NCBI GenBank assembly: GCA_009841225.1 | Contig: VXMF01000022.1 | Location: 62,001-126,000, forward strand | Origin: Terriglobia bacterium | GTDB taxonomy: Bacteria; Acidobacteriota; Terriglobia; Bryobacterales; UBA6623 | Direction of reading: 5' to 3' | DNA length: 64,000 nt | Shown here: one piece after another, positions 1 through 64,000 of the stretch | Numbering within the stretch: the stretch's first letter is position 1 | Layout of the letters: each line of letters begins with the position of its first letter | Translations under genes and position numbers: made by a program | Notes under the pieces: model-generated | The model's input: only the letters and a program-made list of their open reading frames with translations | Databases searched by the model: none | What the model was told of the DNA's origin: nothing

Positions 1-1241
1 CATCCCGTAGCAACCTCTATATCCACGTCGGGGACCAAGTAACTGGCGACTGGGCAGGCTACAACCGGGGATCGGACTCACAGGTCGCGGAAGTGGACAC
101 GGGCGTTCCGAAGGACACCTTGGAGTCCATCTTGGAAAAGCTGACCATCGTCCCGGACGACCTGGCGGTCGACCCACGCATCGAACGGCTGCTTAAGCAG
201 CGGGCAGATATGGCCAAAGGCAAGCTCCCCTTGGGCTGGGCCGAGGCCGAGGCGGCGGCGATCGGAAGCTTGCTGGTCCAGGGCCACCGGGTCCGCTTCA
301 CCGGCCAAGACACGGAGCGAGGTACTTTCTCGCACCGCCATGCGGTGGTCTATGACGCGGAGACCGGGTTCCCGCACACGCCATTGCAGCATCTGTCCCC
401 ACGGCAGGGAACCTTCGAGATTCACAACAGCCCTCTGTCGGAAGGCGGGCCGCTGGGCTTCGAGTACGGCTACAGCCTCGAGTGGCCAGATAGCCTGATC
501 CTGTGGGAGGCTCAGTTCGGGGATTTCGTCAACGCGGCTCAGGTGATCGTGGATCAGTTCATCTCCAGTGGCGAGGACAAGTGGAACCTCTGGAGCGGCT
601 TGGTCATGCTGTTGCCCCATGGCTTTGAAGGCCAGGGTCCTGAGCATTCCAGCGCCCGGCTAGAGCGCTACCTGCAGTTGGCGGCCGAGGAAAATATCCA
701 GGTTGCCAACCCCACCACGCCCGCGCAGTACTTCCACCTGTTGAGGCGGCAAGTGCTGCGCTCGTGGCGCAAGCCCTTGGTCGTGATGGCGCCCAAGAGC
801 CTGCTGCGGCACTCCAACGTGGTCTCGAGCATCGACGAACTCGTGTCCGGGCGCTTTCGGCGCATCATCAGCGACCCGGTGGACGATCCGTCCGCAGTCA
901 GGCGCGTACTCGCCTGCAGCGGCAAGATCTACTACGAACTTGCGGAAGCCCGCCGAGCGGGCGGGCTCGAGGATGTCGCGATCGTGCGGCTTGAACAGCT
1001 CTACCCCCTCGGCCGCGAAGCACTCGAAGATGAGCTAGAAGCGTACCCCGAGGTCGACGTGGTCTGGGTACAAGAAGAGCCGCGCAACATGGGCGCATGG
1101 AGACACCTTCAGATGCGCTTCCGTGGGCTGTTCTCGGACGTGGTCTGCCGTCCCGAATCCGCCAGTCCCGCGACCGGCTCTCCTGGCAGCCACAAGCACG
1201 AGCAGCAGCAGCTCATAGAGCGCGCCTTGGCAGTCGGCTAA
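1..1241 (+). CDS. sucA: 2-oxoglutarate dehydrogenase E1 component, C-terminal part (cut by window edge)
   Basis: This is the thiamine-diphosphate E1 subunit that decarboxylates 2-oxoglutarate in the TCA cycle. The frame is open from base 3, so the gene begins before the window; the GTG at 93 is internal. About 410 C-terminal residues are visible. They carry the E1 transketolase-like pyrimidine-binding region (GQDTERGTFSHRHAVV, then EIHNSPLSEGGPLGFEYGYS), followed by LPHGFEGQGPEHSSARLERY and the C-terminal domain ending in EEPRNMGAWRH. These motifs are typical of OdhA/SucA-type E1 and not of the E1 alpha/beta type. The E2 gene starts 15 bases downstream and E3 follows, giving the sucA-sucB-lpd order of one operon. 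The N-terminal part, including any regulatory or fused domain, cannot be judged from here. Confidence 0.95.
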   Translation, partial: SRSNLYIHVGDQVTGDWAGYNRGSDSQVAEVDTGVPKDTLESILEKLTIVPDDLAVDPRIERLLKQRADMAKGKLPLGWAEAEAAAIGSLLVQGHRVRFTGQDTERGTFSHRHAVVYDAETGFPHTPLQHLSPRQGTFEIHNSPLSEGGPLGFEYGYSLEWPDSLILWEAQFGDFVNAAQVIVDQFISSGEDKWNLWSGLVMLLPHGFEGQGPEHSSARLERYLQLAAEENIQVANPTTPAQYFHLLRRQVLRSWRKPLVVMAPKSLLRHSNVVSSIDELVSGRFRRIISDPVDDPSAVRRVLACSGKIYYELAEARRAGGLEDVAIVRLEQLYPLGREALEDELEAYPEVDVVWVQEEPRNMGAWRHLQMRFRGLFSDVVCRPESASPATGSPGSHKHEQQQLIERALAVG

Positions 1242-1256
1242 GGTGTAGGGTCAGTC

Positions 1257-2513
1257 ATGGCTGTAGAGCTGATCATTCCCGAGGCCGGCGAATCGATTAC
1301 CGAAGTCCGAATCGGGCCTTGGCGCAAACCCGAGGGCTCGCATTTCGCCCTCGACGAGGTCACTGTCGAAATCGAGACCGACAAGGCCGCCATCGAATTA
1401 CCGAGCCCTGTGGCCGGCACGCTGGTCAGGATCCTGAAGCAGGAGGGCGACGATGCGGTACCGGGCGACGTGATCGGCTTGATCGAGCCGGGCGAAGCTC
1501 CGGCTGGACAGGAAGAGCCAGTGGCGGCGAGCGCTGGCGACGCTGAGACCGAAACCGCGACACCGCCGGCGGCGACAGTGGCCGAGCCTCCGGCTCGAGT
1601 GATGCCCAGTGCCCGACGCGTGCTGGGCGAAGCCGGCGTTCCAGCGTCGTCCGCGCAGGGCACCGGTCCTGGGGGCCGAGTACTCAAGGAAGATGCGACC
1701 CGCGCTGTGAGGGCGGCCCAGTCCGAATCCCCGCCAGCCGCAGAGGCCGCGCCGCCACCGGCACCCTCGGGCGAAGCCTCCGCAGCTTCCCCGCCACCTG
1801 AGCCAACCAAGGGGGCTTCCGAGGAACGAGTGCCCATGTCGCCGCTGCGAAAAGTGATCGCGCGCAACCTCGTCGAAGCCCAGCAGCAGGCCGCCCTGCT
1901 TACAACCTTCAACGAGGCCGACATGACCGCAGTGATCGAGTTGCGCCGTCGGCACAGCGAAAGCTTCCGGGAGCGGCACGGGGTGAAGCTAGGCTTCATG
2001 TCCTTCTTCGTCCGGGCAGTGGTGGACGCGCTGCAGGCCGTTCCGGCGGTCAACGCCCGCATCGAGGGCAGCGAGATCGTCTACCACAAGCACCAGGACA
2101 TCGGGATCGCCGTCGGCGGCGGACGGGGGCTAGTGGTGCCGGTGCTGCGCGGCGCCGAAGCGATGAGCTTCGCCGAGATCGAACGAGCCATTCACGACTT
2201 CGCCAGTCGGGCGCAGCAGAACAGGATCGAGATCTCGGAGCTGCGCGGAGGGACTTTCACCATCTCGAACGGCGGGATCTACGGTTCGATGCTGTCCACG
2301 CCGATCGTCAACCCACCGCAAAGCGGCATTCTCGGCATGCACGCCATTCAGGACCGCCCGGTGGCGGTGGACGGGGAGGTCGTCGTCCGGCCCATGATGT
2401 ATCTGGCGCTCACCTACGATCACAGGATCGTTGACGGGCGCGAGGCGGTGACGTTCCTCACGCGCATCAAGGATCTCGTGGAGAGCCCCGAGAGGATCTG
2501 GCTGCAGCTGTAA
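1257..2513 (+). CDS. sucB: Dihydrolipoyllysine-residue succinyltransferase (E2 of 2-oxoglutarate dehydrogenase)
   Basis: The 418-residue E2 core transfers the succinyl group to CoA. Residues 1-75 form a lipoyl domain with the lipoylation lysine at about K43 in [14 protein letters not shown] Pro/Ala-rich linker follows. A peripheral-subunit-binding domain lies near residues 118-150 ([12 protein letters not shown], then [12 protein letters not shown]), then a second linker and the catalytic domain from about residue 195. The catalytic motif [10 protein letters not shown] near the C-terminus contains the active-site His. The single lipoyl domain fits SucB better than the pyruvate dehydrogenase E2 of many bacteria, and the upstream sucA settles it. 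The start is the ATG 15 bases after the sucA stop. Confidence 0.95.
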
Positions 2514-2562
2514 GCCCGGGCCCCGCGGGCCAACCATCCCACCAAGCGGCGGAGTGCTCACG

Positions 2563-3948
2563 ATGCAATCTCACGACCTGATCGTCATAGGGGCCGGTCC
2601 GGGCGGTTACACCGCCGCCATCCGCGCCGCGCAACTCGGGCTTGACGTAGCCTGCGTAGAGAAGGAAAAGACACTGGGGGGCACCTGCCTGAGAATCGGC
2701 TGCATTCCGAGCAAGGCTTTGCTGGAGTCTTCAGAAATCTACGAACGGGCTTCAGAGGGTTTCGACGAGCACGGGGTGAAGGCCTCGGGCGTGCAGCTCG
2801 ACCTAGCCCGCATGTTGAAACGCAAGGACCGGGTGGTGACATCGCTGACGCGCGGCGTGGCCAGCCTGATCAAGAAGAACAAGATCACACGCTACACCGG
2901 AACCGCGAGATTCGCGTCGGCTTCGAGTCTGGCGATCGACACTGCGGGCGGCACACAAGAAATCGAGGCCAAGCACATCGTAATCGCGACCGGCAGCAAG
3001 TCTTCCTCGCTGCCGGGCATCGAGCTGGACGGTGATCGCGTGGGCACGAGCACGGAAGCGCTTTCGTACAGCGAGGTGCCCGCCCGCCTAGCGGTCATTG
3101 GCGCAGGGTACATCGGACTGGAGATGGGCTCGGTCTGGCGCCGCCTCGGCGCGGAGGTCGTGGTCTTTGAGTATCTCGACCGTATCCTGCCGGGCATGGA
3201 TCTCGAAGTAGCGACGGCTGCCCAGCAAATCCTGGCCAAACAGGGCATGCAGTTTCGGCTTGGGGCCAAGGTCACCGCAGCCCGGGCCGAGGGCGATGCC
3301 TGCACGGTCGAGGCCGACGGAGCTGAGCCCTTCGTCTGCGACCGTGTGCTGGTCGCGGTGGGACGTTTGGCGAACACCGAGGGACTCGGGCTGCAAGCTG
3401 CCGGCGTCGAGTTGGACAGCCGCGGACGGATCGAAGTCGGAGATGGATTCCAAACGTCGGTGGCGGGAATCTACGCGATCGGCGACGTGATCCGTGGCCC
3501 GATGCTTGCGCACAAGGCCGAAGAGGAGGGCATCGCGTGCGTGGAACGCATCGTGACGGGCTACGGCCACGTCAATTACGAGGCGATCCCGGGCGTGGTC
3601 TACACGCATCCAGAGATCGCCTCGGTTGGGAAGACTGAAGAACAGCTGGCCGAGGCAGGGACCGCCTACCGCAAGGGCGTGTTTCCCTTCATCGCCAACG
3701 GCAGGGCCAAGGCCATCGCTGACACCAGCGGGTTCGTCAAGGTGCTCGCCGACGAGGGCACAGATCGGGTGCTCGGAATCCACGTCATCGGCCCCCGCGC
3801 CGGCGATCTGATCGCCGAGGCAGCGGTAGCCGTCGAGTTCGGGGCCAGCAGCGAGGACATCGCGCGGTCCAGCCACGCGCACCCGACTCTGGCGGAAGCG
3901 CTCAAGGAAGCGGCCCTGTCAGTTGACCACAGGGCAATCCATTTCTAG
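2563..3948 (+). CDS. lpd: Dihydrolipoyl dehydrogenase (E3)
   Basis: This FAD flavoprotein of 461 residues reoxidises dihydrolipoamide and passes electrons to NAD. In order it shows the FAD-binding glycine motif GAGPGGYTAA (about residues 10-19), the redox disulfide C42-C47 in GGTCLRIGCIPSK, the NAD-binding GAGYIGLEMG, the second FAD segment AIGDVIRGPMLAHKAEEEG, and the C-terminal HAHPTLAEAL with the catalytic His-Glu pair. A GTG nine bases upstream could also start it, but ATG 2563 is preferred because GGAG lies 8 bases before it. It is the third gene of the sucAB-lpd operon. It could also serve other lipoamide complexes, which cannot be decided here. Confidence 0.96.
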   Translation: MQSHDLIVIGAGPGGYTAAIRAAQLGLDVACVEKEKTLGGTCLRIGCIPSKALLESSEIYERASEGFDEHGVKASGVQLDLARMLKRKDRVVTSLTRGVASLIKKNKITRYTGTARFASASSLAIDTAGGTQEIEAKHIVIATGSKSSSLPGIELDGDRVGTSTEALSYSEVPARLAVIGAGYIGLEMGSVWRRLGAEVVVFEYLDRILPGMDLEVATAAQQILAKQGMQFRLGAKVTAARAEGDACTVEADGAEPFVCDRVLVAVGRLANTEGLGLQAAGVELDSRGRIEVGDGFQTSVAGIYAIGDVIRGPMLAHKAEEEGIACVERIVTGYGHVNYEAIPGVVYTHPEIASVGKTEEQLAEAGTAYRKGVFPFIANGRAKAIADTSGFVKVLADEGTDRVLGIHVIGPRAGDLIAEAAVAVEFGASSEDIARSSHAHPTLAEALKEAALSVDHRAIHF

Positions 3949-4232
3949 CCCGCGAAGATCGGCACGCTCCGGGCGCGTGCGAGGTCGCGCTGGCGGAGTC
4001 TATCGGCTTGAGCCGTGATGCCTCGGGCCGGGCACGTGGGACGGAGAACGGACAAGCCGTCGCGCAGGTCGCGGGCGTTTTCGCCACCAAGTCCGCGGAA
4101 ATCGAGCACTGCAAGCGCGGTCTACCCGCGAAGACTGGCATTTGATCAAATCCGAAAGTGGCATTCCTAGTAGTAATGAGATTCTTGACTGCTATCTAAG
4201 CTCAGTGATTTCAATAAGTTACAATATGAGGA

Positions 4233-4308
4233 TGGTGGCCAGGGACGGACTTGAACCGCCGACGCCGGCCTTTTCAGGGCCGCGCTCTACCACCTGAGCT
4301 ACCTGGCC
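4233..4308 (-). tRNA. tRNA-Phe (GAA)
   Basis: Reading the minus strand gives a 76-nt cloverleaf with acceptor stem GGCCAGG/CCTGGCC, discriminator A and an encoded CCA. The D arm holds AGCTCAGGTGGTAGAGC. The anticodon loop is CTGAAAA between CGGCC and GGCCG, so the anticodon is GAA. The T loop is GTTCAAG. Immediately downstream in its own direction (below 4233) is an AT-rich stretch containing the perfect palindrome ATTTGATCAAAT at 4140-4151. I see no gene between lpd and this tRNA. Confidence 0.97.
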
Positions 4309-4389
4309 AGTCCCCTCATAGTACTTCAGTCTATTTGCGCGGTCAAATTCCGGTGCAACCCCCTCGGGCTCGCGGCTCCCGGCCGCGCC

Positions 4390-7300
4390 CTAGAATTCGT
4401 AGCGCAGGAACAGCTCGATCCGCCTAGGGCCAACGATGGTACTGGTGATTCGTCCGAATTGCGTGGAGCCGATCGAGTGGGACCCTGAGTAGAACGACGG
4501 GTGGTTGAGGATGTTCTCGACGCGCGCTCCCGCCTTGACGGAGTGGTTCTCGGTGATTCTCGTCAGCTTGCTCACCGAGACGTCGAACACGAACGCGCTC
4601 GGGCCCGAGAACAGGCGTCGCTGCAGGTTCCCAACCTCGCCCGGTCCTGGATGGGAGAAGGCTTGGCCCGTGAACCTGTCGGCGCCATCAATCGCCACAC
4701 CGCTGTTATCGCGCGTGTTGATCGCGCCCTGCGAGATCATGAACGGCCCGTCATCGGTCATTCGGAATCGCACGATATGGTCGAGTTGGTCCTTGTTCAA
4801 TGATGACGTAGCCGTGTTCTCACCCGACCGGCCGCGGCGATTCAAAGTGCCTCGCCCCGACAATATGGACAGCGGGGATCCACTTTGCAGCGTGACGATG
4901 GAGGCCAGCGTCCAGCCTTGGAGCAAGCGGTTGGAGGAATTGAAGGGAAGCCTCCAAATGACGTTAGCGTTCATCACATGGGTCAAATCGAAGGTCGCGC
5001 GGGCACGCTCCAGTTCCGGTTGCTCCAGATCTAGGAAGGGCGCGAACCGGTGGGAGCCGACCCCGCTTGAATCGGTCAAGACCTTCGAGAACGAATAGTT
5101 GGCTTGGAACTGCACGCCGCTCGCCGCTCGCCGCCGCACCTCAAGTTGCAAGGCGTGATAGCTCGAATTGGAGTAGTTCGTCACCAAATCGCTTACGAAG
5201 GCGTTCTGGTTGCGCCGGAAGCTGACGTCAGTTCCCTCGGTCAGGCCGTTGAAGACATACAGTTCGGCCAAACCGCCTGGCTCGCCTTGGCGAATGTAGT
5301 TCTGCACGATCGGGAAGCGGATATACCCTCCCCCGATGATCCTCGGAAACACGATGAGCTCCTCGCTGCCCTCCAGAGCGGGGTTGTAGCTGGGGTCGAA
5401 GAAGCCAGTCGCAGCTTGCGCCAAGAAGCCGTTGTTGCGGGCTCGGATCACGTCGTCAAGGAATCCGTTCTCCTTGATGATGACTTGGTTGTAGTCGAAC
5501 GACCGGACCAGTTTGGTGCCCTTGTTGCCAACGTAGCGGGCCTCGACCACGGTCTTCCAGCCGATGTCGCGCTGTAAGCCGAAGTTCCACTGCTGCACGT
5601 ACGGCGAGCGGAAGTTCGGATCGATGGAGAACACCGCCGCGCCCGGATCAATCAGCTGATTCTGGCTCACTCGGCGCGGGACGGCGTATTCAGGAGGATC
5701 CACTGTGACCGGCCCGTCTGCGAGGAATGCATCAAGGTTCTGGAGCAAGTTCGAGCCCTGCAGGCCATCGTTGGCCGTAATGGCATTGTTGGCACTGCCA
5801 ATCGTCTCGTCATTGACGTAGTTGATGCTGTAGCCGGCGCGCAGGGATGTCTTGCCATCACCGAAAACATCCCAGGCAATGCCAATGTTCGGCGCGAAAT
5901 TGTTGCGATCCGGATTCCACAAGGGCCGCCCCACGCCGCCACCGGCAAAGTCCAGTTCGGCGTCGGACAGCAAGGTATCGATCAGGGTGCCGGGCCCGGG
6001 AACTGGCAGCAGCATGAGGCTGTCGCGCTCATCCAGTCTCCCGAAATACTCCCAGCGCAGGCCCAGATTCACGGTGAAGCGCGGCCGGATCTTGATGCTG
6101 TCCTGGCCGTACAACGCGAACGAATCGTAGCTATATCGCCTGCGCTGCTCTTGTCCGGGGACGAAACCAGATGTCCGGTCCCTGACATTGAACGACTGCG
6201 ATGCGGTCGAGACGATGCCTGCCAGCGAGGCAAGCAGGGACTGGGCGGTGCCCAGATCGCCGGAATCAATACCGCCTGGAAACAACGCTCCCGGGATTTG
6301 GTACTCGCTCTCCACCCCCAAGCCGATCCCCATTTCCGGCACGACACCGAAGTAGTTGAAGCTCTCGACCCGGACTTGCTGCGCGTCGAATCCGAACTGC
6401 ACCGAGTGCCGCCCGATCAGCGCCATGGCGTTGTCGCGGATGTTGAAGGTGTCGGTGTAGCGCCCTTGCGGAGCAAAGTTAACGTTTGGATTCGTATACA
6501 GCATCCCCGACACTTCATAGTCGGTCGGAGCTGCGCTGTTGCGAAAATCCCCCGGGGCGAGATTGAAGCCGAAGCGCGCCTCGTTGGTCCAGCGCGGTCC
6601 GAACGTGCTGCGCCATGCAGCCGAGAGAAACTGCGATTTGACGAAATCCTGCACCGGGGGCGCTTCGTAGTAGGCCACGCCGGTGTCGGGGCGGTCGTTG
6701 GTCTCGTCGCTGCGCTTGTACGTCACCGCCAGCGCTCCGCTAGCGCTCGCGTTCCAGTCGCCACGCGCTGTGATGGCTTTCCTGTCTGCGTTGTCGCGGG
6801 TCAAGAAGCGATACCCGGCCGTATTGAGCTGGCGCTCGGACGTGCTGTCTCCCCGGTCGAAGTTGTTGATTTCGCTGGGAGCCGGAATCTGGCTCAGGAG
6901 CTGCGCCGCCGCCGCGTCCGCCTCCAATCCCTGCAGCCTCAGCACGTTGACTTCGCGCAAGGTGTTGCTCAGGTCTAGGTATCTGAAGACTCCCTGGGCC
7001 GCAGTCGGAGTCAGGATCGTGGTGTTGACGAGGCTCTCGCGCCGGTCTGTCATCACCTCATAGTTAGCGAAGAAGAAGACGCGATTCTTGATCGCAGGAC
7101 CGCCCAGCGAGCCGCCGTACTGGTTGAAGCTCAGCTCCGGTTTCTCCAAGCCCTGCCGGTTGGAAAACCAGGGCGAGGCGGCGAGCTTGTGGCTGCGGTT
7201 GTGCCAGTAGGCGTTGCCGTGAAACTCCGGCCCGCCAGATCGTGTCGTGAAGTTCACCTGGGACGCGCCCATGCCGACCGCCGAAGATCCGTTCTGAGTC

Positions 7301-7950
7301 GTGATGGCGAACTCGGCGACTTGATCGATCAGAGTCCGGCTCGACAAGAAGTCCAGAGCGTTGCTGCGGATGAAGTTGTCCTGGATGTTGATGCCATCCA
7401 GAGTGACGTTGGAGTATGACGTGCGCTGGCCGTTGATGACGGTGCTCGCAGCGCCGCCGTAAGCGACTCCTGCCTGCAGGCTGACGAAGCTCAGGGGGTC
7501 CCTTCCGATCAAGGGAAGCTCTTGGATCTGGTCAGAAGTGACGATGGAAGTGACTTCCGCGTTCGATGTCTGCACACGGGCCACATCGCCTTCGACAACC
7601 ACGACTTCCGTGGACGGCCCAAGCTCAAGAACGATCGGCGGCAGCGAGGTAGCCAGTGCGACATCGACCTTCTGATGATTGACCGTGTAATTGCGGAAAC
7701 CCTCGGCGCTGACCTCGATCGTGTACATTCCGGGCACCAAGGTACCCACATTGAAGGAGCCCGCCACGCTCGTTTCTAGTTCAACGGTTACGCCAGTGGA
7801 CTCACTCCGAACCGTCACCGACGCGCCTGGAATGGACGCCCCGGTGGCATCCAGAACGACACCGGCTAGCCTCCCGGTAGCCGTCTGGCCAAATACACCG
7901 GTCGGGATAACCAAGACCACTAAGAAGATCAAAACACGAGCTAACTTCAT
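4390..7950 (-). CDS. TonB-dependent receptor, Oar-like, with N-terminal carboxypeptidase-regulatory-like domain
   Basis: This 1186-residue outer-membrane protein probably imports large substrates, by family analogy plant- or host-derived glycans. It begins with a signal peptide (MKLARVLIFLVVLVIPTGVFG, cleaved before QTATG). A beta-sandwich CarboxypepD_reg domain follows at about 24-110 (GRLAGVVLDATGASIPGASV). The plug region is near 130-240, with VINGQRTSYSNVTLDGINIQ. The rest is a long beta-barrel ending in the aromatic RIELFLRYEF typical of outer-membrane C-termini. Size and architecture match the large Oar/TonB receptors that are expanded in Acidobacteriota. The region upstream of its ATG is AT-rich and could hold the promoter. 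No SusD-like partner is encoded nearby, so the substrate is open. Confidence 0.9.
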   Translation of the reverse strand: MKLARVLIFLVVLVIPTGVFGQTATGRLAGVVLDATGASIPGASVTVRSESTGVTVELETSVAGSFNVGTLVPGMYTIEVSAEGFRNYTVNHQKVDVALATSLPPIVLELGPSTEVVVVEGDVARVQTSNAEVTSIVTSDQIQELPLIGRDPLSFVSLQAGVAYGGAASTVINGQRTSYSNVTLDGINIQDNFIRSNALDFLSSRTLIDQVAEFAITTQNGSSAVGMGASQVNFTTRSGGPEFHGNAYWHNRSHKLAASPWFSNRQGLEKPELSFNQYGGSLGGPAIKNRVFFFANYEVMTDRRESLVNTTILTPTAAQGVFRYLDLSNTLREVNVLRLQGLEADAAAAQLLSQIPAPSEINNFDRGDSTSERQLNTAGYRFLTRDNADRKAITARGDWNASASGALAVTYKRSDETNDRPDTGVAYYEAPPVQDFVKSQFLSAAWRSTFGPRWTNEARFGFNLAPGDFRNSAAPTDYEVSGMLYTNPNVNFAPQGRYTDTFNIRDNAMALIGRHSVQFGFDAQQVRVESFNYFGVVPEMGIGLGVESEYQIPGALFPGGIDSGDLGTAQSLLASLAGIVSTASQSFNVRDRTSGFVPGQEQRRRYSYDSFALYGQDSIKIRPRFTVNLGLRWEYFGRLDERDSLMLLPVPGPGTLIDTLLSDAELDFAGGGVGRPLWNPDRNNFAPNIGIAWDVFGDGKTSLRAGYSINYVNDETIGSANNAITANDGLQGSNLLQNLDAFLADGPVTVDPPEYAVPRRVSQNQLIDPGAAVFSIDPNFRSPYVQQWNFGLQRDIGWKTVVEARYVGNKGTKLVRSFDYNQVIIKENGFLDDVIRARNNGFLAQAATGFFDPSYNPALEGSEELIVFPRIIGGGYIRFPIVQNYIRQGEPGGLAELYVFNGLTEGTDVSFRRNQNAFVSDLVTNYSNSSYHALQLEVRRRAASGVQFQANYSFSKVLTDSSGVGSHRFAPFLDLEQPELERARATFDLTHVMNANVIWRLPFNSSNRLLQGWTLASIVTLQSGSPLSILSGRGTLNRRGRSGENTATSSLNKDQLDHIVRFRMTDDGPFMISQGAINTRDNSGVAIDGADRFTGQAFSHPGPGEVGNLQRRLFSGPSAFVFDVSVSKLTRITENHSVKAGARVENILNHPSFYSGSHSIGSTQFGRITSTIVGPRRIELFLRYEF

Positions 7951-8261
7951 AAATTTGATTCTAATTTACACCATTTCTACATAGGCTGCCTCGTCCCTCA
8001 AATTCACCGGAACTTCACAACGAAACGCCGCGCCAGGCGTATGAGCCGATGCTGCACGCAACGAGGGCAGTGCCAGGTCACTGCAGGCTGGAAACGGACA
8101 TCAGCAGCTGCCTGTTGGAGCTTGCGATGTCGCCCGGAGCCGCGTTGCCAGCAATTCAGATAAAGCGCAGCTGCCGGCCGGATCGTTCAGCCACGGCCGG
8201 GTCCAGGCTGGCTCAGGTCGCGACTTCACGTACTTGGCCGACTGGTGAGGCGACAGCTACG
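7951..8261. other. Intergenic region without a recognised gene
   Basis: The 311 bases between the receptor start and the stop of the next gene hold no reading frame I can support. The part nearest the receptor ATG (about 7951-7985) is AT-rich and is the likely site of its promoter, but I could not place hexamers with confidence. A long open frame crossing this region on the plus strand is antisense to the oxidoreductase gene and is considered spurious. Confidence 0.5.
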
Positions 8262-9557
8262 TCAGACCTTCGGCAGAGCCCAGCGATCGCGGTACTCGCG
8301 CGAAACCAGCGCGTTCGCGTCGGAATCCTCGCTGAAGCTCTCCGTGGCCGGGTCGAAATGAAGCTTCCGGTCTGTCCGCCAAGCGATGTTCCCGAGGTGT
8401 ATCAGTGCCGACGCGCAATGGCCGATCTCGATATCGCACGCCGGGCGGCCGCCGGTGCGGATCGCATCGAGCATGTCGCGCTTGTGGTTGACATCATCCT
8501 CGGCCTTCGCACTCGCGCCGGAGGTCACGATCTTGCCCGCTTCGTCGAACGCACGCCAGCTCCCGTTGCCGATCACCACGTAGCCGTTCTCGCCGTATAC
8601 AGCAGCCCCCTCCGCCTCGCCTTCCATCGTCGTGGGCTGCCAGTTGCGCATTTCGTACATCAGCGTCGCGCCGGGATAGTCCCAAGTCACCACGAGCGTG
8701 TCCGGCCACTGTTGTGCGTCGTCGAAGAAGAACTTGCCGCCCGAAGCCGTGACAGCCGTCGGCCAATCGGGCAGTTTCTTGCCCATCGCCTCGAACCCCG
8801 CCGCCAGCCCGCGCCGGGCGTAGTCCACGCGGTGAACACCGTCGTTGCCCAAGTCTCCGGTGCCGTAATCGAAGAACCAGCGCCAGCTGCCGTGGAAGCG
8901 ATTCCGATTGAACGGGCGCTTCGGGGCCGGGCCGAGCCACATGTCGTAGTCCACTCCGGCAGGCACTGCCTCGTCCGGCGGGTAACCGATTCCCTTCTGC
9001 CGGGCGCTCTCCCAACCCTTGGCGAAGGCAACCTTCCCCAGTGCGCCAGTGCGGATGTATGCGCAAGCCTCCTCGTAGTTCCGGCCACTGCGGGATTGGA
9101 TCCCCACCTGCACAACACGGTTGTACTTGCGAGCAGCATCCAACATGGCCCGCCCTTCGGCGATGTTGTGACCAGCAGGCTTCTCCACATAGACGTGCTT
9201 GCCCGCTTGGCAGGCCAACATCGTCGGGATCGCATGCCAGTGGGTGGGTGTCCCGACCACGAGCACATCGATGTCGGAATCCTCCAAGAGCCGCCGAAAG
9301 TCGGTCTCGACTGCCGGTCGGCTACCCTGCCGATCGCCGACCGCAGCAACAGCTCCATCGAACAGGCGCTGGTCCACATCGCAGATGGTCTTGACGCGGA
9401 CGTCCGGCATCTCGGCGAATCCGTAGAGCAGCTTGCGCCCGCGTCCGCGAAAACCCATCATTCCAACCGTGACGCGCTCGTTCACGCTCGCTCCGCTGAG
9501 CAGTGCGGGCGCAATCGCGCCCGCAGTGGCTCCAAGAAAGTCTCGTCTCGTGCGCAT
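8262..9557 (-). CDS. Tat-exported Gfo/Idh/MocA family oxidoreductase
   Basis: This is an NAD(P)-dependent oxidoreductase-like protein of 431 residues acting on sugars or inositols. It starts with a twin-arginine signal (MRTRRDFLGATAGA) followed by a hydrophobic stretch, so it is probably exported folded. The Rossmann segment is at about 29-60 (VTVGMMGFRGRGRKLL, then ICDVDQ), and the family catalytic motif VEKPAGHNIAEG falls near residues 124-135. The frame is open another 185 codons upstream into the neighbouring transporter gene. I chose the ATG at 9557 because the Tat motif begins there and upstream codons overlap the transporter. It lies 110 bases after the DASS symporter in the same direction and may be co-transcribed with it. 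Substrate unknown. Confidence 0.85.
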   Translation of the reverse strand: MRTRRDFLGATAGAIAPALLSGASVNERVTVGMMGFRGRGRKLLYGFAEMPDVRVKTICDVDQRLFDGAVAAVGDRQGSRPAVETDFRRLLEDSDIDVLVVGTPTHWHAIPTMLACQAGKHVYVEKPAGHNIAEGRAMLDAARKYNRVVQVGIQSRSGRNYEEACAYIRTGALGKVAFAKGWESARQKGIGYPPDEAVPAGVDYDMWLGPAPKRPFNRNRFHGSWRWFFDYGTGDLGNDGVHRVDYARRGLAAGFEAMGKKLPDWPTAVTASGGKFFFDDAQQWPDTLVVTWDYPGATLMYEMRNWQPTTMEGEAEGAAVYGENGYVVIGNGSWRAFDEAGKIVTSGASAKAEDDVNHKRDMLDAIRTGGRPACDIEIGHCASALIHLGNIAWRTDRKLHFDPATESFSEDSDANALVSREYRDRWALPKV

Positions 9558-9667
9558 GGCGATGCCCCGCACGTAACAATAGCGCGAAAGCGCCTTGCGC
9601 GTCGAACGCTTGCGATGGAACGACCGTTGCAGCCAATCCGCCACGCGCGGTCGAAACTGGCGGTTCG

Positions 9668-11194
9668 TCAGAACCCGAACACGCCGGAGCCCAGGGTGTA
9701 GACCGCCATCGGCACGATCAACAGCCCGATGACATCGAGCAAGATTCCCGCTCGAACCATTTGCGGAATCGTGATCCAGCCGCTCGAGAAGATGATTGCG
9801 TTTGGCGGGGTCGCGACAGGCAATGTGAACGCAAACGACGAGGTGACCGCCATCGGGATCAAGAGCAGGTAGGGATGTACGCCCACTTCGCCGGCCATGG
9901 CGGCTACCACGGGCGACAACATCAATACCGTGGCGACATTCGAAGTGGTCTCCGTCATGGCCGTGGTCAGCACGCAGACGGCAACAACCAGCACCCAGCC
10001 GGGCAGCCCGCCCAGAGCACCCAGCCACGCGCCGAGCCACGCGGCCAACCCGCTGTCGGTGATCCCCGCGGCGAGCGCGAATCCGCCCCCCAGCAGGAAG
10101 ACTATGCCCCAAGGCGTGCCGCGGGCCGCATGTCGCCAGTCCAGCAGGCGGCTCGCATCGCCAGACTTGCCAGACGGGAGCATGAAGAGCAAGATTGCCA
10201 TCGTCATGGCGACGGTCGAATCATGTACCGAGCTTGGCACGGGGAACAGTTGCGACCAGCCCGGCAGGAAGAATCCACCAAGATCGATCGGCGCGCGCAG
10301 AATCCATAGCAGTCCGGTCGAGGCTGCCACGATCGTGACGCGCTTCTCCGGCACCGACATCGCACCCAGAGCGGCACGCTCGTCACGGATCACGCGCTGG
10401 CTGCTCGAGAAGCGCACGGCAGACAAGGGCATTGCCGTGCCGAACCGGCACAGGTAGAGCCAAGTGAGCGGCACAAACACGACGATGATGGGCAGGCCGA
10501 CCATGGACCATTGCGCAAAGCCGATGGGCGGCAGATCTGGAAACGCATCCGTGGCGAACCCTAGGAACGCCACCGTGGTCGGAGAGCCCACCACCGTGCC
10601 AAGACCGCCGATGCTGGCCGCGTAGGCGACCCCGAGCAGCAGCACCGGTCCGAAGGTGTCGCGAGCGAGCTGTTCGTGCTGGGCCCCTGCGGGGGCGCCT
10701 CTGATCTGGGCCGAGCCCACGAGCTGGTTGACAACGGCCATCGCCATCGGCAACAGCATCATGGTGGTGGCAGTGTTGGAAATCCACATCGAGAGCAGCG
10801 CGGTGGCCACCATGAAGCCCAGCACGATTGGCCGGGGGCGCGAGCCGAAGCGGTCGATGATCGCCAGTGCGATGCGGCGGTGCAGGTTCCAGCGCTCCAT
10901 CGCCTGCGCGATGATGAAGCCGCCGACGAATAGGAAGATCAGATGATTACCGTAGTGCGCCGAGACCGCGCTGCTCGACGTAACCCCTAGCAGCGGAAAC
11001 AGGGCGATCGGCACGAAGCCGGTTACGCCGATGTGGACGGCCTCGCTGATCCACCAGCAGATCATCAAGACGGCAACCGCGGCCGTCTTGTGCGCCTCCG
11101 GGCTCATGCCCGCCGGCGTCGGCAACAGCAGCACAGCCGCGAAACCGACGATGCCGGCAACCAAGCCCAGTGTCTGGCGCTGCAACCCAAGCAT
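9668..11194 (-). CDS. DASS/SLC13-family anion:sodium symporter
   Basis: The 508-residue integral membrane protein has about a dozen hydrophobic segments. It shows the two SNT-type motifs expected of divalent anion:Na+ symporters: ISNTATTMMLLPMAMAV in the first half and ETTSNVATVLMLSPVVA in the second, plus FTLPVATPPNAIIFSSG near the end. Family members import dicarboxylates, sulfate or related anions with sodium. It runs in the same direction as the Gfo/Idh/MocA gene that follows, which suggests uptake of an organic acid that feeds that enzyme, but this is inference. tRNA-Glu lies 81 bases upstream of its start. Confidence 0.87.
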   Translation of the reverse strand: MLGLQRQTLGLVAGIVGFAAVLLLPTPAGMSPEAHKTAAVAVLMICWWISEAVHIGVTGFVPIALFPLLGVTSSSAVSAHYGNHLIFLFVGGFIIAQAMERWNLHRRIALAIIDRFGSRPRPIVLGFMVATALLSMWISNTATTMMLLPMAMAVVNQLVGSAQIRGAPAGAQHEQLARDTFGPVLLLGVAYAASIGGLGTVVGSPTTVAFLGFATDAFPDLPPIGFAQWSMVGLPIIVVFVPLTWLYLCRFGTAMPLSAVRFSSSQRVIRDERAALGAMSVPEKRVTIVAASTGLLWILRAPIDLGGFFLPGWSQLFPVPSSVHDSTVAMTMAILLFMLPSGKSGDASRLLDWRHAARGTPWGIVFLLGGGFALAAGITDSGLAAWLGAWLGALGGLPGWVLVVAVCVLTTAMTETTSNVATVLMLSPVVAAMAGEVGVHPYLLLIPMAVTSSFAFTLPVATPPNAIIFSSGWITIPQMVRAGILLDVIGLLIVPMAVYTLGSGVFGF

Positions 11195-11275
11195 GCTGAC
11201 TCGGCTGAGGTCCGGTCTCGATCCTCGGAAACCTTCGTCGAAGCGACGCGCGCGGGCAGGAAGGCTTGGGAAAAA

Positions 11276-11350
11276 TGGTAGCGCTACGGGGATTCGAACC
11301 CCGATTTGAGCCTTGAGAGGGCCCTGTCCTAACCCTTAGACGATAGCGCC
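11276..11350 (-). tRNA. tRNA-Glu (CTC)
   Basis: A 75-nt cloverleaf is readable on the minus strand: acceptor GGCGCTA pairs with TAGCGCT (with a G1:U72 wobble), discriminator A, then encoded CCA. The anticodon loop CTCTCAA lies between GGGCC and GGCTC, giving anticodon CTC. The T arm is GGGGTTCGAATCCCC. It sits between the convergent DASS gene and the divergent lptFG gene. Confidence 0.97.
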
Positions 11351-11566
11351 GTGCTAGCGCTTAGCTTAGCAGACGGCTTGCCGGGCCGAACGGCGGCCAA
11401 GCCGTGAACTCAGGCGATCTCAAATTCCAGCACGCGGGGAGCATGCCCGGCCCCCTGCCCGGATCGCGCGACCGACAGCGCCCGCAGATCACACGCCCCG
11501 CGACCGGGGGGCTGACAATACCCGGACTGGGATAATGGCTGTTCGGCCCGGTCGGGTCGGCTCGGC

Positions 11567-13903
11567 GTGCGCATCCTGAACCGATACGTCTTCCGCGAAG
11601 TTGCGGTCGCATCGCTTGTTGGCACAGCGTTGTTCACGCTCGTGCTGTTCCTGCAGCGCGTCGAGCCAGTCATGGAACTGCTTGTCGGGCGAAGAGTGCC
11701 GCCCGGCGACATGGCGCGACTCTTGGCGCTGACGCTGCCACAGGCGTTTCCATTCACGATTCCGATGGGCGTGCTCACCGGAATCCTGGTCTCGCTAGGA
11801 CGGCTCTCGAGCGACAACGAGGTCCTGGCCATGGTCGCATCCGGCATCCGGATCCGATCCTTGGTCCGCCCAGTCTCGCTGGTCGCCACGATCGGCTTGC
11901 TGGTGTGCGCGCTGACGACGCTGTGGCTCACTCCGTGGTCCCTGCGCGAGCAGGTCCGGATCGCCGAATCGCTGCGAATCCAGCTGGCGGGCACAGAGGT
12001 GATCCCACGAGTGTTCATCGAGGACTTCCCCGATCACGTGATCTGGGTCCAGGACGTCGTTCCTTCCGAGGGAATCCACTGGAAGGGGATTTTCCTGGCA
12101 GACATGCGGCCGCCCGAAGTCCGCGGCTCGCTAAGCGGCACCGAAGCCCAAGCGGCTGGGCCGCGCATCACGCTGGGCACGGAAGCCTTCGTACAGCCCC
12201 GCCCCGAGCAAGGCCGCATCCAAGTGCGCTTCCCCCAGACCACCACTTACGAGCGATCCAGCAATCCCGAACAGTACCTGGCGCTGCGGTCCCAAGCCGC
12301 CGATCAGGTCCTGCGAGCTCGCCCTCGGAGGTTCGATCCTGGCGCGAAGCGGTTGGACTCCATGACCACTTCCGAGCTGTGGGCGGAGGCGTCACAAGGA
12401 GACGACCCGACCGCTACGGTGCTGCTCCACGACCGATTCTCATTGCCGTTCGGGTGTTGGCTGCTGCCCTTGGCGGGCTTGCCTCTGGCCATCTCGCTCC
12501 GCAGGGCCAGCCGCGCCTCGGGAGTGGTCGTCGCCATGCTTCTTTGCTTCGCCTACTGGATGATCTCGCTGGCCGGGACCGCTCTGGCCGAGCGCGGAGC
12601 GTTGCCGCCCGCCTTAGCTGCTTGGTCGGCCAGCGGAGTCTTCGCCGTCGCGGGATTGGCCTTGCTGGCACGGACAGATGCCCCCGAGCATCGCGACTGG
12701 CACACGGCAGTCGGCGGTCGCTTGGTACGGGCGGCCAAGAAGTTCACCGGCAAGAGCGGCACTGGCAAGAACGAAGCGGCCATCAAGGAGCCGATACGCG
12801 GCCCTCTGGACCTGTTGGTGCCGGTCGTCGACCGCTATGTGCTGCGCAAGTTTCTCTTCTACTTGGTGCTGCTGGTACTCACGTTTACTTCGATCTGGTA
12901 CGTGTTCAGCTTCTTCGAGCTGCTCAGCGACATGCTGACGCGAGACAAGCTGGGACACTTCGTTCCGTACATCTACTACCTGACGCCGTTCCTGGCCTAC
13001 AACACCATCCCTCTTGCCGCGATGGTCGCGACACTCATCTGTTTCGGTGTCATGGGAGCGCATAACGAGATCACCGGATTCCGGTCTTGCGGCGTCAGCC
13101 TGTACCGCCTGGCCCTCCCCGTACTGATCGTTGCCGGCGGACTCAGCGCCGGCCTCTTCGCTCTCGAAGAGTCGATCCTGCCGGCAGCGAACATGCGCCA
13201 GGACGCGCTGCGCGACGAGATCAAGGGCCGACCGCCGCGCACGTACTTGCGACCAGACCGCCAGTGGACGTTCGGGCTCGACAACCGCATCTTCTACCAC
13301 CGGGCCTTCGATTCGCGCAGCGAGACCTTCTCGGGCATCAGCGTCTTTGACCTCAGGACCGAGCCGTTCGAATTGAGTCGACACATCCATGCGGAACGGG
13401 CACGCTGGGACGAAGAGGGCGCAGCGTGGATCTTCGAGAACGGTTGGGTGCGCGAGTTGAGCGGAATCCAGACCGACGCATTCGAGCCCTTTGAGGCAAG
13501 GGCCTTTCCCAGCATTCGCGAAGAGCCTGAGTACTTCCTCAAACAGGATCGGCACGACCAGCAGATGAATCTCGGCCAGTTGCGGGCCTACATCCAAGAC
13601 CTCACTCAGAGCGGCTTTGACACCATACGGCTGCAGGTGAGCATGCACAAGAAGCTGGCCTTCCCTCTGTTCGCATTCGCGATGGCCCTGGTTGCCCTTC
13701 CGTTCGCATTGCAGACCAGTGAACGCGGTGCCCTCTGGCCGGTCGGCTTCGGCTTGGGGCTGACCGTGGCCTTCTACGCGATCACGGCATTCAGCGAACA
13801 GCTCGGGCGGGCTGGCCAACTCCAGCCTCCGCTGGCAGCTTGGGCGCCATGCGCGCTATTCGCCCTGGGGGGGAGCTACTTCCTGCTGCGGGTACGGACT
13901 TGA
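11567..13903 (+). CDS. LptF-LptG fusion, permease of the LPS transport ABC complex
   Basis: The 778-residue inner-membrane protein joins two YjgP/YjgQ-type permeases that are usually separate genes of about 360-390 residues. The first unit (residues 1 to about 370) starts MRILNRYVFREV, with three N-terminal membrane helices, a periplasmic beta-jellyroll and three C-terminal helices. A polar, Lys-rich linker (about 375-410) leads to the second unit, which restarts with PVVDRYVLRKFLFYLVL and has the same layout up to the C-terminus. Together they would form the LptF and LptG half-channels that with LptB2 extract lipopolysaccharide. The GTG start has no strong ribosome site; an ATG at 11535 is out of frame. 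No lptB, lptC or lptA is nearby. Confidence 0.9.
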   Translation: MRILNRYVFREVAVASLVGTALFTLVLFLQRVEPVMELLVGRRVPPGDMARLLALTLPQAFPFTIPMGVLTGILVSLGRLSSDNEVLAMVASGIRIRSLVRPVSLVATIGLLVCALTTLWLTPWSLREQVRIAESLRIQLAGTEVIPRVFIEDFPDHVIWVQDVVPSEGIHWKGIFLADMRPPEVRGSLSGTEAQAAGPRITLGTEAFVQPRPEQGRIQVRFPQTTTYERSSNPEQYLALRSQAADQVLRARPRRFDPGAKRLDSMTTSELWAEASQGDDPTATVLLHDRFSLPFGCWLLPLAGLPLAISLRRASRASGVVVAMLLCFAYWMISLAGTALAERGALPPALAAWSASGVFAVAGLALLARTDAPEHRDWHTAVGGRLVRAAKKFTGKSGTGKNEAAIKEPIRGPLDLLVPVVDRYVLRKFLFYLVLLVLTFTSIWYVFSFFELLSDMLTRDKLGHFVPYIYYLTPFLAYNTIPLAAMVATLICFGVMGAHNEITGFRSCGVSLYRLALPVLIVAGGLSAGLFALEESILPAANMRQDALRDEIKGRPPRTYLRPDRQWTFGLDNRIFYHRAFDSRSETFSGISVFDLRTEPFELSRHIHAERARWDEEGAAWIFENGWVRELSGIQTDAFEPFEARAFPSIREEPEYFLKQDRHDQQMNLGQLRAYIQDLTQSGFDTIRLQVSMHKKLAFPLFAFAMALVALPFALQTSERGALWPVGFGLGLTVAFYAITAFSEQLGRAGQLQPPLAAWAPCALFALGGSYFLLRVRT

Positions 13904-14053
13904 CGTCTGTCCGTGCGTGGCGAGAAACAGAGCATGGCCGGGCAGGACCGGCAGCGGCAGGGAAAGTGATGTGACGATCGAGTGCACGGGTGCGGGCACC
14001 TCGAGCTTCGCTCTTCCCAGAACGCCAGGGCACAAGCCTGCCCGGACAGCGAG

Positions 14054-14082
14054 TTGGATCGAACCGGAGAGGCGGCTATGCT
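14054..14082 (+). promoter_or_regulatory. Candidate sigma70 promoter of the ribokinase operon
   Basis: TTGGAT at 14054-14059 and TATGCT at 14077-14082 are separated by 17 bases, a good housekeeping spacing. The predicted transcript would start near 14089 and leave about 50 bases of leader before the ribokinase ATG at 14140. This is read by eye only. Confidence 0.4.
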
Positions 14083-14139
14083 ATCGGAGACAGTCCGAAG
14101 GGGCGGAGGGCCCCTGCGGCAGCTCGGAACAGAAGAGCC

Positions 14140-15078
14140 ATGAGCAAAAATCCCGAGATCGTTGTCATCGGAAGCCTGAATGCTGATCTCGTTCAGAATG
14201 TCGATCGCTTGCCGAGGCCGGGCGAGACCATTATCGGCGGCAACCTGCAAACGTTCAGCGGAGGCAAGGGTGCCAACCAAGCGTATGCCGCCGGTCGAAT
14301 GGGAGCTCAGGTGAGCATGGTCGGCCAACTGGGCAACGACGGCCTAGCGTCACTCCTGTTGCAGAGTCTGCAGTCCGCCGGTGTCCATACCGGGTCGGTG
14401 GGCGAGGCGGACTTGTCGACGGGTGCGGCGGTCATTCTAGTCTTGCCCGACGGGGAAAACCTGATCGTCGTCTCCCCGGGCGCGAACGCTACCGTAACGC
14501 CGGCACTGGCAGCGCAGAGACTGAGCGCCTTGCGCGAAGGCTCGTACTTGCTCTCGCAACTGGAAATCCCAATCGAATCGGTCGATGAATCGCTGGCGGT
14601 CGCCAAGGCTCGCGGGGCGACCACCATCCTGGATCCCGCGCCGGCCCGGGAAGTCTCTCCAGAGCTGTTGCGCAAGGTGGATTTCCTCACCCCGAACGAA
14701 ACGGAAACGCAGACTCTGTTGGGGGAGCCGGGATTGAAGATGGAGAGCGATGCTGACTTGGAACTCGCAGCGAAAGCAATCCTGGCCCTCGGCCCTCGGT
14801 CGGTTGTCCTGAAGCTCGGGGCGCGAGGCTGTATGATTGCGAGCGCCGAGGGGAGCCATCGCGTTCCCGGATTCAAGGTGTCTGCTGTTGACACAACTGC
14901 GGCCGGCGACGTATTTAACGGCGCCTTCGCCACGGCCCTGGCTGAGGGCCGGAGCGTGCCCGAGGCAGCCAGATTCGCGAACGCCGCGGCGGCACTGTCC
15001 GTCACACGACCCGGCGCGCAGAACTCGGTCCCGTCGAGGCAGGAAGCGGAGCGCTTCCTGCGCGATGTCGAGAATTGA
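14140..15078 (+). CDS. rbsK: Ribokinase (PfkB family)
   Basis: This 312-residue sugar kinase phosphorylates D-ribose to ribose 5-phosphate. The N-terminal signature is VVIGSLNADLVQNVDRLPRP, followed by FSGGKGANQAYAAGRMGA, the PfkB signature 1 typical of ribokinase. The C-terminal active-site motif is VDTTAAGDVFNGAFATAL, with the catalytic base Asp in AAGD. The frame is open 50 codons further upstream, but ATG 14140 starts the conserved fold. It is first in an operon with a sugar transporter 30 bases downstream and a secreted ADP-ribosylglycohydrolase after that, which supports ribose as substrate. Closely related PfkB kinases for other pentoses or nucleosides are possible. Confidence 0.92.
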   Translation: MSKNPEIVVIGSLNADLVQNVDRLPRPGETIIGGNLQTFSGGKGANQAYAAGRMGAQVSMVGQLGNDGLASLLLQSLQSAGVHTGSVGEADLSTGAAVILVLPDGENLIVVSPGANATVTPALAAQRLSALREGSYLLSQLEIPIESVDESLAVAKARGATTILDPAPAREVSPELLRKVDFLTPNETETQTLLGEPGLKMESDADLELAAKAILALGPRSVVLKLGARGCMIASAEGSHRVPGFKVSAVDTTAAGDVFNGAFATALAEGRSVPEAARFANAAAALSVTRPGAQNSVPSRQEAERFLRDVEN

Positions 15079-15108
15079 ATCGGCTGAGCGGAACCCAAGG
15101 AGGAAGTA

Positions 15109-16104
15109 ATGTTTGTCGTCGAGAGCCTGGGACTGGCGATTTTCCTGTGCATCATCACCATGATGGGCTGGGGGTCGTGGGCCAACACGCAAAAGCTGGC
15201 CGGCAAGGAAGATTGGCCGTTCGAACTCTACTACTGGGACTATGCGATCGGCGTGTTCCTTACAGGCATCCTGTTCGCCCTCACGCTCGGCAGCTTCGGG
15301 AACGTCGGCATGGGTGCGGCGGCCAATCTCGGCCAAGCGGCCGGTGTGCCGATCAGCGACGCGATGCTGAGTGGGGCGCTGTTCAACGTCGCGAACATCC
15401 TCCTGGTCGTGGCGATCGACGCCGCCGGAATGTCGCTCGCTTTCCCGGTCGGCGTCGGGCTGGCCCTCGTGATCGGCACCGTGCGCAGCTATATGCAAGC
15501 TCCCAAGGGGGATCCGACCCTCCTGTTCGCCGGGGTCGCGCTGATCGTCGTTGCGATGATCATGTCGGCGCTCGCATACAGCAAGCTCCCCCCGGTGGCA
15601 GGCAGGCGCCTTGGGCGAGGCCTGCTATACGCAGTCCTTGCCGGCTGCCTGATGGGGTCGTTCTACCCGATGCTGGTCCGGGCTGTCTCGCCGGATTTCA
15701 GCTCGGGCGCTATCGAGGCCGGCTTTCTGACCCCGTACACCGCCTTGTTCTATTTCGGAATCGGTCTCCTGCTGAGCAACTTCGTCGTGAACACGATCTT
15801 CATGAAGGCCGGCGGGAAGACCTACGGGCGTTACTTTGGCGGAGGGCCCAAGCTGCATTCGCTGGGGATCCTGGGAGGAATGATCTGGATGGTGGCCCTG
15901 GGCCTGAACGTGATCGCCTCGGGCGTGGCGGGGCCCGCCATTTCTTACGCTCTGGGCCAAGGCGCTACCTTGGTGGCGGCCATCTGGGGGGTCTTCATCT
16001 GGAAGGAGTTCAAGGCCGCCCCTGCTAGCGCCTACCCGTTCATCGTGCTGATGTTCCTCGGGTACACGAACGGTCTGGCATTGATCGGGGTCGCGACTCT
16101 ATAG
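15109..16104 (+). CDS. GRP/RhaT-like sugar permease (probable ribose or pentose uptake)
   Basis: The 331-residue protein has about ten predicted membrane helices and resembles the drug/metabolite-transporter superfamily GRP and RhaT-type sugar carriers. The start is MFVVESLGLAIFLCIITMMG, and it has paired GSF/GG-rich helices and a C-terminal VAAIWGVFIWKEF, which resembles the last-helix pattern of GRP proteins. A strong AAGGAGG lies a few bases before the ATG. It sits between ribokinase and the secreted ADP-ribosylglycohydrolase with short gaps (30 and 47 bases), so I infer that it imports the sugar released outside the cytoplasm. The exact substrate is not visible in the sequence. Confidence 0.78.
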   Translation: MFVVESLGLAIFLCIITMMGWGSWANTQKLAGKEDWPFELYYWDYAIGVFLTGILFALTLGSFGNVGMGAAANLGQAAGVPISDAMLSGALFNVANILLVVAIDAAGMSLAFPVGVGLALVIGTVRSYMQAPKGDPTLLFAGVALIVVAMIMSALAYSKLPPVAGRRLGRGLLYAVLAGCLMGSFYPMLVRAVSPDFSSGAIEAGFLTPYTALFYFGIGLLLSNFVVNTIFMKAGGKTYGRYFGGGPKLHSLGILGGMIWMVALGLNVIASGVAGPAISYALGQGATLVAAIWGVFIWKEFKAAPASAYPFIVLMFLGYTNGLALIGVATL

Positions 16105-16151
16105 GCAATCGAGGCGGCCGGGCCTGCAAGGAGCGGGGAAGAGGAGTCTGC

Positions 16152-17423
16152 ATGAAACGAGCAAACTACTGGGTGATGGTTGCGGTGCTGGCGGTGTCGT
16201 CGGCAACGCTCGTCGGCGGTGCCGACGCGAAGGAACGGGTCATCAGCGATGCAGAGCTGATCGACAAGCTGTCGGGATTCTGGATCGGGCAGCTGCTTGG
16301 CAACTACATCGGCTTTCCGTTCGAGAACAACTATGTCGAGGAGTCGATCCCGGTCCTGGTCGACCGGGTATACACCGCCGACTACGACGGCGATCCGGAA
16401 CTGAAGATCAACACGAAGGACCGCAGGGGCTACATCCCGATCATGGCGCACGCATTGCGCGGCGCTTTCAGCGACGACGACACAGACATCGAGTTCGTCA
16501 CGCTGCACGCGGTCGAGAAATACGGTCTCGACATCACGTATCCAGAGATCACCCAGATGTGGAAGACCCACATCAACGACTTCATCTGGGTCGCGAACCG
16601 GGAAGCCCGCAACTTGATGGACCAAGGATTGGTTGCTCCCGACACGGGACGCAAGCAGAACAACAAGCACTGGTTCCAGATCGATCCCCAGCTAGTCAAC
16701 GAAATCTGGAGCGCCTTCTATCCCGGCATGACCGAACACGCCGCGCGGCGCGCGCTGTGGGGAGCCCGCATTACCAATGACGATTGGGGCACGCACCCGA
16801 CGATTGCATACGGGGCGATGATCAGCGCTGCGTTCTTCGAGAAGGACGTGCGCGAGTTGGTCAAGCTCGCGATCAAGGCTGTTCCGAACGAGGGGCCTTT
16901 CGCGGAAGGCATTCGCGACGTCGTCAAATGGCATTCCGAAAACAGCGACTGGCGTGACACGCGGGACCAAATCCACGGCAAGTACTACGCCTACAAGAAG
17001 GGGGCTTACGAGGCTCCGGTAAGTGTCGTTTCCTCCCTCGCCAACGGGTTGACCGGAATCATGGCCGTTCTTTACGGCGAAGGGGACTACATGAAGACAG
17101 TAGGCATCGCAACGTCCGCGGGGTACGACTGCGACAACCAGGCGGCAACCGCCGGCGGGCTGATCGGCGTGCTCAACGGCTTGAGCGGCATGGGAGACGC
17201 GGCCGTGGAGCAGACCAAGAACCTCCCGGCTTGGGGAGAGTGGGACATGCCGTTCAACGACCAGTACGTCAACATCTCACGCGACGAGATCCGGCTCCGC
17301 ACCCCGATCAGCGAGATCGTCGAGCGGATCGCTGCTGTCGCCAAGACCGCAATTCTCGAAAACGGCGGTCGCATGGAGGTGCGCGACGGGGAGACCGTGT
17401 ACGTCGTGAATTCCGATTTCTGA
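16152..17423 (+). CDS. Secreted ADP-ribosylglycohydrolase (ARH/DraG-like fold)
   Basis: A 423-residue member of the ADP-ribosylglycohydrolase family. A clear signal peptide (residues 1-26, ending GADA before KERV) places it in the periplasm or outside, which is unusual for a family best known from the cytoplasm. The metal-binding acidic cluster is at about residues 108-114 (SDDDTDIEF), and a second one, YDCDNQAATAGG, lies at about 325-336; both match the dinuclear Mg site of the family. It follows ribokinase and a sugar permease in one operon. Known relatives cleave ADP-ribosyl bonds on proteins or nucleotides. A role in releasing ribose or ADP-ribose for uptake is inference. Confidence 0.85.
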   Translation: MKRANYWVMVAVLAVSSATLVGGADAKERVISDAELIDKLSGFWIGQLLGNYIGFPFENNYVEESIPVLVDRVYTADYDGDPELKINTKDRRGYIPIMAHALRGAFSDDDTDIEFVTLHAVEKYGLDITYPEITQMWKTHINDFIWVANREARNLMDQGLVAPDTGRKQNNKHWFQIDPQLVNEIWSAFYPGMTEHAARRALWGARITNDDWGTHPTIAYGAMISAAFFEKDVRELVKLAIKAVPNEGPFAEGIRDVVKWHSENSDWRDTRDQIHGKYYAYKKGAYEAPVSVVSSLANGLTGIMAVLYGEGDYMKTVGIATSAGYDCDNQAATAGGLIGVLNGLSGMGDAAVEQTKNLPAWGEWDMPFNDQYVNISRDEIRLRTPISEIVERIAAVAKTAILENGGRMEVRDGETVYVVNSDF

Positions 17424-17477
17424 ATCTCGGCGGAATTCCGAGGGCGGCAGCGCGAGCCGCACTTCGCAGCGCCAGCC

Positions 17478-18632
17478 CTAGCTCGCGGGCACGAAACGAA
17501 CGCACATCGGGTTCGGCACGGCCACGCTTGCGCCCGTCGGGCTGAGGCGGCCCGTCCCCGTGTCCACACCAAAGACATGCACGCTGTCCGAGCGCTGGTT
17601 GGCCACCAGCAGAAAACGCCCGTCCGGCGACAGCCGGAAGTTCCGGGGCCAGTCGCCGCCGGTCGGCACACGCTCCACAGCCTTCAATTGGCCGTCACCC
17701 GGATCGATCGCAAACACCGCGATCGTGTTGCTCCCGCGATTCGAACCATACAGAAATTGTCCGTTCGGATGTACCAGCACCTCCGCCGTGGTGTTGGCCG
17801 GCCCCTCGTATCCCTCGGGGAGGGTGCTGATCGTCTGGACATGCTCCAACAGCCCTGTCTGCGCCTGGTAGTGCATCACTGCCACGGTCGACGCCAGTTC
17901 GTTGATGACGTACGCCCAACGCCCGTTTGAATGGAAGGTCATGTGACGCGGCCCCGAGCCGGGCTCCATGCGGACCTGCGGGTCAGGAGTGCGCTCAAGC
18001 GCCGCAGTCTGCGGGTCGACCGAATACTTGACCAGCTCGTCAGTCCCCAGATCGGGCACGATCACGAAGAGGTCGTCAGGCGTGAAGTTCGCTGAATGCG
18101 GATGCGGCTCTCCCTGGCGCGTCGGGTGGACGCTCGACCCGCTGTGTGGCATGTCCGCAACCGGCTCCCCTAGGCTGCCGTCGGCCTGAATAGCTACCGT
18201 CACGGTGTTGCCATCCCCGTAGTTGACCGCCGCCAGCACGGTCGCTGCTTGATTGACGGCGACATGGGCAGCACCGCGCCCAGTAGTGGAAGCTCGATTG
18301 AGCTCGTTCAAGTCCCCCGTTCCAAGATCGATGGCATACGCCGCTGCCTCGCCCCGGAAGCCGGTCCCCTGCTCGCCTTGGCGACCGACCGCGTAAAAGA
18401 TCTCGCCCTTTGGGTGTAGCGCCAAGAAGCCCGGACGCCCGAATTGCGCAGCCTGCCGAGGCGTCCCCAGCGCGCCGCTATCCGGATCGAACGAGGACAC
18501 GTAGATGTGGTCTGCACCCGTGCCGAAGTACACCCATCGCTGCATCTGACCAGTCTCCTCCGCGCATCCCGCAGCCAGCCACAATCCCAAGGAACATGTC
18601 GTGGCCAGCCCTATGCTCTTCGTCAATGCCAT
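17478..18632 (-). CDS. Lactonase-family (YbhE-like) beta-propeller lipoprotein
   Basis: A 384-residue protein related to the 6-phosphogluconolactonase Pgl/YbhE seven-bladed propeller. Repeated blade motifs are visible (YVSSFDPDSGAL, VYFGTG, NGQFLYGSNRGSNTIAVFAID, PDGRFLLVANQRSDSVHVF). The chosen ATG at 18632 begins a lipoprotein signal with lipobox LAAGC (Cys at about 22), so it is anchored in a membrane facing the periplasm; the 13 upstream in-frame codons lack signal features. An exported location argues against a pentose-phosphate role and for hydrolysis of another sugar lactone, which is inference. It converges on the ADP-ribosylglycohydrolase gene; the short palindrome around GGAATTCC between them might be a weak terminator. 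Confidence 0.82.
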   Translation of the reverse strand: MALTKSIGLATTCSLGLWLAAGCAEETGQMQRWVYFGTGADHIYVSSFDPDSGALGTPRQAAQFGRPGFLALHPKGEIFYAVGRQGEQGTGFRGEAAAYAIDLGTGDLNELNRASTTGRGAAHVAVNQAATVLAAVNYGDGNTVTVAIQADGSLGEPVADMPHSGSSVHPTRQGEPHPHSANFTPDDLFVIVPDLGTDELVKYSVDPQTAALERTPDPQVRMEPGSGPRHMTFHSNGRWAYVINELASTVAVMHYQAQTGLLEHVQTISTLPEGYEGPANTTAEVLVHPNGQFLYGSNRGSNTIAVFAIDPGDGQLKAVERVPTGGDWPRNFRLSPDGRFLLVANQRSDSVHVFGVDTGTGRLSPTGASVAVPNPMCVRFVPAS

Positions 18633-19131
18633 TTCCCAGACCTCGTCAGACCAGTCTAGCAAGGTCGGCACTTTAGGGCTTGTAAGTTGCTCTCAAATAA
18701 TGACTTGTCATCGGTGATCGGGCCAAGATTCGGTACAGCCGCTTACGTTGCGCACAGGGATTGCGGGCCTGCCCAAGCTGCTTGCCGACAGGATCGACGG
18801 CCGCGACGAGGGGCCGCCCAGTACAGAGCCGGTCAGCCCCCTCCGATCTGGCATTCGGCCGGGCTACGTCCGTGTCCTTGGTGTTCAAGCCAAGTTCACG
18901 CAGCGCACCGAGGACAACCACGCACGAAACCTCCTGTTCACTTGAGAGCGAGTCTTCGAGTAGCTGGGCCTCGATGCCTGCGCGTGTCGTCTGTGGGGAC
19001 GCCGTGCTAGGCAAGATGGAGTCCGCGACTGCCGGAAGCAATCCGTCTGGTGTCGGACGACCTTGCGTCTATCGCAATGCGTGCCGCGCGCAAGCCATGG
19101 GACGCCAAGTCTAGTGGCAGTCTCGGCAATG
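18633..19131. other. Non-coding or degraded stretch
   Basis: About 500 bases between the lactonase start and the PIN toxin stop. A 122-codon minus-strand frame (18673-19041) exists, but its translation shows no recognisable fold and has no ribosome site. Several overlapping frames of similar length exist on both strands, as expected of GC-rich non-coding DNA. I see no tRNA, strong hairpin or repeat. It could be the remains of an old insertion next to the toxin-antitoxin locus. Confidence 0.4.
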
Positions 19132-19545
19132 TCAGCACTCGACGACCTGCACGTGGCCGTGAGAGCCGTACTCAAGTATCTTGGCGTCACGCGTCACGAG
19201 CACGTATCCAGAGGCACGCGCCGTGGCGATGATGATGCGATCGGCGGGATCGGTTGGCGGTGAGCCCGGCAGTTTGGTCGACGCGATCAGCACGGATGGC
19301 GGCATCGCGGCCAGCATTACGGAGGGCAACTCGCAATAGCGCTCGAACCAGTCGTCGGGCTCGAGCGCAAGTGCGACCTTGCCCTTCGCGACGAGCATCG
19401 CGATCTCCCACGCCGTAATGGGAGAGACGCAGAGACTCGATCCGCGCCGATAGGCCTCTTGCAGTTCGGTCGCCGCGGGCTCGCGCAGTGGATCCTTGTG
19501 GGCGGTCCACAAGACGGCGCACGTATCGAGCAGGAAGTCCGTCAC
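19132..19545 (-). CDS. PIN-domain ribonuclease toxin, VapC-like
   Basis: A 137-residue PIN-domain protein, the usual VapC length. The acidic active-site residues are in place: D7 in FLLDTCA, E47 in TAWEIAML, D99 and D102 in DPADRIIIATA, and D120 in VTRDAKI. VapC toxins are Mg-dependent RNases that cut tRNA or rRNA. The gene lies 6 bases downstream of the antitoxin candidate on the same strand, the normal antitoxin-first order. The start codon is the ATG at 19545. Confidence 0.88.
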   Translation of the reverse strand: MTDFLLDTCAVLWTAHKDPLREPAATELQEAYRRGSSLCVSPITAWEIAMLVAKGKVALALEPDDWFERYCELPSVMLAAMPPSVLIASTKLPGSPPTDPADRIIIATARASGYVLVTRDAKILEYGSHGHVQVVEC

Positions 19546-19551
19546 TTGGCG

Positions 19552-19956
19552 TTAGCGTGCAACGTTCCATTCTTCGTCGATCGGATCCGACAGATTCGTA
19601 CCGGCCAAGATCGTCACCGTGTCCTTGAGAGAGCCCAGAGCGTCAACGAACGAGCCGGTTCGCTGGGCCAGTGACGTCTCGCTGTCTGCGCCTGGAACCG
19701 GCACGCTTTGGACGGCCTTGCGGAAGACGAGCTTTTGGTGCTTCATGTCAACTTTCTCTGTCTTGTATCCCGCCTTCAGCCAAGCCTTCGTCATAACCCA
19801 ATTGCCAGGGTTGTTGGACCACATCGTGCGGTGCCTACGAGCCGCAGGCGGCAATCGAACGCCGATAACACGCTCAATCTGGTCAAAGGTCATGGGCAAT
19901 CGCGGACGTCCCGAATCACGCAGGAGAGATTCAAGCGGGGAATACTTGCTATTCAT
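19552..19956 (-). CDS. Putative antitoxin with DUF7662-like DNA-binding N-terminus
   Basis: The 134-residue product is just upstream of the PIN toxin. Residues 2 to about 80 (KYSPLESLLRDSG, FDQIERVIGVRLPPAARR, WSNNPGNWVMTKAWLKAGY) match the pattern I know as DUF7662, a small domain often found alone or fused in bacteria. The last 25 residues (TNLSDPIDEEWNVAR) look like the extended tail by which antitoxins wrap a PIN partner. ATG 19956 is chosen because GGAGG lies 10 bases upstream; the frame is open 11 codons further. It is not an AbrB, RHH, Phd or HTH antitoxin in any way I can see. The assignment rests mainly on gene order. Confidence 0.65.
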   Translation of the reverse strand: MNSKYSPLESLLRDSGRPRLPMTFDQIERVIGVRLPPAARRHRTMWSNNPGNWVMTKAWLKAGYKTEKVDMKHQKLVFRKAVQSVPVPGADSETSLAQRTGSFVDALGSLKDTVTILAGTNLSDPIDEEWNVAR

Positions 19957-20186
19957 ATCGATGTGTACCTCCGCGAGCTCCAACCGCACTGCCCAAGTCG
20001 GCTAGTGGCCACGCTCCGTTACGACCCTGGGGCATAGCATCCGGTTCGTCGATACTCAGTGAAAACACACTCATGAGCCTCTTAGATATATTACAAGAGG
20101 CCAGAATCCGGCGCAACCGGGCCCGCTCGAGCGCGGCGCGGCTTGTCGCTGCCTTCAGACGCCGGCCTGCGGGCGGTTGCCGGGCA

Positions 20187-21806
20187 CTACGGCCGGGCAA
20201 ACGTGAACACCGCGTGCCCCGAGGCAATCGTGACGTACTGCCGGCCGCCAGCCTCGTAGGTGATCGGCGAAGCCCCTATCTGGCCACCCAGGTAGCGCTT
20301 CCAGAGCAGCGTTCCGTCCGTCGCGTCCAGCGCATAGAAATGCCCTTCCCTGCTGCCCGAAAACAACACATTGCTCGCGGTGGACAGCAGGCCCGAGTCA
20401 GTCACGTCGGTCATCGAGAACTCCCACTCCATCTCGCCGGTAAGCGGGTTCAACGCACGCACGGCCCCATAGCCATCGTCCTCGGTGTAAGTCATGAACC
20501 GCCGCCGCGATGTCGCCGACACAGGACTGCGAGGGACACCGCCGAGATAACGCTTGCCCGGCTCGTACGGCTGGTCCCACTTGTAGTAGACCGAGTAGTA
20601 GCCCTCCCAGACGGGCAAGTAGAACAGCTTGGTCAGCGGGCTGAATGACGGGGCGTACCAATTCGTCCCGCCTTGGACGCCCGGCCAGGTCTTGGTCCCT
20701 TCGCTGCTCGGGCCCCGGCCGGGTATCTTGACCGGACGGCCGTCCTCGTCGAGGCCTGCGGCCCAAGTCTGCTTCACGAACGGCTTGCCCAGCAAGAACT
20801 CGCCTGTCTCGCGGTCCAGAACGTAGAAGAACCCGTTGCGGTTGCCCCAGAGCATCAGTTTGCGCTGCTCGCCCTCCCACTCCATGTCGGCCAGCACCGG
20901 GATCTGCACCGCGTCCCAGTCCCACTCATCGTGAGGGGTGAATTGGAAGTGCCACTTGAGCTTGCCCGTGTCGGGATCCAACGCGATTACCGAGTCCGTG
21001 TAGAGGTTGTCTCCAGGGCGGACGTCGGGATTCCAATCCGGCGCCGGGTTGCCGACGCCCCAATAGGTGAGGTTCAGCTCCGGGTCATACGAGCCTGTCA
21101 GCCAAATGGAGCCGCCGCCCGTCTTCCAAGCGTCGTTCTCCCAAGTCTCGTGGCCCGGCTCTCCAGGTCCGGGAATCGTGTAGAAGCGCCACGCTTCCTC
21201 GCCGGTGGCGGCATCGTAGGCTGCCAAATATCCGCGGATCCCGAATTCCCCGCCCGCGGTGCCGACGATCACCTTGTCCTTGATGATCAGCGGAGCGACA
21301 GTCAGCGCGTACCCTCTCTCGAAATCCTCCACCACCGTGGTCTGCCAGACCTTATTCCCGGTCTTGGCATCCACTGCGATCAGCTCGGCATCCAAGGTGC
21401 CCCAATAGAGCGTGTCGCCCCAGATCGCGGCGCCGCGATTAACGCGGCCGCAGCATGGATAGATGCGCTCTGGCAGCTCGTGCTCGAAGATCCAGAACTC
21501 GCGTCCGGTCGTCGGATCCAGTGCGACCAGCTTGTTCGGAGGCTCGGTGATATACATCAAACCGTCCACCACCAAGGGCGTCGCTTGGAACTTGTCTGTG
21601 GAGGATGCCTGGTAGACCCACTGCAGCTCCAACTCGTCAACGTTGTAACGGTTGATGCCGGTCAAGCCGCTGAAATGCTGGCTGAAATAGGTGCCGTTGT
21701 AGGTCAGCCAGTTGGCCGGTTCGGACGCGGCGTGGTTCAAGCGCTCTTGGTCGACTTGGGCGCAGAGGCAGGTGGCGGCGAGAATCACCAAGAATGCTGG
21801 GCGCAT
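20187..21806 (-). CDS. PQQ-dependent alcohol dehydrogenase with lanthanide-type ligand set
   Basis: A 539-residue periplasmic eight-bladed quinoprotein. After a short signal peptide (MRPAFLVILAATCLCAQ) come propeller W-motifs (DPTTGREFWIFE, DAKTGNKVWQT, DPDTGKLKWHF). The vicinal disulfide is C118-C119 in YPCCGRVNRG. Metal ligands can be read as E187 (AGGEFGIRG), N253 (GNPAPDWN) and the catalytic base D296, with a further Asp at 298 (HDEWDWD). That +2 Asp is the residue associated with lanthanide use in XoxF-type enzymes; calcium enzymes usually have Ala or Ser there. No fused cytochrome is present. The ATG at 21806 fits the signal peptide better than the frame's first ATG at 21869. No PQQ synthesis genes are in the window. 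Confidence 0.87.
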   Translation of the reverse strand: MRPAFLVILAATCLCAQVDQERLNHAASEPANWLTYNGTYFSQHFSGLTGINRYNVDELELQWVYQASSTDKFQATPLVVDGLMYITEPPNKLVALDPTTGREFWIFEHELPERIYPCCGRVNRGAAIWGDTLYWGTLDAELIAVDAKTGNKVWQTTVVEDFERGYALTVAPLIIKDKVIVGTAGGEFGIRGYLAAYDAATGEEAWRFYTIPGPGEPGHETWENDAWKTGGGSIWLTGSYDPELNLTYWGVGNPAPDWNPDVRPGDNLYTDSVIALDPDTGKLKWHFQFTPHDEWDWDAVQIPVLADMEWEGEQRKLMLWGNRNGFFYVLDRETGEFLLGKPFVKQTWAAGLDEDGRPVKIPGRGPSSEGTKTWPGVQGGTNWYAPSFSPLTKLFYLPVWEGYYSVYYKWDQPYEPGKRYLGGVPRSPVSATSRRRFMTYTEDDGYGAVRALNPLTGEMEWEFSMTDVTDSGLLSTASNVLFSGSREGHFYALDATDGTLLWKRYLGGQIGASPITYEAGGRQYVTIASGHAVFTFARP

Positions 21807-21871
21807 GGCAATAGGATAGCTGACACGGCCAAACAGCAAAGATCCCGCTGCGCGGATAGAATGGGGCACTC

Positions 21872-22321
21872 GTGAGGGCGGTCGTGCAACGCGTGAGCCG
21901 TGCCGAGGTCACGGTCAACGGCAAGACGGCGGGCCGGATCGATAGCGGCCTGCTGGTGCTGCTGGGCGTCGGTCGGGGCGATACGGCCAAAGACGCCGCC
22001 TACTTGGCCGGCAAGACCGCCGGATTGCGCATATTCGGCGGATCTGACGGACGCATGACCAAGTCCGTGAAAGACGTTGGCGGCTCGGTGCTGGCAATCT
22101 CGCAGTTCACCCTGTTCGGGGACGTTCGCCGCGGGCTGCGGCCCAGCTTCGATGGTGCAGCCGATCCAGGGACGGCGGAGAGCCTCTACGAAGAATACGT
22201 GGCCCAGCTGCGGACCGCCGGACTGCAGGTTGCAACCGGTGTCTTCGGGGCGATGATGCGCGTGGAGTCCGTCAACGAGGGTCCGGTCACGATACTGCTC
22301 GATTCGACCAAGCTGCTCTGA
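21872..22321 (+). CDS. dtd: D-aminoacyl-tRNA deacylase
   Basis: The 149-residue homodimeric proofreading enzyme hydrolyses D-amino acids from mischarged tRNA. It begins MRAVVQRVSRAEVTVNG from a GTG at 21872, contains the catalytic SQFTLFGDVRRG near residues 88-99, and ends with NEGPVTILLDS, the family's cis-Pro motif (commonly NxGPVT). Length and motifs are standard. It is divergent from the PQQ dehydrogenase with only 65 bases between the starts. Confidence 0.95.
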   Translation: MRAVVQRVSRAEVTVNGKTAGRIDSGLLVLLGVGRGDTAKDAAYLAGKTAGLRIFGGSDGRMTKSVKDVGGSVLAISQFTLFGDVRRGLRPSFDGAADPGTAESLYEEYVAQLRTAGLQVATGVFGAMMRVESVNEGPVTILLDSTKLL

Positions 22322-22345
22322 CGCCGCGGGCCCGGAAGAACCTGC

Positions 22346-23122
22346 CTACTCGTGAATCACGGCCACGGCACGGGTCCAGCCAGCCGAGGCGCGCTTGATC
22401 TTGGTCGGGAAGCAGATCACATCAAAACCTGTCGGCGGCAGGGCCTCGAGGTTGCCGAGCTTCTCGATCTGGCAGTAGCCGCGCTCCATGCCTGCCTTGT
22501 GGCCCTCCCAGATGATCGAAGGATCCCCGGTCTGGCGCCAGCGCTGCGCGGTATGCGGAAACGGCGCGTCCCACGACCACGCGTCGGTTCCGACCACGCG
22601 GACTCCCCGCTCGGTGAGCCAAAGAGTGGACTCCCGGCCGAACCCGCAGCCCTTGAAGAGGTAGTCCTCGTGGCCGTAGCGCGCGCCGGCCGAGGTGTTT
22701 ACGACCACGATATTGAGCGGCTGCAGTTCGTGGCCGATCCGGCGCAGCTCCCGTTCAATGTCGTCGGGCTTAACGACGTAGCCGTCTGCCAACCCGCGGA
22801 AATCCAGCTTCACGCCCGGCTGGGAGCACCACTCGAGTGGGATCTCGTCGATCGTGATCGCGCGCTCCCCTCCGTCCATCGTGGGATGGTAGTGCCACGG
22901 CGCGTCCATGTGGGTGCCGTTGTGACTGGAGATGCGCACGTCTTCGACCGCCCAGCCCATCCCTTCGGGGAGCTGGTCCGGCCTCAGGCCCGGAAAGACC
23001 GAGCAGATCTCGGAAGCGGTTTCCGCGTGTCCGCGGTAGTTGATCTCGGGGAGCATCGGGTCCGGATCGGAACGGATGCCAGCCTCGAGCGGCACAGAAA
23101 TGTCAACGAGCCGCCGGGGCAT
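22346..23122 (-). CDS. Cyclase-family metal hydrolase (kynurenine formamidase-like)
   Basis: A 258-residue member of the putative cyclase family, which includes kynurenine formamidase, isatin hydrolase and polyketide-associated hydrolases. The metal-binding signature HNGTHMDAPWHYHP (about residues 67-80) matches the family HxGTHxDxPxH exactly. The ATG at 23122 begins the conserved fold (RRLVDISVPLE) and overlaps the end of the upstream sulfatase gene by 20 bases, indicating co-transcription and probably coupled translation. It is third in the operon phyH-sulfatase-cyclase. No tryptophan catabolism genes are near, so the substrate is open. Confidence 0.85.
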   Translation of the reverse strand: MPRRLVDISVPLEAGIRSDPDPMLPEINYRGHAETASEICSVFPGLRPDQLPEGMGWAVEDVRISSHNGTHMDAPWHYHPTMDGGERAITIDEIPLEWCSQPGVKLDFRGLADGYVVKPDDIERELRRIGHELQPLNIVVVNTSAGARYGHEDYLFKGCGFGRESTLWLTERGVRVVGTDAWSWDAPFPHTAQRWRQTGDPSIIWEGHKAGMERGYCQIEKLGNLEALPPTGFDVICFPTKIKRASAGWTRAVAVIHE

Positions 23123-24710
23123 TCCTCTGGATCTCCAAGTCCGACTTGGAATAGCCCACCGCATGCTTCCCGCGTGAGCGCGCTGCCTCGCGTTCGGCCG
23201 GATCAAGGGTCTGGTTGAAGGTGGCGCCAAAGCCGTCGATCTGGCGGTAGGCGTAGCCCTGCCAAGGATCCAGCCCATCCATGCGCGGATCTCCCCCCTC
23301 GCGCAGGATTTCCTCCAAGCGTTGCGATAGCTGGGCTCGCACTGGCTCGAGCGCCGGATCGTCGGCCAGGTTGTTCATTTGGTGCGGGTCGGCTCGGCAG
23401 TCATAGAGTTCCTCTGCCGGCCGCTTGCCCAGCCCTACCTCGACCGCGCGCGGAAAGCGCTCGCGAGTCTCGGGAAGCAGCAGGAAGTCCTTGAACGGCC
23501 CGTCGTCCAAGTCCCCGTGCGGAGCCTTGTTGGACGAGATGAACTCGGGCCCGCCGGTCGGCCAGCGGTCCGGCTCGTAGTTGCGGATGTAGAGGTAGTC
23601 ATGCGTACGGATGGCCCGCATGGGGTACGTCGCGCCGTCGGGACGGCACCAAGTATGGCGCTCCATGGCGGTCACCACGTGATCCCGGCTGGGGTCGAGC
23701 CGGCCCTCTCCGCCCTCGGTGAGCAGCGGCACCAAGCTGCGGCCATCGTGGGACTCGACAGCATCTACGCCCGCGGCTTCGAGAAAAGTTGGCGCGAAGT
23801 CGGTATGGCTGATCAAGTCTTCGATGGTCCTACCGCCGGGCACCTGACCGCCCCAGCGGACGGCCGTGGGCATGCGCGTGCCGCTGTCGTAAAGCGTGGC
23901 CTTCGTACGGCTGAACGGCATGCCGTTGTCCGAAGTCACCACGACCAGGGTGTTGTCCAACTCGCCCATGCCCTCGAGCGTGTCCAGCATGCGGCCAAGG
24001 TGCCGGTCGAAGTGCTCGATCTCGTAGTAGTAGTCCAGCAGCTCGGAGCGAACTTCTGGAGCGTCTGGCAGGTAGGGAGGGACGAAGACCTTGTCCGGAT
24101 CCAGCCCGCTGCGGGCGCCAATCCCGGACTCGTAGTCGCGGTGCGGCTCGGTCGCTCCGAAAAAGAAGAAGAACGGTTCGCCCTCCGGGCGGTCGGCTAG
24201 GAAGTCCTCGAAGTTTGCTGCATAGTCGCGAATGTCGATGCCGTCCGGCGGGTCTGGCACCAAACGAGCGTCGTATTCGGTGCCGAAGGGGTGCCGAGTT
24301 AAGCCCGCCGCCCGCCAATCGCCCGGCGCCCATGGCTTGCCGACGAAGCCGATGTGATAGCCCGCATCCTCCAACAAGTGCGGAAACAGTGGGTAATCGG
24401 GCGGCAGCGTGCCGAAGAGGACGCCCGCCTCCCCGATGCCCCAAATCTGACGGCCGGTCAGCAAGGCCGAACGCGACGGAGTGCAGGACGGGCAGGCCGT
24501 GTAGGAGTGGTTGAACAGCACGCCCTCTCGGGCCACGCGGTCGAACGCAGGCGTGCGGACCACCGGATCGCCGAGGATCGAGGCGTGTGGATACGACTGG
24601 TCGTCCGTATAGGCCAGCAGGATGTTGGGCCGGCGTTCCGGAGTGCGGGAACCGCACGCGGCCGCAGCCAGCGGCACGGCCAGCATCTCGCGGCGTGTCA
24701 GCGATGTCAT
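23103..24710 (-). CDS. Sulfatase (formylglycine-dependent), exported
   Basis: A 535-residue arylsulfatase-superfamily enzyme that hydrolyses sulfate esters, probably of glycans. It starts with MTSLTRREMLAVPLAAAACG, a combined Tat-like and lipoprotein-type signal. The metal residues D35-D36 in AYTDDQ are followed by the formylglycine motif C76-T-P-S-R and LLTGR; the Cys at 76 would be oxidised by a formylglycine-generating enzyme not seen in this window. The gene starts 4 bases after the phyH stop and its end overlaps the cyclase start. The specific substrate cannot be named. Confidence 0.9.
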   Translation of the reverse strand: MTSLTRREMLAVPLAAAACGSRTPERRPNILLAYTDDQSYPHASILGDPVVRTPAFDRVAREGVLFNHSYTACPSCTPSRSALLTGRQIWGIGEAGVLFGTLPPDYPLFPHLLEDAGYHIGFVGKPWAPGDWRAAGLTRHPFGTEYDARLVPDPPDGIDIRDYAANFEDFLADRPEGEPFFFFFGATEPHRDYESGIGARSGLDPDKVFVPPYLPDAPEVRSELLDYYYEIEHFDRHLGRMLDTLEGMGELDNTLVVVTSDNGMPFSRTKATLYDSGTRMPTAVRWGGQVPGGRTIEDLISHTDFAPTFLEAAGVDAVESHDGRSLVPLLTEGGEGRLDPSRDHVVTAMERHTWCRPDGATYPMRAIRTHDYLYIRNYEPDRWPTGGPEFISSNKAPHGDLDDGPFKDFLLLPETRERFPRAVEVGLGKRPAEELYDCRADPHQMNNLADDPALEPVRAQLSQRLEEILREGGDPRMDGLDPWQGYAYRQIDGFGATFNQTLDPAEREAARSRGKHAVGYSKSDLEIQRNAPAAR

Positions 24711-24714
24711 TGGG

Positions 24715-25575
24715 CTATTCCCCTTCCCCGCCTGGGGCGGTCTGCAGGATCGAGCGCTTGCTCTTGGCGCCTTCGGAACTCCGCGCGGGAAGCGAGTCCA
24801 TGACCGCGGGGTACGGGTAATCCAATCCGAGCAGGTCTCTCATCGGCTGGTCGTAGCCGAGGGCCGTGTCGCGCTCGACGCAACGGCTCCAGTCTTCGAT
24901 CGGCTTGATCGACTTGATGGTGTAGGAGCCGAGGAGCGTCGCCCGCGACGCATTCGAGTGGTTGGTCTGGCCCGCGTGCCAGAGCAGCGCCGGGAACAAG
25001 AGCAGCGTGCCGGGGCGCATGGTGGTGCGGATGTGTCGTCGCCGGAACTCGTCGGGGTCCGGCCAGCGGGCGAGTCTCTGGCTGCCCGGCACAATGGCTG
25101 TCGCGCCGTTCTCCAGCGTGAACTCGTCGAGCGGCATCACGGCCTCAACGGCAAGGTGATAGCTGGCGTTGAGCCTGCTGGGCCAGCGGTCGCGGGCGTG
25201 CAGGTCCCAATAGGGGTAGTCGACATGAGGCTCTTGCGCTTGGGCCCCGGGGTGCAGCACGTTGGCTGCGAACGAACTCAGCATGAGGTCTTCGCCGAGG
25301 ATCGGGCGCATGATCGCCAGCATCCTCTCGTCAGAGCAAATCTGGCGGAAGACATCCCCCTTGGCGGGCAGGTTCCACACCCGCGCCTGGCTGGCGTTCT
25401 CGTCGTCGCCATAGAAGTGTGAGGTGCGATTCGGCTCGCGCTCGAGCAGTTCGTAGATACGCTCCCGTGCCGCGGTGATGAGTTCGGGGGCATAGAAATC
25501 CTCCAGCAGCAGGTAGCCCTGCCCGTCGCAGAGCTCGCTGACCGCCGCGCCGACATCTGGGATCCCGGACGCCAT
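24715..25575 (-). CDS. Phytanoyl-CoA dioxygenase-family (PhyH) oxygenase
   Basis: A 286-residue Fe(II)/2-oxoglutarate-dependent oxygenase. The facial triad can be read as H117-x-D119 in EPHVDYPYWD and H200 in LLWHAGQTN. R211 in NHSNASR is placed to bind 2-oxoglutarate. It has no signal peptide, so it is probably cytoplasmic. It is the first gene of a tightly packed operon with the sulfatase and the cyclase-family hydrolase, and it diverges from the isopropylmalate-dehydrogenase-like gene with only 35 bases between starts. Family members hydroxylate varied small molecules; the substrate here is unknown. Confidence 0.83.
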   Translation of the reverse strand: MASGIPDVGAAVSELCDGQGYLLLEDFYAPELITAARERIYELLEREPNRTSHFYGDDENASQARVWNLPAKGDVFRQICSDERMLAIMRPILGEDLMLSSFAANVLHPGAQAQEPHVDYPYWDLHARDRWPSRLNASYHLAVEAVMPLDEFTLENGATAIVPGSQRLARWPDPDEFRRRHIRTTMRPGTLLLFPALLWHAGQTNHSNASRATLLGSYTIKSIKPIEDWSRCVERDTALGYDQPMRDLLGLDYPYPAVMDSLPARSSEGAKSKRSILQTAPGGEGE

Positions 25576-25610
25576 GCGGTTAGGATAGCGAGTCTATGGG
25601 AGGAGCCTGA

Positions 25611-26654
25611 GTGAGCCAGTTGCACATCGCGCTGATGCCCGGAGACGGCATCGGGCCGGAGGTCACCGACGCCGCAGTCCGCGTGCTGCAGGCGCTGGAA
25701 GCGCAATCCGACGACCTGGTGCTGCGGTTCGAGACGCTGTCCGTGGGGGCCGGCGAGTATCTGGGTTCGGGCGATCCGCTTCCAGCGGCTGCCCTCGAGC
25801 GGGCGCGCGCTTGCGACGCGATCCTGCTCGGAGCGATGGGCCTGCCCGATGTGCGCTGGCCCAACGGCACCGAAATGGCGCCGCAGATCGACATCCGGGA
25901 ACAGCTCGATCTGTACCAGGGCATCCGACCCGTGCGCCTCTACCACGAGGCACTGACGCCGCTGCGGGACAAGCGGGCCGGCCAGATCGACCTGGTGATC
26001 TATCGGGAGAACACCGAGGGATTGTTCTGGGAGCGCCAAGCCAGCCACGACCCGCAGGCCGACCATGTCGAGAACGCGATGCGCATCTCGCGGCGCAGCA
26101 GCGAGCGCATCGTGCAAGCGGCCTTCGCTGCCGCCCGCGAGCGGCGCGGCAAGGTGACGCTGGTGGACAAGGCCAACGTGCTGCCCGCCATGGCATTTTT
26201 CCGGCAGGTATTCGACAGTATCGCGGCGGAGCACCCCGACATCGAGACCGACCGGGTGTACGTGGATGCCGCGGCGCTGTTCCTGGTGCGGCAGCCCGAA
26301 CAGTTCGACGTGATCGTGACCGAGAACATGTTCGGTGACATCCTCTCCGATCTGGCCGCGGGCATCGTTGGCGGCATGGGCATGGCGCCGTCAGCGGACA
26401 TCGGCGCCAAGCATGCGGTGTTCCAGCCCGCCCACGGCAGTGCGCCAGACATTGCGGGGCGCGGCGTGGCCAATCCCATGGCCACGATCCTGTCGGCCGC
26501 GCTGATGCTCGACTGGCTGGGCCGGGAGGCGGAAGGAAGCGCGATCCGCAGCGCGGTCGTCAACGCCCTGCAAGACCCGACCTGCCGCACGGCCGATCTG
26601 GGAGGCCGCATGTCCTGCAGAGAGATGACCGAACGCGTGGTCTCGCTGCTGTGA
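25611..26654 (+). CDS. Isocitrate/isopropylmalate dehydrogenase family protein
   Basis: A 347-residue beta-decarboxylating dehydrogenase. It begins IALMPGDGIGPEVTDAAVRVL, contains VIYRENTEGLFW and VDKANVLP, and has the metal-binding ENMFGDILSDLAAGIVGG near residues 240-257, then HGSAPDIAGRGVANP. A GGAGG precedes the GTG start. The family includes 3-isopropylmalate dehydrogenase (LeuB) and the tartrate/D-malate dehydrogenases. No other leu genes are adjacent, so I leave the symbol empty. The stop lies 21 bases from the convergent pentapeptide gene. Confidence 0.85.
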   Translation: MSQLHIALMPGDGIGPEVTDAAVRVLQALEAQSDDLVLRFETLSVGAGEYLGSGDPLPAAALERARACDAILLGAMGLPDVRWPNGTEMAPQIDIREQLDLYQGIRPVRLYHEALTPLRDKRAGQIDLVIYRENTEGLFWERQASHDPQADHVENAMRISRRSSERIVQAAFAAARERRGKVTLVDKANVLPAMAFFRQVFDSIAAEHPDIETDRVYVDAAALFLVRQPEQFDVIVTENMFGDILSDLAAGIVGGMGMAPSADIGAKHAVFQPAHGSAPDIAGRGVANPMATILSAALMLDWLGREAEGSAIRSAVVNALQDPTCRTADLGGRMSCREMTERVVSLL

Positions 26655-26675
26655 CGGAGTGACAGGCGCGGCCGG

Positions 26676-27071
26676 TCAGCGCGCTGGCCAGTGGGCCGGG
26701 GGTTCCAGCGGCTCGGGCAGGACCGTGGTGTGATCGCCGCGCGTGGCAAGCATCTGCTCCGGCGTCAGGTCCTCGGCCGTGCGCAGATCCGCGCCGCGGA
26801 GATCGGTGTCGGCGATGTCGACTCCGATCATGCGCGCGCCCACGAGGTTCGCGTTGCGCAAGTCGGCGCCCCGCAAGTCGGCGCCCGAGAGGTTCGCAAG
26901 GACCAGCACCACCTCGCGCAGGTCGGCTTCGCGCAGGTTCGCAAGGCGCAGGTCCGACTGGGTAAGGTCGCAATCCCGGAGATCGACCCGCACGGTAGGA
27001 TTCTCCGCCCGCCAGCGATTCCACGCGTCGACATCCGAACGCAACATGCGCACTTGCAAGGGATCGGCCAT
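26676..27071 (-). CDS. Pentapeptide-repeat protein
   Basis: A 131-residue protein with a central run of A(D/N)Lxx pentapeptides (about residues 30-97: LRLANLREADLRE, NLSGADLRGADLRNANL, TDLRGADLR), which form a right-handed quadrilateral beta helix. The tail AEDLTPEQMLATRGDHTTVLP is often seen at the end of such proteins. No signal peptide is seen. Family functions range from DNA mimicry to unknown; none can be assigned here. Confidence 0.85.
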   Translation of the reverse strand: MADPLQVRMLRSDVDAWNRWRAENPTVRVDLRDCDLTQSDLRLANLREADLREVVLVLANLSGADLRGADLRNANLVGARMIGVDIADTDLRGADLRTAEDLTPEQMLATRGDHTTVLPEPLEPPAHWPAR

Positions 27072-27220
27072 GCTAGTCCCGTCAGAACGCCGCCTCTGGG
27101 CGGCTCCGAAGCTGTTGACGCTCCATTAGAACAGATTTAGCCCCGCATCGTGTCTGGTCCGGTCCGCGTCGCGCGATGGCGGCGATTTCCGTGCGATCAT
27201 TGAGCAGGTAGGGCAATCCG

Positions 27221-27709
27221 ATGCGCACAGAGATAGCGATCTTGCTCGGCACGGCGCTGATGCTGGGCTCCTGCGGTCCGGGCACCGAAGACAGTGGCCC
27301 AGCAAGCGAGCAGGCCGCCGCGCAGAAGACTCCCGCGGAAGAGATCCGGGATGAGACCTACCGCTTCCACAAGGAGGGCCTGGTGGAGGCCAAGGTCGTG
27401 CAAGACAACCTGTGCGGCCAAGACTTCATGCCGGGAGGAAACTTCGCCGAGTACGACAAGGGCGGCAAGAAGTACCAAGTCTGCTTCACGCTGCGGCGCA
27501 ACGCCGACGCCGCCATGTTCCTGTCGATGGACTATCGGGACGCGCTGAGCGATCAGAAGTTCGTCCCGCACTTCGGCGGCTTCTACGGAATGGCCGGGGA
27601 AACCCCGACGTTGATCTTCCAGAAGAACAGGTACCTGATCGCAATCGCAGGCTTGGAACTCGAGGATGCCGACCAGGCCGGGCGCATCATAGCGGGCTAT
27701 CTGAACTAG
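27221..27709 (+). CDS. Small lipoprotein of unknown function
   Basis: A 162-residue protein with a lipoprotein signal (MRTEIAILLGTALMLGSC, Cys at 18) followed by an Asp/Glu/Ala-rich linker and a compact mature domain with a single further Cys pair (C at CGQDF and CFTLRRN). I do not recognise the family. The domain is mostly alpha/beta-like with GGNFAEYDKGGKKYQVCF in the centre. It could be a periplasmic sensor or inhibitor, which is a guess. It stands alone between the pentapeptide gene and a small membrane protein. Confidence 0.65.
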   Translation: MRTEIAILLGTALMLGSCGPGTEDSGPASEQAAAQKTPAEEIRDETYRFHKEGLVEAKVVQDNLCGQDFMPGGNFAEYDKGGKKYQVCFTLRRNADAAMFLSMDYRDALSDQKFVPHFGGFYGMAGETPTLIFQKNRYLIAIAGLELEDADQAGRIIAGYLN

Positions 27710-27816
27710 CGGGGATCGCCATTCGCCCATACGTGAGGCCCGCCGAACACTGCTAGAATCCTGTGGGCCGTTTCATCTGACACCCATCAGGCGGCAACCT
27801 TCGGGAGATCAATCTA

Positions 27817-28032
27817 GTGAGAAAGACTCGCAAGGGTCTAGACGAATCCATAGGGACCGGTCGATCAGAGCTGGAGACTCAGCCAGAGCGCGGCCCGATC
27901 GAACAACTGTTCCACTTGGCGTGGAAGAAGATTGGTATCGCGATAGTCATCGCGTACGCCGTTCTGGAGCAATTCTTCGATATCGATGTAATCGACGCCA
28001 TCTACGACATGCTGGGCAACTTGTGGGAATAG
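27817..28032 (+). CDS. Small single-span membrane protein
   Basis: A 71-residue product starting at GTG 27817, with GGGAG 11 bases upstream. The N-terminus is charged and polar (residues 1-30), then one hydrophobic helix is visible (WKKIGIAIVIAYAVLEQFF, about 36-54), followed by an acidic amphipathic tail (DVIDAIYDMLGNLWE). No homologue is recognised. Coding status rests on the ribosome site, the helix and the acidic amphipathic end. Confidence 0.5.
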   Translation: MRKTRKGLDESIGTGRSELETQPERGPIEQLFHLAWKKIGIAIVIAYAVLEQFFDIDVIDAIYDMLGNLWE

Positions 28033-28440
28033 ACGTGAGCCGGCCTCCGAGCAGCCGCAGCTAGCTGTCCTCGGACGCGGTGCCACCGGTGAGGGATGCC
28101 GAAGCTCGTGGCGGATGCACCTCCAGACCCTGCGAACGTGCGACTGGCAGCGCCACCGGTGGCCGGAGTCGGGGGCAATCGATGCACCCCTGCCAGCACA
28201 ACCGGATCAACGCCGGGGCTCGTTGATCTTCGGTTTCGCAGAGACGCCGAGAGTCGCGCAGGCGCTGTCGCGTCTCGGCCTGAGACAGGTCTCTAGACCT
28301 AGCTAACTACTTCATTGGACGATACTTAGTCCGCACGATAGAGCATCCTAGATCGACCCGGTAGAGGGCAGAATCGATCACGCTACACCCCCCAAGATTT
28401 GTCTGAGATCTCCGGGTCATCAGGTAGAATGTTGGCAGCG
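28033..28440. other. Intergenic region without a recognised gene
   Basis: About 400 bases precede the first PSD1 gene. No frame in either direction encodes anything I recognise. GCCACCGGTGGC at 28152-28163 is a perfect 12-base palindrome and a short stem GTCTC/GAGAC lies near 28270, but neither has the context of a known regulatory element. The promoter of the PSD1/DUF1501 operon should be within this stretch. Confidence 0.4.
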
Positions 28441-30915
28441 ATGAAACGGGCGCTTAGTTGGTGGGGCGTGTTCTGCGTCGTCCCCAGCCTTTGCGCGCAA
28501 GATGACGGCACTCGCTTCTTCGAAGAGGAAGTCCGCCCTCTGCTTGCCGCCAAGTGCCAAAGCTGCCACAACGATACGGTTGCTAGCGGCGGGCTGGCGA
28601 TGACGTCCCGGGAATCAATGCTCCGGGGTGGCTCCCGCGGCCCTAGCCTAGTGCCAGGCAGTCCGTCCGACAGCGTCCTGATCGCTGCGGTCGAGCAAAC
28701 CGGCGCCCTGAAGATGCCGCCGACGGGGGCGCTGCCAGCTTCCGAGGTCGAATCCCTGCGCGCCTGGGTCCAGGGAGGCGCGGCGTGGGGCCGACCGGCA
28801 GGTGATCCGCAAGCGTCCGAGGCACTGTGGTCGTTCAAGCCCGTGGTGCGCCACGAGCCGCCTCAAGTGAGCAACACGGCTTGGGGTCGCAACCCGATCG
28901 ACGCATTCATCCTGAGCAGACTCGAAGAACAAGCCTTGAAGCCTTCGCCCGCAGCAGAGCGCCGCACGCTGATTCGCAGGGCAACGCTCGACCTCACCGG
29001 ATTGCTGCCTACGCCAGGAGAAGTCGCCTCCTTCTTGGAGGACAGCCAGCCCGGCGCTTACGGCCGCCTCGTGGAGCGACTGCTCGAGTCTCCGCACTAT
29101 GGCGAACGCTGGGGCAGACACTGGCTCGACATCGCCCGCTACGCCGACACCAACGGCTACTCGATCGACGGACCGCGTTCGATCTGGCCCTACCGCGATT
29201 GGGTGATCAACGCCTTCAACAACAATCTTCGGTTTGATCAGTTCGTGATCGAACAGGTCGCTGGCGATCTGCTGCCCGATCCCACTCGCGACCAACTCAT
29301 CGCCACCGGCTTCCACCGCAACACGATGATCAACCAAGAGGGCGGCACCGACTTCGAACAGTATCGTGTCGAAGCGGTGGTCGACCGTGTCCGCACGACC
29401 GGCGCAGCCTTCTTAGGGCTCACGCTCGGCTGCGCGCGCTGCCACGACCACAAGTTCGATCCGATCTCGCAGCGCGAGTTCTACCAGGTGTTCGCGTTCT
29501 TCAACAACGTCGACGAGATCGGAGGCAACCTCGAAGAGCGCGAGGGTCGCCGCCGCATGATGGATCCGATTCTCGAGCTGGCCGAACCTGCCGCGCTGGC
29601 CGAGCGCGACTCGGTGCGCAGCGAGCTGGACCGCTTGGAGGGCGAGCTCGAAGAGCTGAGCGCATCGCTGGAACCAACTTGGAGCGAACGCTTCCCACCG
29701 GGCGAGATGGAAGACATCGAACGAGCGCGCGAGATCATCGCCGTGGACCCGAAGGACCGCTCGTCCGTCCAAGACAGCGTGCTGCAACGAGTATTCGCCA
29801 GCCGCGTGCCCGAGTTCAAGGCCAAGCAGGAAGAGATCGGCGAACTCAGCAGGCAGCTGCCCGAGATCCCCTGGACGATGGTCATGCGCGATCTCCCGGA
29901 GCCGCGCGATGCCTACATCCACGTGCAGGGCGATTTCACCCGCCGCGGCGACCCGATCGAGCCGGGCACGCTGCGGGTCCTGCCCGCGATGCGGCCCGAC
30001 CTGCCGCGCAATCGGCTGGGCCTAGCCCGCTGGCTGGTCGCCGACGACAACCCGCTCACTCCCAGGGTCACGATGAATCGACTGTGGCAGCGCTATTTCG
30101 GCATCGGAATCGTAGAGACCGAGAACGATTTTGGCACGCAGGGCAATCCGCCCAGCCATCCGAAGCTGCTGGACTGGCTGGCCTCGGAGTTCGTGCGTAG
30201 CGGCTGGGATCTCAAGCACATGCACCAGCTGATCCTGCACTCGGCCACCTACCGCCAGGCTTCCGCCCATCGCGCCGATGCCGCTGCGGTCGATCCGGGC
30301 AACCGGCTGCTGGCCCGCCAGAATCGCCTCCGCCTCGAGGCGGAGATCATTCGCGACGCCGCGCTGTCGGCGTCCGGCCTGCTGGCACCGGCCGTGGGTG
30401 GCCCCAGCGTGTACCCGCCCCAACCCGCAGGCGCCGGACAGTTCACGCAGGTCGACCGGAACTGGGAGGCCGACAAGGGACCGAGCCGCTTCCGGCGCGG
30501 CATGTACACGTACTTCATCCGGTCCGCGGCTCACCCCGGACTCATCCTGTTCGACGCCCCGATCGCCCAAGAGAGCGTCACGCGCAGGAACCGCTCCAAC
30601 ACGCCGTTGCAAGCCCTGACGCTGCTCAACGACGAGTCGCAGACCGAATTCGCGAGCGCTTTGGCGACCCGCATTCGCGAGCACTCGGGCGATCGGGAAG
30701 AGCGCATCCGGCACGCGTTCGAGGTCTGCCTGGCCCGACAGCCCAGACCGCCGGAGACGGAGCGCCTGGCGGGTTTCTTGAGCCAAATGACCGATGCGTT
30801 TGCCACGGACTCGGAAGCGCTGCGCGAGACCGGGGCCAGCACAACCCGCGAGGCGGCTTGGACGGCCGCCGCCCGGGTGATGCTCAATCTGGACGAGTTT
30901 GTGACGAGGCAATAG
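28441..30915 (+). CDS. PSD1-type cytochrome-like protein (PSCyt1, DUF1549, DUF1553)
   Basis: An exported 824-residue protein. After a signal peptide (residues 1-19, ending CAQ) comes the planctomycete-type cytochrome domain with the haem motif CQSCH at residues 39-43. DUF1549 follows at about 125-330 (ATLDLTGLLPTPGEV, HWLDIARYADTNG, CARCHDHKFDPISQREFY; note a second CxxCH). DUF1553 lies at about 520-770 (TMNRLWQRYFGIGIVE, RRNRSNTPLQALTLLND). The ATG at 28441 starts the signal peptide; an in-frame ATG at 28399 is less likely. Such proteins are nearly always next to a DUF1501 gene, as here with a 4-base gap. Their reaction is unknown. Confidence 0.92.
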   Translation: MKRALSWWGVFCVVPSLCAQDDGTRFFEEEVRPLLAAKCQSCHNDTVASGGLAMTSRESMLRGGSRGPSLVPGSPSDSVLIAAVEQTGALKMPPTGALPASEVESLRAWVQGGAAWGRPAGDPQASEALWSFKPVVRHEPPQVSNTAWGRNPIDAFILSRLEEQALKPSPAAERRTLIRRATLDLTGLLPTPGEVASFLEDSQPGAYGRLVERLLESPHYGERWGRHWLDIARYADTNGYSIDGPRSIWPYRDWVINAFNNNLRFDQFVIEQVAGDLLPDPTRDQLIATGFHRNTMINQEGGTDFEQYRVEAVVDRVRTTGAAFLGLTLGCARCHDHKFDPISQREFYQVFAFFNNVDEIGGNLEEREGRRRMMDPILELAEPAALAERDSVRSELDRLEGELEELSASLEPTWSERFPPGEMEDIERAREIIAVDPKDRSSVQDSVLQRVFASRVPEFKAKQEEIGELSRQLPEIPWTMVMRDLPEPRDAYIHVQGDFTRRGDPIEPGTLRVLPAMRPDLPRNRLGLARWLVADDNPLTPRVTMNRLWQRYFGIGIVETENDFGTQGNPPSHPKLLDWLASEFVRSGWDLKHMHQLILHSATYRQASAHRADAAAVDPGNRLLARQNRLRLEAEIIRDAALSASGLLAPAVGGPSVYPPQPAGAGQFTQVDRNWEADKGPSRFRRGMYTYFIRSAAHPGLILFDAPIAQESVTRRNRSNTPLQALTLLNDESQTEFASALATRIREHSGDREERIRHAFEVCLARQPRPPETERLAGFLSQMTDAFATDSEALRETGASTTREAAWTAAARVMLNLDEFVTRQ

Positions 30916-30919
30916 AGCG

Positions 30920-32365
30920 ATGAATCCCCCAAGCGACCTCCACCGCACCGTGTTACGAGAGCGGACCCGGCGCCAGCTCTTCCAAGACTGCGGCGTCGGC
31001 TTGGGCAAGCTGGGGCTGACCTCGCTCTTCGTGGGCGATTCGCTGTACGCCAATCCCGCCGAGCGGCGCGGCATGCACCACAGTCCGCGGGCGAAGAGCG
31101 TCATCTACCTGTTCATGGCGGGAGCTCCCAGCCAGTTCGAGCTGTTCCAGCCCAAGCCGGAACTGCAAAAGCTCAGCGGCCAGCCGCTTCCGCCATCGCT
31201 GATGGAGGGCAAGCGCTTCGCGTTCATGGAGTCGTTCACCCGAAACCCGCCGAAGCTGCTGGGCACGCGGCGCAAGTTCGCTCAGCACGGCGAGTCGGGC
31301 CAGTGGGTGTCGGAGTGCTTGCCCCACACCGCCCAGATCGTGGACGACGTCACCTTCGTGCGCACGGTCCACACCGAGAACTTCAACCACGCCCCGGCCA
31401 AGATCTTCATGAACACGGGCACGCCGTTCTTCGGCCGTCCCAGCATGGGAGCTTGGGTCAGTTACGGTATCGGCAGCGAAGCCGAAGACCTGCCGAGCTT
31501 CGTAGTGCTGCAATCGGGGCCGCGCGGGCCGCGCGGCGGCGCGATGAACTGGACCAGCGGCTTCCTGCCGACCGCGCACCAAGGCGTGCCGTTCCTCGGC
31601 GGCGGAGCGCCCATCCTCAACATGACCAGCCCGGCCGGCTTCGAGTCCGGACGACAGGCCGCCACCGTCGAGACGATCCTCGACCTGAATCGGCTCAACT
31701 TGGAGCAAGCCGGCGACCCTGAGATCGAGACTCGCATCTCCGCCTACGAAATGGCGCACCGAATGCAAACCAGCGGCCCGGAGCTGATTGACTTCTCCTC
31801 CGAGTCGCAGGCAACTCTCGACCTGTACGGAGTCGAGCCCGGAGAGCCGTCATTCGCCAACAACTGCCTGCTCGCCAGGCGCCTAGTCGAGCGCGGCGTG
31901 CGCTTTGTGCAGCTCTACCACTCGAGCTGGGACCACCACGGCGGTCCGGGCGAGACGCTCGACAAGGATCTGGATGAGGTTTGCCTGTCGGCCGACCAAG
32001 CCTGCAAGGCCCTGATCATGGATCTCAAGCAGCGCGGAATGCTGGAAGACACGCTCGTAGTCTGGGGCGGCGAATTCGGTCGCACGCCGATGGGCGAGGT
32101 TCGCGACACCGTTGGCAGGAACCATCACATCGACGCCTTCACCATGTGGTTCGCCGGCGGCGGCACGAAGCCCGGACAGAATATCGGCGAGACCGACGAG
32201 ATCGGCTTCGCCGCGGTGAAGGACCCCGTGCACGTGCACGATGTCCACGCCACGATCCTGCACCTGCTGGGCGTCGACCACGAGAAGCTCACGTTCCGTT
32301 TTCGCGGCAGGGACTTTCGACTCACCGACGTCGGCGGGAATATCATCCAACCGCTCTTGGCCTAG
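30920..32365 (+). CDS. DUF1501 protein, partner of PSD1
   Basis: A 481-residue protein related to the alkaline-phosphatase/sulfatase superfamily. The N-terminus carries a Tat-like RTRRQLFQDCGVGLG. The body has the DUF1501 landmarks: KSVIYLFMAGAPSQFELF, HGESGQWVSECLPH, RLVERGVRFVQLYHSSWDHH, VWGGEFGRTPMGEV and HVHDVHATILHLLG. Asp/His/Glu clusters suggest metal ligands, but no substrate is known for the family. It follows its PSD1 partner by 4 bases and is followed 38 bases later by a histidine phosphatase gene, which may be co-transcribed. Confidence 0.9.
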   Translation: MNPPSDLHRTVLRERTRRQLFQDCGVGLGKLGLTSLFVGDSLYANPAERRGMHHSPRAKSVIYLFMAGAPSQFELFQPKPELQKLSGQPLPPSLMEGKRFAFMESFTRNPPKLLGTRRKFAQHGESGQWVSECLPHTAQIVDDVTFVRTVHTENFNHAPAKIFMNTGTPFFGRPSMGAWVSYGIGSEAEDLPSFVVLQSGPRGPRGGAMNWTSGFLPTAHQGVPFLGGGAPILNMTSPAGFESGRQAATVETILDLNRLNLEQAGDPEIETRISAYEMAHRMQTSGPELIDFSSESQATLDLYGVEPGEPSFANNCLLARRLVERGVRFVQLYHSSWDHHGGPGETLDKDLDEVCLSADQACKALIMDLKQRGMLEDTLVVWGGEFGRTPMGEVRDTVGRNHHIDAFTMWFAGGGTKPGQNIGETDEIGFAAVKDPVHVHDVHATILHLLGVDHEKLTFRFRGRDFRLTDVGGNIIQPLLA

Positions 32366-32403
32366 GCCGGAACGACACCCGTCGAGGAGCGAGCGCATAC
32401 GGC

Positions 32404-33126
32404 ATGGGCAGACTAGTCTTGGTGCGCCACGGGCAAGCGTGCGCGTTTACCGACGATCCAGACCGCCTATCGGAAACCGGCCGGGAGCAGTGCCAGATTC
32501 TCGGGCGCTATTGGAAGTCCCACGGCGTCGGCTTTGACCTGGCGTTTCACGGCAGCCTGCGGCGCCAGCGAGAATCCTACGAAGCAGCAGCCCAAGCGTA
32601 CGGAGGCGACGGAGCCGGCTTCCCAACCGCGACCGAGCTGCCCGGCCTGGACGAATACCAGGCCCAAGACGTAATCGCGGAAGTCGCTCCGCGCCTGGCC
32701 GCCACGGACCCGTCTTTCGCGCCGCTGTGGCAGGCGTGGCTGGACGGCAGGGACAGCGCGGACCGCAACCGCCCCTTCCAGCGAATGTTCGAGGCCGTGA
32801 TGGAGCGCTGGGTCGAAGGGAAGATGCAGGAACCAGGCCTCGTCCCGTGGCAGCAGTTCAGGGAGCGCGTCGAGACGACGCTGGCGCAGTTGCGCGAGAC
32901 GCCGGGGCGGGGGCTGAGACTTGTCGCCTTCACGTCCGGAGGCCCGATCGGGGTAGCCCTGCAATCATGCCTGGGAGCTCCGGCACGTGCCGCGCTGGAC
33001 ATCAACTGGCGGGTTCGCAACTCGTCACTGACAAGCTTCCTGTACCAAGGTTCGCGCTTCTCGTTGGACGCGTTCAACGAGACGCCACACCTAGCCTCGT
33101 CTCCGAATCTGGTAACGTTTCGCTGA
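32404..33126 (+). CDS. Histidine phosphatase-superfamily protein
   Basis: A 240-residue phosphoglycerate-mutase-like phosphatase. The active-site motif LVRHGQA is at about residues 6-12, with the second catalytic His probably in the later VAFTSGGPIG segment replaced, since the typical [TS]HG there reads TSGG. The family's usual His-containing pocket is therefore incomplete and activity is uncertain. The frame extends upstream into the DUF1501 gene, but ATG 32404 begins at the conserved motif. It ends 30 bases from the convergent DUF1828 gene. Confidence 0.8.
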   Translation: MGRLVLVRHGQACAFTDDPDRLSETGREQCQILGRYWKSHGVGFDLAFHGSLRRQRESYEAAAQAYGGDGAGFPTATELPGLDEYQAQDVIAEVAPRLAATDPSFAPLWQAWLDGRDSADRNRPFQRMFEAVMERWVEGKMQEPGLVPWQQFRERVETTLAQLRETPGRGLRLVAFTSGGPIGVALQSCLGAPARAALDINWRVRNSSLTSFLYQGSRFSLDAFNETPHLASSPNLVTFR

Positions 33127-33155
33127 CGACTGTCAGGAAGAGACCGCGAACGCTG

Positions 33156-33944
33156 TCAAGCTGCGACGCGTTGTAGGAGCTTCCGATTCAAGTCGTCGTG
33201 CGAAGCCAGCGACGAAATCATGTCTCCACCAACGTCTGATAGCCTCGCAAGGTCCAACCTCGGAATCGCGGCTTGGTCTTGAAAAACAAGAATAGACTCG
33301 AAATGCAACTCGTGCCTGTGGAAGTGCGACAACACGATGGTAGTTAAGCGCACCTTATCGCGGTTCGGTACACCAAACAGGAAAAGCGGGACGCCGCTCT
33401 TCCCTTCTATCCGATAGTCCACCGGATATGCGTCAGCATTGGGCACAGCCGGCTGGAAGTCGCGTTCGATTTGGGCTTCGTCCACATATCTGAAGAGGAG
33501 GTCGGCTAGGTCGTCATAGAAAGTTGAGTCGACATTCGAACGGGAGAGCAGCGTCAGGTCATAGACCCTTGTCAGCGCTTGCCCGAAGGCAAAGATAGCT
33601 GCTGGTAGGCGCTCGAACTCGGTGTCAACGCAGAGCACGCCACCTTCGCCACCCCAGCGAAGCCCAGTTTCCCCCATGATGCGCTCGAGGATCATTCCGC
33701 GCGTACCGTCCATAAAGGAGTCGACGTCGTGGTCGTAACTGATGCGCATCAGCGTATGCCCCCGGTCTGACAGCCGAAGACCGCCCGAAGCTGACATGGA
33801 GACATGAATCGGTAGGCGGTCGCCATCGGGAAACGCAAAGTGTGTGCGCAACATGAGCGCACCATCCGGGCGCGGTTCGACCCGCACTTCCTGACAGAGG
33901 CTCTTGCACAATAGAGTTCGGAGCGCGTCCGTGTCGAGGGTCAA
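33156..33944 (-). CDS. DUF1828/DUF1829-type protein
   Basis: The 262-residue product has an N-terminal DUF1828 pattern (residues about 1-90: DRLPIHVSMSASGGLRLSDRGHTLMR) and a C-terminal half similar to DUF1829 (about 150-255: YRIEGKSGVPLFLFGVPNRDKVRL). DUF1828 proteins are phage- and island-associated, with no settled function. The ATG overlaps the stop of the upstream 106-residue gene by 4 bases, so the two are translationally coupled. The C-terminal half has conserved Lys/Asp positions reminiscent of a nuclease-like core, but I cannot verify this. Confidence 0.78.
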   Translation of the reverse strand: MTLDTDALRTLLCKSLCQEVRVEPRPDGALMLRTHFAFPDGDRLPIHVSMSASGGLRLSDRGHTLMRISYDHDVDSFMDGTRGMILERIMGETGLRWGGEGGVLCVDTEFERLPAAIFAFGQALTRVYDLTLLSRSNVDSTFYDDLADLLFRYVDEAQIERDFQPAVPNADAYPVDYRIEGKSGVPLFLFGVPNRDKVRLTTIVLSHFHRHELHFESILVFQDQAAIPRLDLARLSDVGGDMISSLASHDDLNRKLLQRVAA

Positions 33945-34261
33945 AACTTCAGCCTCGGTTGGTCGCTCTCGACCTTGAAGCCAGTCGCGTTAAAGTCCTC
34001 CGTAAGACAGGCCAGTGCGCCATCTACAGTCTCGAACCGATCTGTCTCTGTCGCGTCGGACTCCGCCTTTCTTCCGGCCGCGATCGCCTGCTCCGAAGCA
34101 CGATGAATATGCGGGCGATACGCGATGTCACCGTGCTCGTGGCTTGGCCCATTGTATCGAGCTAAGGTCACCGGCTGGGCACCCCGAGGCAGGAAAGAGA
34201 TCCCGCATGAGAAATCCTGTTGGTCTTCCAGATTCTGCCGCTGATAGACCCGGAAGCGCAC
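33941..34261 (-). CDS. 106-residue protein coupled to the DUF1828 gene
   Basis: The product starts at GTG 34261 (MRFRVYQRQNLEDQQDF). The centre has two His-rich motifs, YNGPSHEHGD and PHIHRASEQAI, followed by an acidic helix (TETDRFETVDGALACLTED). The pattern RYNG...HEH...HIHRA recurs in small proteins of unknown function in toxin-antitoxin-like neighbourhoods; I cannot give a family number with confidence. The frame is open 11 codons further upstream without a better start. Its stop overlaps the start of the DUF1828 gene (ATGA), the arrangement of a two-gene module. Confidence 0.7.
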   Translation of the reverse strand: MRFRVYQRQNLEDQQDFSCGISFLPRGAQPVTLARYNGPSHEHGDIAYRPHIHRASEQAIAAGRKAESDATETDRFETVDGALACLTEDFNATGFKVESDQPRLKF

Positions 34262-34345
34262 CCTATCGATCTGAGTGCGTCTAGTTCCGATTCAGTATAG
34301 AGCCTGGAAACCGTTTCGAGAAGCAACCTGAGACTGTGCGATTAG

Positions 34346-34555
34346 TGCCGTGGCGGAAGGTTAGGCCAACGACATGGCGACAGCGACACCTGCGACTTGG
34401 AGACACAGGTCCTCAATCAGCGTATCCAATTCGGCATCGATCCCGCAGGTTTCAGTGGACTCTGCGAGCGCCTGGTGACCTATGGTGCCGACCGGGTTCA
34501 CATCCGGCACACCCTAAACCTGCCGATACTGCACCAATACAGCGCAGCCGACTAG
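34346..34555 (+). pseudogene. Possible C-terminal gene remnant
   Basis: A 69-codon open stretch without a usable start codon reads like real protein at its end (ETQVLNQRIQFGIDPAGF, then GADRVHIRHTLNLPI). It stops inside the left arm of the hairpin at 34552-34588. The lack of a start and of any upstream continuation suggests the tail of a gene whose beginning has been lost. No family is recognised. It may also be chance. Confidence 0.3.
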
Positions 34556-34588
34556 GTTAATTCAAATTCTGATTTTGAATTAGCCTAG
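34552..34588. repeat. Long AT-rich inverted repeat (15-bp arms, 7-base loop)
   Basis: CTAGGTTAATTCAAA at 34552-34566 and TTTGAATTAGCCTAG at 34574-34588 are reverse complements except for one position that still allows a G-T pair. It stands between the gene remnant and the convergent enolase-superfamily gene. The composition is far more AT-rich than the surroundings. It lacks a run of T, so it is not a classic terminator in either direction. Confidence 0.7.
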
Positions 34589-34634
34589 ATTTGAAACACC
34601 TTCAACGTCTCGTCACCCAAGCGATTGATGACCG

Positions 34635-35789
34635 TTACAGGAAGACCATGTCGGAATAGTTGCCGGGAGGAGTGGGCCTACCGCGCGGGACGGTGTACTT
34701 GCGAATCGTGTCCTGGTTCAGCTCGATACCCAAGCCAGGCCCTTGCGGCAGCTCGAGCTGCCCTTCGGTGATGCGTAGCCCACCGACGAGCAGTTCTTCG
34801 ATAAACGGATTGCCGGTCTGGTCCGCCTCTACGGTCAGGGCGTGCGGAGTCGCCGCTACCAAGTGCATGTTGGCCGTCAGCGCCACCGCGTCGCTCCAAG
34901 TGTGCGGCGCGATCTTGACGTCTCGCTCCGCCGCATCCGACGCGATGCGCAGCGCCTCGGTCAGCCCCCCGCAACGGCAGCAATCCGGCTGCGCGATCTC
35001 GACCACCTCGCCATCGATCAGCTCCTTGAAGCCTTGCCGTCCAAACTCGTTCTCGCCGGCGGCCAACGGAATCCCCGGGATGCTGGGTCTCAGCGCCCGA
35101 AACGCTTCGGGCCGCTCCGGGGCGAAGGGCTCCTCCAGCCAGAACACCTCAGCAGCGAGCCAATCCGGTGCCATCTGGCGCGCCTCGCCAAGCGAATAGC
35201 GGGCATTGCCATCGACCATCAGGCGTACGTCGGGACCGATCGCGTCTCGCACGGCGCTCAGGGCGGCCCGGTCATAGTCCAGATCCTTTCCCAGCCGCAT
35301 CTTGACAGCACGGAACCCGTGGTCGAGATGACGTTGCGCCTCGTCCCTGAGTTCGCCGATCTCGCGCTTCCACAGCAGCCCGCTAGCGTACGCCGGGACT
35401 GCCGCTCTGGCCGGTCCAATCAGGTCGCAGATCCGCTTTCCCTCGACTTTGCCCCGGATGTCCCAGAGGGCGATATCGATGCCGCCCAGGGCTGAGACTG
35501 CGGCACCCTTGCGCCCGTACCAGCGCGTCAGCGTGTAACAGCGCTGCCAGCAGTCCTCGATCTCGAGCGGATCAGCGCCCACCAACAGAGGGCGCAATTG
35601 GCCTTCGATGATTGTCCGCACCAAGTCTGGATGCGAATAGACCGAGCCCAGCCCTTCGACGCCCTCGTCGGTGAGGACCTTGACCAGAGTCGTCAGGCGG
35701 CCCGTGCAGGTCCCGCCGGCATAACGAAATCGCCGTGCGGGCGGATATTCGAAGCACAGGTTGATGACCTCGATGTCGCGAATCTTCAT
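34635..35789 (-). CDS. Enolase-superfamily dehydratase (mandelate racemase/muconate lactonizing type)
   Basis: A 384-residue protein with the capping domain at 1-130 and a (beta/alpha)7 barrel after it. The metal and catalytic residues of the mandelate-racemase subgroup are visible: K163-x-R165 (AVKMRLG), D193-x-N195 (MVDGNARYS), E220 (WLEEPF), E246 (AGENEFG) and H296 (APHTWSD). Such enzymes dehydrate or racemise sugar acids. The upstream symporter (29-base gap, same strand) probably brings in the substrate. The frame reaches far into the symporter gene, but ATG 35789 begins the fold (KIRDIEVINLCF). Confidence 0.87.
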   Translation of the reverse strand: MKIRDIEVINLCFEYPPARRFRYAGGTCTGRLTTLVKVLTDEGVEGLGSVYSHPDLVRTIIEGQLRPLLVGADPLEIEDCWQRCYTLTRWYGRKGAAVSALGGIDIALWDIRGKVEGKRICDLIGPARAAVPAYASGLLWKREIGELRDEAQRHLDHGFRAVKMRLGKDLDYDRAALSAVRDAIGPDVRLMVDGNARYSLGEARQMAPDWLAAEVFWLEEPFAPERPEAFRALRPSIPGIPLAAGENEFGRQGFKELIDGEVVEIAQPDCCRCGGLTEALRIASDAAERDVKIAPHTWSDAVALTANMHLVAATPHALTVEADQTGNPFIEELLVGGLRITEGQLELPQGPGLGIELNQDTIRKYTVPRGRPTPPGNYSDMVFL

Positions 35790-35818
35790 GGCGCAATCGT
35801 TCGTCCCGTGCTGTTGGC

Positions 35819-37564
35819 CTACCAGAACACCACGAAGCTCAACACGGCGCCGATGGCGACGATCGCGCCAGCCAACAGGGTCGGCACGGTCGCCGAGCGC
35901 TGGTCGACCGAGACTACGGCAATCGCGGCGCGGCTGTCGCGCAGCCAGCCCTCCAATGCCAGCTCCCGGGGCTGGCTGGAAGGCTCCCAGCCGCGCACGG
36001 CCGATACGGCTAGCATCGCGGCGACTGTGAGCAGCAGGCTGATGACAGTGCCGGCATAGTTGTTCACCAGCATGGCGGGCAACAGCGCGACGCCAAAGCG
36101 GAGGGCCAGCGCAGGTGCCAACAACTTCAGCGTTCCGTAGGCAATTCCCACCGCAAGCCCCCAAGTCGCGCTGGAGCGGTGAACTCGCGTGAACGCCCCC
36201 ATTAGATATACCGCCAGCAGAGGAACGACAAAGGCACCCACCCAGTCCAGAAACACCATCAGCATGCCCCGTTCTTGCATCATGAGGGGCACGAACGCAA
36301 AGGCCCCCAAGATTACGACGGGCGTGAGCCAGCGGCTAGCCGACACGAAGTAGCTGTCCGGCCGGTTCTTGACGAACAGGCGTGCTAGAACGTCGCGCAC
36401 GAGTAACGACGGCACGGTCGAGCCGATCGAGTCGAAGGTAGAAAAGCAAGCGGCGACCACGCCAGCCACGATCACGCCGCGCAGTCCGGCCGAAGTGAGT
36501 TCCCGCACGATCAGAGGGAACGTCGAGTCCCGCACCTGCAACTCCGCGGCCAGCGGCATCAAGCTCGGATCCGGGTAAAGCGCCCGTCCGAAGATGCCAA
36601 CCGACAGGTTCGTGAAGTTCAGGACTAGCAATACGAGTCCCGAAACGACTACGGCCATGCGCAAGTCCCACTCGCTGCGCGCCCCGAAAAGCCGCATGGA
36701 TTGTGTGTGGTTGACCACGGCGTAGCCCAGGCCGATGATCAGCCAGGCCAGCGAGACCAGCCAAGCCGGGCTCCGCGTGACGACTTCTTCCCCGCCCGGG
36801 CCCAGCTCGCCACCGATGAGAAGGCGCCTTGCTACCGTCTCCGGCGACTCTCCGGCAACGCTCTGAACGGCGATGTCATCGGTGCCCGCATGCAGCAGTT
36901 GCGCCGACAAGCCGGCTTCGTGGCCCTCCAGCCGATCGCCCGCCCCGCCCCAACCGCCAACAGCCATCCAGACGGTGCAAAACAGAGCGAACGATGCGAC
37001 GACCATGACGACGCTCTGCAGCGCATCCGTCACCGCCACCGCCCGCAACCCTCCCAGCGACGTGTAGGCGGTTGCCAACACGGCGATCAGCACGACACCC
37101 CACCACGCATTCGTGCCCAGCCCGCAGACGATCGCCAGCAGAAGGTAGAGCGTGGTGGCGATGATCGCCAAAACCAGGGTCCGGTAGAGGGCCTGGACCA
37201 AGGCGCTGATCACACGCGCGGAGAGGCTGAAGCGCGCTTCAAGGTACTCGGCATTGGTGTACATACCGGCGCGGTACATCGGGAGCGCGATCCAGTTGGC
37301 GAGCAGGAACCAGCCAAGGGTGACGCCGACCCAATTGGTGACCAAGTAGCTCATGCCGACGGCATATGTGCCCCCGGCATCGGCCACGAGATCGCTGGCG
37401 TCGATCGCGGTGGCGTAAAGCGAGAGCCCGATCATCCACCACGGCAAGCTCCGCCCTGCCAAGAACCAATCGGAACTGGTCTTGGTGTCGCGCCCGCGAA
37501 CAATTCCGTACAAGATGATCCCGGCATTGAGCGCGATGGCGATGGTCCAATCGATGGAGCTCAT
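35819..37564 (-). CDS. Sodium:solute symporter (SSS family)
   Basis: A 581-residue inner-membrane protein with about 13 helices and SSS-family features: WFLAGRSLPWWMIGLSLYATAI near the N-terminus, GGLRAVAVTDALQ in the first half and a central SVDS-like FDSIGSTVPSLLVRD region. Members carry sugars, sugar acids or other organic solutes with sodium. It is upstream of the enolase-superfamily gene, so a sugar acid is a reasonable guess. The start codon is only 20 bases from the divergent PSD1 gene start, so its promoter must overlap coding sequence or the start is further inside. Confidence 0.88.
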   Translation of the reverse strand: MSSIDWTIAIALNAGIILYGIVRGRDTKTSSDWFLAGRSLPWWMIGLSLYATAIDASDLVADAGGTYAVGMSYLVTNWVGVTLGWFLLANWIALPMYRAGMYTNAEYLEARFSLSARVISALVQALYRTLVLAIIATTLYLLLAIVCGLGTNAWWGVVLIAVLATAYTSLGGLRAVAVTDALQSVVMVVASFALFCTVWMAVGGWGGAGDRLEGHEAGLSAQLLHAGTDDIAVQSVAGESPETVARRLLIGGELGPGGEEVVTRSPAWLVSLAWLIIGLGYAVVNHTQSMRLFGARSEWDLRMAVVVSGLVLLVLNFTNLSVGIFGRALYPDPSLMPLAAELQVRDSTFPLIVRELTSAGLRGVIVAGVVAACFSTFDSIGSTVPSLLVRDVLARLFVKNRPDSYFVSASRWLTPVVILGAFAFVPLMMQERGMLMVFLDWVGAFVVPLLAVYLMGAFTRVHRSSATWGLAVGIAYGTLKLLAPALALRFGVALLPAMLVNNYAGTVISLLLTVAAMLAVSAVRGWEPSSQPRELALEGWLRDSRAAIAVVSVDQRSATVPTLLAGAIVAIGAVLSFVVFW

Positions 37565-37584
37565 GCTACGCTTTGCCTAAAACC

Positions 37585-39915
37585 ATGGCCTCGCGACGGA
37601 CAGCCTTGTGGATCGCGGCTTTGGTTGGACTTGTGCCCATATCGGCCACGGCACAGGACCACGCATTCTTCGAGAAGCACGTCCGCCCGATCTTGGCCAA
37701 CCGGTGCTTCGCCTGTCACGGCCCGCACGCCGGCGAGGGGCAGGCCGGGCTCCGGCTGGACTCAATGGCCGGCATTCTCAAGGGCGGTCGCTCGGGGCCA
37801 GCGGTAGTGCCGGGCAGCGCGGCCCAGAGCCTGCTGATCCACGCGATCAATCATGACACATTGCTGCAGATGCCGCCCAAGGCGAAGCTGCCGCTTGGCG
37901 AGGTTGCGATCCTGACCAAATGGGTCGATACAGGCGCGAACTGGCCCGAACACAAGCCGGCCCGGACGCCGGAGGCGGTCGCGCGGTCTGATGGCTTTTC
38001 AGCCGAGGAACGGTCACATTGGGCCTTCCAGCCGCTACAAGTCCCGGCCATGCCGCCGGGGAGTACGGCCATTGACGCCTTGCTAGGAATCGGACAGGCG
38101 CGAGCCGGCCTGAGCCCGGCAGAAGCCAGCGGCAAGCGAGCGCTGATCCGGCGGGCTACGCTCGACCTGCACGGCTTGCTGCCCACCCCGGACGAGGTCC
38201 GAGCGTTCCTCGCCGATGCGTCAGACGACGCCTTCGCTCGCGTAGTGGACCGGCTGCTGGCCTCGCCTCGCTACGGGGAGCGCTGGGGCCGGCATTGGCT
38301 GGACGTGGCGCGCTATTCGGATAGCAACGGGATGGACGACAACATCGTGCACGGCGACGCCTGGCGCTACCGCGACTACGTGATCCGGGCATTCAATCAA
38401 GACAAGCCCTATGACGAGTTCGTGCGCGAACAGCTGGCAGGCGACATCCTCACGGACTGGAGCGACTCCAACCGCGCCGAGGGATTGATCGCAACCGGCT
38501 TCCTGATGCTCGGCCCCAAGATGGTTGGCGAAGACGACCCTGTCAAGCAGAAACTGGACTTCGCCGACGAACAGCTGGCAACCACCGCCCGTGCGTTCAT
38601 GGCGCTGAGCATCGATTGCGCCCGCTGCCACGATCACAAGTTCGACCCCATTCGAAGCGCCGACTACTACTCGATGCTGGGCATCTTCACCAGCACCAAG
38701 ACGGTGCTGACCTACCGGGTCACCTCCAAGCTCAACGCCACGGCGCTCGCAAGCGCGGAAGAGAACCGCCGACTCTCCGAGATCGAGAAGAGATTCGACT
38801 ACCACAACGACTTCGTCACGAACTACAACCAAGCAACCACTCCCAAGCAGGTGGTTGAGGCACAGCAGGCGGCCGAGGACGATGCTCTCGCCGACTACTA
38901 CAGCATTCCCAAGGCGATGGCCGTAGCGGAGGGGGATGCCGCGGACCTGCCGCTCATGATCAGCGGCAACCACCTCACGCCCGGGCCGGTCGCTCCGCGC
39001 CGCTTTCCTGCGATTCTGGCCGGGGAGCAGCAAAGTCCGATCGGATCGCGAAGCAGCGGAAGGCTAGAGCTGGCGCAGTGGTTGGCCTCCAGGGATCATC
39101 CGCTGACAGCGCGCGTGATGGTCAACCGGATCTGGAAGTGGCATTTCGGCGAAGGTATCGCGCGCACGCCCGACAACTTCGGCAAGCTCGGCGAACCGCC
39201 GGACCACCCGGAACTTCTGGACTGGCTGGCGCTGCAATTCCAAGCAAGTGGCTGGTCGGTCAAGTCGATGCACCGGCTGATCATGCTTTCGGATGCCTAC
39301 CAGCGGTCTTCCAGACGGACCGAGGGGCATGCGGAAGCCGACCCGGAAAACCGCCAGTTCAGCCACGCCAATCGCCGGCGGATGGAAGCAGAAACGCTGC
39401 GCGATGCGCTGCTGGCCGTCTCTGACCGCTTGGACCTTGCGACGGGGGGCAAGACCATCCCGCACAAGAACTTTGCGAATCTCAACGCCCAGTCGCGTTC
39501 GCGGGATCCAGCCCTCTACGACTCGCGGCGGCGCAGCGTCTATCTGCCGGTGCTGCGCAGCGCCCTATACGAGATGTTCGCGGCTTTCGACTTTGCCAGC
39601 CCGTCCACCTCCAACGGAGATCGCGGGGCGACCATGGTCGCGCCGCAGGCGCTCTTCATGCTGAACTCCGACTTGGTGGACGAGGCGTCCGGCGACTTCG
39701 CTGCAAGACTGGCGCAGCAAGCCCCCGAAGACGACGCCGAACGCATCGGGCTGGCACACGAAATCGCCTTTTCCCGTCCGTCCGAGCCCGACGAGACCGA
39801 GAACTGGAACGCCTTCTTGGACCGCTATGAAGCGGCCACGGGGGACAGGGACGCAGCTTGGAAGGCCATGTGCCGCATCCTGATCGCGTCGAACGAGTTC
39901 CTCTACATACAATGA
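37585..39915 (+). CDS. Second PSD1-type cytochrome-like protein (PSCyt1, DUF1549, DUF1553)
   Basis: A 776-residue exported protein. The signal peptide (residues 1-24, ending ISATAQ) is followed by the haem motif CFACH at 41-45 and by RSGPAVVPGSAAQSLLI of the PSCyt1 domain. DUF1549 (LHGLLPTPDEV, HWLDVARYSDSNG, CARCHDHKFDPIRSADYY) and DUF1553 (MVNRIWKWHFGEGIAR, MLNSDLVDEASGDF) follow. It is a divergent paralogue of the protein at 28.4 kb. ATG 37585 is preferred over TTG 37573 because the signal peptide starts there. Its stop overlaps the start of the next gene by 3 bases. Confidence 0.91.
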   Translation: MASRRTALWIAALVGLVPISATAQDHAFFEKHVRPILANRCFACHGPHAGEGQAGLRLDSMAGILKGGRSGPAVVPGSAAQSLLIHAINHDTLLQMPPKAKLPLGEVAILTKWVDTGANWPEHKPARTPEAVARSDGFSAEERSHWAFQPLQVPAMPPGSTAIDALLGIGQARAGLSPAEASGKRALIRRATLDLHGLLPTPDEVRAFLADASDDAFARVVDRLLASPRYGERWGRHWLDVARYSDSNGMDDNIVHGDAWRYRDYVIRAFNQDKPYDEFVREQLAGDILTDWSDSNRAEGLIATGFLMLGPKMVGEDDPVKQKLDFADEQLATTARAFMALSIDCARCHDHKFDPIRSADYYSMLGIFTSTKTVLTYRVTSKLNATALASAEENRRLSEIEKRFDYHNDFVTNYNQATTPKQVVEAQQAAEDDALADYYSIPKAMAVAEGDAADLPLMISGNHLTPGPVAPRRFPAILAGEQQSPIGSRSSGRLELAQWLASRDHPLTARVMVNRIWKWHFGEGIARTPDNFGKLGEPPDHPELLDWLALQFQASGWSVKSMHRLIMLSDAYQRSSRRTEGHAEADPENRQFSHANRRRMEAETLRDALLAVSDRLDLATGGKTIPHKNFANLNAQSRSRDPALYDSRRRSVYLPVLRSALYEMFAAFDFASPSTSNGDRGATMVAPQALFMLNSDLVDEASGDFAARLAQQAPEDDAERIGLAHEIAFSRPSEPDETENWNAFLDRYEAATGDRDAAWKAMCRILIASNEFLYIQ

Positions 39916-41327
39916 TGTCGGCGATGCAGTTTCAAGGCATCGAAGCGAGAGCCTCCCGGCGCGAGGCTCTCAAGCAGATGGGCGCGGGCTTCGGCTGGCT
40001 GGCGCTCACCTCGCTGCTCGCCGAGGAAGCCGCCGCATCGGGCCCGCTAGCGCTGCGCGAGCCGCACTTCGCGCCGCGCGCCAAGCGCGTCATCATGCTC
40101 TTCATGTTCGGCGGTCCCTCGCACATTGACACGTTCGACCCGAAGCCGCTTCTCAACCGTGACAGCGGCAAGCCCCTGCCGTTCGCCAAGCCGCGCATCA
40201 TTTCGTTCCCACGCCGCGCCGGCGACCTGATCGGCTCGCCGTTCGAGTTCAAGCAGCATGGCCAGAGCGGCGCCTACGTCAGCGAACTCTTTCCGCACGT
40301 GGCGGGCATCGTCGACGATCTGGCGATCGTCCGCTCGATGCACTGCACCAATCCCCGGCACGGAGGCGCCGTGCTCGAATGGCACACCGGGAGCGACACG
40401 TTCATCCGCCCGGCCATGGGGTCATGGCTAACGTACGGTCTGGGCTCTGAGAACCAGAACCTGCCCGGCTACATCACCATCTGCCAAGCCTTGGCCGAGG
40501 GCGGCGCGAACAATTTCGGCTCGGCCTTCTTGCCGGCGGCCCACCAAGGCACGCCGCTTGGCTACGGCAACGTCAAGGCGAAGGAGGCTAGTTTCCCGTT
40601 TATCGGCGACGGGCAGCGAAAACGCCTGCAGCGCCTAGAACTCGACATGCTGTCGGACGTCTCGCGACGCCAACTGGCCCGGAGCGGCCCCGACCCCGAG
40701 TTGGAAGACCGCATCGCAACGTTCGAGCTGGCCTTCCGCATGCAAACCGAGGCACCGTCAGTGCAGGACATCAGCTCCGAAAGCGCGGCGACCAAGGCGA
40801 TGTACGGTCTGAACGATCCGGTCACTGAAGATTTCGGGCGCCAATGCCTGATGGCGAGGCGGTTTAGCGAGAGCGGCGTGCGCTTCGTGCAGTGCAACAG
40901 CAACGGCTGGGACCACCACTTTGACCTCAAGAACTCGCTCACGAAGATGTGCGGCCAGGTGGACAAGCCGATCGCCGCTCTCATCAAGGACCTAAAGACG
41001 CGCGGATTGCTCGACGAGACTCTTGTCATTTGGGGTGGCGAATTTGGTCGCACGCCAACAGCGGAGAACGCTGATGGTCGCGACCACAACCCGCACGGAT
41101 TCACGATGTGGCTGGCCGGGGGCGGGATCAAGCCCGGCATTACCTATGGCCAAACCGACGAGTACGGCTACTACGGCGTGGAGAATAAGGTCCACTTCCA
41201 TGATCTGCACGCCACGATCCTGCACCTACTCGGCTTGGATCACACGAGGCTGACCTTCCGCCACGCCGGTCGAGACTACCGGCTTACAGACGTCCACGGG
41301 GAAGTCGTGCGAGACTTGCTCGCCTAG
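39912..41327 (+). CDS. Second DUF1501 protein
   Basis: A 471-residue paralogue of the protein at 30.9 kb. The N-terminus has an RREALKQMGAGFGWLAL Tat-like segment. The same landmarks follow: KRVIMLFMFGGPSHIDTFDP, HGQSGAYVSELFPH, FSESGVRFVQCNSNGWDHH, IWGGEFGRTPTAEN and FHDLHATILHLLGLDH. The ATG overlaps the stop of the PSD1 gene (ATGA), so the pair is translationally coupled. ATG 39915, one codon downstream, is an equally possible start. Confidence 0.9.
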   Translation: MMSAMQFQGIEARASRREALKQMGAGFGWLALTSLLAEEAAASGPLALREPHFAPRAKRVIMLFMFGGPSHIDTFDPKPLLNRDSGKPLPFAKPRIISFPRRAGDLIGSPFEFKQHGQSGAYVSELFPHVAGIVDDLAIVRSMHCTNPRHGGAVLEWHTGSDTFIRPAMGSWLTYGLGSENQNLPGYITICQALAEGGANNFGSAFLPAAHQGTPLGYGNVKAKEASFPFIGDGQRKRLQRLELDMLSDVSRRQLARSGPDPELEDRIATFELAFRMQTEAPSVQDISSESAATKAMYGLNDPVTEDFGRQCLMARRFSESGVRFVQCNSNGWDHHFDLKNSLTKMCGQVDKPIAALIKDLKTRGLLDETLVIWGGEFGRTPTAENADGRDHNPHGFTMWLAGGGIKPGITYGQTDEYGYYGVENKVHFHDLHATILHLLGLDHTRLTFRHAGRDYRLTDVHGEVVRDLLA

Positions 41328-41413
41328 GCGACGCTCTGGGACTTTCGGCGCGCTGCGCAACACTCGCCTGCTAGTGGCGGCGACCGGACGCAACACGGAC
41401 TACAGACGAGGGC

Positions 41414-42625
41414 CTAGTCAGCCAGGCCGCCCTGTTTGAGGTCTTCCAAGCGCGCTACCTGCCCGGTGCGGAAGGCGAGGTTCGCCAAATGGGCGCTCAC
41501 GCAAGCGCGGACACCTTCTTCGGCCGGTGTGTTGGGCTTCTTGCGACTGCGCACTGCATCGATCCAGTTCTGCAAATGCGGCGTCTCGCCATCCACGTCG
41601 AAGTCAGCCCCCCGTTCCCCGGTCCCAGGCTCAAACAGCTCGGCCTCGATGCCGCTGCCGGGTTCTGGGAGGATCTCGTACCGCCCGCGATCCAAGTACA
41701 TCGTGCCCTTGGTGCCCATGATCTCGACCATGGCCTTGTCGCGCTGGTTCACGAACGTGCCCGTGAAATGGACCTGAAGTTTTCTATCGGGATAGCTGAG
41801 CAGAGTCTGGATGGTGTCCGGGGTCTCCCAACGATCCATGGCGAACGTGTCTCCGATCGTGGTGGCCAATGCGGGATCGGGCAGGTCAAGCAGCCAATTG
41901 ACAGCATCGATCCAATGCACCATCAGGTCGGTGAGAATGCCTCCGCCAAAGTCCCAGAACCAGCGCCAGTTCCTGAAACGATAGCCATCGAAGGGCTGTA
42001 GCGGCGCGTTTCCCAAGAACCTCTTCCAGTCGACTGTGGACGAATCAATCTCGTCCGCTCCCGGGCGCCCCGACCGCCGATTTCGGTTCCACGTCATGCG
42101 TACCCTGTGAACCGTCCCGACCCCTCCGCCCCTGAGGATGTCCCGCGCCCTCTCGAACTGCGGCATGCTGCGCTGCTGCGTGCCGACCTGCACGATCCTC
42201 TGGTTCGCGTCCTGTGCCCGAATCACAGCGTCACCTTCGCTGAGGTCATGCGTGAGGGGCTTCTCGACATACACGTCCATGCCGCTGTTACAAGCGTCGA
42301 CGGTCATTGGAACGTGCCAGTGGTCCGGCGAGCCGATCAGGACGGCATCGACATCAGTTCGTGCCAGCAATTCGTGGTAGTCCGTCGTCCCGAAGGCACC
42401 GCTTCCGGCAATCTGCCTTGCCTGTTCGAGGGACTCGTCCCAGATGTCGCAGACCGCCGTGATGCGCGTGCCGGGTACGCCGGCGAGATCCTGCATGAGT
42501 CTGCGACAACGGCCGCCGGTGCCTATGCAGCCGATGTTGATCGTTTCGTTGGCTGGATAGGCAAGAGTGGTCGCAGCGCTGGCGGCAGCGGCGCCGAGGA
42601 GAAAGTGACGTCGGTGGGTGGTCAT
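41414..42625 (-). CDS. Second Tat-exported Gfo/Idh/MocA family oxidoreductase
   Basis: A 403-residue protein with a Tat-type N-terminus (MTTHRRHFLLGAAAA), a Rossmann segment (NIGCIGTGGRCRRLMQDL, then CDIWDE) and the catalytic VEKPLTHDLSEG near residue 120. It also has NWRWFWDFGGGILTDLMVHW, a motif of the C-terminal sheet shared with the protein at 8.3 kb, so the two are paralogues. An ATG six codons upstream (42643) is also possible. It stands alone between the DUF1501 gene and a sulfatase; it could act on the desulfated product, but this is inference. Confidence 0.85.
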   Translation of the reverse strand: MTTHRRHFLLGAAAASAATTLAYPANETINIGCIGTGGRCRRLMQDLAGVPGTRITAVCDIWDESLEQARQIAGSGAFGTTDYHELLARTDVDAVLIGSPDHWHVPMTVDACNSGMDVYVEKPLTHDLSEGDAVIRAQDANQRIVQVGTQQRSMPQFERARDILRGGGVGTVHRVRMTWNRNRRSGRPGADEIDSSTVDWKRFLGNAPLQPFDGYRFRNWRWFWDFGGGILTDLMVHWIDAVNWLLDLPDPALATTIGDTFAMDRWETPDTIQTLLSYPDRKLQVHFTGTFVNQRDKAMVEIMGTKGTMYLDRGRYEILPEPGSGIEAELFEPGTGERGADFDVDGETPHLQNWIDAVRSRKKPNTPAEEGVRACVSAHLANLAFRTGQVARLEDLKQGGLAD

Positions 42626-42840
42626 GGGCGGCACGGCAGGCATCCTAGCGGCCCCGCGGGGCCGCGTACAGCGTGCATTCTACACCGCTGCTCGCCGATT
42701 CGGGCTTTCGAGCGCGGGTTTCGACAGGTCAAGTCGGCCTACCCATTCCGACCGCTCCGGACTCGCTGGGAGCCTTCTGTGTAGTGATCTCGAGGTTACG
42801 TGCTTGGACGCAATCTCATACCTCGAGACGGTGTCTAGGG

Positions 42841-44397
42841 TTACTCTGCGACAGGCGCCCAGCGCACCTCTTGGGTAGTGGCGTACTGGACATCGGCGTC
42901 ATTTCGTGAAGCGATCCCCGAGCGAGTGGCACCCCGCTCAATCATCGCGTCAAACTTCGCCCGGAGCTCTTCGACAACCTCGGGGCGTTCTTCGGCCAAG
43001 TTCTTCGATTCAGCGATGTCTTCGGCGAGATTGTAGAGTTCTGGGACGGTCGGTTTGCCGCGGGACTCCTCTAGGTTGGGTTCGCTGTTGCGGAATACCA
43101 GCTTCCACGGCCCGTCGCGGTAGGCGAACTCGCCGTGATTGGAATGGCTTACCAACGATGTGCGCCCTTCGGTTGCTTCCTGGCCAAGCGCGGCATCCAA
43201 GAAGCTGATGCTGTCTTCGGCACCGTCCTGCGGCAGGTCCGCCTCAACTACGGAGAGGCTTGTGGCGAAGATGTCCGTCAAGCTGACTAGCCGGTCGCTT
43301 TGGGAGTGGGGTGCAATCTTGCCCGGCCAGCGAACGACCAGCGGGACCCTGTGTCCGCCCTCCCAGATGTCGCCCTTGTGCCCGCGATATGGGCCGCTGG
43401 GCATGTGGCCGGCTTCAACCAGAGGTTCCCACCCGGTGTAGTGCGAATGGCCGTTGTCCGCCGTGAAGATCACGATCGTGTCGTCGGCAATTCCCGCCTC
43501 GTCAACCGCTTGGATGACTTGCCCTGCCGACCAGTCGGTCTCCATCACGAAGTCCGCGATGGGAGCGATGCCGCTCTTGTCCTGAAAGGCCGGGGATGGC
43601 GAGATCGGCTCGTGCGGCGAGGTCATTGAATAGAACAGGAAAAACGGCTTGTCGCTCTGAGCCCGCGAGCGGATTTGCTCGACCGCCCTACGTGTGAGTT
43701 CGGGAACGATCTCGCGCAAGCGCCAGCCCGGAGCCATGGGGCTGCCCACGAAGCCCCGCGGCAGCACGACTCCCTCGGTCTCGTCATGGACATAAGTAGA
43801 AGTTGGGGCAGGACTTACGATGTCGTTCTCCACATAGGAGAACGGCGGCATGTTCGGCAAGTCCACGCCGAAATAGTGGTCGAACCCCCTGGTAGTCGGA
43901 CCATTCAGGACGGGCTTGTCCAGATGCCATTCGAGGGTCTTCTGGCCATTGCGCACCGCAGTCATCCGGCTCGGCTGCGGCCCGGGCCATTCCCAGCCGA
44001 GGTGCCACTTGCCGATCAAGGCCGTCTCGTACCCGTGTTCGCGGAGCATCCCCGGCAGCGTGGGACGATCGTCGGCGATCAGCGGCGGTTCGTAAGCTGC
44101 CAGCACCCACTCCTGCAGGCGGGTGCGCCAAGAGTACCGCCCGGTCAGCAAGCCGTAACGGGTCGGCGTGCAGACCGCCGACGGGCTGTGGGCATCGGTG
44201 AAGCTCATGCCCTCTTGAACGAGCTTGTCCAAGTAGGGGGTAGCGATCTTGTTGTCTGGGTAGTGCGCCTGGATATCTCCGACGCCGAAGTCATCGGCCA
44301 GAATCAGCACGATGTTCGGGGCCCTCTCGGGCTGTTCCGCCGTACAGGAGCAAAGGACTCCTGCGGCAAGCAGGGCAACTGAAGTGGCGATGCGCAT
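42841..44397 (-). CDS. Second sulfatase, lipoprotein type
   Basis: A 518-residue formylglycine-dependent sulfatase. The lipoprotein signal is MRIATSVALLAAGVLCSC with the lipid Cys at 18. The metal residues DD (35-36) in LADDFGVGD are followed by the modification motif C76-T-P-T-R and YGLLTGR, and later by GKWHLGW and TADNGHSHY. The frame is open 22 codons upstream of the ATG at 44397, without signal features. It is in the same direction as the Gfo/Idh/MocA gene, 215 bases upstream of it. The substrate is not visible; family relatives act on sulfated polysaccharides. Confidence 0.9.
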   Translation of the reverse strand: MRIATSVALLAAGVLCSCTAEQPERAPNIVLILADDFGVGDIQAHYPDNKIATPYLDKLVQEGMSFTDAHSPSAVCTPTRYGLLTGRYSWRTRLQEWVLAAYEPPLIADDRPTLPGMLREHGYETALIGKWHLGWEWPGPQPSRMTAVRNGQKTLEWHLDKPVLNGPTTRGFDHYFGVDLPNMPPFSYVENDIVSPAPTSTYVHDETEGVVLPRGFVGSPMAPGWRLREIVPELTRRAVEQIRSRAQSDKPFFLFYSMTSPHEPISPSPAFQDKSGIAPIADFVMETDWSAGQVIQAVDEAGIADDTIVIFTADNGHSHYTGWEPLVEAGHMPSGPYRGHKGDIWEGGHRVPLVVRWPGKIAPHSQSDRLVSLTDIFATSLSVVEADLPQDGAEDSISFLDAALGQEATEGRTSLVSHSNHGEFAYRDGPWKLVFRNSEPNLEESRGKPTVPELYNLAEDIAESKNLAEERPEVVEELRAKFDAMIERGATRSGIASRNDADVQYATTQEVRWAPVAE

Positions 44398-44742
44398 GGT
44401 GTCTCCTAATCGAAGGGACAAAGCAGTCCTGAAGGGTCGGACCCGAAATCCCCGGACGGGCAAACGGCTCTAGAACAAGGCGATCAGCAGGTCGCTCTCG
44501 CAGGCCCACTGTAGCACGTGGGAGGCCGCCATCCGCTTGCCCGAGGACCTTCGATTCGTTCGCACGCCTTTCCGACCAGAGCTCAATCTGCTTGCTACAC
44601 GAGACAAGATTTTGTGTGATATTTTTTGCATTCAAACCTTTTAGAAACACCCTAGGTATTTGTATAAATTGTTTATTTTAAGCAATTTCCGAATAAACTT
44701 GCGTTCCAGATTTTTTGCAAGAAAATTTGTTATCTTAAGTGA
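44398..44742. other. AT-rich intergenic region upstream of the Fic gene
   Basis: The stretch between the divergent sulfatase and Fic genes holds no reading frame I can support. Its second half (about 44590-44742) is far richer in A and T than the rest of the window, with several runs of T and A. It probably carries the Fic promoter and marks the edge of acquired DNA. Confidence 0.6.
44640..44668 (+). promoter_or_regulatory. Candidate sigma70 promoter of the Fic gene
   Basis: TTTAGA at 44640-44645 and TATAAA at 44663-44668 are 17 bases apart. The leader to the GTG start at 44743 would be about 68 bases. Other AT-rich hexamers nearby could also serve, so the assignment is tentative. Confidence 0.33.
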
Positions 44743-45957
44743 GTGCCTGACGCAATCCAGTACGAACTTCCAGGCCCTTGGATCGCCTACGATCAACAGG
44801 CAATCCAGAGAAGTCTAGTAAATGCGAAGGCCTCAATCAAGGCGTTGACGATGATACCGTTTCAGCGCCGCTGGGTCGAAGAACTCCAGCGCATCCAGCT
44901 GAAGATGGAGATCTCGGGCACCTCGCAGATCGAAGGGGCCGAGTTTGTGGGTGACGAACTTGACGCGGCGTTGGAAGCCGAAACCCACGCAGAACTCATG
45001 ACGCGGTCACAGAGACAGGCCAACTCAGCGCTCAGGGCGTACGAATGGGTCTCCGAGGTGCCCGAAGACGAGCCAATTTCTGTCGACCTAATCAGACATC
45101 TCCACCGCTTGGTCGTTACCGGTTGTGACGACGATCACTGCGAACCTGGAGGTTTGAGAAGAGCAGATCAGAACGTAACGTTCGGATCCCCGAGGCATCG
45201 CGGTGTGTCCGGAGGCAGACCGTGTGCAGAAGCTCTAGAGCGCTTGGCGAAGGAGGTTGGAACGACGTTTCGAGGTCACGATCCTCTCATCCAAGCGATT
45301 GCCACTCACTACCATTTCGCTGCAATGCATCCGTTTCTGGACGGCAACGGGCGTACTGCAAGGGCGCTTGAAGCGTTGATGCTACAGAGGGCTGGTCTGA
45401 AAGACGTCCTATTCGTGCCAATGTCGAACTTCTACCACGATGCTAAGGATGACTATCTATCGAAGCTTGCAGAAACCAGGAGTCACAACCATGACCTGAC
45501 GCCATTCCTGATCTTTGCTCTGGATGGTGTCGAAGCGGAAGTTTCGCGATTAACCAAGATGCTGCAACACGAAGTCTCAAAGGGAATGTTCCGAAACTTC
45601 GTCAACGAACTGGTAGTTAGGCTCGCGAGCACCCGCATGCGCGTCATCATTAAGCGCCAGCTCACTCTACTCGGCCATCTGCTTGACAGCGATCAAGACA
45701 TGGATATACCGACTCTCGCCCAGGAACTAAGCGACCACTACAAGGCCCGGAAAGATCCCGCTGCGGCGCTAGTCAGGGATCTCGCCAGATTGGATGTGCT
45801 CGGAGCAGTGAAGGTCAGGCTCGTTCCTAACGGTGAGAAGCGAAGCATTCTGGTGTCTGTCAACCTTGATTGGCCAAGGACCATGACCGAAACCGAGTTC
45901 TTCCGACAGGTGAGCGAACTCCCGAAGTCCAAGAAGTATTCGCTATTAACTAATTGA
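44743..45957 (+). CDS. Fic-family protein (probable AMP transferase, self-inhibited)
   Basis: A 404-residue protein with a Fic core. The active-site motif HPFLDGNGRTAR is intact at residues 196-207. The class II inhibitory helix T60-S-Q-I-E64-G65 precedes the core, so it should be auto-inhibited. The C-terminal third (about 290-404) looks like a helical winged-helix domain (PTLAQELSDHYKARKDPAAAL). Fic proteins attach AMP or other nucleotides to target proteins. Length and layout fit the widespread single-gene Fic/wHTH type. The GTG start has a weak ribosome site. Codons are less GC-biased than neighbours, consistent with transfer. Confidence 0.88.
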   Translation: MPDAIQYELPGPWIAYDQQAIQRSLVNAKASIKALTMIPFQRRWVEELQRIQLKMEISGTSQIEGAEFVGDELDAALEAETHAELMTRSQRQANSALRAYEWVSEVPEDEPISVDLIRHLHRLVVTGCDDDHCEPGGLRRADQNVTFGSPRHRGVSGGRPCAEALERLAKEVGTTFRGHDPLIQAIATHYHFAAMHPFLDGNGRTARALEALMLQRAGLKDVLFVPMSNFYHDAKDDYLSKLAETRSHNHDLTPFLIFALDGVEAEVSRLTKMLQHEVSKGMFRNFVNELVVRLASTRMRVIIKRQLTLLGHLLDSDQDMDIPTLAQELSDHYKARKDPAAALVRDLARLDVLGAVKVRLVPNGEKRSILVSVNLDWPRTMTETEFFRQVSELPKSKKYSLLTN

Positions 45958-45970
45958 ACAGGGTCCGACG

Positions 45971-48433
45971 CTAATGTCTGGTCGCGAACGATTCGCTTGA
46001 CACCACGCGCGCGATTAGGTCTCGAAACCCGTAGCCGCGCTCCGGCTCGTCCGCTACGATTTGCTGGACCGTCCGCCGGTCGCGTGCGGTCAGTTCCCTG
46101 CCCGTACCGTATTCAATCAACAGCCCAGTCAACGTCCTCGTGAAGTCTCCCGGACTGGCCATGATGTAGTCCTTCAGGTCCTGCGCACCCGCTAGCTTTG
46201 TACCGTCTGGCATCTCGCTCACGGCCTGCACGGGCGCTTGCGGGACTGCCGAGCCCTCCTCTCGGTAGTACGACATCCGCCATCCACCAGCCGCGTCGTA
46301 ATTCTCCAATGCCAGACCGATCGGGTCGATTGCAGAGTGGCATATCGCACAGGTCTCGATTTTTTGGTGCGCCGCCAAGACTTCCTGCACACTCTCGGCC
46401 TGCGAGATGTCTGCCACCAGTGCCGGAACATCACTCGGCGGGGGCGGCGGCGGTCGGCCGAGCAGGTTCTCCAAGACCCACACACCACGCAGGATCGGCG
46501 ACGATTCCACGCCATCGCCGGTCGCGGCGAACACACCGGAGAGGCCCAACACGCCGCCTCGCGTCTTGACGTGGGCCGGGACATCCGGACCGAGGGAGGC
46601 GAATTCCAACCGTTCGGGCTCTGGCCACAGCAAGCTCTGCCGCTGGTCTGCCTCCAATCGCCTCAAGCTCACCTCATTGCCGGGCATGCCCCAGGCGATC
46701 CGCATCGGCTCGTTCGCGTACGTGAAATCCGAATCGATAAACGTCCGGATGGAGCGGTTTTGTTGCAGGATCTCGTCGAAGAACATCTCTGTCCCACGCA
46801 CCATGCCGTGGCGGATCAACTCACTCCAGACATGTCGCACGTCACACACCATCACGGCGGATGCCTTGCGGTTACCCAGCCACTGGCCGGTGAAGTGCTT
46901 GACGAACCGCTGCGCCTTGGAGTCGCGGACCATGCGGCTGATCTCTCCTTCAAGAACATCTGCCTGCTTGAGTTGTCCGGCGGCCGCCAGTTCCAGCAAG
47001 CGCGCATCCGGCATGCTGCTCCACAGGAAATACGACAGCCTGCTGGCCAGGCCATAGTCGTCCAATGAGCCTGACCCTGACTCGCGGTACAGGAATTGGG
47101 GCGAAAGCAGGATCTTGCGAATGCCGTAGTGGATGCCATACGCCGGATCGGCCGCTTCTTGGGCATGGCTCACTGCGCCCGAAATCAGGTCTTCGCGCTC
47201 GCCGGGCGTCAAGGGCCGGCGAAAAGCACGCTCCGCCAGCGGGAGTAGAATCGCCTCGGCGGAAGCGCGGCCGGCGGTCGGCGTCCGGCCTCCCAAGAAT
47301 CGCACCTGCCTCGGCAGCGGTCCGATCGGTCCGCTGATCTCGATGCTCTCGAAACGGATCGTGGGCTCGGAAGATTCGTAGGACTCCTCGAGGTAGCTCG
47401 CGAGGAGCCTGCGCAGATCAGCGGTGTTGCCCGGTGTGCGGATCAGGGCCGGCGGGTACTGCTTGCGCAGCCGGTTCTCACAGTAGATCTGAAAGTTCTC
47501 GCCCCTCTCCAAGTGGACCTCGGTTTCCAAGGTCTCCGGCTCGCGATTGCTGACGATCAGCTCTCCAACCCGCGGCAGATCGACACGCAGAGCCCGCTTG
47601 GGCAGGTTGTAGTCACCGGGATTGAGGGCATAGAAGCCCAGCCGCAAAGGCTTGCCATCGGCCCCGGCCTCGGCCTCGGCGCTGGCCTTGATGCGCACGC
47701 GGTACACGCCCGACGCCTGCGCGATGAACGCCCGGTCCCACAGTGCCCCGGACCACCCCGCGATGTTGACCCCGGTGAAGTAAAGGCCCGTCTCATCGCC
47801 GTCCCGGAGAAAGAACTTGGTCCGCGACGGATCCTGGCCGATGCTGGCCCGGACCGATGTGACCTTGGCCACGGGCATGCCGGGCAGCGGCACCATCCGA
47901 TCGGCGATATCAATCGCAATCTGCTGGTATGCATCCAAGTGGCCGGGCGTGAGGTGTGTGCCCTCGACCATCGTGTCGAAGCGCTGGCCCGGCGGATCGT
48001 CCGGATACGTCACCGGCAACCTGATCTCGCGGATTCCGAGAAGGTCCCGGAGGGTATTCAAGTACTCAATGCGATTCATGCGCCGCACCAAGCGATCGGA
48101 GGGCTCTGGCTCGCCGGCTGCCAGCAGAACCTGCACCTCGGACAAGAACCGCTCTCTCAAGTCCGCGGGCGGCTGCGGAGCCTGCCGGGGCGGCATGAGT
48201 CTCGCATTCACGAGGGCGCCGGCCCGCGCCCACTGCTCCCGTGACTTACCATCCTGGGACTCATAGGCCGAGGGATCGGCATGAAATCCACCGCTGGGAT
48301 TGTCACCACCGTGACATCCTTGGCAATACGTCGCGGTGAATTCGCTGCCGAACGCTTCTGGCGCATCCGCGCCGAACGCGGGAGCAAGCCCGACGAATCC
48401 GGCCGCCAGGCCGATCCGCACAGCGGTCATCAT
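45971..48433 (-). CDS. PSCyt-type haem protein with DUF1587/1595/1592/1588/1585 domains
   Basis: An exported 820-residue protein. The N-terminal signal peptide is followed by the haem motif CQGCH (37-41). In order come DUF1587 (NRIEYLNTLRDLLGI), DUF1595 (RAFRRPLTPGERED), DUF1592 (GLASRLSYFLWSSMPDARLL), DUF1588 (RGGVLGLSGVFAATGDG) with a second haem-type motif CAICH at 695-699 followed by IDPIGLALENYDAAG, and DUF1585 (YGTGRELTARDRR). The domain chain is standard. It follows the DUF1552 gene with a 4-base ATGA overlap. Function is unknown but presumably electron transfer in the periplasm. Confidence 0.92.
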   Translation of the reverse strand: MMTAVRIGLAAGFVGLAPAFGADAPEAFGSEFTATYCQGCHGGDNPSGGFHADPSAYESQDGKSREQWARAGALVNARLMPPRQAPQPPADLRERFLSEVQVLLAAGEPEPSDRLVRRMNRIEYLNTLRDLLGIREIRLPVTYPDDPPGQRFDTMVEGTHLTPGHLDAYQQIAIDIADRMVPLPGMPVAKVTSVRASIGQDPSRTKFFLRDGDETGLYFTGVNIAGWSGALWDRAFIAQASGVYRVRIKASAEAEAGADGKPLRLGFYALNPGDYNLPKRALRVDLPRVGELIVSNREPETLETEVHLERGENFQIYCENRLRKQYPPALIRTPGNTADLRRLLASYLEESYESSEPTIRFESIEISGPIGPLPRQVRFLGGRTPTAGRASAEAILLPLAERAFRRPLTPGEREDLISGAVSHAQEAADPAYGIHYGIRKILLSPQFLYRESGSGSLDDYGLASRLSYFLWSSMPDARLLELAAAGQLKQADVLEGEISRMVRDSKAQRFVKHFTGQWLGNRKASAVMVCDVRHVWSELIRHGMVRGTEMFFDEILQQNRSIRTFIDSDFTYANEPMRIAWGMPGNEVSLRRLEADQRQSLLWPEPERLEFASLGPDVPAHVKTRGGVLGLSGVFAATGDGVESSPILRGVWVLENLLGRPPPPPPSDVPALVADISQAESVQEVLAAHQKIETCAICHSAIDPIGLALENYDAAGGWRMSYYREEGSAVPQAPVQAVSEMPDGTKLAGAQDLKDYIMASPGDFTRTLTGLLIEYGTGRELTARDRRTVQQIVADEPERGYGFRDLIARVVSSESFATRH

Positions 48434-49710
48434 GTCAGCACGCCGTTGAGATCGGACTCGCTGGTGCTGAATTTATCGACTTCGAATCCCAACTGCTGCA
48501 GCACTGTCACATACAGGTCGCACGCCATCGTATTCGCAACCGTGCCGTCTCCGCAGGAGATGTGGCGCCGGTGGTTGAAGCCGCCGCCTGCCACGAACAG
48601 CGGGTAGTTGGTCCGGCGATGGGCAGCGGCGTCACCCATTGCACTGCCGATCAGCGTGACCGTGGAATCCAACATGGACCTGCCATCAACGTCCTGCGCC
48701 TCGCTGAGGGCTTTCAGGAAGCGGGACGCGCCCTGCATGTGGCGCTCCTCGATAGTCAGCAAGCCGCTGATCTTTTCCTGCTTGTTCCCGTGGTGGGACA
48801 GGCGGTGATAGCCCTCGCTCATGAAGCTGCCGTTGACCATCAGGGCCCGGTCTGTGATCGGAATGGTCATCGAGATCACACGGGTCGAATCGTTCGTGAC
48901 CGCCAGTGCCATCAAGTCCCACATCAAGTCTTCGTTGTCGAGCAGGAATGAACCGTCTACGTTTTCTTCGACCGGAAGTTCGAGACCTTCGGGGGGCACG
49001 GGAAACGGCCTGTCGAGCCAATCCCGGCGGCGCTTGAGCTTCTCCTCCACAGCGCGGATCGAAGTGAAGTACTCGTCCAGCTTCCTGCGGTCGGGGGCAT
49101 TGGCGCGCGCACTGACGACTTTCGCCTCGCCCGTCAACTCATCCAGCAGGCTCTTGCCGGAATCGATCAGATAGGTCTGCCGCTTCAGCGCCACCGACCC
49201 GGCCCCGAACACACGGGCGTAAAGCGCACTGGGACGGAGCGTCACCGGAAGGGGGAGGCCAGACGCTGAGAACGACAGCGAGGCCTTCTGCTGTGCTTCG
49301 CCGCAGCAGAGCTGCAACGACTCGTATCGTGTGTCACTGCCAAGAGTGGGGGCGACAAACTGGTCCAACGAGATGCTGCGGACAACATGGCCGGTATAGA
49401 GCGTGTACACCAGTTCGTGGCCATTGCCGGTCGGGCCCTTGTGGTCCAGACCAGAAATGGTGGTGAACTTGCCGTCCAGACCGGCGTCGCTGATCGGCTG
49501 CATCAGTCGAGGCGTGTCGCTCTCAGCGAAGAATTCCGGTTTGTAGAATCCCAGTTGCGTGCCGACACACACCAGACGCTTGGCTTTGCCATTCGATGGC
49601 TCGGGGGTAGCCTCCACCGCGCCCGGCAGGGAGGGCAGCAGCGGCAAAGCGAGCGCGTAGCTCGCTCCCTTAAGGAACTGTCGGCGGTCTCTGGACTGCT
49701 TGCGAGTCAT
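48430..49710 (-). CDS. DUF1552 protein, partner of the DUF1592 protein
   Basis: A 426-residue protein with a Tat signal (MTRKQSRDRRQFLKGASY) and DUF1552 features: KRLVCVGTQLGFYKPEFF, DHKGPTGNGHELVYTLYTGH and GGFNHRRHISCGDG. DUF1552 is distantly related to DUF1501 and is found almost only beside DUF1592-type haem proteins. It is the upstream gene of the pair and its end overlaps the next start, so the two are coupled. The reaction is unknown. Confidence 0.9.
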   Translation of the reverse strand: MTRKQSRDRRQFLKGASYALALPLLPSLPGAVEATPEPSNGKAKRLVCVGTQLGFYKPEFFAESDTPRLMQPISDAGLDGKFTTISGLDHKGPTGNGHELVYTLYTGHVVRSISLDQFVAPTLGSDTRYESLQLCCGEAQQKASLSFSASGLPLPVTLRPSALYARVFGAGSVALKRQTYLIDSGKSLLDELTGEAKVVSARANAPDRRKLDEYFTSIRAVEEKLKRRRDWLDRPFPVPPEGLELPVEENVDGSFLLDNEDLMWDLMALAVTNDSTRVISMTIPITDRALMVNGSFMSEGYHRLSHHGNKQEKISGLLTIEERHMQGASRFLKALSEAQDVDGRSMLDSTVTLIGSAMGDAAAHRRTNYPLFVAGGGFNHRRHISCGDGTVANTMACDLYVTVLQQLGFEVDKFSTSESDLNGVLT

Positions 49711-49937
49711 ATCCTGACACTCGAGGCTGCACTAGGATCGTACCCGAATTAGGGGCTTCCGGCAACCTAGCGGCCACGATCAAGATCAGGAGTAGGGCCG
49801 AGACCGGGCCGCTCGCAGCATGCGGGGCAAGCCTCAGGCGCCGGACGAAGCGATGGGCTCGGCCGAGAGTCTCTCATGGCAATGCGCGCGAAGCACAACG
49901 CAGCCGATTCTGCGTCGTGTCCAACGACTCCGCTGGC

Positions 49938-52331
49938 CTAGAAGTTCCACTCCCAGCCAACGATGAGAAACCGGGAAAGCCCCGTCGGAAACCGCGGGTT
50001 GTTTGTCACACGATTCCATAGCAGCGTGGTCTGGTTCCTGCGCCCGGTCACGTTCTGGAGGCCGGCATATACTACGACCTCTCGATCCCGGACCAAGAAT
50101 GTGCGGTCGAGCCTCAAGTCCAGTGTGAAGAACGGGATGTAGCGCATCGTGTTCACTCGGTCCAGATCGAACACTCCGCGGCGTTGCGACTCCGAGAGTT
50201 CGATGTCGAACGGCGTGTACGGCCTGCCTGTCAGATAGGCCGTTCGGAACGCCACTTCCCACTTCTGACCAATGCGACGGCCCCCGACGGCATTGAACGC
50301 CAACGGCCTGTCGAACGCCCCGGGGCGCAGCATGCCGTCCAGTCCGGCGTGGCGCGCCCTGGAATACGCCACGTTGAGCTGTCCAAACCACTTTTCAGAG
50401 AACTTCTTCTCCGCAAACAGCTCGACGCCGCGGACCCTGCCGCGGCCCGCGCTGGTCATCGGGTACAAGATGTCACGGACATCGAAGGTGTCGCCGACGT
50501 TCGCCAACGACAGCGCCGGGAACTGCGTTGCAACCGAATAGTCCTTGTAGCGCTTGGAATACGCCTCGAGCGTCACCCGGAGGTTTCGCTTTGGCGTCCA
50601 AGACAGCCCGCTGATCCAGTGGTCCGATCTGGCAGGAATCAGAGCTCTGTTCTCCGGAAACGCAGCCAGAAACAGGTAGACCGGGAGTTGGTGGTAGATT
50701 CCCCAGCTGGCGTTCCAGGAAAGGTTCTCTGCGATTGCGACCGACACCCCAGCCCTAGGGCTCATGCGCAGGTTTGACACACCGAATTGCGCGTACCTGT
50801 CGAATCTGCCACCCACGGTGACTCGCATTCGCCGACCAAACTTGTGGGTGCCTTGGACGTAGGCGCTGCCTTGCGTCGCGGTGAACCCCTCGTGCAAGTC
50901 GATCGGGTTCAAGTCGGGGACGACGGCGAACGGACCGTCGTACCCGAGCGGTGAGAGGGTGACGTAGTCATTGACGAAGAACTTCTGAGCTCCTCCGACA
51001 CGGTATTCCCCAGCGCGTCCCGCATGAATCGTCAGGTCGTACTTGATCGTGGTTTCGTCCTCTGTCGAGTCCTGTCGGAACGTTACGGCTCCGGCGGCGA
51101 TAGCCTGCCCTACCGACAGTTCGGACGGGACGGGCCCAGACCGGACAAGATCCTTGACCGTGGAGTCTACCGTCGCGCTCGAGTGAGTGAGACCAAGCAG
51201 TCCGACCCCTCGTGTTCCGAGGATCCGCTGCCAATTGAAGCCTGTCGCGTTCCGGCGACCAGCGTATCGGATGTCAAACGCCCCGAGCGATTCATCGGGT
51301 TCGGTGTTCTCTGTCAGGCCCAGCCGAATCGAGTCGATGCCCGTGATGCTGGTCACCCATATCCGGTCGAAGTTCCCGAAGTCCCGAACTGCCTTGCCAG
51401 TGAACGAGTAGAAGACGGGCACGCCGCCGAACCCAATGTCGTCGGTGAATAAATCCAGAAAGCTCCGACGCGCCGAGACGATCCAAGACCCCTTGCCCCG
51501 GGCCCACGGCCCTTCGACCACACCGCCGGCACCAGCGTAAGCAAGCGTTGCACGCGCACGGAATCTGTCTCGGCTGCCTTCTCGCTGCGCAACCTGCATG
51601 ACGCTCGAGAGACGGTTGATGTACGGCGCGGGATAGCCCCCAGTGAGGAACGTCACATCTTCGATGAGCTGAACGTCGAGGAGGCTGACAGTGCCTCCGG
51701 CGGAAGCGAGATTGGCAAATGAGTTGATGTTCGGGATTTCGATGTTATCCACGACGAAGAGGTTTTCGAGGGGGCTTCCTCCACGGACGATGATGTCGTT
51801 CCTGAAATCGGCGGAACCGGTTACGACTCCTGGAAGGGTCGAGACGTACCTTGAAACGTCCTGAAGGATTCCCGCTGTCTTGGCGATCTCGCGATTCTGG
51901 ATGGAAACCCCCGAGCTGATAACTTCGTCCGGCACGAGCAATGCAGCGGCGCTGACGGTCACCGATGTCTCGACGGCAGCCACGTCCGGCAGTTCCAAGC
52001 GAACCTCACTGGTCTGCCCGGCCCGGACTTGCACGGTTCCGCTAAGCAGGGTCCCGCCAGATTCGATCCTGACCTCGAGCTGGACTTGTCCCGGCCGCGC
52101 GTCGATTGCGGCGAACCGGCCGTCCTGGTCACTGGGGGAGCACAGACCCGTGCCTGCGATACAGACCTGAAGGTACTCTCCTGGAGTCCCGTCACTCCGG
52201 ACGACTTCCCCCCGGACTACTCCCGTTCCGACCGTGTCTTGGGCGCTGGCGACAGCGCAGAAGGCCAGGAACAAATGCAGTGCAGCTGTCCGACAACGCT
52301 CTCGAAACGAAGTCGCGCGCAGCGAACCCAT
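49938..52331 (-). CDS. TonB-dependent receptor with carboxypeptidase-regulatory-like N-terminus
   Basis: A 797-residue outer-membrane receptor. ATG 52331 is chosen because GGAGGGG lies just upstream and the signal peptide (ending AVASAQ, about residue 31) starts there; the frame is open 14 codons more. A beta-sandwich domain at about 35-125 leads into the plug (YVSTLPGVVTGSADFRNDII, then RGGSPLENLFVVDNIEIPN) and a barrel ending SRFLIVGWEWNF. The shape is that of siderophore/vitamin-type and FepA-like receptors with an added N-terminal domain, distinct from the Oar-like receptor at 4.4 kb. Substrate unknown. Confidence 0.87.
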   Translation of the reverse strand: MGSLRATSFRERCRTAALHLFLAFCAVASAQDTVGTGVVRGEVVRSDGTPGEYLQVCIAGTGLCSPSDQDGRFAAIDARPGQVQLEVRIESGGTLLSGTVQVRAGQTSEVRLELPDVAAVETSVTVSAAALLVPDEVISSGVSIQNREIAKTAGILQDVSRYVSTLPGVVTGSADFRNDIIVRGGSPLENLFVVDNIEIPNINSFANLASAGGTVSLLDVQLIEDVTFLTGGYPAPYINRLSSVMQVAQREGSRDRFRARATLAYAGAGGVVEGPWARGKGSWIVSARRSFLDLFTDDIGFGGVPVFYSFTGKAVRDFGNFDRIWVTSITGIDSIRLGLTENTEPDESLGAFDIRYAGRRNATGFNWQRILGTRGVGLLGLTHSSATVDSTVKDLVRSGPVPSELSVGQAIAAGAVTFRQDSTEDETTIKYDLTIHAGRAGEYRVGGAQKFFVNDYVTLSPLGYDGPFAVVPDLNPIDLHEGFTATQGSAYVQGTHKFGRRMRVTVGGRFDRYAQFGVSNLRMSPRAGVSVAIAENLSWNASWGIYHQLPVYLFLAAFPENRALIPARSDHWISGLSWTPKRNLRVTLEAYSKRYKDYSVATQFPALSLANVGDTFDVRDILYPMTSAGRGRVRGVELFAEKKFSEKWFGQLNVAYSRARHAGLDGMLRPGAFDRPLAFNAVGGRRIGQKWEVAFRTAYLTGRPYTPFDIELSESQRRGVFDLDRVNTMRYIPFFTLDLRLDRTFLVRDREVVVYAGLQNVTGRRNQTTLLWNRVTNNPRFPTGLSRFLIVGWEWNF

Positions 52332-52695
52332 CGAACCCCTCCAAGCCGGCAACGGCGATCCCATGTACTTCACTAGGACGCCCGGACCCCAGCCGTGGGT
52401 TCCGTCCGATCCGCCACGTTTTTCGGAAACTCTGGCACGCCGGCGGACTGGCTCGGGGAGCTGGATAGCCGGCGTGACATAAGGTGGACTTCTTGCGGAG
52501 ATGACCGGACCGCGATCGAGCTAGGGCGACGATGCGGCAGCGCTCAAGGACGCCGGCGAGTCTCGCGGTCTCGAGCCCCCTATGCAGGCCCAGAACCCGC
52601 CCTGAACTCGGTCCAGCTACCTCCCAACCGTCGGCGCTAGTCTCATTCTGGGGGATGCCGAGCGAGGGCAGATTTCACCACCAGCCGCCGAGCCG
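52332..52695. other. Intergenic region without a recognised gene
   Basis: About 360 bases separate the receptor start from the stop of the ATPase gene. The plus-strand frames here are antisense extensions or random, with no ribosome site or recognisable product. It should contain the receptor promoter and the end of the ADOP operon transcript; I see no strong terminator hairpin. Confidence 0.4.
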
Positions 52696-53388
52696 CTATT
52701 CGACGATTTTCCCATCGAAGAGGCGAACCACCTTCTTTGCCCGGGCCTCGAACCGCGGGTCGTGGGTCACCATGCAGATAGTGGCCCCGCCCTGATGGAC
52801 ATCCTGGAGCAGGTCCATCACAGCCTCGCCGTTTTTCGAGTCCAGATTCCCGGTCGGCTCGTCAGCCAGCAGCACCGACGGATCGCCTCCGAGGGCCCTC
52901 GCCACTGCGACTCTCTGCTGCTGCCCGCCCGACAGCTGCGAGGGGTAATGCTTCATGCGGTGCGCCATGCCAACCCGTTCCAGGGCCTCCTCCACCCGCT
53001 GCTTGCGTTCGGAGGACGGCATGCCCCGATAGGTCAGCGGTAGTTCGACATTCTCGAACACCGTCAGATCTCCGATCAGGTTGAACGCCTGGAAGATGAA
53101 GCCGATCTGGCGGTTCCGGATGCGGGCCCGTTGCCTTGCATTCAGATCCTCGACTGACTCGCCGTTCAGCCGGTACACGCCAGCGGTGGGGGTGTCGAGC
53201 AATCCGAGAATCGACAGCAGCGTCGACTTGCCGCAGCCCGAGGGACCCGAGATCGCCACGTATTCGCCGTTGCGGATCTCGAAGTCGATGCCCGAGAGCG
53301 CGTGCGTCTCGACCTCGTCCGTGAAGAATACCTTCGACACACCTTCCAAGCGGATAAGCGGTGCACCGCCATTTGTAGAACCTGCCAT
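52696..53388 (-). CDS. ABC transporter ATP-binding protein, MacB/LolD type
   Basis: A 230-residue ATPase. Walker A is GPSGCGKSTLL, the Q-loop lies in IGFIFQAFNLIGDLTV, the signature is LSGGQQQRVAVARA, Walker B is VLLADEPTGNLDS, and the H-loop is MVTHDPRF. These residues and the length match the LolD/MacB ATPase subfamily that powers MacB-type permeases and efflux. The frame is open upstream, but ATG 53388 starts the domain. It follows the membrane-fusion protein gene by 40 bases and the ADOP permease before it. Confidence 0.94.
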   Translation of the reverse strand: MAGSTNGGAPLIRLEGVSKVFFTDEVETHALSGIDFEIRNGEYVAISGPSGCGKSTLLSILGLLDTPTAGVYRLNGESVEDLNARQRARIRNRQIGFIFQAFNLIGDLTVFENVELPLTYRGMPSSERKQRVEEALERVGMAHRMKHYPSQLSGGQQQRVAVARALGGDPSVLLADEPTGNLDSKNGEAVMDLLQDVHQGGATICMVTHDPRFEARAKKVVRLFDGKIVE

Positions 53389-53428
53389 TGCGTGACTTGA
53401 TGTCTCCTCTTGATGTGAAACTGGCTGC

Positions 53429-54682
53429 CTATTCGAGCCGGATCCGGTCGTAGGCGTCCCACGCGGACATGTCGGACAAGACCACGTTGTCGCCCTCGCT
53501 GAGGCCGGAACGCACTTCGATCGTGCTGACTGATACCTTGCCCACCTGCACTTGGACGCGAGAGGCGTGGGTTTGGTCTTCTTCCAGCTTGAAGAGGCCC
53601 ATGAGACTCTCCTCCCTGGCATGGATGGGGCGACCCACATGCAGCACATTCTCGAGCCGCTCGAGTTCGATCGTCCCGTCCACGCTAAGGTCGGGCCGGG
53701 CGCCTCGGGGCATTTCGCCGAGCAACTTGATGTCAACCAGTACGGTCCCCTCGATCGCGGCCGGATCGATGCGCGAGACCACTCCCTCGATCACCCCGTT
53801 CCGGGTGTCGACCTCCGCCCGCTGCCCGACGGCCACGTCATTCACCAGCGTCTCCGGGATCTTGAGCTCCGCTTTGAGGTGCGTCGGATCGGACACCCGT
53901 GCCAGTTCGTCGCCAGGGGCGACCAGCTGTCCGACCTCAACATCCATGAGCTGGAGGACTCCGTTCATCCCGGCCCGAACCCTGAGTCGGTCGACTTTTT
54001 CTTTGCGAAGCGCCACGAGTGCTTCCATCTGTGCGATGCGGGCCCTCTGCGCCGCCAACTGCGCCTCTACCGAGGGCTTGCGGGTGTCCCCGCGGGCGCG
54101 CTCCAACTGGAGCTGCTTGCGCAGGTGTTCCATCGAGACGCGCGACTTCATCAGGGTGACCTGATCCGTCAGGCCCTCCTTCGACAGCGCAAGGTCGGCC
54201 TCGTACTGCGCCTTGGCCTGAAGGTATTGCCCTTCCACGTCGGCGGTCACCGACTCCTGGGTGAGACGCTGGTCCTCGAGCTGCGCCCGGAGGTTGGCAA
54301 GGTCGGCCTCGGCTTCCCTGAGTTGCGCCTCGGCATCGAGGTATTCCTGCTCGACCTGCGGACTGCTGAGTTCGAGCAGCACAGTGTCCGGTGCCACAGA
54401 CTGCCCGGGCTGGACGCGGCGTCGCTCGATGCGCCCAGCGTCGCTTGCGGCGATCACGACTACCGTCTCGGGCACGAGCGTTCCAATGCCGCGAACCTGC
54501 CTCAGCATCTCGCCGCGCTCGACAGTGTCGGTGAAGACTGTGGCAGCGTCGACGCGGGGAGCCGCGGGCTCTATGCGGGACACCACCCAAGCCACTGCCA
54601 GGAACGCCGTCCCGGCAACGGATCCCAAGACGATCCGTCGGATGCGCTTCCTCCGGGCGTATCCGACGCGTGCCTTGTCCAC
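53429..54682 (-). CDS. Periplasmic adaptor (membrane-fusion) protein of an ABC efflux system
   Basis: A 417-residue HlyD/MacA-like adaptor. The N-terminal membrane anchor (about residues 14-34) is followed by a barrel-sandwich half (GIGTLVPETVVVIAASDAG), a long coiled coil (about 120-235, rich in Ala, Gln, Leu, Arg), a second barrel-sandwich half (GMNGVLQLMDVEVGQLVAPG) and a C-terminal beta domain. It starts at a GTG preceded by TAGGAGG. It lies between the ADOP permease gene and the ATPase gene on the same strand, so it should bridge that permease to an outer-membrane channel. No TolC-like gene is in the window. Confidence 0.9.
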   Translation of the reverse strand: MDKARVGYARRKRIRRIVLGSVAGTAFLAVAWVVSRIEPAAPRVDAATVFTDTVERGEMLRQVRGIGTLVPETVVVIAASDAGRIERRRVQPGQSVAPDTVLLELSSPQVEQEYLDAEAQLREAEADLANLRAQLEDQRLTQESVTADVEGQYLQAKAQYEADLALSKEGLTDQVTLMKSRVSMEHLRKQLQLERARGDTRKPSVEAQLAAQRARIAQMEALVALRKEKVDRLRVRAGMNGVLQLMDVEVGQLVAPGDELARVSDPTHLKAELKIPETLVNDVAVGQRAEVDTRNGVIEGVVSRIDPAAIEGTVLVDIKLLGEMPRGARPDLSVDGTIELERLENVLHVGRPIHAREESLMGLFKLEEDQTHASRVQVQVGKVSVSTIEVRSGLSEGDNVVLSDMSAWDAYDRIRLE

Positions 54683-54994
54683 GTTAGGATCCTCCTAGGC
54701 CAAGCCTAGTGTGAGCATTAAGACGAAACCGATCATGGTCGAGGCAAACATGTGCGTTGCGACCGACCGGTCGACCAGACTTCTCGCTGGCCCAAAGGCT
54801 CCCACAAGAGCTTCCGCGCCGATGCAACGCTCAGACCTGCCGACAGAATCAGTATGCGGGATGGGATCGACCTGCAAACGTACGGCCAGCCACAGGCCCG
54901 GAGGCGCGTAGTCGTGCCAACGGGGCAGATAGGCCATCAGCAAGAGTTCCGATCCGGGGCGATAGTGATTCGAACGCTGGTGCACTGCAGACAG
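54683..54994. other. Intergenic region within the ADOP operon
   Basis: The 312 bases between the ADOP stop and the adaptor start are the longest gap in this operon. A 96-codon minus-strand frame (54695-54985) is open but has no recognisable fold and no ribosome site, so I do not call it. An internal promoter for the adaptor and ATPase genes is possible here. Confidence 0.4.
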
Positions 54995-57664
54995 CTAGCT
55001 CTCACGAAGCAAGGTCCGGCGACTGTCTCGCGTTGCGTGCCAAGCCGGCCAGACGGCCGCGCCCAGAGAAACGACGAAGAGGAAGGCCGCTACTGAGATC
55101 AGGACAATCGGCTCCTGTGCGGAAGTGCCGCGAAACACATCCAGACTCAGTGTGCCGAACACGGAGACAGCGACGGTGCCGACAGCGAGACCGAAAACGG
55201 CGAATCGTATGGTGCGCACGACCAAGTCGCGGACAACTCGGTTTCGCTGCGCACCGAGCGCTGACTTGATCGCGACCTCAGTCCGGCGGGCCGCCATCGT
55301 CTCAGCGATGACGCTATAGACCGCAGTTACGGCAAGGAACACTGCGCAGGCGCCAAACCACAGCAGCAGGATCACATTGAATCGATGTCGCGCAGTGTCT
55401 CTATCGATCAGTTCACCGATTGTGAGCGGGTCACCCGCATTCTGACTGGGATCGATCTCCCTCACCACGCGCTGTACCAGCGCCGAGAGCTCTTGGCGGG
55501 GCCGAGGTCCGCGGATGACGACGTGTCGAGTCGGTTGATTTGCCTGTAGGATTGGCAAGAAAATATGCGCGCCTGAGTGAGTGCCGGACCGGTAGCGGGC
55601 GTCTCCAGAGATGCCAACGATCCGCCTCCAGCCCCGCCCCCCAATCCCGACCTGGATGCGATGGCCAAGCGGCGTGTGGCCAGCGGATCGCACTTGCTCG
55701 GCTAGCGTCTCGCTGATAATCGCGACCGGCTCCGCTTCCTCGGAATCGCGACTGTCGAAGTCCCGCCCTTGCAGCAATGGTGATCCAACGGTCTCGAAGT
55801 AGTCGGCGGTTACGACCTCATAGTTCGCCTTCGGACGCTGCTTACCATCCCGACTGCCCGCCTCAAACTCGAACTCATAGGGGATATCCCACCCGATAGG
55901 GCCTGCGAGTGGCCGCAGCAGGATTGCACCCGCCGAGGTGACGCCCGGCTCCTCCCGCAACCGTTGCAAGAGGCGCGAGTAGAATGCGTGCCTTGTAACC
56001 CTGTTGAAGCCTTGGGCCGGAAATAAGCCCGGACCTCGCAGCGTGACATCCAATGTCAGTGCATCGCGATTGGCGAGACCGGTGTCAACGAACGCCACGG
56101 AGCGATAGCTGAGCACGAGCAGGACGGCCGTTGCCAACAACACAAAGGTCACCGCGGACTGTGCAAGAACAAATAGGTCGCGCGCCCGATTGGCACGCTG
56201 CGATACCGAGGATCGAGGATCGCCTTCCCTGATTGCGGATTCGAGGCGCATTCTCGAGACTGCCCAGCCAGGCGCAAGCGAGCACACAACAGCAACAAAG
56301 GCTGCCGCTCCGGCAGCAAAACAAAAGGAGTTCAGATCCAACGAGGCTTCGGACAGTCGCGGAATATCGGCTGGAGACCATTTCACCAAGGAGTGAATCA
56401 CCAAGTACGCGATACCCAGTCCGGCAATCGCGGCGATGCCTCCCGCGACCGCACCCTCGGCGGCCATCTGCATAAAGATTCGCCTAGGCGGAGCTCCTAG
56501 CGCGAGATGTGTGGCAATCTCGGAACGACGTGACACTGCGCGTGAGAGCAGCAGTCCCCCCGAGCTGACCGCGGACGCGGTCAGTAAGAGCAGAGAGGCC
56601 CCGAGGACGATCCACAAGTGAATCCGGGCCGATCCGGTCCAATAGTTGACCAGCGCTGTCACCACTCCCCGCTGCGAGCTTGAATACGCTTCCGGGTAGT
56701 CAACTGCGAGTCGCGTGAAGAGAGCGCTCACGTCGCGATCGACCTGTTGACGCGAATAGCCGGGCTTGGCGCGCGCCACCGCTTGCAGGAAAGTCGCTCC
56801 GCGACGCTCCACAACTCCTTGCTCGATCCCCAGCGGAACCCAAAGGGCAGCTCCCCGTGGAAACTCGACGCCCGACGCCATGACGCCGATCACGGTGTGG
56901 CCCTGGCCGTTCAGACGCACGGTCCGACCGATGATTCCGGGATCCGCGCCTAGATGTTCACGCCATGTTCGATCCGAAATCACAACGACCGGCGGTGCGC
57001 CAACCCGTTCGTCAGAATCGGTAAATCCTCGGCCTAGGCGGGGGGTGACACCAAGAACGCGGAAGAAATCGTGCGATACGGGCGCGGCTTCGAGCTGAAC
57101 GGGTTCGGCCGTCGCGGTCTCCAACACTCGGGCATAGCCATAGAGGGAGGTTGGGGTGACGGCCACATGCTCGAACCCCGGGATACTCTCCTGAAGATCA
57201 ACCAACTCTGGGTATGCGAGTTCCTCGACGTGGGCACCCGCGCGAGGATCTGCCTTCTGGATCACATAAATCGAATCCTGATCCGGGAACGGCAGGGGTC
57301 GCAACAGAACCGCGTCCACCAGCGAAAACATGGCGACGCTCATTCCGATTCCGAGCGCCAGACTGCCCACGATCATGGCTGCAGACCGCGGGTATCTCCG
57401 CAGGCGGACCCAGGCGCAGCCGAGATCCCTGGCCAGAGCGTGAATCCAGCTCACTCCCCAGGACTCACGGCACTGCTCCTTGATCTGAGCAACGCCTCCC
57501 AGGGCTATCGTCGAGAGCCGCCGGGCTTCGCCTGGCGCTTTTCCGGCGCGAACATGCTGTTCCGTCAGTCTGTCCAGGTGGAATTGCAACTCTGCGTCGA
57601 GATCGTCCTCCAGGACCTTGCGCTGGAATACCGCACGCCCTCGATAAAGCAGGTCTCTGAGCAA
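54995..57664 (-). CDS. ADOP-family ABC permease (acidobacterial duplicated orphan permease)
   Basis: An 889-residue membrane protein. Residues 1-75 form the typical ADOP N-terminus (LYRGRAVFQRKVLEDDLDAE). Two MacB/FtsX-like permease units follow, each with a large periplasmic domain: the first from about residue 95 (AAMIVGSLALGIGMSVAMFS) and the second from about residue 480 (RDLFVLAQSAVTFVLLATAV), ending with VVSLGAAVWPAWHATRDSRRTLLRES. It starts at TTG 57664 behind GGAGGAG. The gene is immediately downstream of a PadR regulator (12 bases), the usual acidobacterial arrangement. Unlike most of the family it has adaptor and ATPase genes right after it. Confidence 0.93.
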   Translation of the reverse strand: MLRDLLYRGRAVFQRKVLEDDLDAELQFHLDRLTEQHVRAGKAPGEARRLSTIALGGVAQIKEQCRESWGVSWIHALARDLGCAWVRLRRYPRSAAMIVGSLALGIGMSVAMFSLVDAVLLRPLPFPDQDSIYVIQKADPRAGAHVEELAYPELVDLQESIPGFEHVAVTPTSLYGYARVLETATAEPVQLEAAPVSHDFFRVLGVTPRLGRGFTDSDERVGAPPVVVISDRTWREHLGADPGIIGRTVRLNGQGHTVIGVMASGVEFPRGAALWVPLGIEQGVVERRGATFLQAVARAKPGYSRQQVDRDVSALFTRLAVDYPEAYSSSQRGVVTALVNYWTGSARIHLWIVLGASLLLLTASAVSSGGLLLSRAVSRRSEIATHLALGAPPRRIFMQMAAEGAVAGGIAAIAGLGIAYLVIHSLVKWSPADIPRLSEASLDLNSFCFAAGAAAFVAVVCSLAPGWAVSRMRLESAIREGDPRSSVSQRANRARDLFVLAQSAVTFVLLATAVLLVLSYRSVAFVDTGLANRDALTLDVTLRGPGLFPAQGFNRVTRHAFYSRLLQRLREEPGVTSAGAILLRPLAGPIGWDIPYEFEFEAGSRDGKQRPKANYEVVTADYFETVGSPLLQGRDFDSRDSEEAEPVAIISETLAEQVRSAGHTPLGHRIQVGIGGRGWRRIVGISGDARYRSGTHSGAHIFLPILQANQPTRHVVIRGPRPRQELSALVQRVVREIDPSQNAGDPLTIGELIDRDTARHRFNVILLLWFGACAVFLAVTAVYSVIAETMAARRTEVAIKSALGAQRNRVVRDLVVRTIRFAVFGLAVGTVAVSVFGTLSLDVFRGTSAQEPIVLISVAAFLFVVSLGAAVWPAWHATRDSRRTLLRES

Positions 57665-57676
57665 AATCTCCTCCGG

Positions 57677-58018
57677 CTAGGCCGTGTCAAGAATGATCTG
57701 CACGGCGGCGGACAGCTTCCGCCATGAGGCGGATGCATCTTCTAGTTGGCTCCGCCCCGCGGGCGTGAGCTCGTAGTACTTGGCGCGCCGATTGTTGTCG
57801 GATACGCCCCATGTCGCTCGAATCCACCCTCGACGTTCCAGCCGATGCAGAGCCGGATACAGCGATCCCTGCTGGACTTGGAGAACTTCGCGGGAGATCT
57901 GTCGAATCCTCTCCGAGATGCCCCAGCCGTGCTGCGGCTCGAGGTTGAGGGTCTTGAGAATCAGCAGGTCCAAAGTGCCCTGCGGAAGGTCGATGCCCGA
58001 CAAGAGGTCCCCTTTCAC
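57677..58018 (-). CDS. PadR-family transcriptional regulator
   Basis: A 113-residue winged-helix protein of the small PadR type. The wing-helix motif GTLDLLILKTLNLEPQHGWG is followed by QQGSLYPALHRLERRGWI and YELTPAGRSQLEDA. PadR proteins repress the adjacent gene and respond to small ligands or membrane stress. It is the first gene of the operon with the ADOP permease, adaptor and ATPase, so it very probably controls them. Confidence 0.94.
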   Translation of the reverse strand: MKGDLLSGIDLPQGTLDLLILKTLNLEPQHGWGISERIRQISREVLQVQQGSLYPALHRLERRGWIRATWGVSDNNRRAKYYELTPAGRSQLEDASASWRKLSAAVQIILDTA

Positions 58019-58098
58019 TTCTACAGGTCTATGCTACGCAATTTCCTGTAGAAGTGCAAGGGCAGCCAGGCGAACGGCACCGGAACCCGTACAAGACC

Positions 58099-58929
58099 CT
58101 ACGCCGGCCCACGTCCCAATCGTCCCTTCCACGGCTCGCCCGGCAGTAGCGCGATGAGCCGCTCGGATACTATCCGCGCCGCTTCGGTCGGACGCCACTC
58201 GTAGCCCGTCCTGAGTAGCGCGCTCATGTCAGCATTGAACTGGGCATGGCCCACCTTGCCCGCGAGATTCCGTTCGAACATCGCGCGGGTCACCGGATCG
58301 CCCTCACGCTCCATGTGCGCGCCGAACCCCGCCACGATCCGTTCGGCATCGATTCGCTCATCGGCAAGCCCCGTCGCCAGGTCGAAGAGATCCCGGCCCT
58401 TACGACGCTGATAGAGTGCCCTCAGCTTCGTTGCCAACAATTCATCGAGTTCGAAGGTCGTGATATTCGCCATTCCGGAGTACCACCGAGAATCGACCGA
58501 GAACGAGCGTTTGGTGAAGCCCAATACCGCAAGGTGTTCGCGAGTATTGATCTCGACTTTGAGACGTAGCCTCATCGCCGGCACGTCCTCGGAGAGAAAC
58601 CGGTAGCCGAATGTCACCCGGCCTTGAGACTGCTTCCACCGCGCTTCGCCGAGCCAAGGATCGAGCACGCCTCGCAAGCCGTCCATCAAGACACCAGCAG
58701 GCCCTGGCCCGACCTGCACCAGATCAATGTCCTCGGAATAGCGCGCAGGCGGCGTCAGGTAGAGCTTGTACAGCGCCGTACCTCCCCGGAAGGCAAGCGC
58801 CTTTGCAAGGACTGGATCGGAGAACATCTCGATCAAGGCGCGGCTGATGATCAGGTCCTGCTCGACCTGAAAGTCCTCGCTCCACGGAGCCCTCTCCCGC
58901 CAATGGGTGATGTAGTCCCGCGGGATCAC
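58099..58929 (-). CDS. AbiEii-type nucleotidyltransferase toxin
   Basis: A 276-residue nucleotidyltransferase toxin of the AbiE type IV system. The active-site motif is FRGGTALYKLYL with GG at 49-50, then YSEDIDLVQV with the two metal Asp at 67 and 69. The later LRALYQRRKGRDLFDL is the conserved family motif IV. Such toxins transfer nucleotides to tRNA or act on GTP and give abortive phage defence. The gene overlaps its antitoxin by 4 bases. All catalytic residues look intact. Confidence 0.93.
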   Translation of the reverse strand: MIPRDYITHWRERAPWSEDFQVEQDLIISRALIEMFSDPVLAKALAFRGGTALYKLYLTPPARYSEDIDLVQVGPGPAGVLMDGLRGVLDPWLGEARWKQSQGRVTFGYRFLSEDVPAMRLRLKVEINTREHLAVLGFTKRSFSVDSRWYSGMANITTFELDELLATKLRALYQRRKGRDLFDLATGLADERIDAERIVAGFGAHMEREGDPVTRAMFERNLAGKVGHAQFNADMSALLRTGYEWRPTEAARIVSERLIALLPGEPWKGRLGRGPA

Positions 58930-59726
58930 ACGTCCTCCTCTATATCTGCATTCACGAACAGACGCCAGTCCTTCGAGCGCGGAGAACCCTCAGCACCCGC
59001 GCTGGGCAGGAGTCTCGTGTAGTTCCGTGCGCGCCGCCGCACATGCTCCTTGAGGAGCTCGGCCCTGTCGCCGGCGCCGACATGCTCGAGGAGATAGCCT
59101 AGGCGCTGCGCCCAGAGGATCGACGCTGATTCAGAGGCATCGACGAGGCGCTCCGGGTCCATATCCTCGCCAAGCTCGGAAAGCACACCCGCCACCCGGT
59201 CCACGCCTCCGGCGCGATGCATGTATCCGACTAGATCGACTGCCGTCGCTTCTACCGTCGAGACCAGAACCGTTCCGCGCGGATTGTTGAACCTCGCGAC
59301 TGGTACGGCGGCAAGTTCTCTGCGCGCGACGAAGGCGACCCTGACAGATCCGCACACGATCATCGGTCGGTTCCTCCCCAACATCACCTGGAACTCCTGC
59401 GGGCGATGATGGGCCGCTCCGTGGTATTGCGCGGCGGAGAGCAACCCGACATAGTAGCGGGCGTTCCGGTGCTCCATCAGCGCGGGAAGAAACTGGTCAG
59501 CTGGCAGGCAGCCAAGCCGCCTGTACTCGGGTGGCACGATGACGTAGAACCCCCGCGCCGGACTTGCGATCTCCCCTTTGGCTGCGACGCGGCTCAGTGC
59601 CTGACGTGCCGCCTGCTCGGAGACCCCAAGCGCCGAGCGAAGCTCAGATGAGGCGAAGTGATACCGGCCGCGGGCAGCTAGGCCTGCGATGACATCGCGG
59701 GCTCGCGGTGCAGCATTTGCAGACAT
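58926..59726 (-). CDS. AbiEi antitoxin
   Basis: A 266-residue protein. The N-terminal winged-helix (about residues 8-70: GRYHFASSELRSALGVSEQAA) binds DNA, and the larger C-terminal half (FLPALMEHRNARYYVGLLSA onward) is the AbiEi C-terminal domain. AbiEi neutralises and represses its toxin. ATG 59726 is preferred over the one 21 bases upstream because it fits the predicted promoter leader. The stop overlaps the toxin start. Confidence 0.92.
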   Translation of the reverse strand: MSANAAPRARDVIAGLAARGRYHFASSELRSALGVSEQAARQALSRVAAKGEIASPARGFYVIVPPEYRRLGCLPADQFLPALMEHRNARYYVGLLSAAQYHGAAHHRPQEFQVMLGRNRPMIVCGSVRVAFVARRELAAVPVARFNNPRGTVLVSTVEATAVDLVGYMHRAGGVDRVAGVLSELGEDMDPERLVDASESASILWAQRLGYLLEHVGAGDRAELLKEHVRRRARNYTRLLPSAGAEGSPRSKDWRLFVNADIEEDV

Positions 59727-59758
59727 TACACTAATAAAGTAGCACAATTCGTCACGTT

Positions 59759-59787
59759 ATGATAGTGATATAGGAATTTTTTCGCAA
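59759..59787 (-). promoter_or_regulatory. Candidate abiE promoter with overlapping operator
   Basis: On the minus strand TTGCGA (59787-59782) and TATCAT (59764-59759) are 17 bases apart, giving a leader of about 25 bases to the AbiEi start. The half-sites TCAC (59752-59755) and GTGA (59765-59768), 9 bases apart, straddle the -10 hexamer, a natural place for antitoxin repression. CACAATTC also occurs twice, at 59743-59750 and 59812-59819. Confidence 0.45.
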
Positions 59788-59819
59788 GAGCACTGTCGGA
59801 TGCTCCCATGTCACAATTC

Positions 59820-59839
59820 TTGTGTATTATTATACACAA
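59820..59839. repeat. Perfect palindrome between abiE and hicA
   Basis: TTGTGTAT, a TATT spacer and ATACACAA form a perfect 8-bp inverted repeat. It overlaps a second inverted repeat, CACAA-TTC-TTGTG, at 59812-59824. The site lies 14 bases before the hicA start and 80 bases before abiEi, so it may be a HicB or AbiEi operator. Confidence 0.6.
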
Positions 59840-59852
59840 AAACGAGCAGGTT

Positions 59853-60043
59853 GTGGGCCGCGATAGCGGCAGGCTAATCCAGACGCTCCAAAGGGACGGC
59901 TGGGTGCATGTCGCCGCCAAGAGCAGCCATTAGCAGTTCACGCACCCCGCCAAGCCGGGCGCACCACCGTGCCGCATCCCAACAAGGACATCCCGCGTGG
60001 AACGGTGGCGTCGATCTACTGGCAGGCGGGCTGGAACGCGTAG
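59853..60043 (+). pseudogene. hicA: Decayed hicA toxin gene
   Basis: Read across two frames this encodes a full 60-residue HicA. The first part (GRLIQTLQRDGWVHVAAKSS, then H) meets an in-frame TAG at 59931-59933 where HicA has the catalytic H-H pair. The sequence resumes with QFTHPAKPG, then one base is missing near 59960, and TTVPHPNKDIPRGTVAS with IYWQAGW continues in the next frame to a stop at 60041-60043. Two independent lesions make a sequencing error unlikely. It is followed 13 bases later by an intact hicB. HicA is a ribosome-independent mRNA interferase; this copy should be inactive. Confidence 0.85.
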
Positions 60044-60056
60044 GGAGGACGCCCCG

Positions 60057-60458
60057 ATGCGCTACGTATCTTTCATTCACCGCGACGACGCGGGCTACGG
60101 GGTCAGCTTCCCCGACTTCCCTGGCTGCGTCTCGGTTGGCGACACGGTTGACGACGCCTTCAGGCTAGGCGTCGACGCCCTAGCGTTCCACGTAGAGGGA
60201 CTCCTCGACGACGGCACGCCGCTTCCGCCGCCCCGTTCGATCGACGCCATCAAGGCCGATCCGGACCTCGCCGAGTGGCGGCGCGGCGCCGACTTCGTGC
60301 TGGTCCCGCTCCTCTTGGACCGTGGATCCTCGCGGCGGGTCAACATCTCCCTCGACCGCGGTCTGCTCGAGGCCATAGACGACGAGGCCAAGCAGCGCCG
60401 GATGACCCGGTCGGCCTTCCTGGCAACCGCGGCACGGAACGAGATTGAGGGCACGTGA
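60057..60458 (+). CDS. hicB: HicB antitoxin
   Basis: A 133-residue antitoxin. The N-terminal degenerate RNase-H-like domain is MRYVSFIHRDDAGYGVSFPD, followed by FPGCVSVGDTVDDAF and EGLLDDGTPLPPPRS. The C-terminal ribbon-helix-helix domain (about residues 93-131: RRVNISLDRGLLEAIDDEAK) would bind DNA. GGGAGG lies 9 bases upstream of the ATG; the frame is open 20 codons further, within the hicA remnant. The gene appears intact although its toxin partner is broken. It could act as a stand-alone repressor or protect against other HicA toxins. Confidence 0.93.
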   Translation: MRYVSFIHRDDAGYGVSFPDFPGCVSVGDTVDDAFRLGVDALAFHVEGLLDDGTPLPPPRSIDAIKADPDLAEWRRGADFVLVPLLLDRGSSRRVNISLDRGLLEAIDDEAKQRRMTRSAFLATAARNEIEGT

Positions 60459-60765
60459 CCGGCGGCTGCTAACGGCAGACACGCCGACGTGTGCCTATCG
60501 GCTAGGTGGGGCAATCGGCACCTGAGCCGCAACGAACCTAGCGCGCATTAGTTGCAGAGTCTAACGTCCCTTCCGCGGATGAAGAGTGTGCTGTGGCTCA
60601 GTTGCGAGACCGGAAACTGGACGGAAATCCTTAAGGCAACCCTTCAACCACGGTGGGGACCTTGACCCGTGCGACTTGGGAGGCCAATATTCTCCGGCAC
60701 GCTCTGCAACGTATGTGCCGGGCACGTTCTGTAACCTATGTGTCCGGGTCGGACCCCGCCAAGAA
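60459..60765. other. Intergenic region with degenerate direct repeats
   Basis: About 300 bases between hicB and tRNA-Ala hold no gene. They end with the two near-identical 24-25-base units described in the next entry. The composition is mixed and contains no open frame with a ribosome site. Confidence 0.45.
60694..60742. repeat. Two tandem copies of a 24-25-base unit, followed by a partial third
   Basis: CCGGCACGCTCTGCAACGTA with TGTG (60694-60717) is followed directly by CCGGGCACGTTCTGTAACCT with ATGTG (60718-60742). They differ at four positions and by one inserted base, and TCCGGG follows. The pattern resembles the ends of known insertion sequences from my memory, but no transposase gene is in the window. 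Confidence 0.5.
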
Positions 60766-60841
60766 TGGTGGACCTGGAGGGATTCGAACCCTCGACCTCC
60801 TCCATGCCATGGAGGCGCGCTCCCAACTGCGCCACAGGCCC
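60766..60841 (-). tRNA. tRNA-Ala (GGC)
   Basis: A 76-nt cloverleaf on the minus strand with acceptor GGGCCTG/CAGGTCC, discriminator A and encoded CCA. The G3:U70 wobble pair, the identity element of alanine tRNAs, is visible. The anticodon loop ATGGCAT between CCTCC and GGAGG gives GGC. The T loop is GTTCGAATC. Confidence 0.97.
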
Positions 60842-61076
60842 ACGCTATGTAGTGTTTTTATAAACTTACCACACCTCCGACGAGCAGCGATCGCGCACCA
60901 ATCGGCCCAACTCGGCAACGGGAGTTGCGTCATGTAAGGCTGAACCGCGCTACGAAGCAGAACTCTCGCGCAAAGCTTGCCTGCCGCGCTGCCCATGGCC
61001 TTCCAGCCGACGTCGCTGCATGGGCAGACTCACCACAGCAATGGTCTAGTCACACCGGACTTGATATATTGCGCCC

Positions 61077-62492
61077 ATGGCGGACGGCAAACTGCTTGGG
61101 GTCACGGTTCTCCCCGAATACATCCAGAGCGAGGGCATCGATGGACTCCTCGACAATCTAAGTAACATCGGTGCCAATGCCGTCGCGACGTCGCCGTACT
61201 TGATGGAGGAGGCGGACCGCGAGACCGGTCAGCGCGAGCCGCCGGCCGACGCCAACGCCGGCGCGGTGCGCTTGCTCGATCGCCCTCTTTTTGGCAAACG
61301 CGAGGTTTGGGTCAAGACGGCGCCCAGCTTTGAGCCAAACCTCTCGCTCTACGCCGGCCTGCGCTACCGTCCGTCCGAGCCAACCGACCTGACGCGCAGC
61401 CAAGGACATCTGCTGCACGACTTCATTCCAGCGGCCAAGAAGCGCGGCATCCGAGTCTACTTCCAAGTGCAGGCCGCCATTCCGCCGGGGTACCGCGTGC
61501 AATTCGGTGGCCCGATCGACGCCGACCGGGCGCTGTTGCCGAACGGCACCATTCCGCCGCGCCGACTAGCCAAGAACGGTAGTTTGGCCAGCCCACACAT
61601 CTTGGCTTACGAACATGCGCTGATCCGAGACATCGTCGAGCAGTATCCCGACTTGGACGGGCTGCGCGTTGACTGGCCTGAGTATCCGCCGTACTTTCTG
61701 GACTCGGTCTTCTTGGACTTCTCCTACCACGCCGAGCGAGCAGCGGAGCGGATGGGCTTCCCCTTCGAGCGCATGCGCCGAGACGTGGGCAGGCTCTATG
61801 AGAAATTGCATGGGGGCCTGACCGACGCCGATCTCATTCCGTGGGCCGAGGATGACGATGGCGGTCGATACCACCTGCTGCGGCTGCTCTCGGACTATCC
61901 GGGCGTGGCCGCCTGGTTGCGCTTCAAGGCAGCACTAGTCGAAGACATGATCGCTGGTTTCCGCTCCACGATGAACGAGGCGGGCGGAGAGTCGATGGAA
62001 CTGCTGCCGAATGCATTCCCGCCGCCTTGGACGATTCCGTCGGGCATGGACTTCCGGCGAGTCGCAAAACACTCGTCAGCCATCAGTTGCAAGCTGTACA
62101 CCATGCATTGGCCGATGATGCTGCGCTTCTACGGAGACCAGATCTTGGCTGCGAATCCCGGCCTGTCCAGCAGGCTGCTTGCCCGCGCATTGGTGCGCTG
62201 GCTCGACATCGCCGATGACGATGGCCTCCCGACCGTTGAGGATTACTCGTATCCACCGCCGGATGTTCCGCACCCGGTCGGCCCGGCCGCGCAAACCCGC
62301 AAGATCCACCAAGCCCAGAGGGATGCAGGCGATACTCCGGTTTACGTTCTGGCCCACGGCTACGGGCCAGTGGAAGACTTTCGCAAGCGCCTTGTGGTGG
62401 CGCGCGAAGCGGGCCAACATGGTTATTGGGTGAACCGCTACGGCTACCTGAGTGACGAGAAGTTGGAAGTGATTCGGGAGGTGGGAGTATGA
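61077..62492 (+). CDS. Putative glycoside-hydrolase-like TIM-barrel protein
   Basis: A 471-residue cytoplasmic protein without a signal peptide. Its shape fits a barrel related to glycoside hydrolases: GLRVDWPEYPPYFLDSVFLD and DADLIPWAEDDDGGRYH hold acidic residues at strand ends, and VQAAIPPGYRVQFGGP is an early loop. I recognise the general pattern, not the family. It could act on a sugar-nucleotide or oligosaccharide. Its stop overlaps the start of the small zinc-ribbon gene (ATGA), and lysS follows. Catalysis is not proven by the sequence. Confidence 0.6.
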   Translation: MADGKLLGVTVLPEYIQSEGIDGLLDNLSNIGANAVATSPYLMEEADRETGQREPPADANAGAVRLLDRPLFGKREVWVKTAPSFEPNLSLYAGLRYRPSEPTDLTRSQGHLLHDFIPAAKKRGIRVYFQVQAAIPPGYRVQFGGPIDADRALLPNGTIPPRRLAKNGSLASPHILAYEHALIRDIVEQYPDLDGLRVDWPEYPPYFLDSVFLDFSYHAERAAERMGFPFERMRRDVGRLYEKLHGGLTDADLIPWAEDDDGGRYHLLRLLSDYPGVAAWLRFKAALVEDMIAGFRSTMNEAGGESMELLPNAFPPPWTIPSGMDFRRVAKHSSAISCKLYTMHWPMMLRFYGDQILAANPGLSSRLLARALVRWLDIADDDGLPTVEDYSYPPPDVPHPVGPAAQTRKIHQAQRDAGDTPVYVLAHGYGPVEDFRKRLVVAREAGQHGYWVNRYGYLSDEKLEVIREVGV

Positions 62493-62692
62493 ACCGCGAA
62501 CAGGGCGACAGGAGACTGCTGTCCCGCGAACGGGCGGACCCGCCGCGCCCTGCGCCAAATACCCCCGTGACAAATACGGCGCAGAACGTGATGCTCTACT
62601 GCCCGAACTGCTCCCAACGCTTGGAGAGCCGCAGTTGCAAGTTGCGCTGCGATCGCTGCGGCTACTTCATGGACTGCTCGGACTACTACTAG
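62489..62692 (+). CDS. Mini zinc-ribbon protein
   Basis: A 67-residue protein whose C-terminal half is a zinc ribbon: CPNC, then CKLRCDRCGYFMDCSDYY, with five or six ordered Cys. Tiny proteins ending in GYFxxCSD(Y/F)Y recur in bacteria as conserved unknowns. The N-terminal 30 residues are low-complexity and may not be translated if an internal ATG (62590, MLYCPNC) is used. Its start overlaps the previous gene by 4 bases. Function unknown. Confidence 0.65.
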   Translation: MNREQGDRRLLSRERADPPRPAPNTPVTNTAQNVMLYCPNCSQRLESRSCKLRCDRCGYFMDCSDYY

Positions 62693-62783
62693 CTCCTCGA
62701 CGTCCCCCTGAACCCTGCCATGCTGTCTAGGACTGCGCTCCTACAATAAGAGTTCCGGCCCTGGCCGGGGTCGAATTCTCCCC

Positions 62784-64000
62784 GTGTCTCCCGAAGATCG
62801 CATTCTCCAGCAGCGTTTCGAGAAGATCGCGCGGATCTCCGAACTGGGCTTCGAGCGCTACCCGCACAAATACGAAGCGACTCACACAGTCACCGCACTG
62901 CGGGACCTCTTCGACTCATACGACGGAGACAAGCTCGAGGCCGAGCAGCCTAGCACCCGCATCTGCGGCCGCTTGGTCACCAAACGACGCCAAGGCAAAG
63001 CGGGTTTCGCAAACCTGAAGCAGGGCGGTGTTCAAATCCAGGTCTACGTGCGCCGGGACGAGGTCTCGGAGCGCGACTTCGAACTTTACAAACTGCTTGA
63101 CGCGGGAGACGTAATCGGCGTGTCGGGCCGGGTCTTTCGCACGCGGACTGGAGAACTCACGGTCCGAGCGGCAGAACTGGCGTTCCTTTCAAAGAGCGTG
63201 CTGCCGCCGCCCGAGAAGTTCCATGGCCTGCAGGATGTCGAAATCCGCTACCGGCAGCGGTCGCTCGACCTGATCAGCAACGACTCGGTGCGGCAGACGT
63301 TCGTGACTAGGGATCGGATCATCCGACAGCTACGAACAAGCCTCGAGCAGCGCGGATACATCGAGGTCGAGACCCCGATGATGCAACCGGTCTACGGCGG
63401 CGCCCTGGCACGGCCCTTCCAAACGCATCACAACACGCTGGACGTCGACCTGTTCCTGCGGGTGGCGCCGGAGCTGTACTTGAAGCGCCTGACGATCGGC
63501 GGGCTGGACCGGGTGTACGAGATCAATCGCAACTTCCGCAACGAGGGGCTGTCCAAACAGCACAATCCCGAGTTCACGATGCTGGAGTTCTACGAGGCGT
63601 ACAGCGACTACCGCGGCCTAATAGAGTTCAGTGCACAACTATTGAAGGCGAGCGCGGAGGCGGCTCTGGATGGCGGAACTGTCGCGGAGTTCGGCGACCA
63701 CAGAATCGATTTCAGCTCGCTGGAACGGCTGACATTTCCCGAGGTGATCGCGGAGTACTGGCCCTACAAGGATTCGCGGCCAGACATCGGCGATCTAGCT
63801 GACGTGGGCAAGATTCGCGAGCTCGCGGCGATCCACGAACGCACGGCGGGCGGAGGCATTGCGTTGCCCGAGGGGATATCGGCCGGCAAGGCCCTGCTCG
63901 ATCTGTTTGAGGCCGCTTGCGAGCACCTCCTCATCCAGCCGACCGTGATCTATGACTACCCGGTCGAAGCGTCTCCGCTCTCGAAGCAGAAGCCTGACGA
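62784..64000 (+). CDS. lysS: Lysyl-tRNA synthetase, class II (cut by window edge)
   Basis: The first 405 codons of a class II lysyl-tRNA synthetase are visible; the 3' end lies outside. The N-terminal helix [20 protein letters not shown] leads into the anticodon-binding OB-fold ([19 protein letters not shown]). The catalytic core starts at about residue 170 with [16 protein letters not shown] and shows motif 1 and motif 2 ([18 protein letters not shown]). The end of the window has [17 protein letters not shown]. It starts at GTG 62784; no better ATG is in frame. TACAAT near 62742 could be its -10 element. Confidence 0.95.

Follow-up and report, generated by a model that had tools for sequence, protein, structure and literature searches.

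A predicted rus-like ribose-scavenging operon with a secreted ARH-fold protein in an Acidobacteriota genome

The window, i.e., the whole stretch of 64,000 nucleotides that was analyzed, belongs to a 5.74 Mb assembly of a marine-type member of the Acidobacteriota, of Bryobacterales type judging by what the nearest MAGs are called. Between positions 14140 and 17423 it carries three open reading frames on the same strand, which encode a ribokinase, a GRP/ureide-permease-type transporter and a protein of the ADP-ribosylglycohydrolase (ARH) fold with a predicted Sec signal, in this order. The products comprise 312, 331 and 423 aa. The gaps of 30 and 47 bases given in a preliminary description of the locus were confirmed. 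The features discussed below are the following, all on the + strand.

13975 to 14108, +: probable remains of the 3' end of a decayed lipoprotein-type ARH gene, from nucleotide similarity to loci L165 and L164
14054 to 14082, +: weak promoter-like TTGGAT-N17-TATGCT, below the scan threshold, conserved in relatives
14140 to 15078, +: ribokinase (RbsK/PfkB family), from TIGR02152 (330.8 bits) and an RbsK alignment
15097 to 15105, +: Shine-Dalgarno-like AAGGAGGAA ahead of the permease gene, read from the sequence
15109 to 16104, +: GRP/ureide-permease-type (DMT) transporter, predicted pentose (ribose) permease, from PF07168 and context
16152 to 17423, +: secreted ARH-fold (PF03747) protein, predicted periplasmic riboside hydrolase, from PF03747 and an AlphaFold2 model
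16152 to 16229, +: signal peptide of 26 aa with ADA/KE cleavage, Sec/SPI type by inspection
16323 to 16325, +: Glu58, invariant, in the alignment column of the catalytic/metal Glu known from ARH enzymes
16473 to 16487, +: acidic cluster 1, D108-D109-D110-T111-D112, from sequence and alignment
16680 to 16709, +: IDPQLVNEIW in place of the GNGxxMR pyrophosphate loop of canonical proteins, from alignment and motif counts
16770 to 16790, +: ITNDDWG in place of the TH motif (pyrophosphate-binding His) of canonical proteins, from aligned columns
17127 to 17141, +: acidic cluster 2, D326-C-D328-N329-Q330, from sequence and alignment

By inspection, a Shine-Dalgarno-like stretch precedes not only the permease gene but also the ARH gene. 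The "one clear promoter candidate" of the preliminary description stands in part. A sigma-70 consensus scan found no promoter for the operon (0.7 expected by chance), and the candidate TTGGAT-N17-TATGCT matches the consensus at only 7 of 12 positions; its TATGCT is nevertheless kept in all five aligned syntenic relatives and TTGG in four of them. It is a likely candidate for the operon promoter.

The assignment of the first gene is strong. Its product clears the TIGR02152 equivalog cut-off (330.8 against 299.65 bits), is the only ribokinase genome-wide to do so, and can be aligned over its whole length with E. coli RbsK; the NAD, GGKGANQ, LxQLE and AAGD motifs are part of this alignment. The permease, present as a single copy in this genome, exceeds the cut-off of PF07168 (ureide permease; 48.5 against 27 bits) and has ten hydrophobic segments, corresponding to a 10-TM prediction. 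Sugar-transport/RhaT models match it below their cut-offs, and the RhaT/GlcU sugar-proton symporter model TIGR00776 yielded 20.9 against a cut-off of 319.6. Homologues located beside rbsK carry the annotation "GRP family sugar transporter". Judged by family and gene context, the substrate would be ribose.

The third product matches the PF03747 profile with 103 bits (cut-off 26.2, E=2e-29). A direct phmmer search against the PDB gave no useful match, and the evidence for the fold comes from an AlphaFold2 model (mean pLDDT 78.6), whose best structural match is ARH3 (6g1q; Z 28.7, rmsd 3.3, 303 residues aligned). Both the signal peptide (MKRANYWVMVAVLAVSSATLVGGADA, cleaved before KE) and the two metal-binding acidic clusters noticed in the preliminary description are present and are kept in the orthologues. 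A hydrophobic N-terminal export segment occurs in 36 of 36 members of the window type and the related lipoprotein type, while canonical PF03747 members that start at the domain have no hydrophobic N-terminus. Export of the window enzyme to the periplasm is predicted.

A tree of 73 sequences groups the window-type and lipoprotein-type ARH proteins with related ones in a single clade of 47 (support 1.0). Those members of this secreted clade that are linked to rus-like loci split into two subclades, one of the window type and one of the lipoprotein type, and both include Acidobacteriota as well as Bacteroidota. E58, D109, D110, D326 and D328 are invariant, and the metal clusters and the catalytic Glu are retained in both subclades. 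Two Thr metal ligands are replaced in the window enzyme (D108 and N329), and it is not certain that this substitution leaves it catalytically competent. The C-terminal domain of the lipoprotein paralogue shows a sub-threshold match to CBM_6 (20.5 against 28.9 bits); its structural model is of low confidence (pLDDT 55).

What is missing from both subclades is the machinery for the pyrophosphate. GNGxxMR was counted in 0 of 18 window-type, 0 of 18 lipoprotein-type and 21 of 26 canonical members, the strict pattern thus being absent from five canonical-type proteins as well, and the aligned TH motif is gone from both subclades. The loss of the loop was called from a MAFFT alignment and motif counting; a comparison of the secreted with the canonical profile by hhalign aligned the second acidic cluster only. 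In ARH1 and ARH3, one glycine in the GNGxxMR loop and the TH histidine contact the pyrophosphate of ADP-ribose and are absolutely conserved, the di-metal site binds the distal ribose, and the characterized enzymes hydrolyze alpha-linked ribose only (PMC6309922). Because loop and TH motif are absent from the secreted clade, ADP-ribose, NAD or ADP-ribosylated proteins, the substrates envisaged in the preliminary description, become less likely. We infer that the enzyme still holds a terminal ribose and no longer needs ADP, which fits a slot that is filled elsewhere by nucleoside hydrolases.

The window genome contains nine PF03747 genes and, away from the operon, two genes of the PF01156 nucleoside-hydrolase family. 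A second copy of the window enzyme, 86% identical, lies on another contig (C34), with two more secreted ARH genes nearby and DUF1501/DUF1549-DUF1553 genes downstream. Within the genus, one genome (G005) has the same set of three genes at the same chromosomal site. At this site, G010 carries ribokinase and permease followed by a lipoprotein ARH paralogue that replaces the window-type gene. G003, G001 and G006 show a remnant of a lipoprotein ARH gene upstream of ribokinase and permease and no ARH gene downstream; the G001 contig stops just past the permease. Larger clusters with ARH genes on both flanks were found in G007, in G004 and at a second G001 locus, where the ribokinase is decayed. Since several members of the genus keep ribokinase and permease without a following ARH gene, the enzyme is not strictly required.

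The window itself appears to bear a trace of the larger arrangement. Positions 13975 to 14108 resemble the remnant at L165 (74% over 136 bases) and L164 (80% over 61 bases), and the L165 remnant aligns with residues 436-523 of the lipoprotein-type protein ADPRGH_lipo in a tblastn search. No direct match to the lipoprotein-type ARH was obtained in this interval of the window at the protein level. The interval is probably the decayed tail of an ancestral lipoprotein-type ARH gene upstream of the ribokinase. Taken together with the comparison of the genus loci, it indicates that the ancestral unit probably comprised a lipoprotein ARH, ribokinase, permease and one or two secreted ARHs, of which the window probably holds a reduced version.

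Beyond the genus, the permease was found in 29 of 297 Acidobacteriota genomes and is rare in Planctomycetota (3 of 199). Among 30 non-genus loci, comprising those of Acidobacteriota and two from the Planctomycetota search, a ribokinase lies at most 1.1 kb from the permease in 24 and is by far its commonest partner. Secreted nucleoside hydrolases adjoin the permease in six of these loci; in other Acidobacteriota it is such PF01156 proteins that fill the hydrolase slot. Secreted ARH proteins do so in three loci, one of them in a Phycisphaerae MAG with the order ARH-permease-ribokinase. Two Acidobacteriota homologues of the permease are accompanied by an FGGY kinase and a fucose-isomerase-like protein. 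In Bacteroidota, where the loci were drawn from plasmid records, Flammeovirga displays the identical order rbsK-permease-ARH with SusC/D adjoining, Parabacteroides distasonis rbsK-ARH-nucleoside hydrolase-permease, and Spirosoma rbsK-ARH-permease. The search for the three-gene order that the preliminary description had recommended thus finds it kept in part of the genus and reappearing in Bacteroidota. The hydrolase slot appears exchangeable, being occupied in relatives by the lipoprotein ARH paralogue or by secreted nucleoside hydrolases. The proposal that a secreted hydrolase, pentose import and ribokinase form one conserved functional module gains support from this synteny.

We propose, with a probability of roughly 0.68, that the operon is a rus-like ribose-scavenging system with a periplasmic riboside hydrolase. 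The signal peptide would direct the ARH-fold protein to the periplasm, where its di-metal site would grip a terminal ribofuranose and hydrolyze its glycosidic bond. The substrate would be a riboside and the product free ribose, in contrast to an enzyme that takes ADP-ribose off a protein. This step is suggested by the conserved catalytic residues, the lost pyrophosphate-binding elements and the gene context. The DMT/GRP permease, judging by family and context, would bring ribose over the inner membrane, and the ribokinase would convert it to ribose-5-phosphate, which could then enter the pentose-phosphate pathway. Alpha-ribosides are as plausible as nucleosides as substrates, because the characterized ARHs accept alpha-linked ribose only. 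Ribosyl-adenosine from poly(ADP-ribose) and ribosyl-amino acids from dephosphorylated ADP-ribosylated proteins are examples of alpha-ribosides.

A broader proposal, advanced tentatively and at somewhat less than even odds, is that the secreted PF03747 clade as a whole consists of unrecognized di-metal ribosidases which have lost ADP recognition and supply the rus-like operons of at least three phyla with free ribose from alpha-ribosides. We found no activity test for the secreted branch of the ARH family in the literature. The reading offers a candidate function, riboside hydrolysis, for a large secreted branch of a family to which the reversal of protein ADP-ribosylation is ascribed across the board. 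If it is true, many annotations as "secreted ADP-ribosylglycohydrolase" are misleading, and bacteria own an enzyme devoted to ribosides that may lie beyond the reach of nucleoside hydrolases.

Ribose in nucleosides is beta-linked. A more specific form of the proposed riboside hydrolysis would make the enzyme a secreted nucleosidase for ordinary beta-ribonucleosides, standing in for the secreted nucleoside hydrolase, as the equivalent position of secreted PF01156 proteins in other Acidobacteriota suggests. We regard this as possible but unlikely: characterized ARH1 and ARH3 cut alpha-linked ribose only (PMC6309922), and the window genome already possesses PF01156 genes at other places. The coexistence of ARH and nucleoside hydrolase in Parabacteroides can be read both ways, as it places the two enzymes in the same setting and yet suggests that their substrates differ.

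Less probable still is a genuine secreted ADP-ribosyl hydrolase, which would liberate ADP-ribose from extracellular ADP-ribosylated material of host or bacterial origin and leave it to other enzymes to dephosphorylate and split the product to ribose. The ARH fold with ARH3 as best match, the acidic metal motifs and the retained catalytic Glu speak for such an enzyme, but GNGxxMR and TH are missing in all window-type and lipoprotein-type members, and no pyrophosphatase, Nudix or phosphatase gene was recognized among the annotated or scanned genes of the clusters.

Salvage of a pentose other than ribose (e.g., 5-deoxyribose or a ribose-containing glycan unit), with the ARH protein as an accessory, could be suspected from the E. 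coli permease homologue, which sits in a 5-deoxyribose operon, and from the FGGY kinase and fucose-isomerase-like protein beside two Acidobacteriota homologues. The first gene is, however, a strong equivalog match to ribokinase, which needs the 5-hydroxyl that is absent from 5-deoxyribose, and ribokinase predominates among the partners of the permease; we consider this explanation improbable, at about one chance in ten. A merely accidental order of neighboring genes, to which the loci of G003, G001 and G006 without an ARH gene after the permease might point, is rejected as highly improbable, since the association recurs in three phyla and two ARH subclades.

A comparison with known systems delimits the proposal. 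From ARH3/DraG (ADP-ribosyl)hydrolases, with which it shares the fold, the di-metal acidic motifs and the catalytic Glu, the window enzyme differs by its predicted secretion, the lost pyrophosphate loop and His, and the replaced Thr metal ligands. E. coli yegTUV comprises a putative nucleoside symporter, a putative ADP-ribosylglycohydrolase and a PfkB kinase under the repressor GgaR/YegW (PMC10819704), and has the triad of transporter, PF03747 protein and PfkB kinase in common with our operon. YegU, however, has no signal peptide and retains NGAAMR and TH, and YegT is an MFS-type transporter, in contrast to the PF07168 permease and the signal-bearing enzyme of the window; yegTUV is a distinct, apparently cytoplasmic, version of the triad. 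The E. coli mtnK-mtnA-ald2 operon for 5-deoxyribose ends with a homologue of the permease that is 49-52% identical. This DHAP-shunt operon serves pentose salvage (PMC12632272), so that a similar transporter occurs in a comparable setting, but with another kinase, an aldolase and no ARH protein.

The closest counterpart is rus, the ribose-utilization system known from gut bacteria. Some rus loci reportedly carry ADP-ribosylglycohydrolases, and an ARH protein in rus-like loci is directly evident in Parabacteroides and Flammeovirga. A search of the literature on ADPRGH with ribokinase or with PUL found no description of the proposed pathway. The rus locus of Bacteroides thetaiotaomicron (BT2803-2809), credited in two reports to Glowacki et al. 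2020, comprises ribokinases, a nucleoside hydrolase and the DMT-type permease RusT, the proposed importer of free ribose (PMC12596196, PMC13011590). The window operon likewise unites a ribokinase, a DMT/GRP-type permease and a predicted secreted hydrolase for ribose-containing compounds in one locus. It differs from rus in that no SusC/SusD pair, nucleoside hydrolase or regulator was seen beside it, the ARH-fold protein being its sole hydrolase. Contrary to the preliminary description, which knew of no pathway of this form, the pathway type is already described. New are the form seen in Acidobacteriota, with ARH as the only hydrolase, and the reading of the secreted clade as riboside hydrolases. 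Ribose scavenging of the rus type would then extend beyond Bacteroidota to Acidobacteriota and Planctomycetota.

On contig C34 of the window's own genome, three genes for secreted proteins of the ADP-ribosylglycohydrolase (ARH) fold are clustered with those of FG-GAP/TPR secreted proteins and with DUF1501/PSD1-PSCyt genes (L023:1-20000), and this arrangement recurs in the loci L003, L005, and L006. In a cluster of G001, a genome of the same genus, only a fragment of the ribokinase gene is left (L171:9493-9738; L003:3947-4282; 45% identity, residues 144-227), flanked by intact ARH and permease genes; an intact ribokinase-permease pair is also present in this genome, at a window-like site. In one relative, the window-type ARH gene (L010:5037-7762) is split by an ORF inserted at 5710-6972.

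The window's genome also encodes a canonical PF03747 protein, i.e., one outside the secreted clade (L020:5326-6807; contig C18, near 298925). Its N-terminal region has PDB matches to protein-tyrosine/dual-specificity phosphatases; the product is a predicted phosphatase-ARH fusion.

Within the window, at 19132-19989, a small PIN-like protein adjoins a second small ORF, and the two look, by eye, like a toxin-antitoxin pair. Among the database records, NZ_CP141089.1 is listed as a plasmid of E. coli but spans 4.94 Mb and carries just 67 annotated features; it is probably a mislabelled chromosome.

In several Acidobacteriota (L089, L091, L092, L093, and L095), the gene that comes after the permease/ribokinase genes encodes a conserved protein of 725-742 aa whose C-terminal part is an FGE-sulfatase domain; a TonB-type barrel and a LacI regulator often accompany it. 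These loci possibly represent another variant resembling rus, the ribose-utilization system of Bacteroides thetaiotaomicron, with a putative enzyme of unassigned type.

Follow-up and report, generated by a model that had tools for sequence, protein, structure and literature searches.

The closest described counterpart of the pair of genes studied here is PDC-M24, a PADLOC candidate defence system made up of PDC-M24A, a DUF6978 protein, and PDC-M24B, a protein carrying DUF1828 and DUF1829. A preprint on embedded defences is said to be the source of the PDC names; in our literature search, the term PDC-M24 was not found in any paper. Two other PADLOC candidates showed no defence when tested (PMC12409345). 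DS-6/HipAD, from DefensePredictor, is a validated defence system; there, the predicted antitoxin-like and DNA-binding partner of a HipA kinase is a DUF1829 protein (PMC13092281). It resembles our pair in having two genes, with the DUF1829 protein as the predicted antitoxin-like partner, and differs in that its toxin is the HipA kinase and its partner carries DUF3037 (PMC13092281). HipA and DUF3037 domains were not matched in the window pair or in its aligned relatives. Membership of HipAD was considered and rejected, there being no HipA among the six Pfam families matched by 62 partner sequences (E ≤ 0.1). As in toxin–antitoxin systems, the pair is a small two-gene operon with coupled genes. 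Type III restriction–modification is related by location: its res–mod operon hosts many relatives of the pair, and fossils of both res and mod are found in the window. Neither gene of the pair is a res or a mod, and prophages and many chromosomes carry the pair with no res or mod gene detected.

The window, by which we mean the whole stretch of DNA analysed, comprises 64,000 nt of Terriglobia bacterium GCA_009841225.1 (contig VXMF01000022.1, positions 62,001–126,000 of the forward strand). Its features are listed in Table 1. The arrangement given in the preliminary description, two ORFs that overlap by four bases (TTGA) and stand between other genes, was borne out together with its coordinates. 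The pair shares with PDC-M24 its layout, gene A lying directly upstream of gene B in the same orientation, and apparently its two families, for gene A by way of the relatives. This branch differs from canonical PDC-M24 in that it is often found in Type III-like restriction operons, in the truncation of the window copy, and in that PDC-M24A models miss both the window partner and that of locus L088.

Table 1 Features of the locus (positions in the window)
Feature	Position	Strand	Basis
DUF1828 gene (with DUF1829-equivalent), PDC-M24B-like; intact ORF, 262 aa, TTG start	33156..33944	−	Pfam, PADLOC, PHROG, AlphaFold2, dN/dS
DUF6978 gene (PDC-M24A-like), C-terminal two thirds; N-terminally truncated, open; 106 aa, GTG start	33941..34261	−	phrog_27326, full-length relatives, mapped deletion
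5′ end of DUF6978 gene and bases upstream, in another frame (SRLYTESELDALRSI)	34265..34330	−	Alignment
res fossil (Type III-like restriction subunit), C-terminal tail, directly upstream of DUF6978	34364..34510	−	res-tail queries
Inverted repeat at mod stop, AT-rich	34552..34588	−	RNA fold −13.1 kcal/mol, z −3.2
mod fossil (Type III-like methyltransferase), last 17 codons and stop	34585..34638	−	Ungapped alignment

The smaller ORF had been described as a His-rich and uncharacterised protein of 106 residues. The ORF and its HEH and HIH motifs are real, and the histidines of both motifs are invariant in all 62 sequences of a hand-chosen alignment of which the window ORF is one. It is not a whole protein, however, and its family already has a name, DUF6978. 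The ORF matches phrog_27326 with E = 3.4e-26, and as the match begins only at profile position 48 it gave the first sign of a missing N-terminus. Among full-length relatives, those from 53 genome loci are 149–166 residues long (median 158) and those from 26 viral loci 139–193. The closest of the full-length relatives are at loci L010 and L011. Alignment with L010 places a deletion of 103 nt, with a frameshift, between window bases 34264 and 34265, and alignment with L011 gives a deletion of 106 nt; neither is a multiple of three. Since the deletion breaks the phase and the old N-terminal codons are still present in another frame, the 106-residue ORF is a truncated gene. The ATG start of L010 lies opposite ACG in the window, while the alignment with L011 is gapped there. 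The truncated ORF still has the core residues that never vary in the family. A complete new protein, as an alternative account of this ORF, was rejected on the longer relatives and the mapped deletion. Searches of the ORF against Pfam, NCBIfam and PADLOC gave no match, NCBIfam matched neither member of the window pair, and a scan of the viral collection with the window partner alone found nothing. The window copy is truncated and probably half dead, no longer working as a pair.

The larger ORF matches Pfam DUF1828 over residues 34–127 (E = 1.4e-13), the PADLOC model PDC-M24B (PDLC04539) over residues 17–150 (E = 5.3e-11) and phrog_5059 (E = 3.3e-31). Of its earlier assignment as a DUF1828/DUF1829 protein, the first half holds directly and the second by an indirect route: Pfam gave no DUF1829 match at E ≤ 1, whilst a profile–profile comparison aligned the greater part of the protein (Prob 99.2, E = 2.1e-19) with six distant DUF1828 proteins, among them L157 and L162, in which DUF1829 was found.

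The assignment of the smaller gene was made through its relatives, as neither Pfam DUF6978 nor PDC-M24A matches the window ORF itself. In the hand-chosen set of 62 aligned partner sequences, 33 match Pfam DUF6978 at E ≤ 0.1 (best 7.3e-12) and 13 match PDLC04538, the commonest M24A model, at the same threshold (best 1.2e-8). When the profile of the partner family was compared with that of classical DUF6978, the agreement was no more than moderate (Prob 41, E = 2.8e-4). The same genomes also contain distant DUF1828 genes (L155–L162), six of the eight with a small gene directly upstream on our reading of the sequences. The upstream genes of L156, L157 and L161 are matched by PDC-M24A, and those of L156 and L157 also by Pfam DUF6978; PDC-M24 models fit both genes of L156 and L157, and the one gene scanned of L161 (gene A), at E = 6e-57 or better. 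These canonical distant pairs, together with the matches of the 33 and the 13 partner sequences, indicate that the branch studied here, which includes the window pair, is related to PDC-M24 but divergent from it, as judged by sequence comparison. Some of the distant paralogues, again by reading of the sequence, adjoin restriction-type genes.

The preliminary description had suggested a gene-neighbourhood survey, with the alternative that the two genes are chance neighbours. When the genome collection was scanned by alignment with the DUF1828 protein, 179 relatives emerged, of which the best 80 were kept; two of these are cut by a contig end, leaving 78 assessable, and L043 and L063 look like near-duplicates. 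Among these 78, both genes are intact at 52, fragments of DUF6978 accompany an intact DUF1828 at 14, no DUF6978 match is found directly upstream of an intact DUF1828 at 10, DUF6978 is intact and DUF1828 broken at one, and neither is intact at one. One of the 10, L044, has its DUF1828 split near the start and passes by the loose threshold only. A scan of the viral collection, again with DUF1828, gave 28 loci, several of them near-identical; one is cut by a contig end, and both genes are intact at 26 of the other 27 and neither at one. A partner-seeded search of 1,095 genomes from three phyla found 21 loci in 20 genomes, including the window itself and at least five loci already in the DUF1828 set, and at all 21 DUF6978 is adjoined by DUF1828 or a piece of it. 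Seventeen of them were scored directly and L128, L130, L132 and L142 from their twins L018, L020, L017 and L021, respectively, giving 16 with both intact, three with DUF6978 broken, one with DUF1828 broken and one with both broken. The genes overlap in 41 of 53 full-length pairs from genomes and 22 of 26 from viruses, most commonly by 4 nt (26 and 10 pairs, respectively). By sequence, DUF6978 and DUF1828 form a conserved unit of two genes, which overlap in most cases. Chance neighbourhood was rejected on this conservation and on the PHROG matches of both ORFs (E = 3.4e-26 and 3.3e-31).

Where the unit is damaged, the damage is one-sided. DUF6978 is broken or absent beside an intact DUF1828 at 24 loci (23 without L044) against one for the reverse in the best 80 of 179, a ratio from a DUF1828-seeded scan, which favours intact DUF1828; with partner seeding it is only 3:1. 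Most loci are from metagenome bins and some of the breaks may be assembly errors. At two loci of one Gemmatimonadetes bin (L047 and L050), we read short pieces of the N- and C-terminal ends of DUF6978, its middle being deleted. In Pseudomonas phage PACT201 (L003), the pair is broken into several frames, where sequencing errors are possible.

Of 12 res-tail queries, eight match the stretch directly upstream of DUF6978 at E ≤ 1, three of these at E ≤ 0.01 and five weakly, and some also match other places in the window at E = 0.03–1; the tail of L011 is 43% identical over 49 aa (E = 7.8e-6). The mod tail, which ends at the same stop, scores 57 in ungapped alignment; the runner-up among 127,864 window positions scores 26. 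No intact res or mod was matched by phmmer in the window, where only the tails are left. A mod tail followed by a res tail and then the pair matches neither of the two arrangements found in operons of relatives (see below), which implies a rearrangement or a second operon. The inverted repeat at the mod stop, of which L009 has a similar one at about 3120–3159, is possibly an old terminator; promoter and terminator scans of the locus gave results at chance level. L009 is the syntenic locus of a Bryobacterales MAG, with flanks of 92% nucleotide identity. It retains 40 residues of the mod tail at 65% and an intact DUF1828; by reading of the sequence, only the very end of its DUF6978 is left. About 4 kb at L009 1780–5950 occupies the place that most of DUF6978 and its upstream stretch have in the window; this segment holds a gene for an SDH-type protease and other ORFs, among them a gene that we take to encode a DUF4143-like ATPase.

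In the window, then, res and mod are reduced to tails and DUF6978 is truncated, with DUF1828 the one gene still intact. This picture could mean that the pair is simply dead here, DUF1828 awaiting decay and the 106-residue ORF open by chance, as the truncation, the start codon replaced in the alignment with L010 and the two fossils would all allow. DUF1828 is, however, full length and 95% identical to its L009 ortholog, and the 38 changes between them (24 synonymous, 14 nonsynonymous) give a dN/dS of 0.17. DUF1828 genes that lack an intact partner also persist in many other bins. We consider a dead pair rather unlikely: DUF1828 is intact, has been under purifying selection and does not look neutral, though part of this selection may predate the loss of the partner.

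The relatives show what the fossil operon may once have been. Within about 2.5 kb of DUF1828, a res-like gene was matched at 27 and a mod-like gene at 28 of the best 80 of 179 loci. Both are present at 24, always on opposite sides of the pair, in the order res–pair–mod at 16 (for example L010, L012 and L014) and mod–pair–res at eight (for example L055 and L088). Two res and two mod queries were used, which also match their own loci (L010, L012 and L088), where Pfam confirms the genes; at 48 of the 80 loci, some with short flanks, these queries matched neither. To gauge the background density, 30 selected host genomes were searched for N6_N4_Mtase, a family broader than the mod queries; the 288 matches amount to about 2.4 per Mb, or 0.03 for each 12.8-kb locus (from rounded genome sizes). 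The excess of res and mod at pair loci is large, although related loci are not independent. Loci adjacent to restriction genes show, from the locus lists, no visible excess or deficit of DUF6978 loss. In L010, the res–mod slot holds, besides DUF6978–DUF1828, a HepT gene (Pfam, E = 3.8e-28) and a nucleotidyltransferase-like gene, which from its motif we presume to be MntA; these two lie at 6786–7503. The MntA–HepT toxin–antitoxin pair would share the slot with our pair while belonging to other protein families, and the slot may collect several toxin–antitoxin-like cargos.

This placement raises the possibility that the pair is not a defence unit of its own but serves the adjoining Type III restriction genes as a regulator or accessory; it would control restriction, or protect the host upon entry of these genes into a new cell. 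That res, mod and the pair share a strand at the 24 loci, with the pair in the middle, would suit such a role, as would the short gaps in the examples inspected, which suggest a single operon. It fits poorly with the 48 loci whose fetched flanks, some of them short, gave no res or mod match, and with prophages in which the pair stands beside a repressor. Furthermore, contig 3 of the window genome (L177, 12000–24000) carries an intact res–mod operon with 10 nt between its genes, res and mod being 77% and 70% identical, respectively, to proteins of pair-carrying operons. We read it as an empty slot of the kind that DUF6978–DUF1828 fills in relatives, and restriction genes can evidently stand without the pair. 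An accessory role is, in our view, distinctly improbable.

Predicted structures bear on what the two proteins might do. The AlphaFold2 model of the L011 DUF6978 protein is beta-rich with a mean pLDDT of 95. It has no clear relative in the PDB (E = 0.3 at best with Foldseek; Z = 6.0 at best with VIA, rmsd 4.5, 101 aligned), and its best match among viral models (E = 0.006) is to an uncharacterised phage protein; the missing fold match does not show a new fold. Eleven of its residues are invariant in the 62 aligned sequences (R61, S71, L86, Y89, N90, H94, H96, H104, H106, A123 and A135). The R, S, Y-N and two HxH elements among them look like an active site; as there is no confident fold match, conservation is the sole ground for this.

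For DUF1828, the model of the window protein has a pLDDT of 89 and a whole-model pTM of 0.52. Foldseek found no PDB match at E ≤ 0.001 for the models of either protein, and sequence searches of solved structures gave nothing useful. With VIA, residues 12–133 resemble type III secretion chaperones, InvB at Z = 8.2 (rmsd 3.4, 98 aligned) and CesT at Z = 7.2 (rmsd 3.8, 108 aligned). A Z near 8 may reflect a mere common arrangement, so that a chaperone-like N-terminal domain is proposed only tentatively. A comparison of the C-terminal half with nuclease folds had also been suggested. The top VIA rows for residues from about 134 to 262 are mostly PD-(D/E)XK nucleases (Z = 8.0–10.1), including PspGI (Z = 10.1, rmsd 3.9, 153 aligned) and Can2 (Z = 9.2, rmsd 3.1, 119 aligned); response-regulator-like chains also reach Z = 7–8. 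The strand 187–192, where (D/E)xK is expected, is hydrophobic in 11 rows by strand order, without superposition. Four charged residues are conserved among 66 sequences: D145 (65), D176 (66), D196 (64) and K197 (61), with D196–K197 coming after that strand. The model has a PD-(D/E)XK-fold domain that apparently does not carry the canonical (D/E)xK.

The conservation of D176 and of the D196–K197 pair leaves room for a nuclease of non-canonical type and for a reversal of roles, with the PD-(D/E)XK-fold domain of DUF1828 as a nuclease effector and DUF6978 as its sensor or inhibitor. The matches to PspGI and Can2 fit such a reversal, and D145, D176, D196 and K197 could form a shifted catalytic set. 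Set against it are the hydrophobic strand and the 24 of 78 assessable loci (best 80 of 179) at which DUF1828 is found without an intact partner, hard to square with an unrestrained nuclease, and we think the reversal unlikely. The same one-sided loss (24 against 1 in the scan seeded and thus biased by DUF1828, 3 against 1 with partner seeding, many loci being metagenome bins), the dN/dS of the window DUF1828, its likeness to a binder with a modified nuclease fold, the analogy with HipAD and the invariant polar set of DUF6978 lead us to favour DUF6978 as the toxin and DUF1828 as its neutraliser.

The pair also appears to travel. In prophages it often lies beside a cI-type repressor; in Pseudomonas phage 5371, a cI repressor, one small gene and the pair follow one another on the same strand, and when 20 upstream proteins from 17 viral loci were scanned, nine had the S24 peptidase domain that such repressors carry. 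The GC content of the pair is 55–60%, compared with 62–70% for its surroundings. A Defluviicoccus MAG has 80% nucleotide identity to the window over 33155–34262 only. Close relatives are spread over bins of several phyla, some titled as chromosomes (L020, L021 and L032), which makes horizontal transfer of the pair between distant bacteria likely from the sequences. From their names, we take many of these bins to be sponge symbionts. A plasmid collection gave no match to either window protein or to the Pseudomonas phage DUF6978, and E. coli genomes no DNA match to the phage pair.

The two-gene defence or toxin–antitoxin unit put forward in the preliminary description thus fits at the level of the family, given the pairing across phyla and prophages, the relation to PDC-M24 and the 24 of 80 loci between res and mod; it does not fit this truncated copy. 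Taken together, we regard it as somewhat probable on balance that what remains at the locus derives from a mobile branch of PDC-M24, embedded in Type III restriction–modification operons, with DUF6978 as effector and DUF1828 as restrainer. In intact relatives, DUF6978 would be the effector, a small beta-rich protein, which DUF1828 would bind and restrain through its chaperone-like domain. The PD-(D/E)XK-fold domain of DUF1828 would contact nucleic acid, either as a promoter regulator or as a sensor of phage DNA. Infection, perhaps upon failure of restriction, would release DUF6978 and growth would stop. In the window, the effector would be broken and only the restraining protein kept.

A bolder version, which we hold to be doubtful but not far-fetched, is that DUF6978 is a toxin of new fold, guarded by DUF1828 with its chaperone-like domain and a retired PD-(D/E)XK domain, and carried in the slot of Type III restriction operons as exchangeable cargo that kills when restriction is lost or beaten, orphan DUF1828 being a possible anti-addiction immunity against incoming copies. 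If this were true, lineages would escape by deleting the toxin alone, leaving orphan DUF1828 genes behind.

These results give a widespread pair of unknown proteins a name, an anatomy and a testable direction of action. In PADLOC, the pair is merely a candidate and is partly missed in the branch studied here. The one-sided loss of DUF6978 predicts which of the two proteins is toxic. A single restriction slot, seen empty, filled and as a fossil, would provide a natural series on embedded defence cargo.
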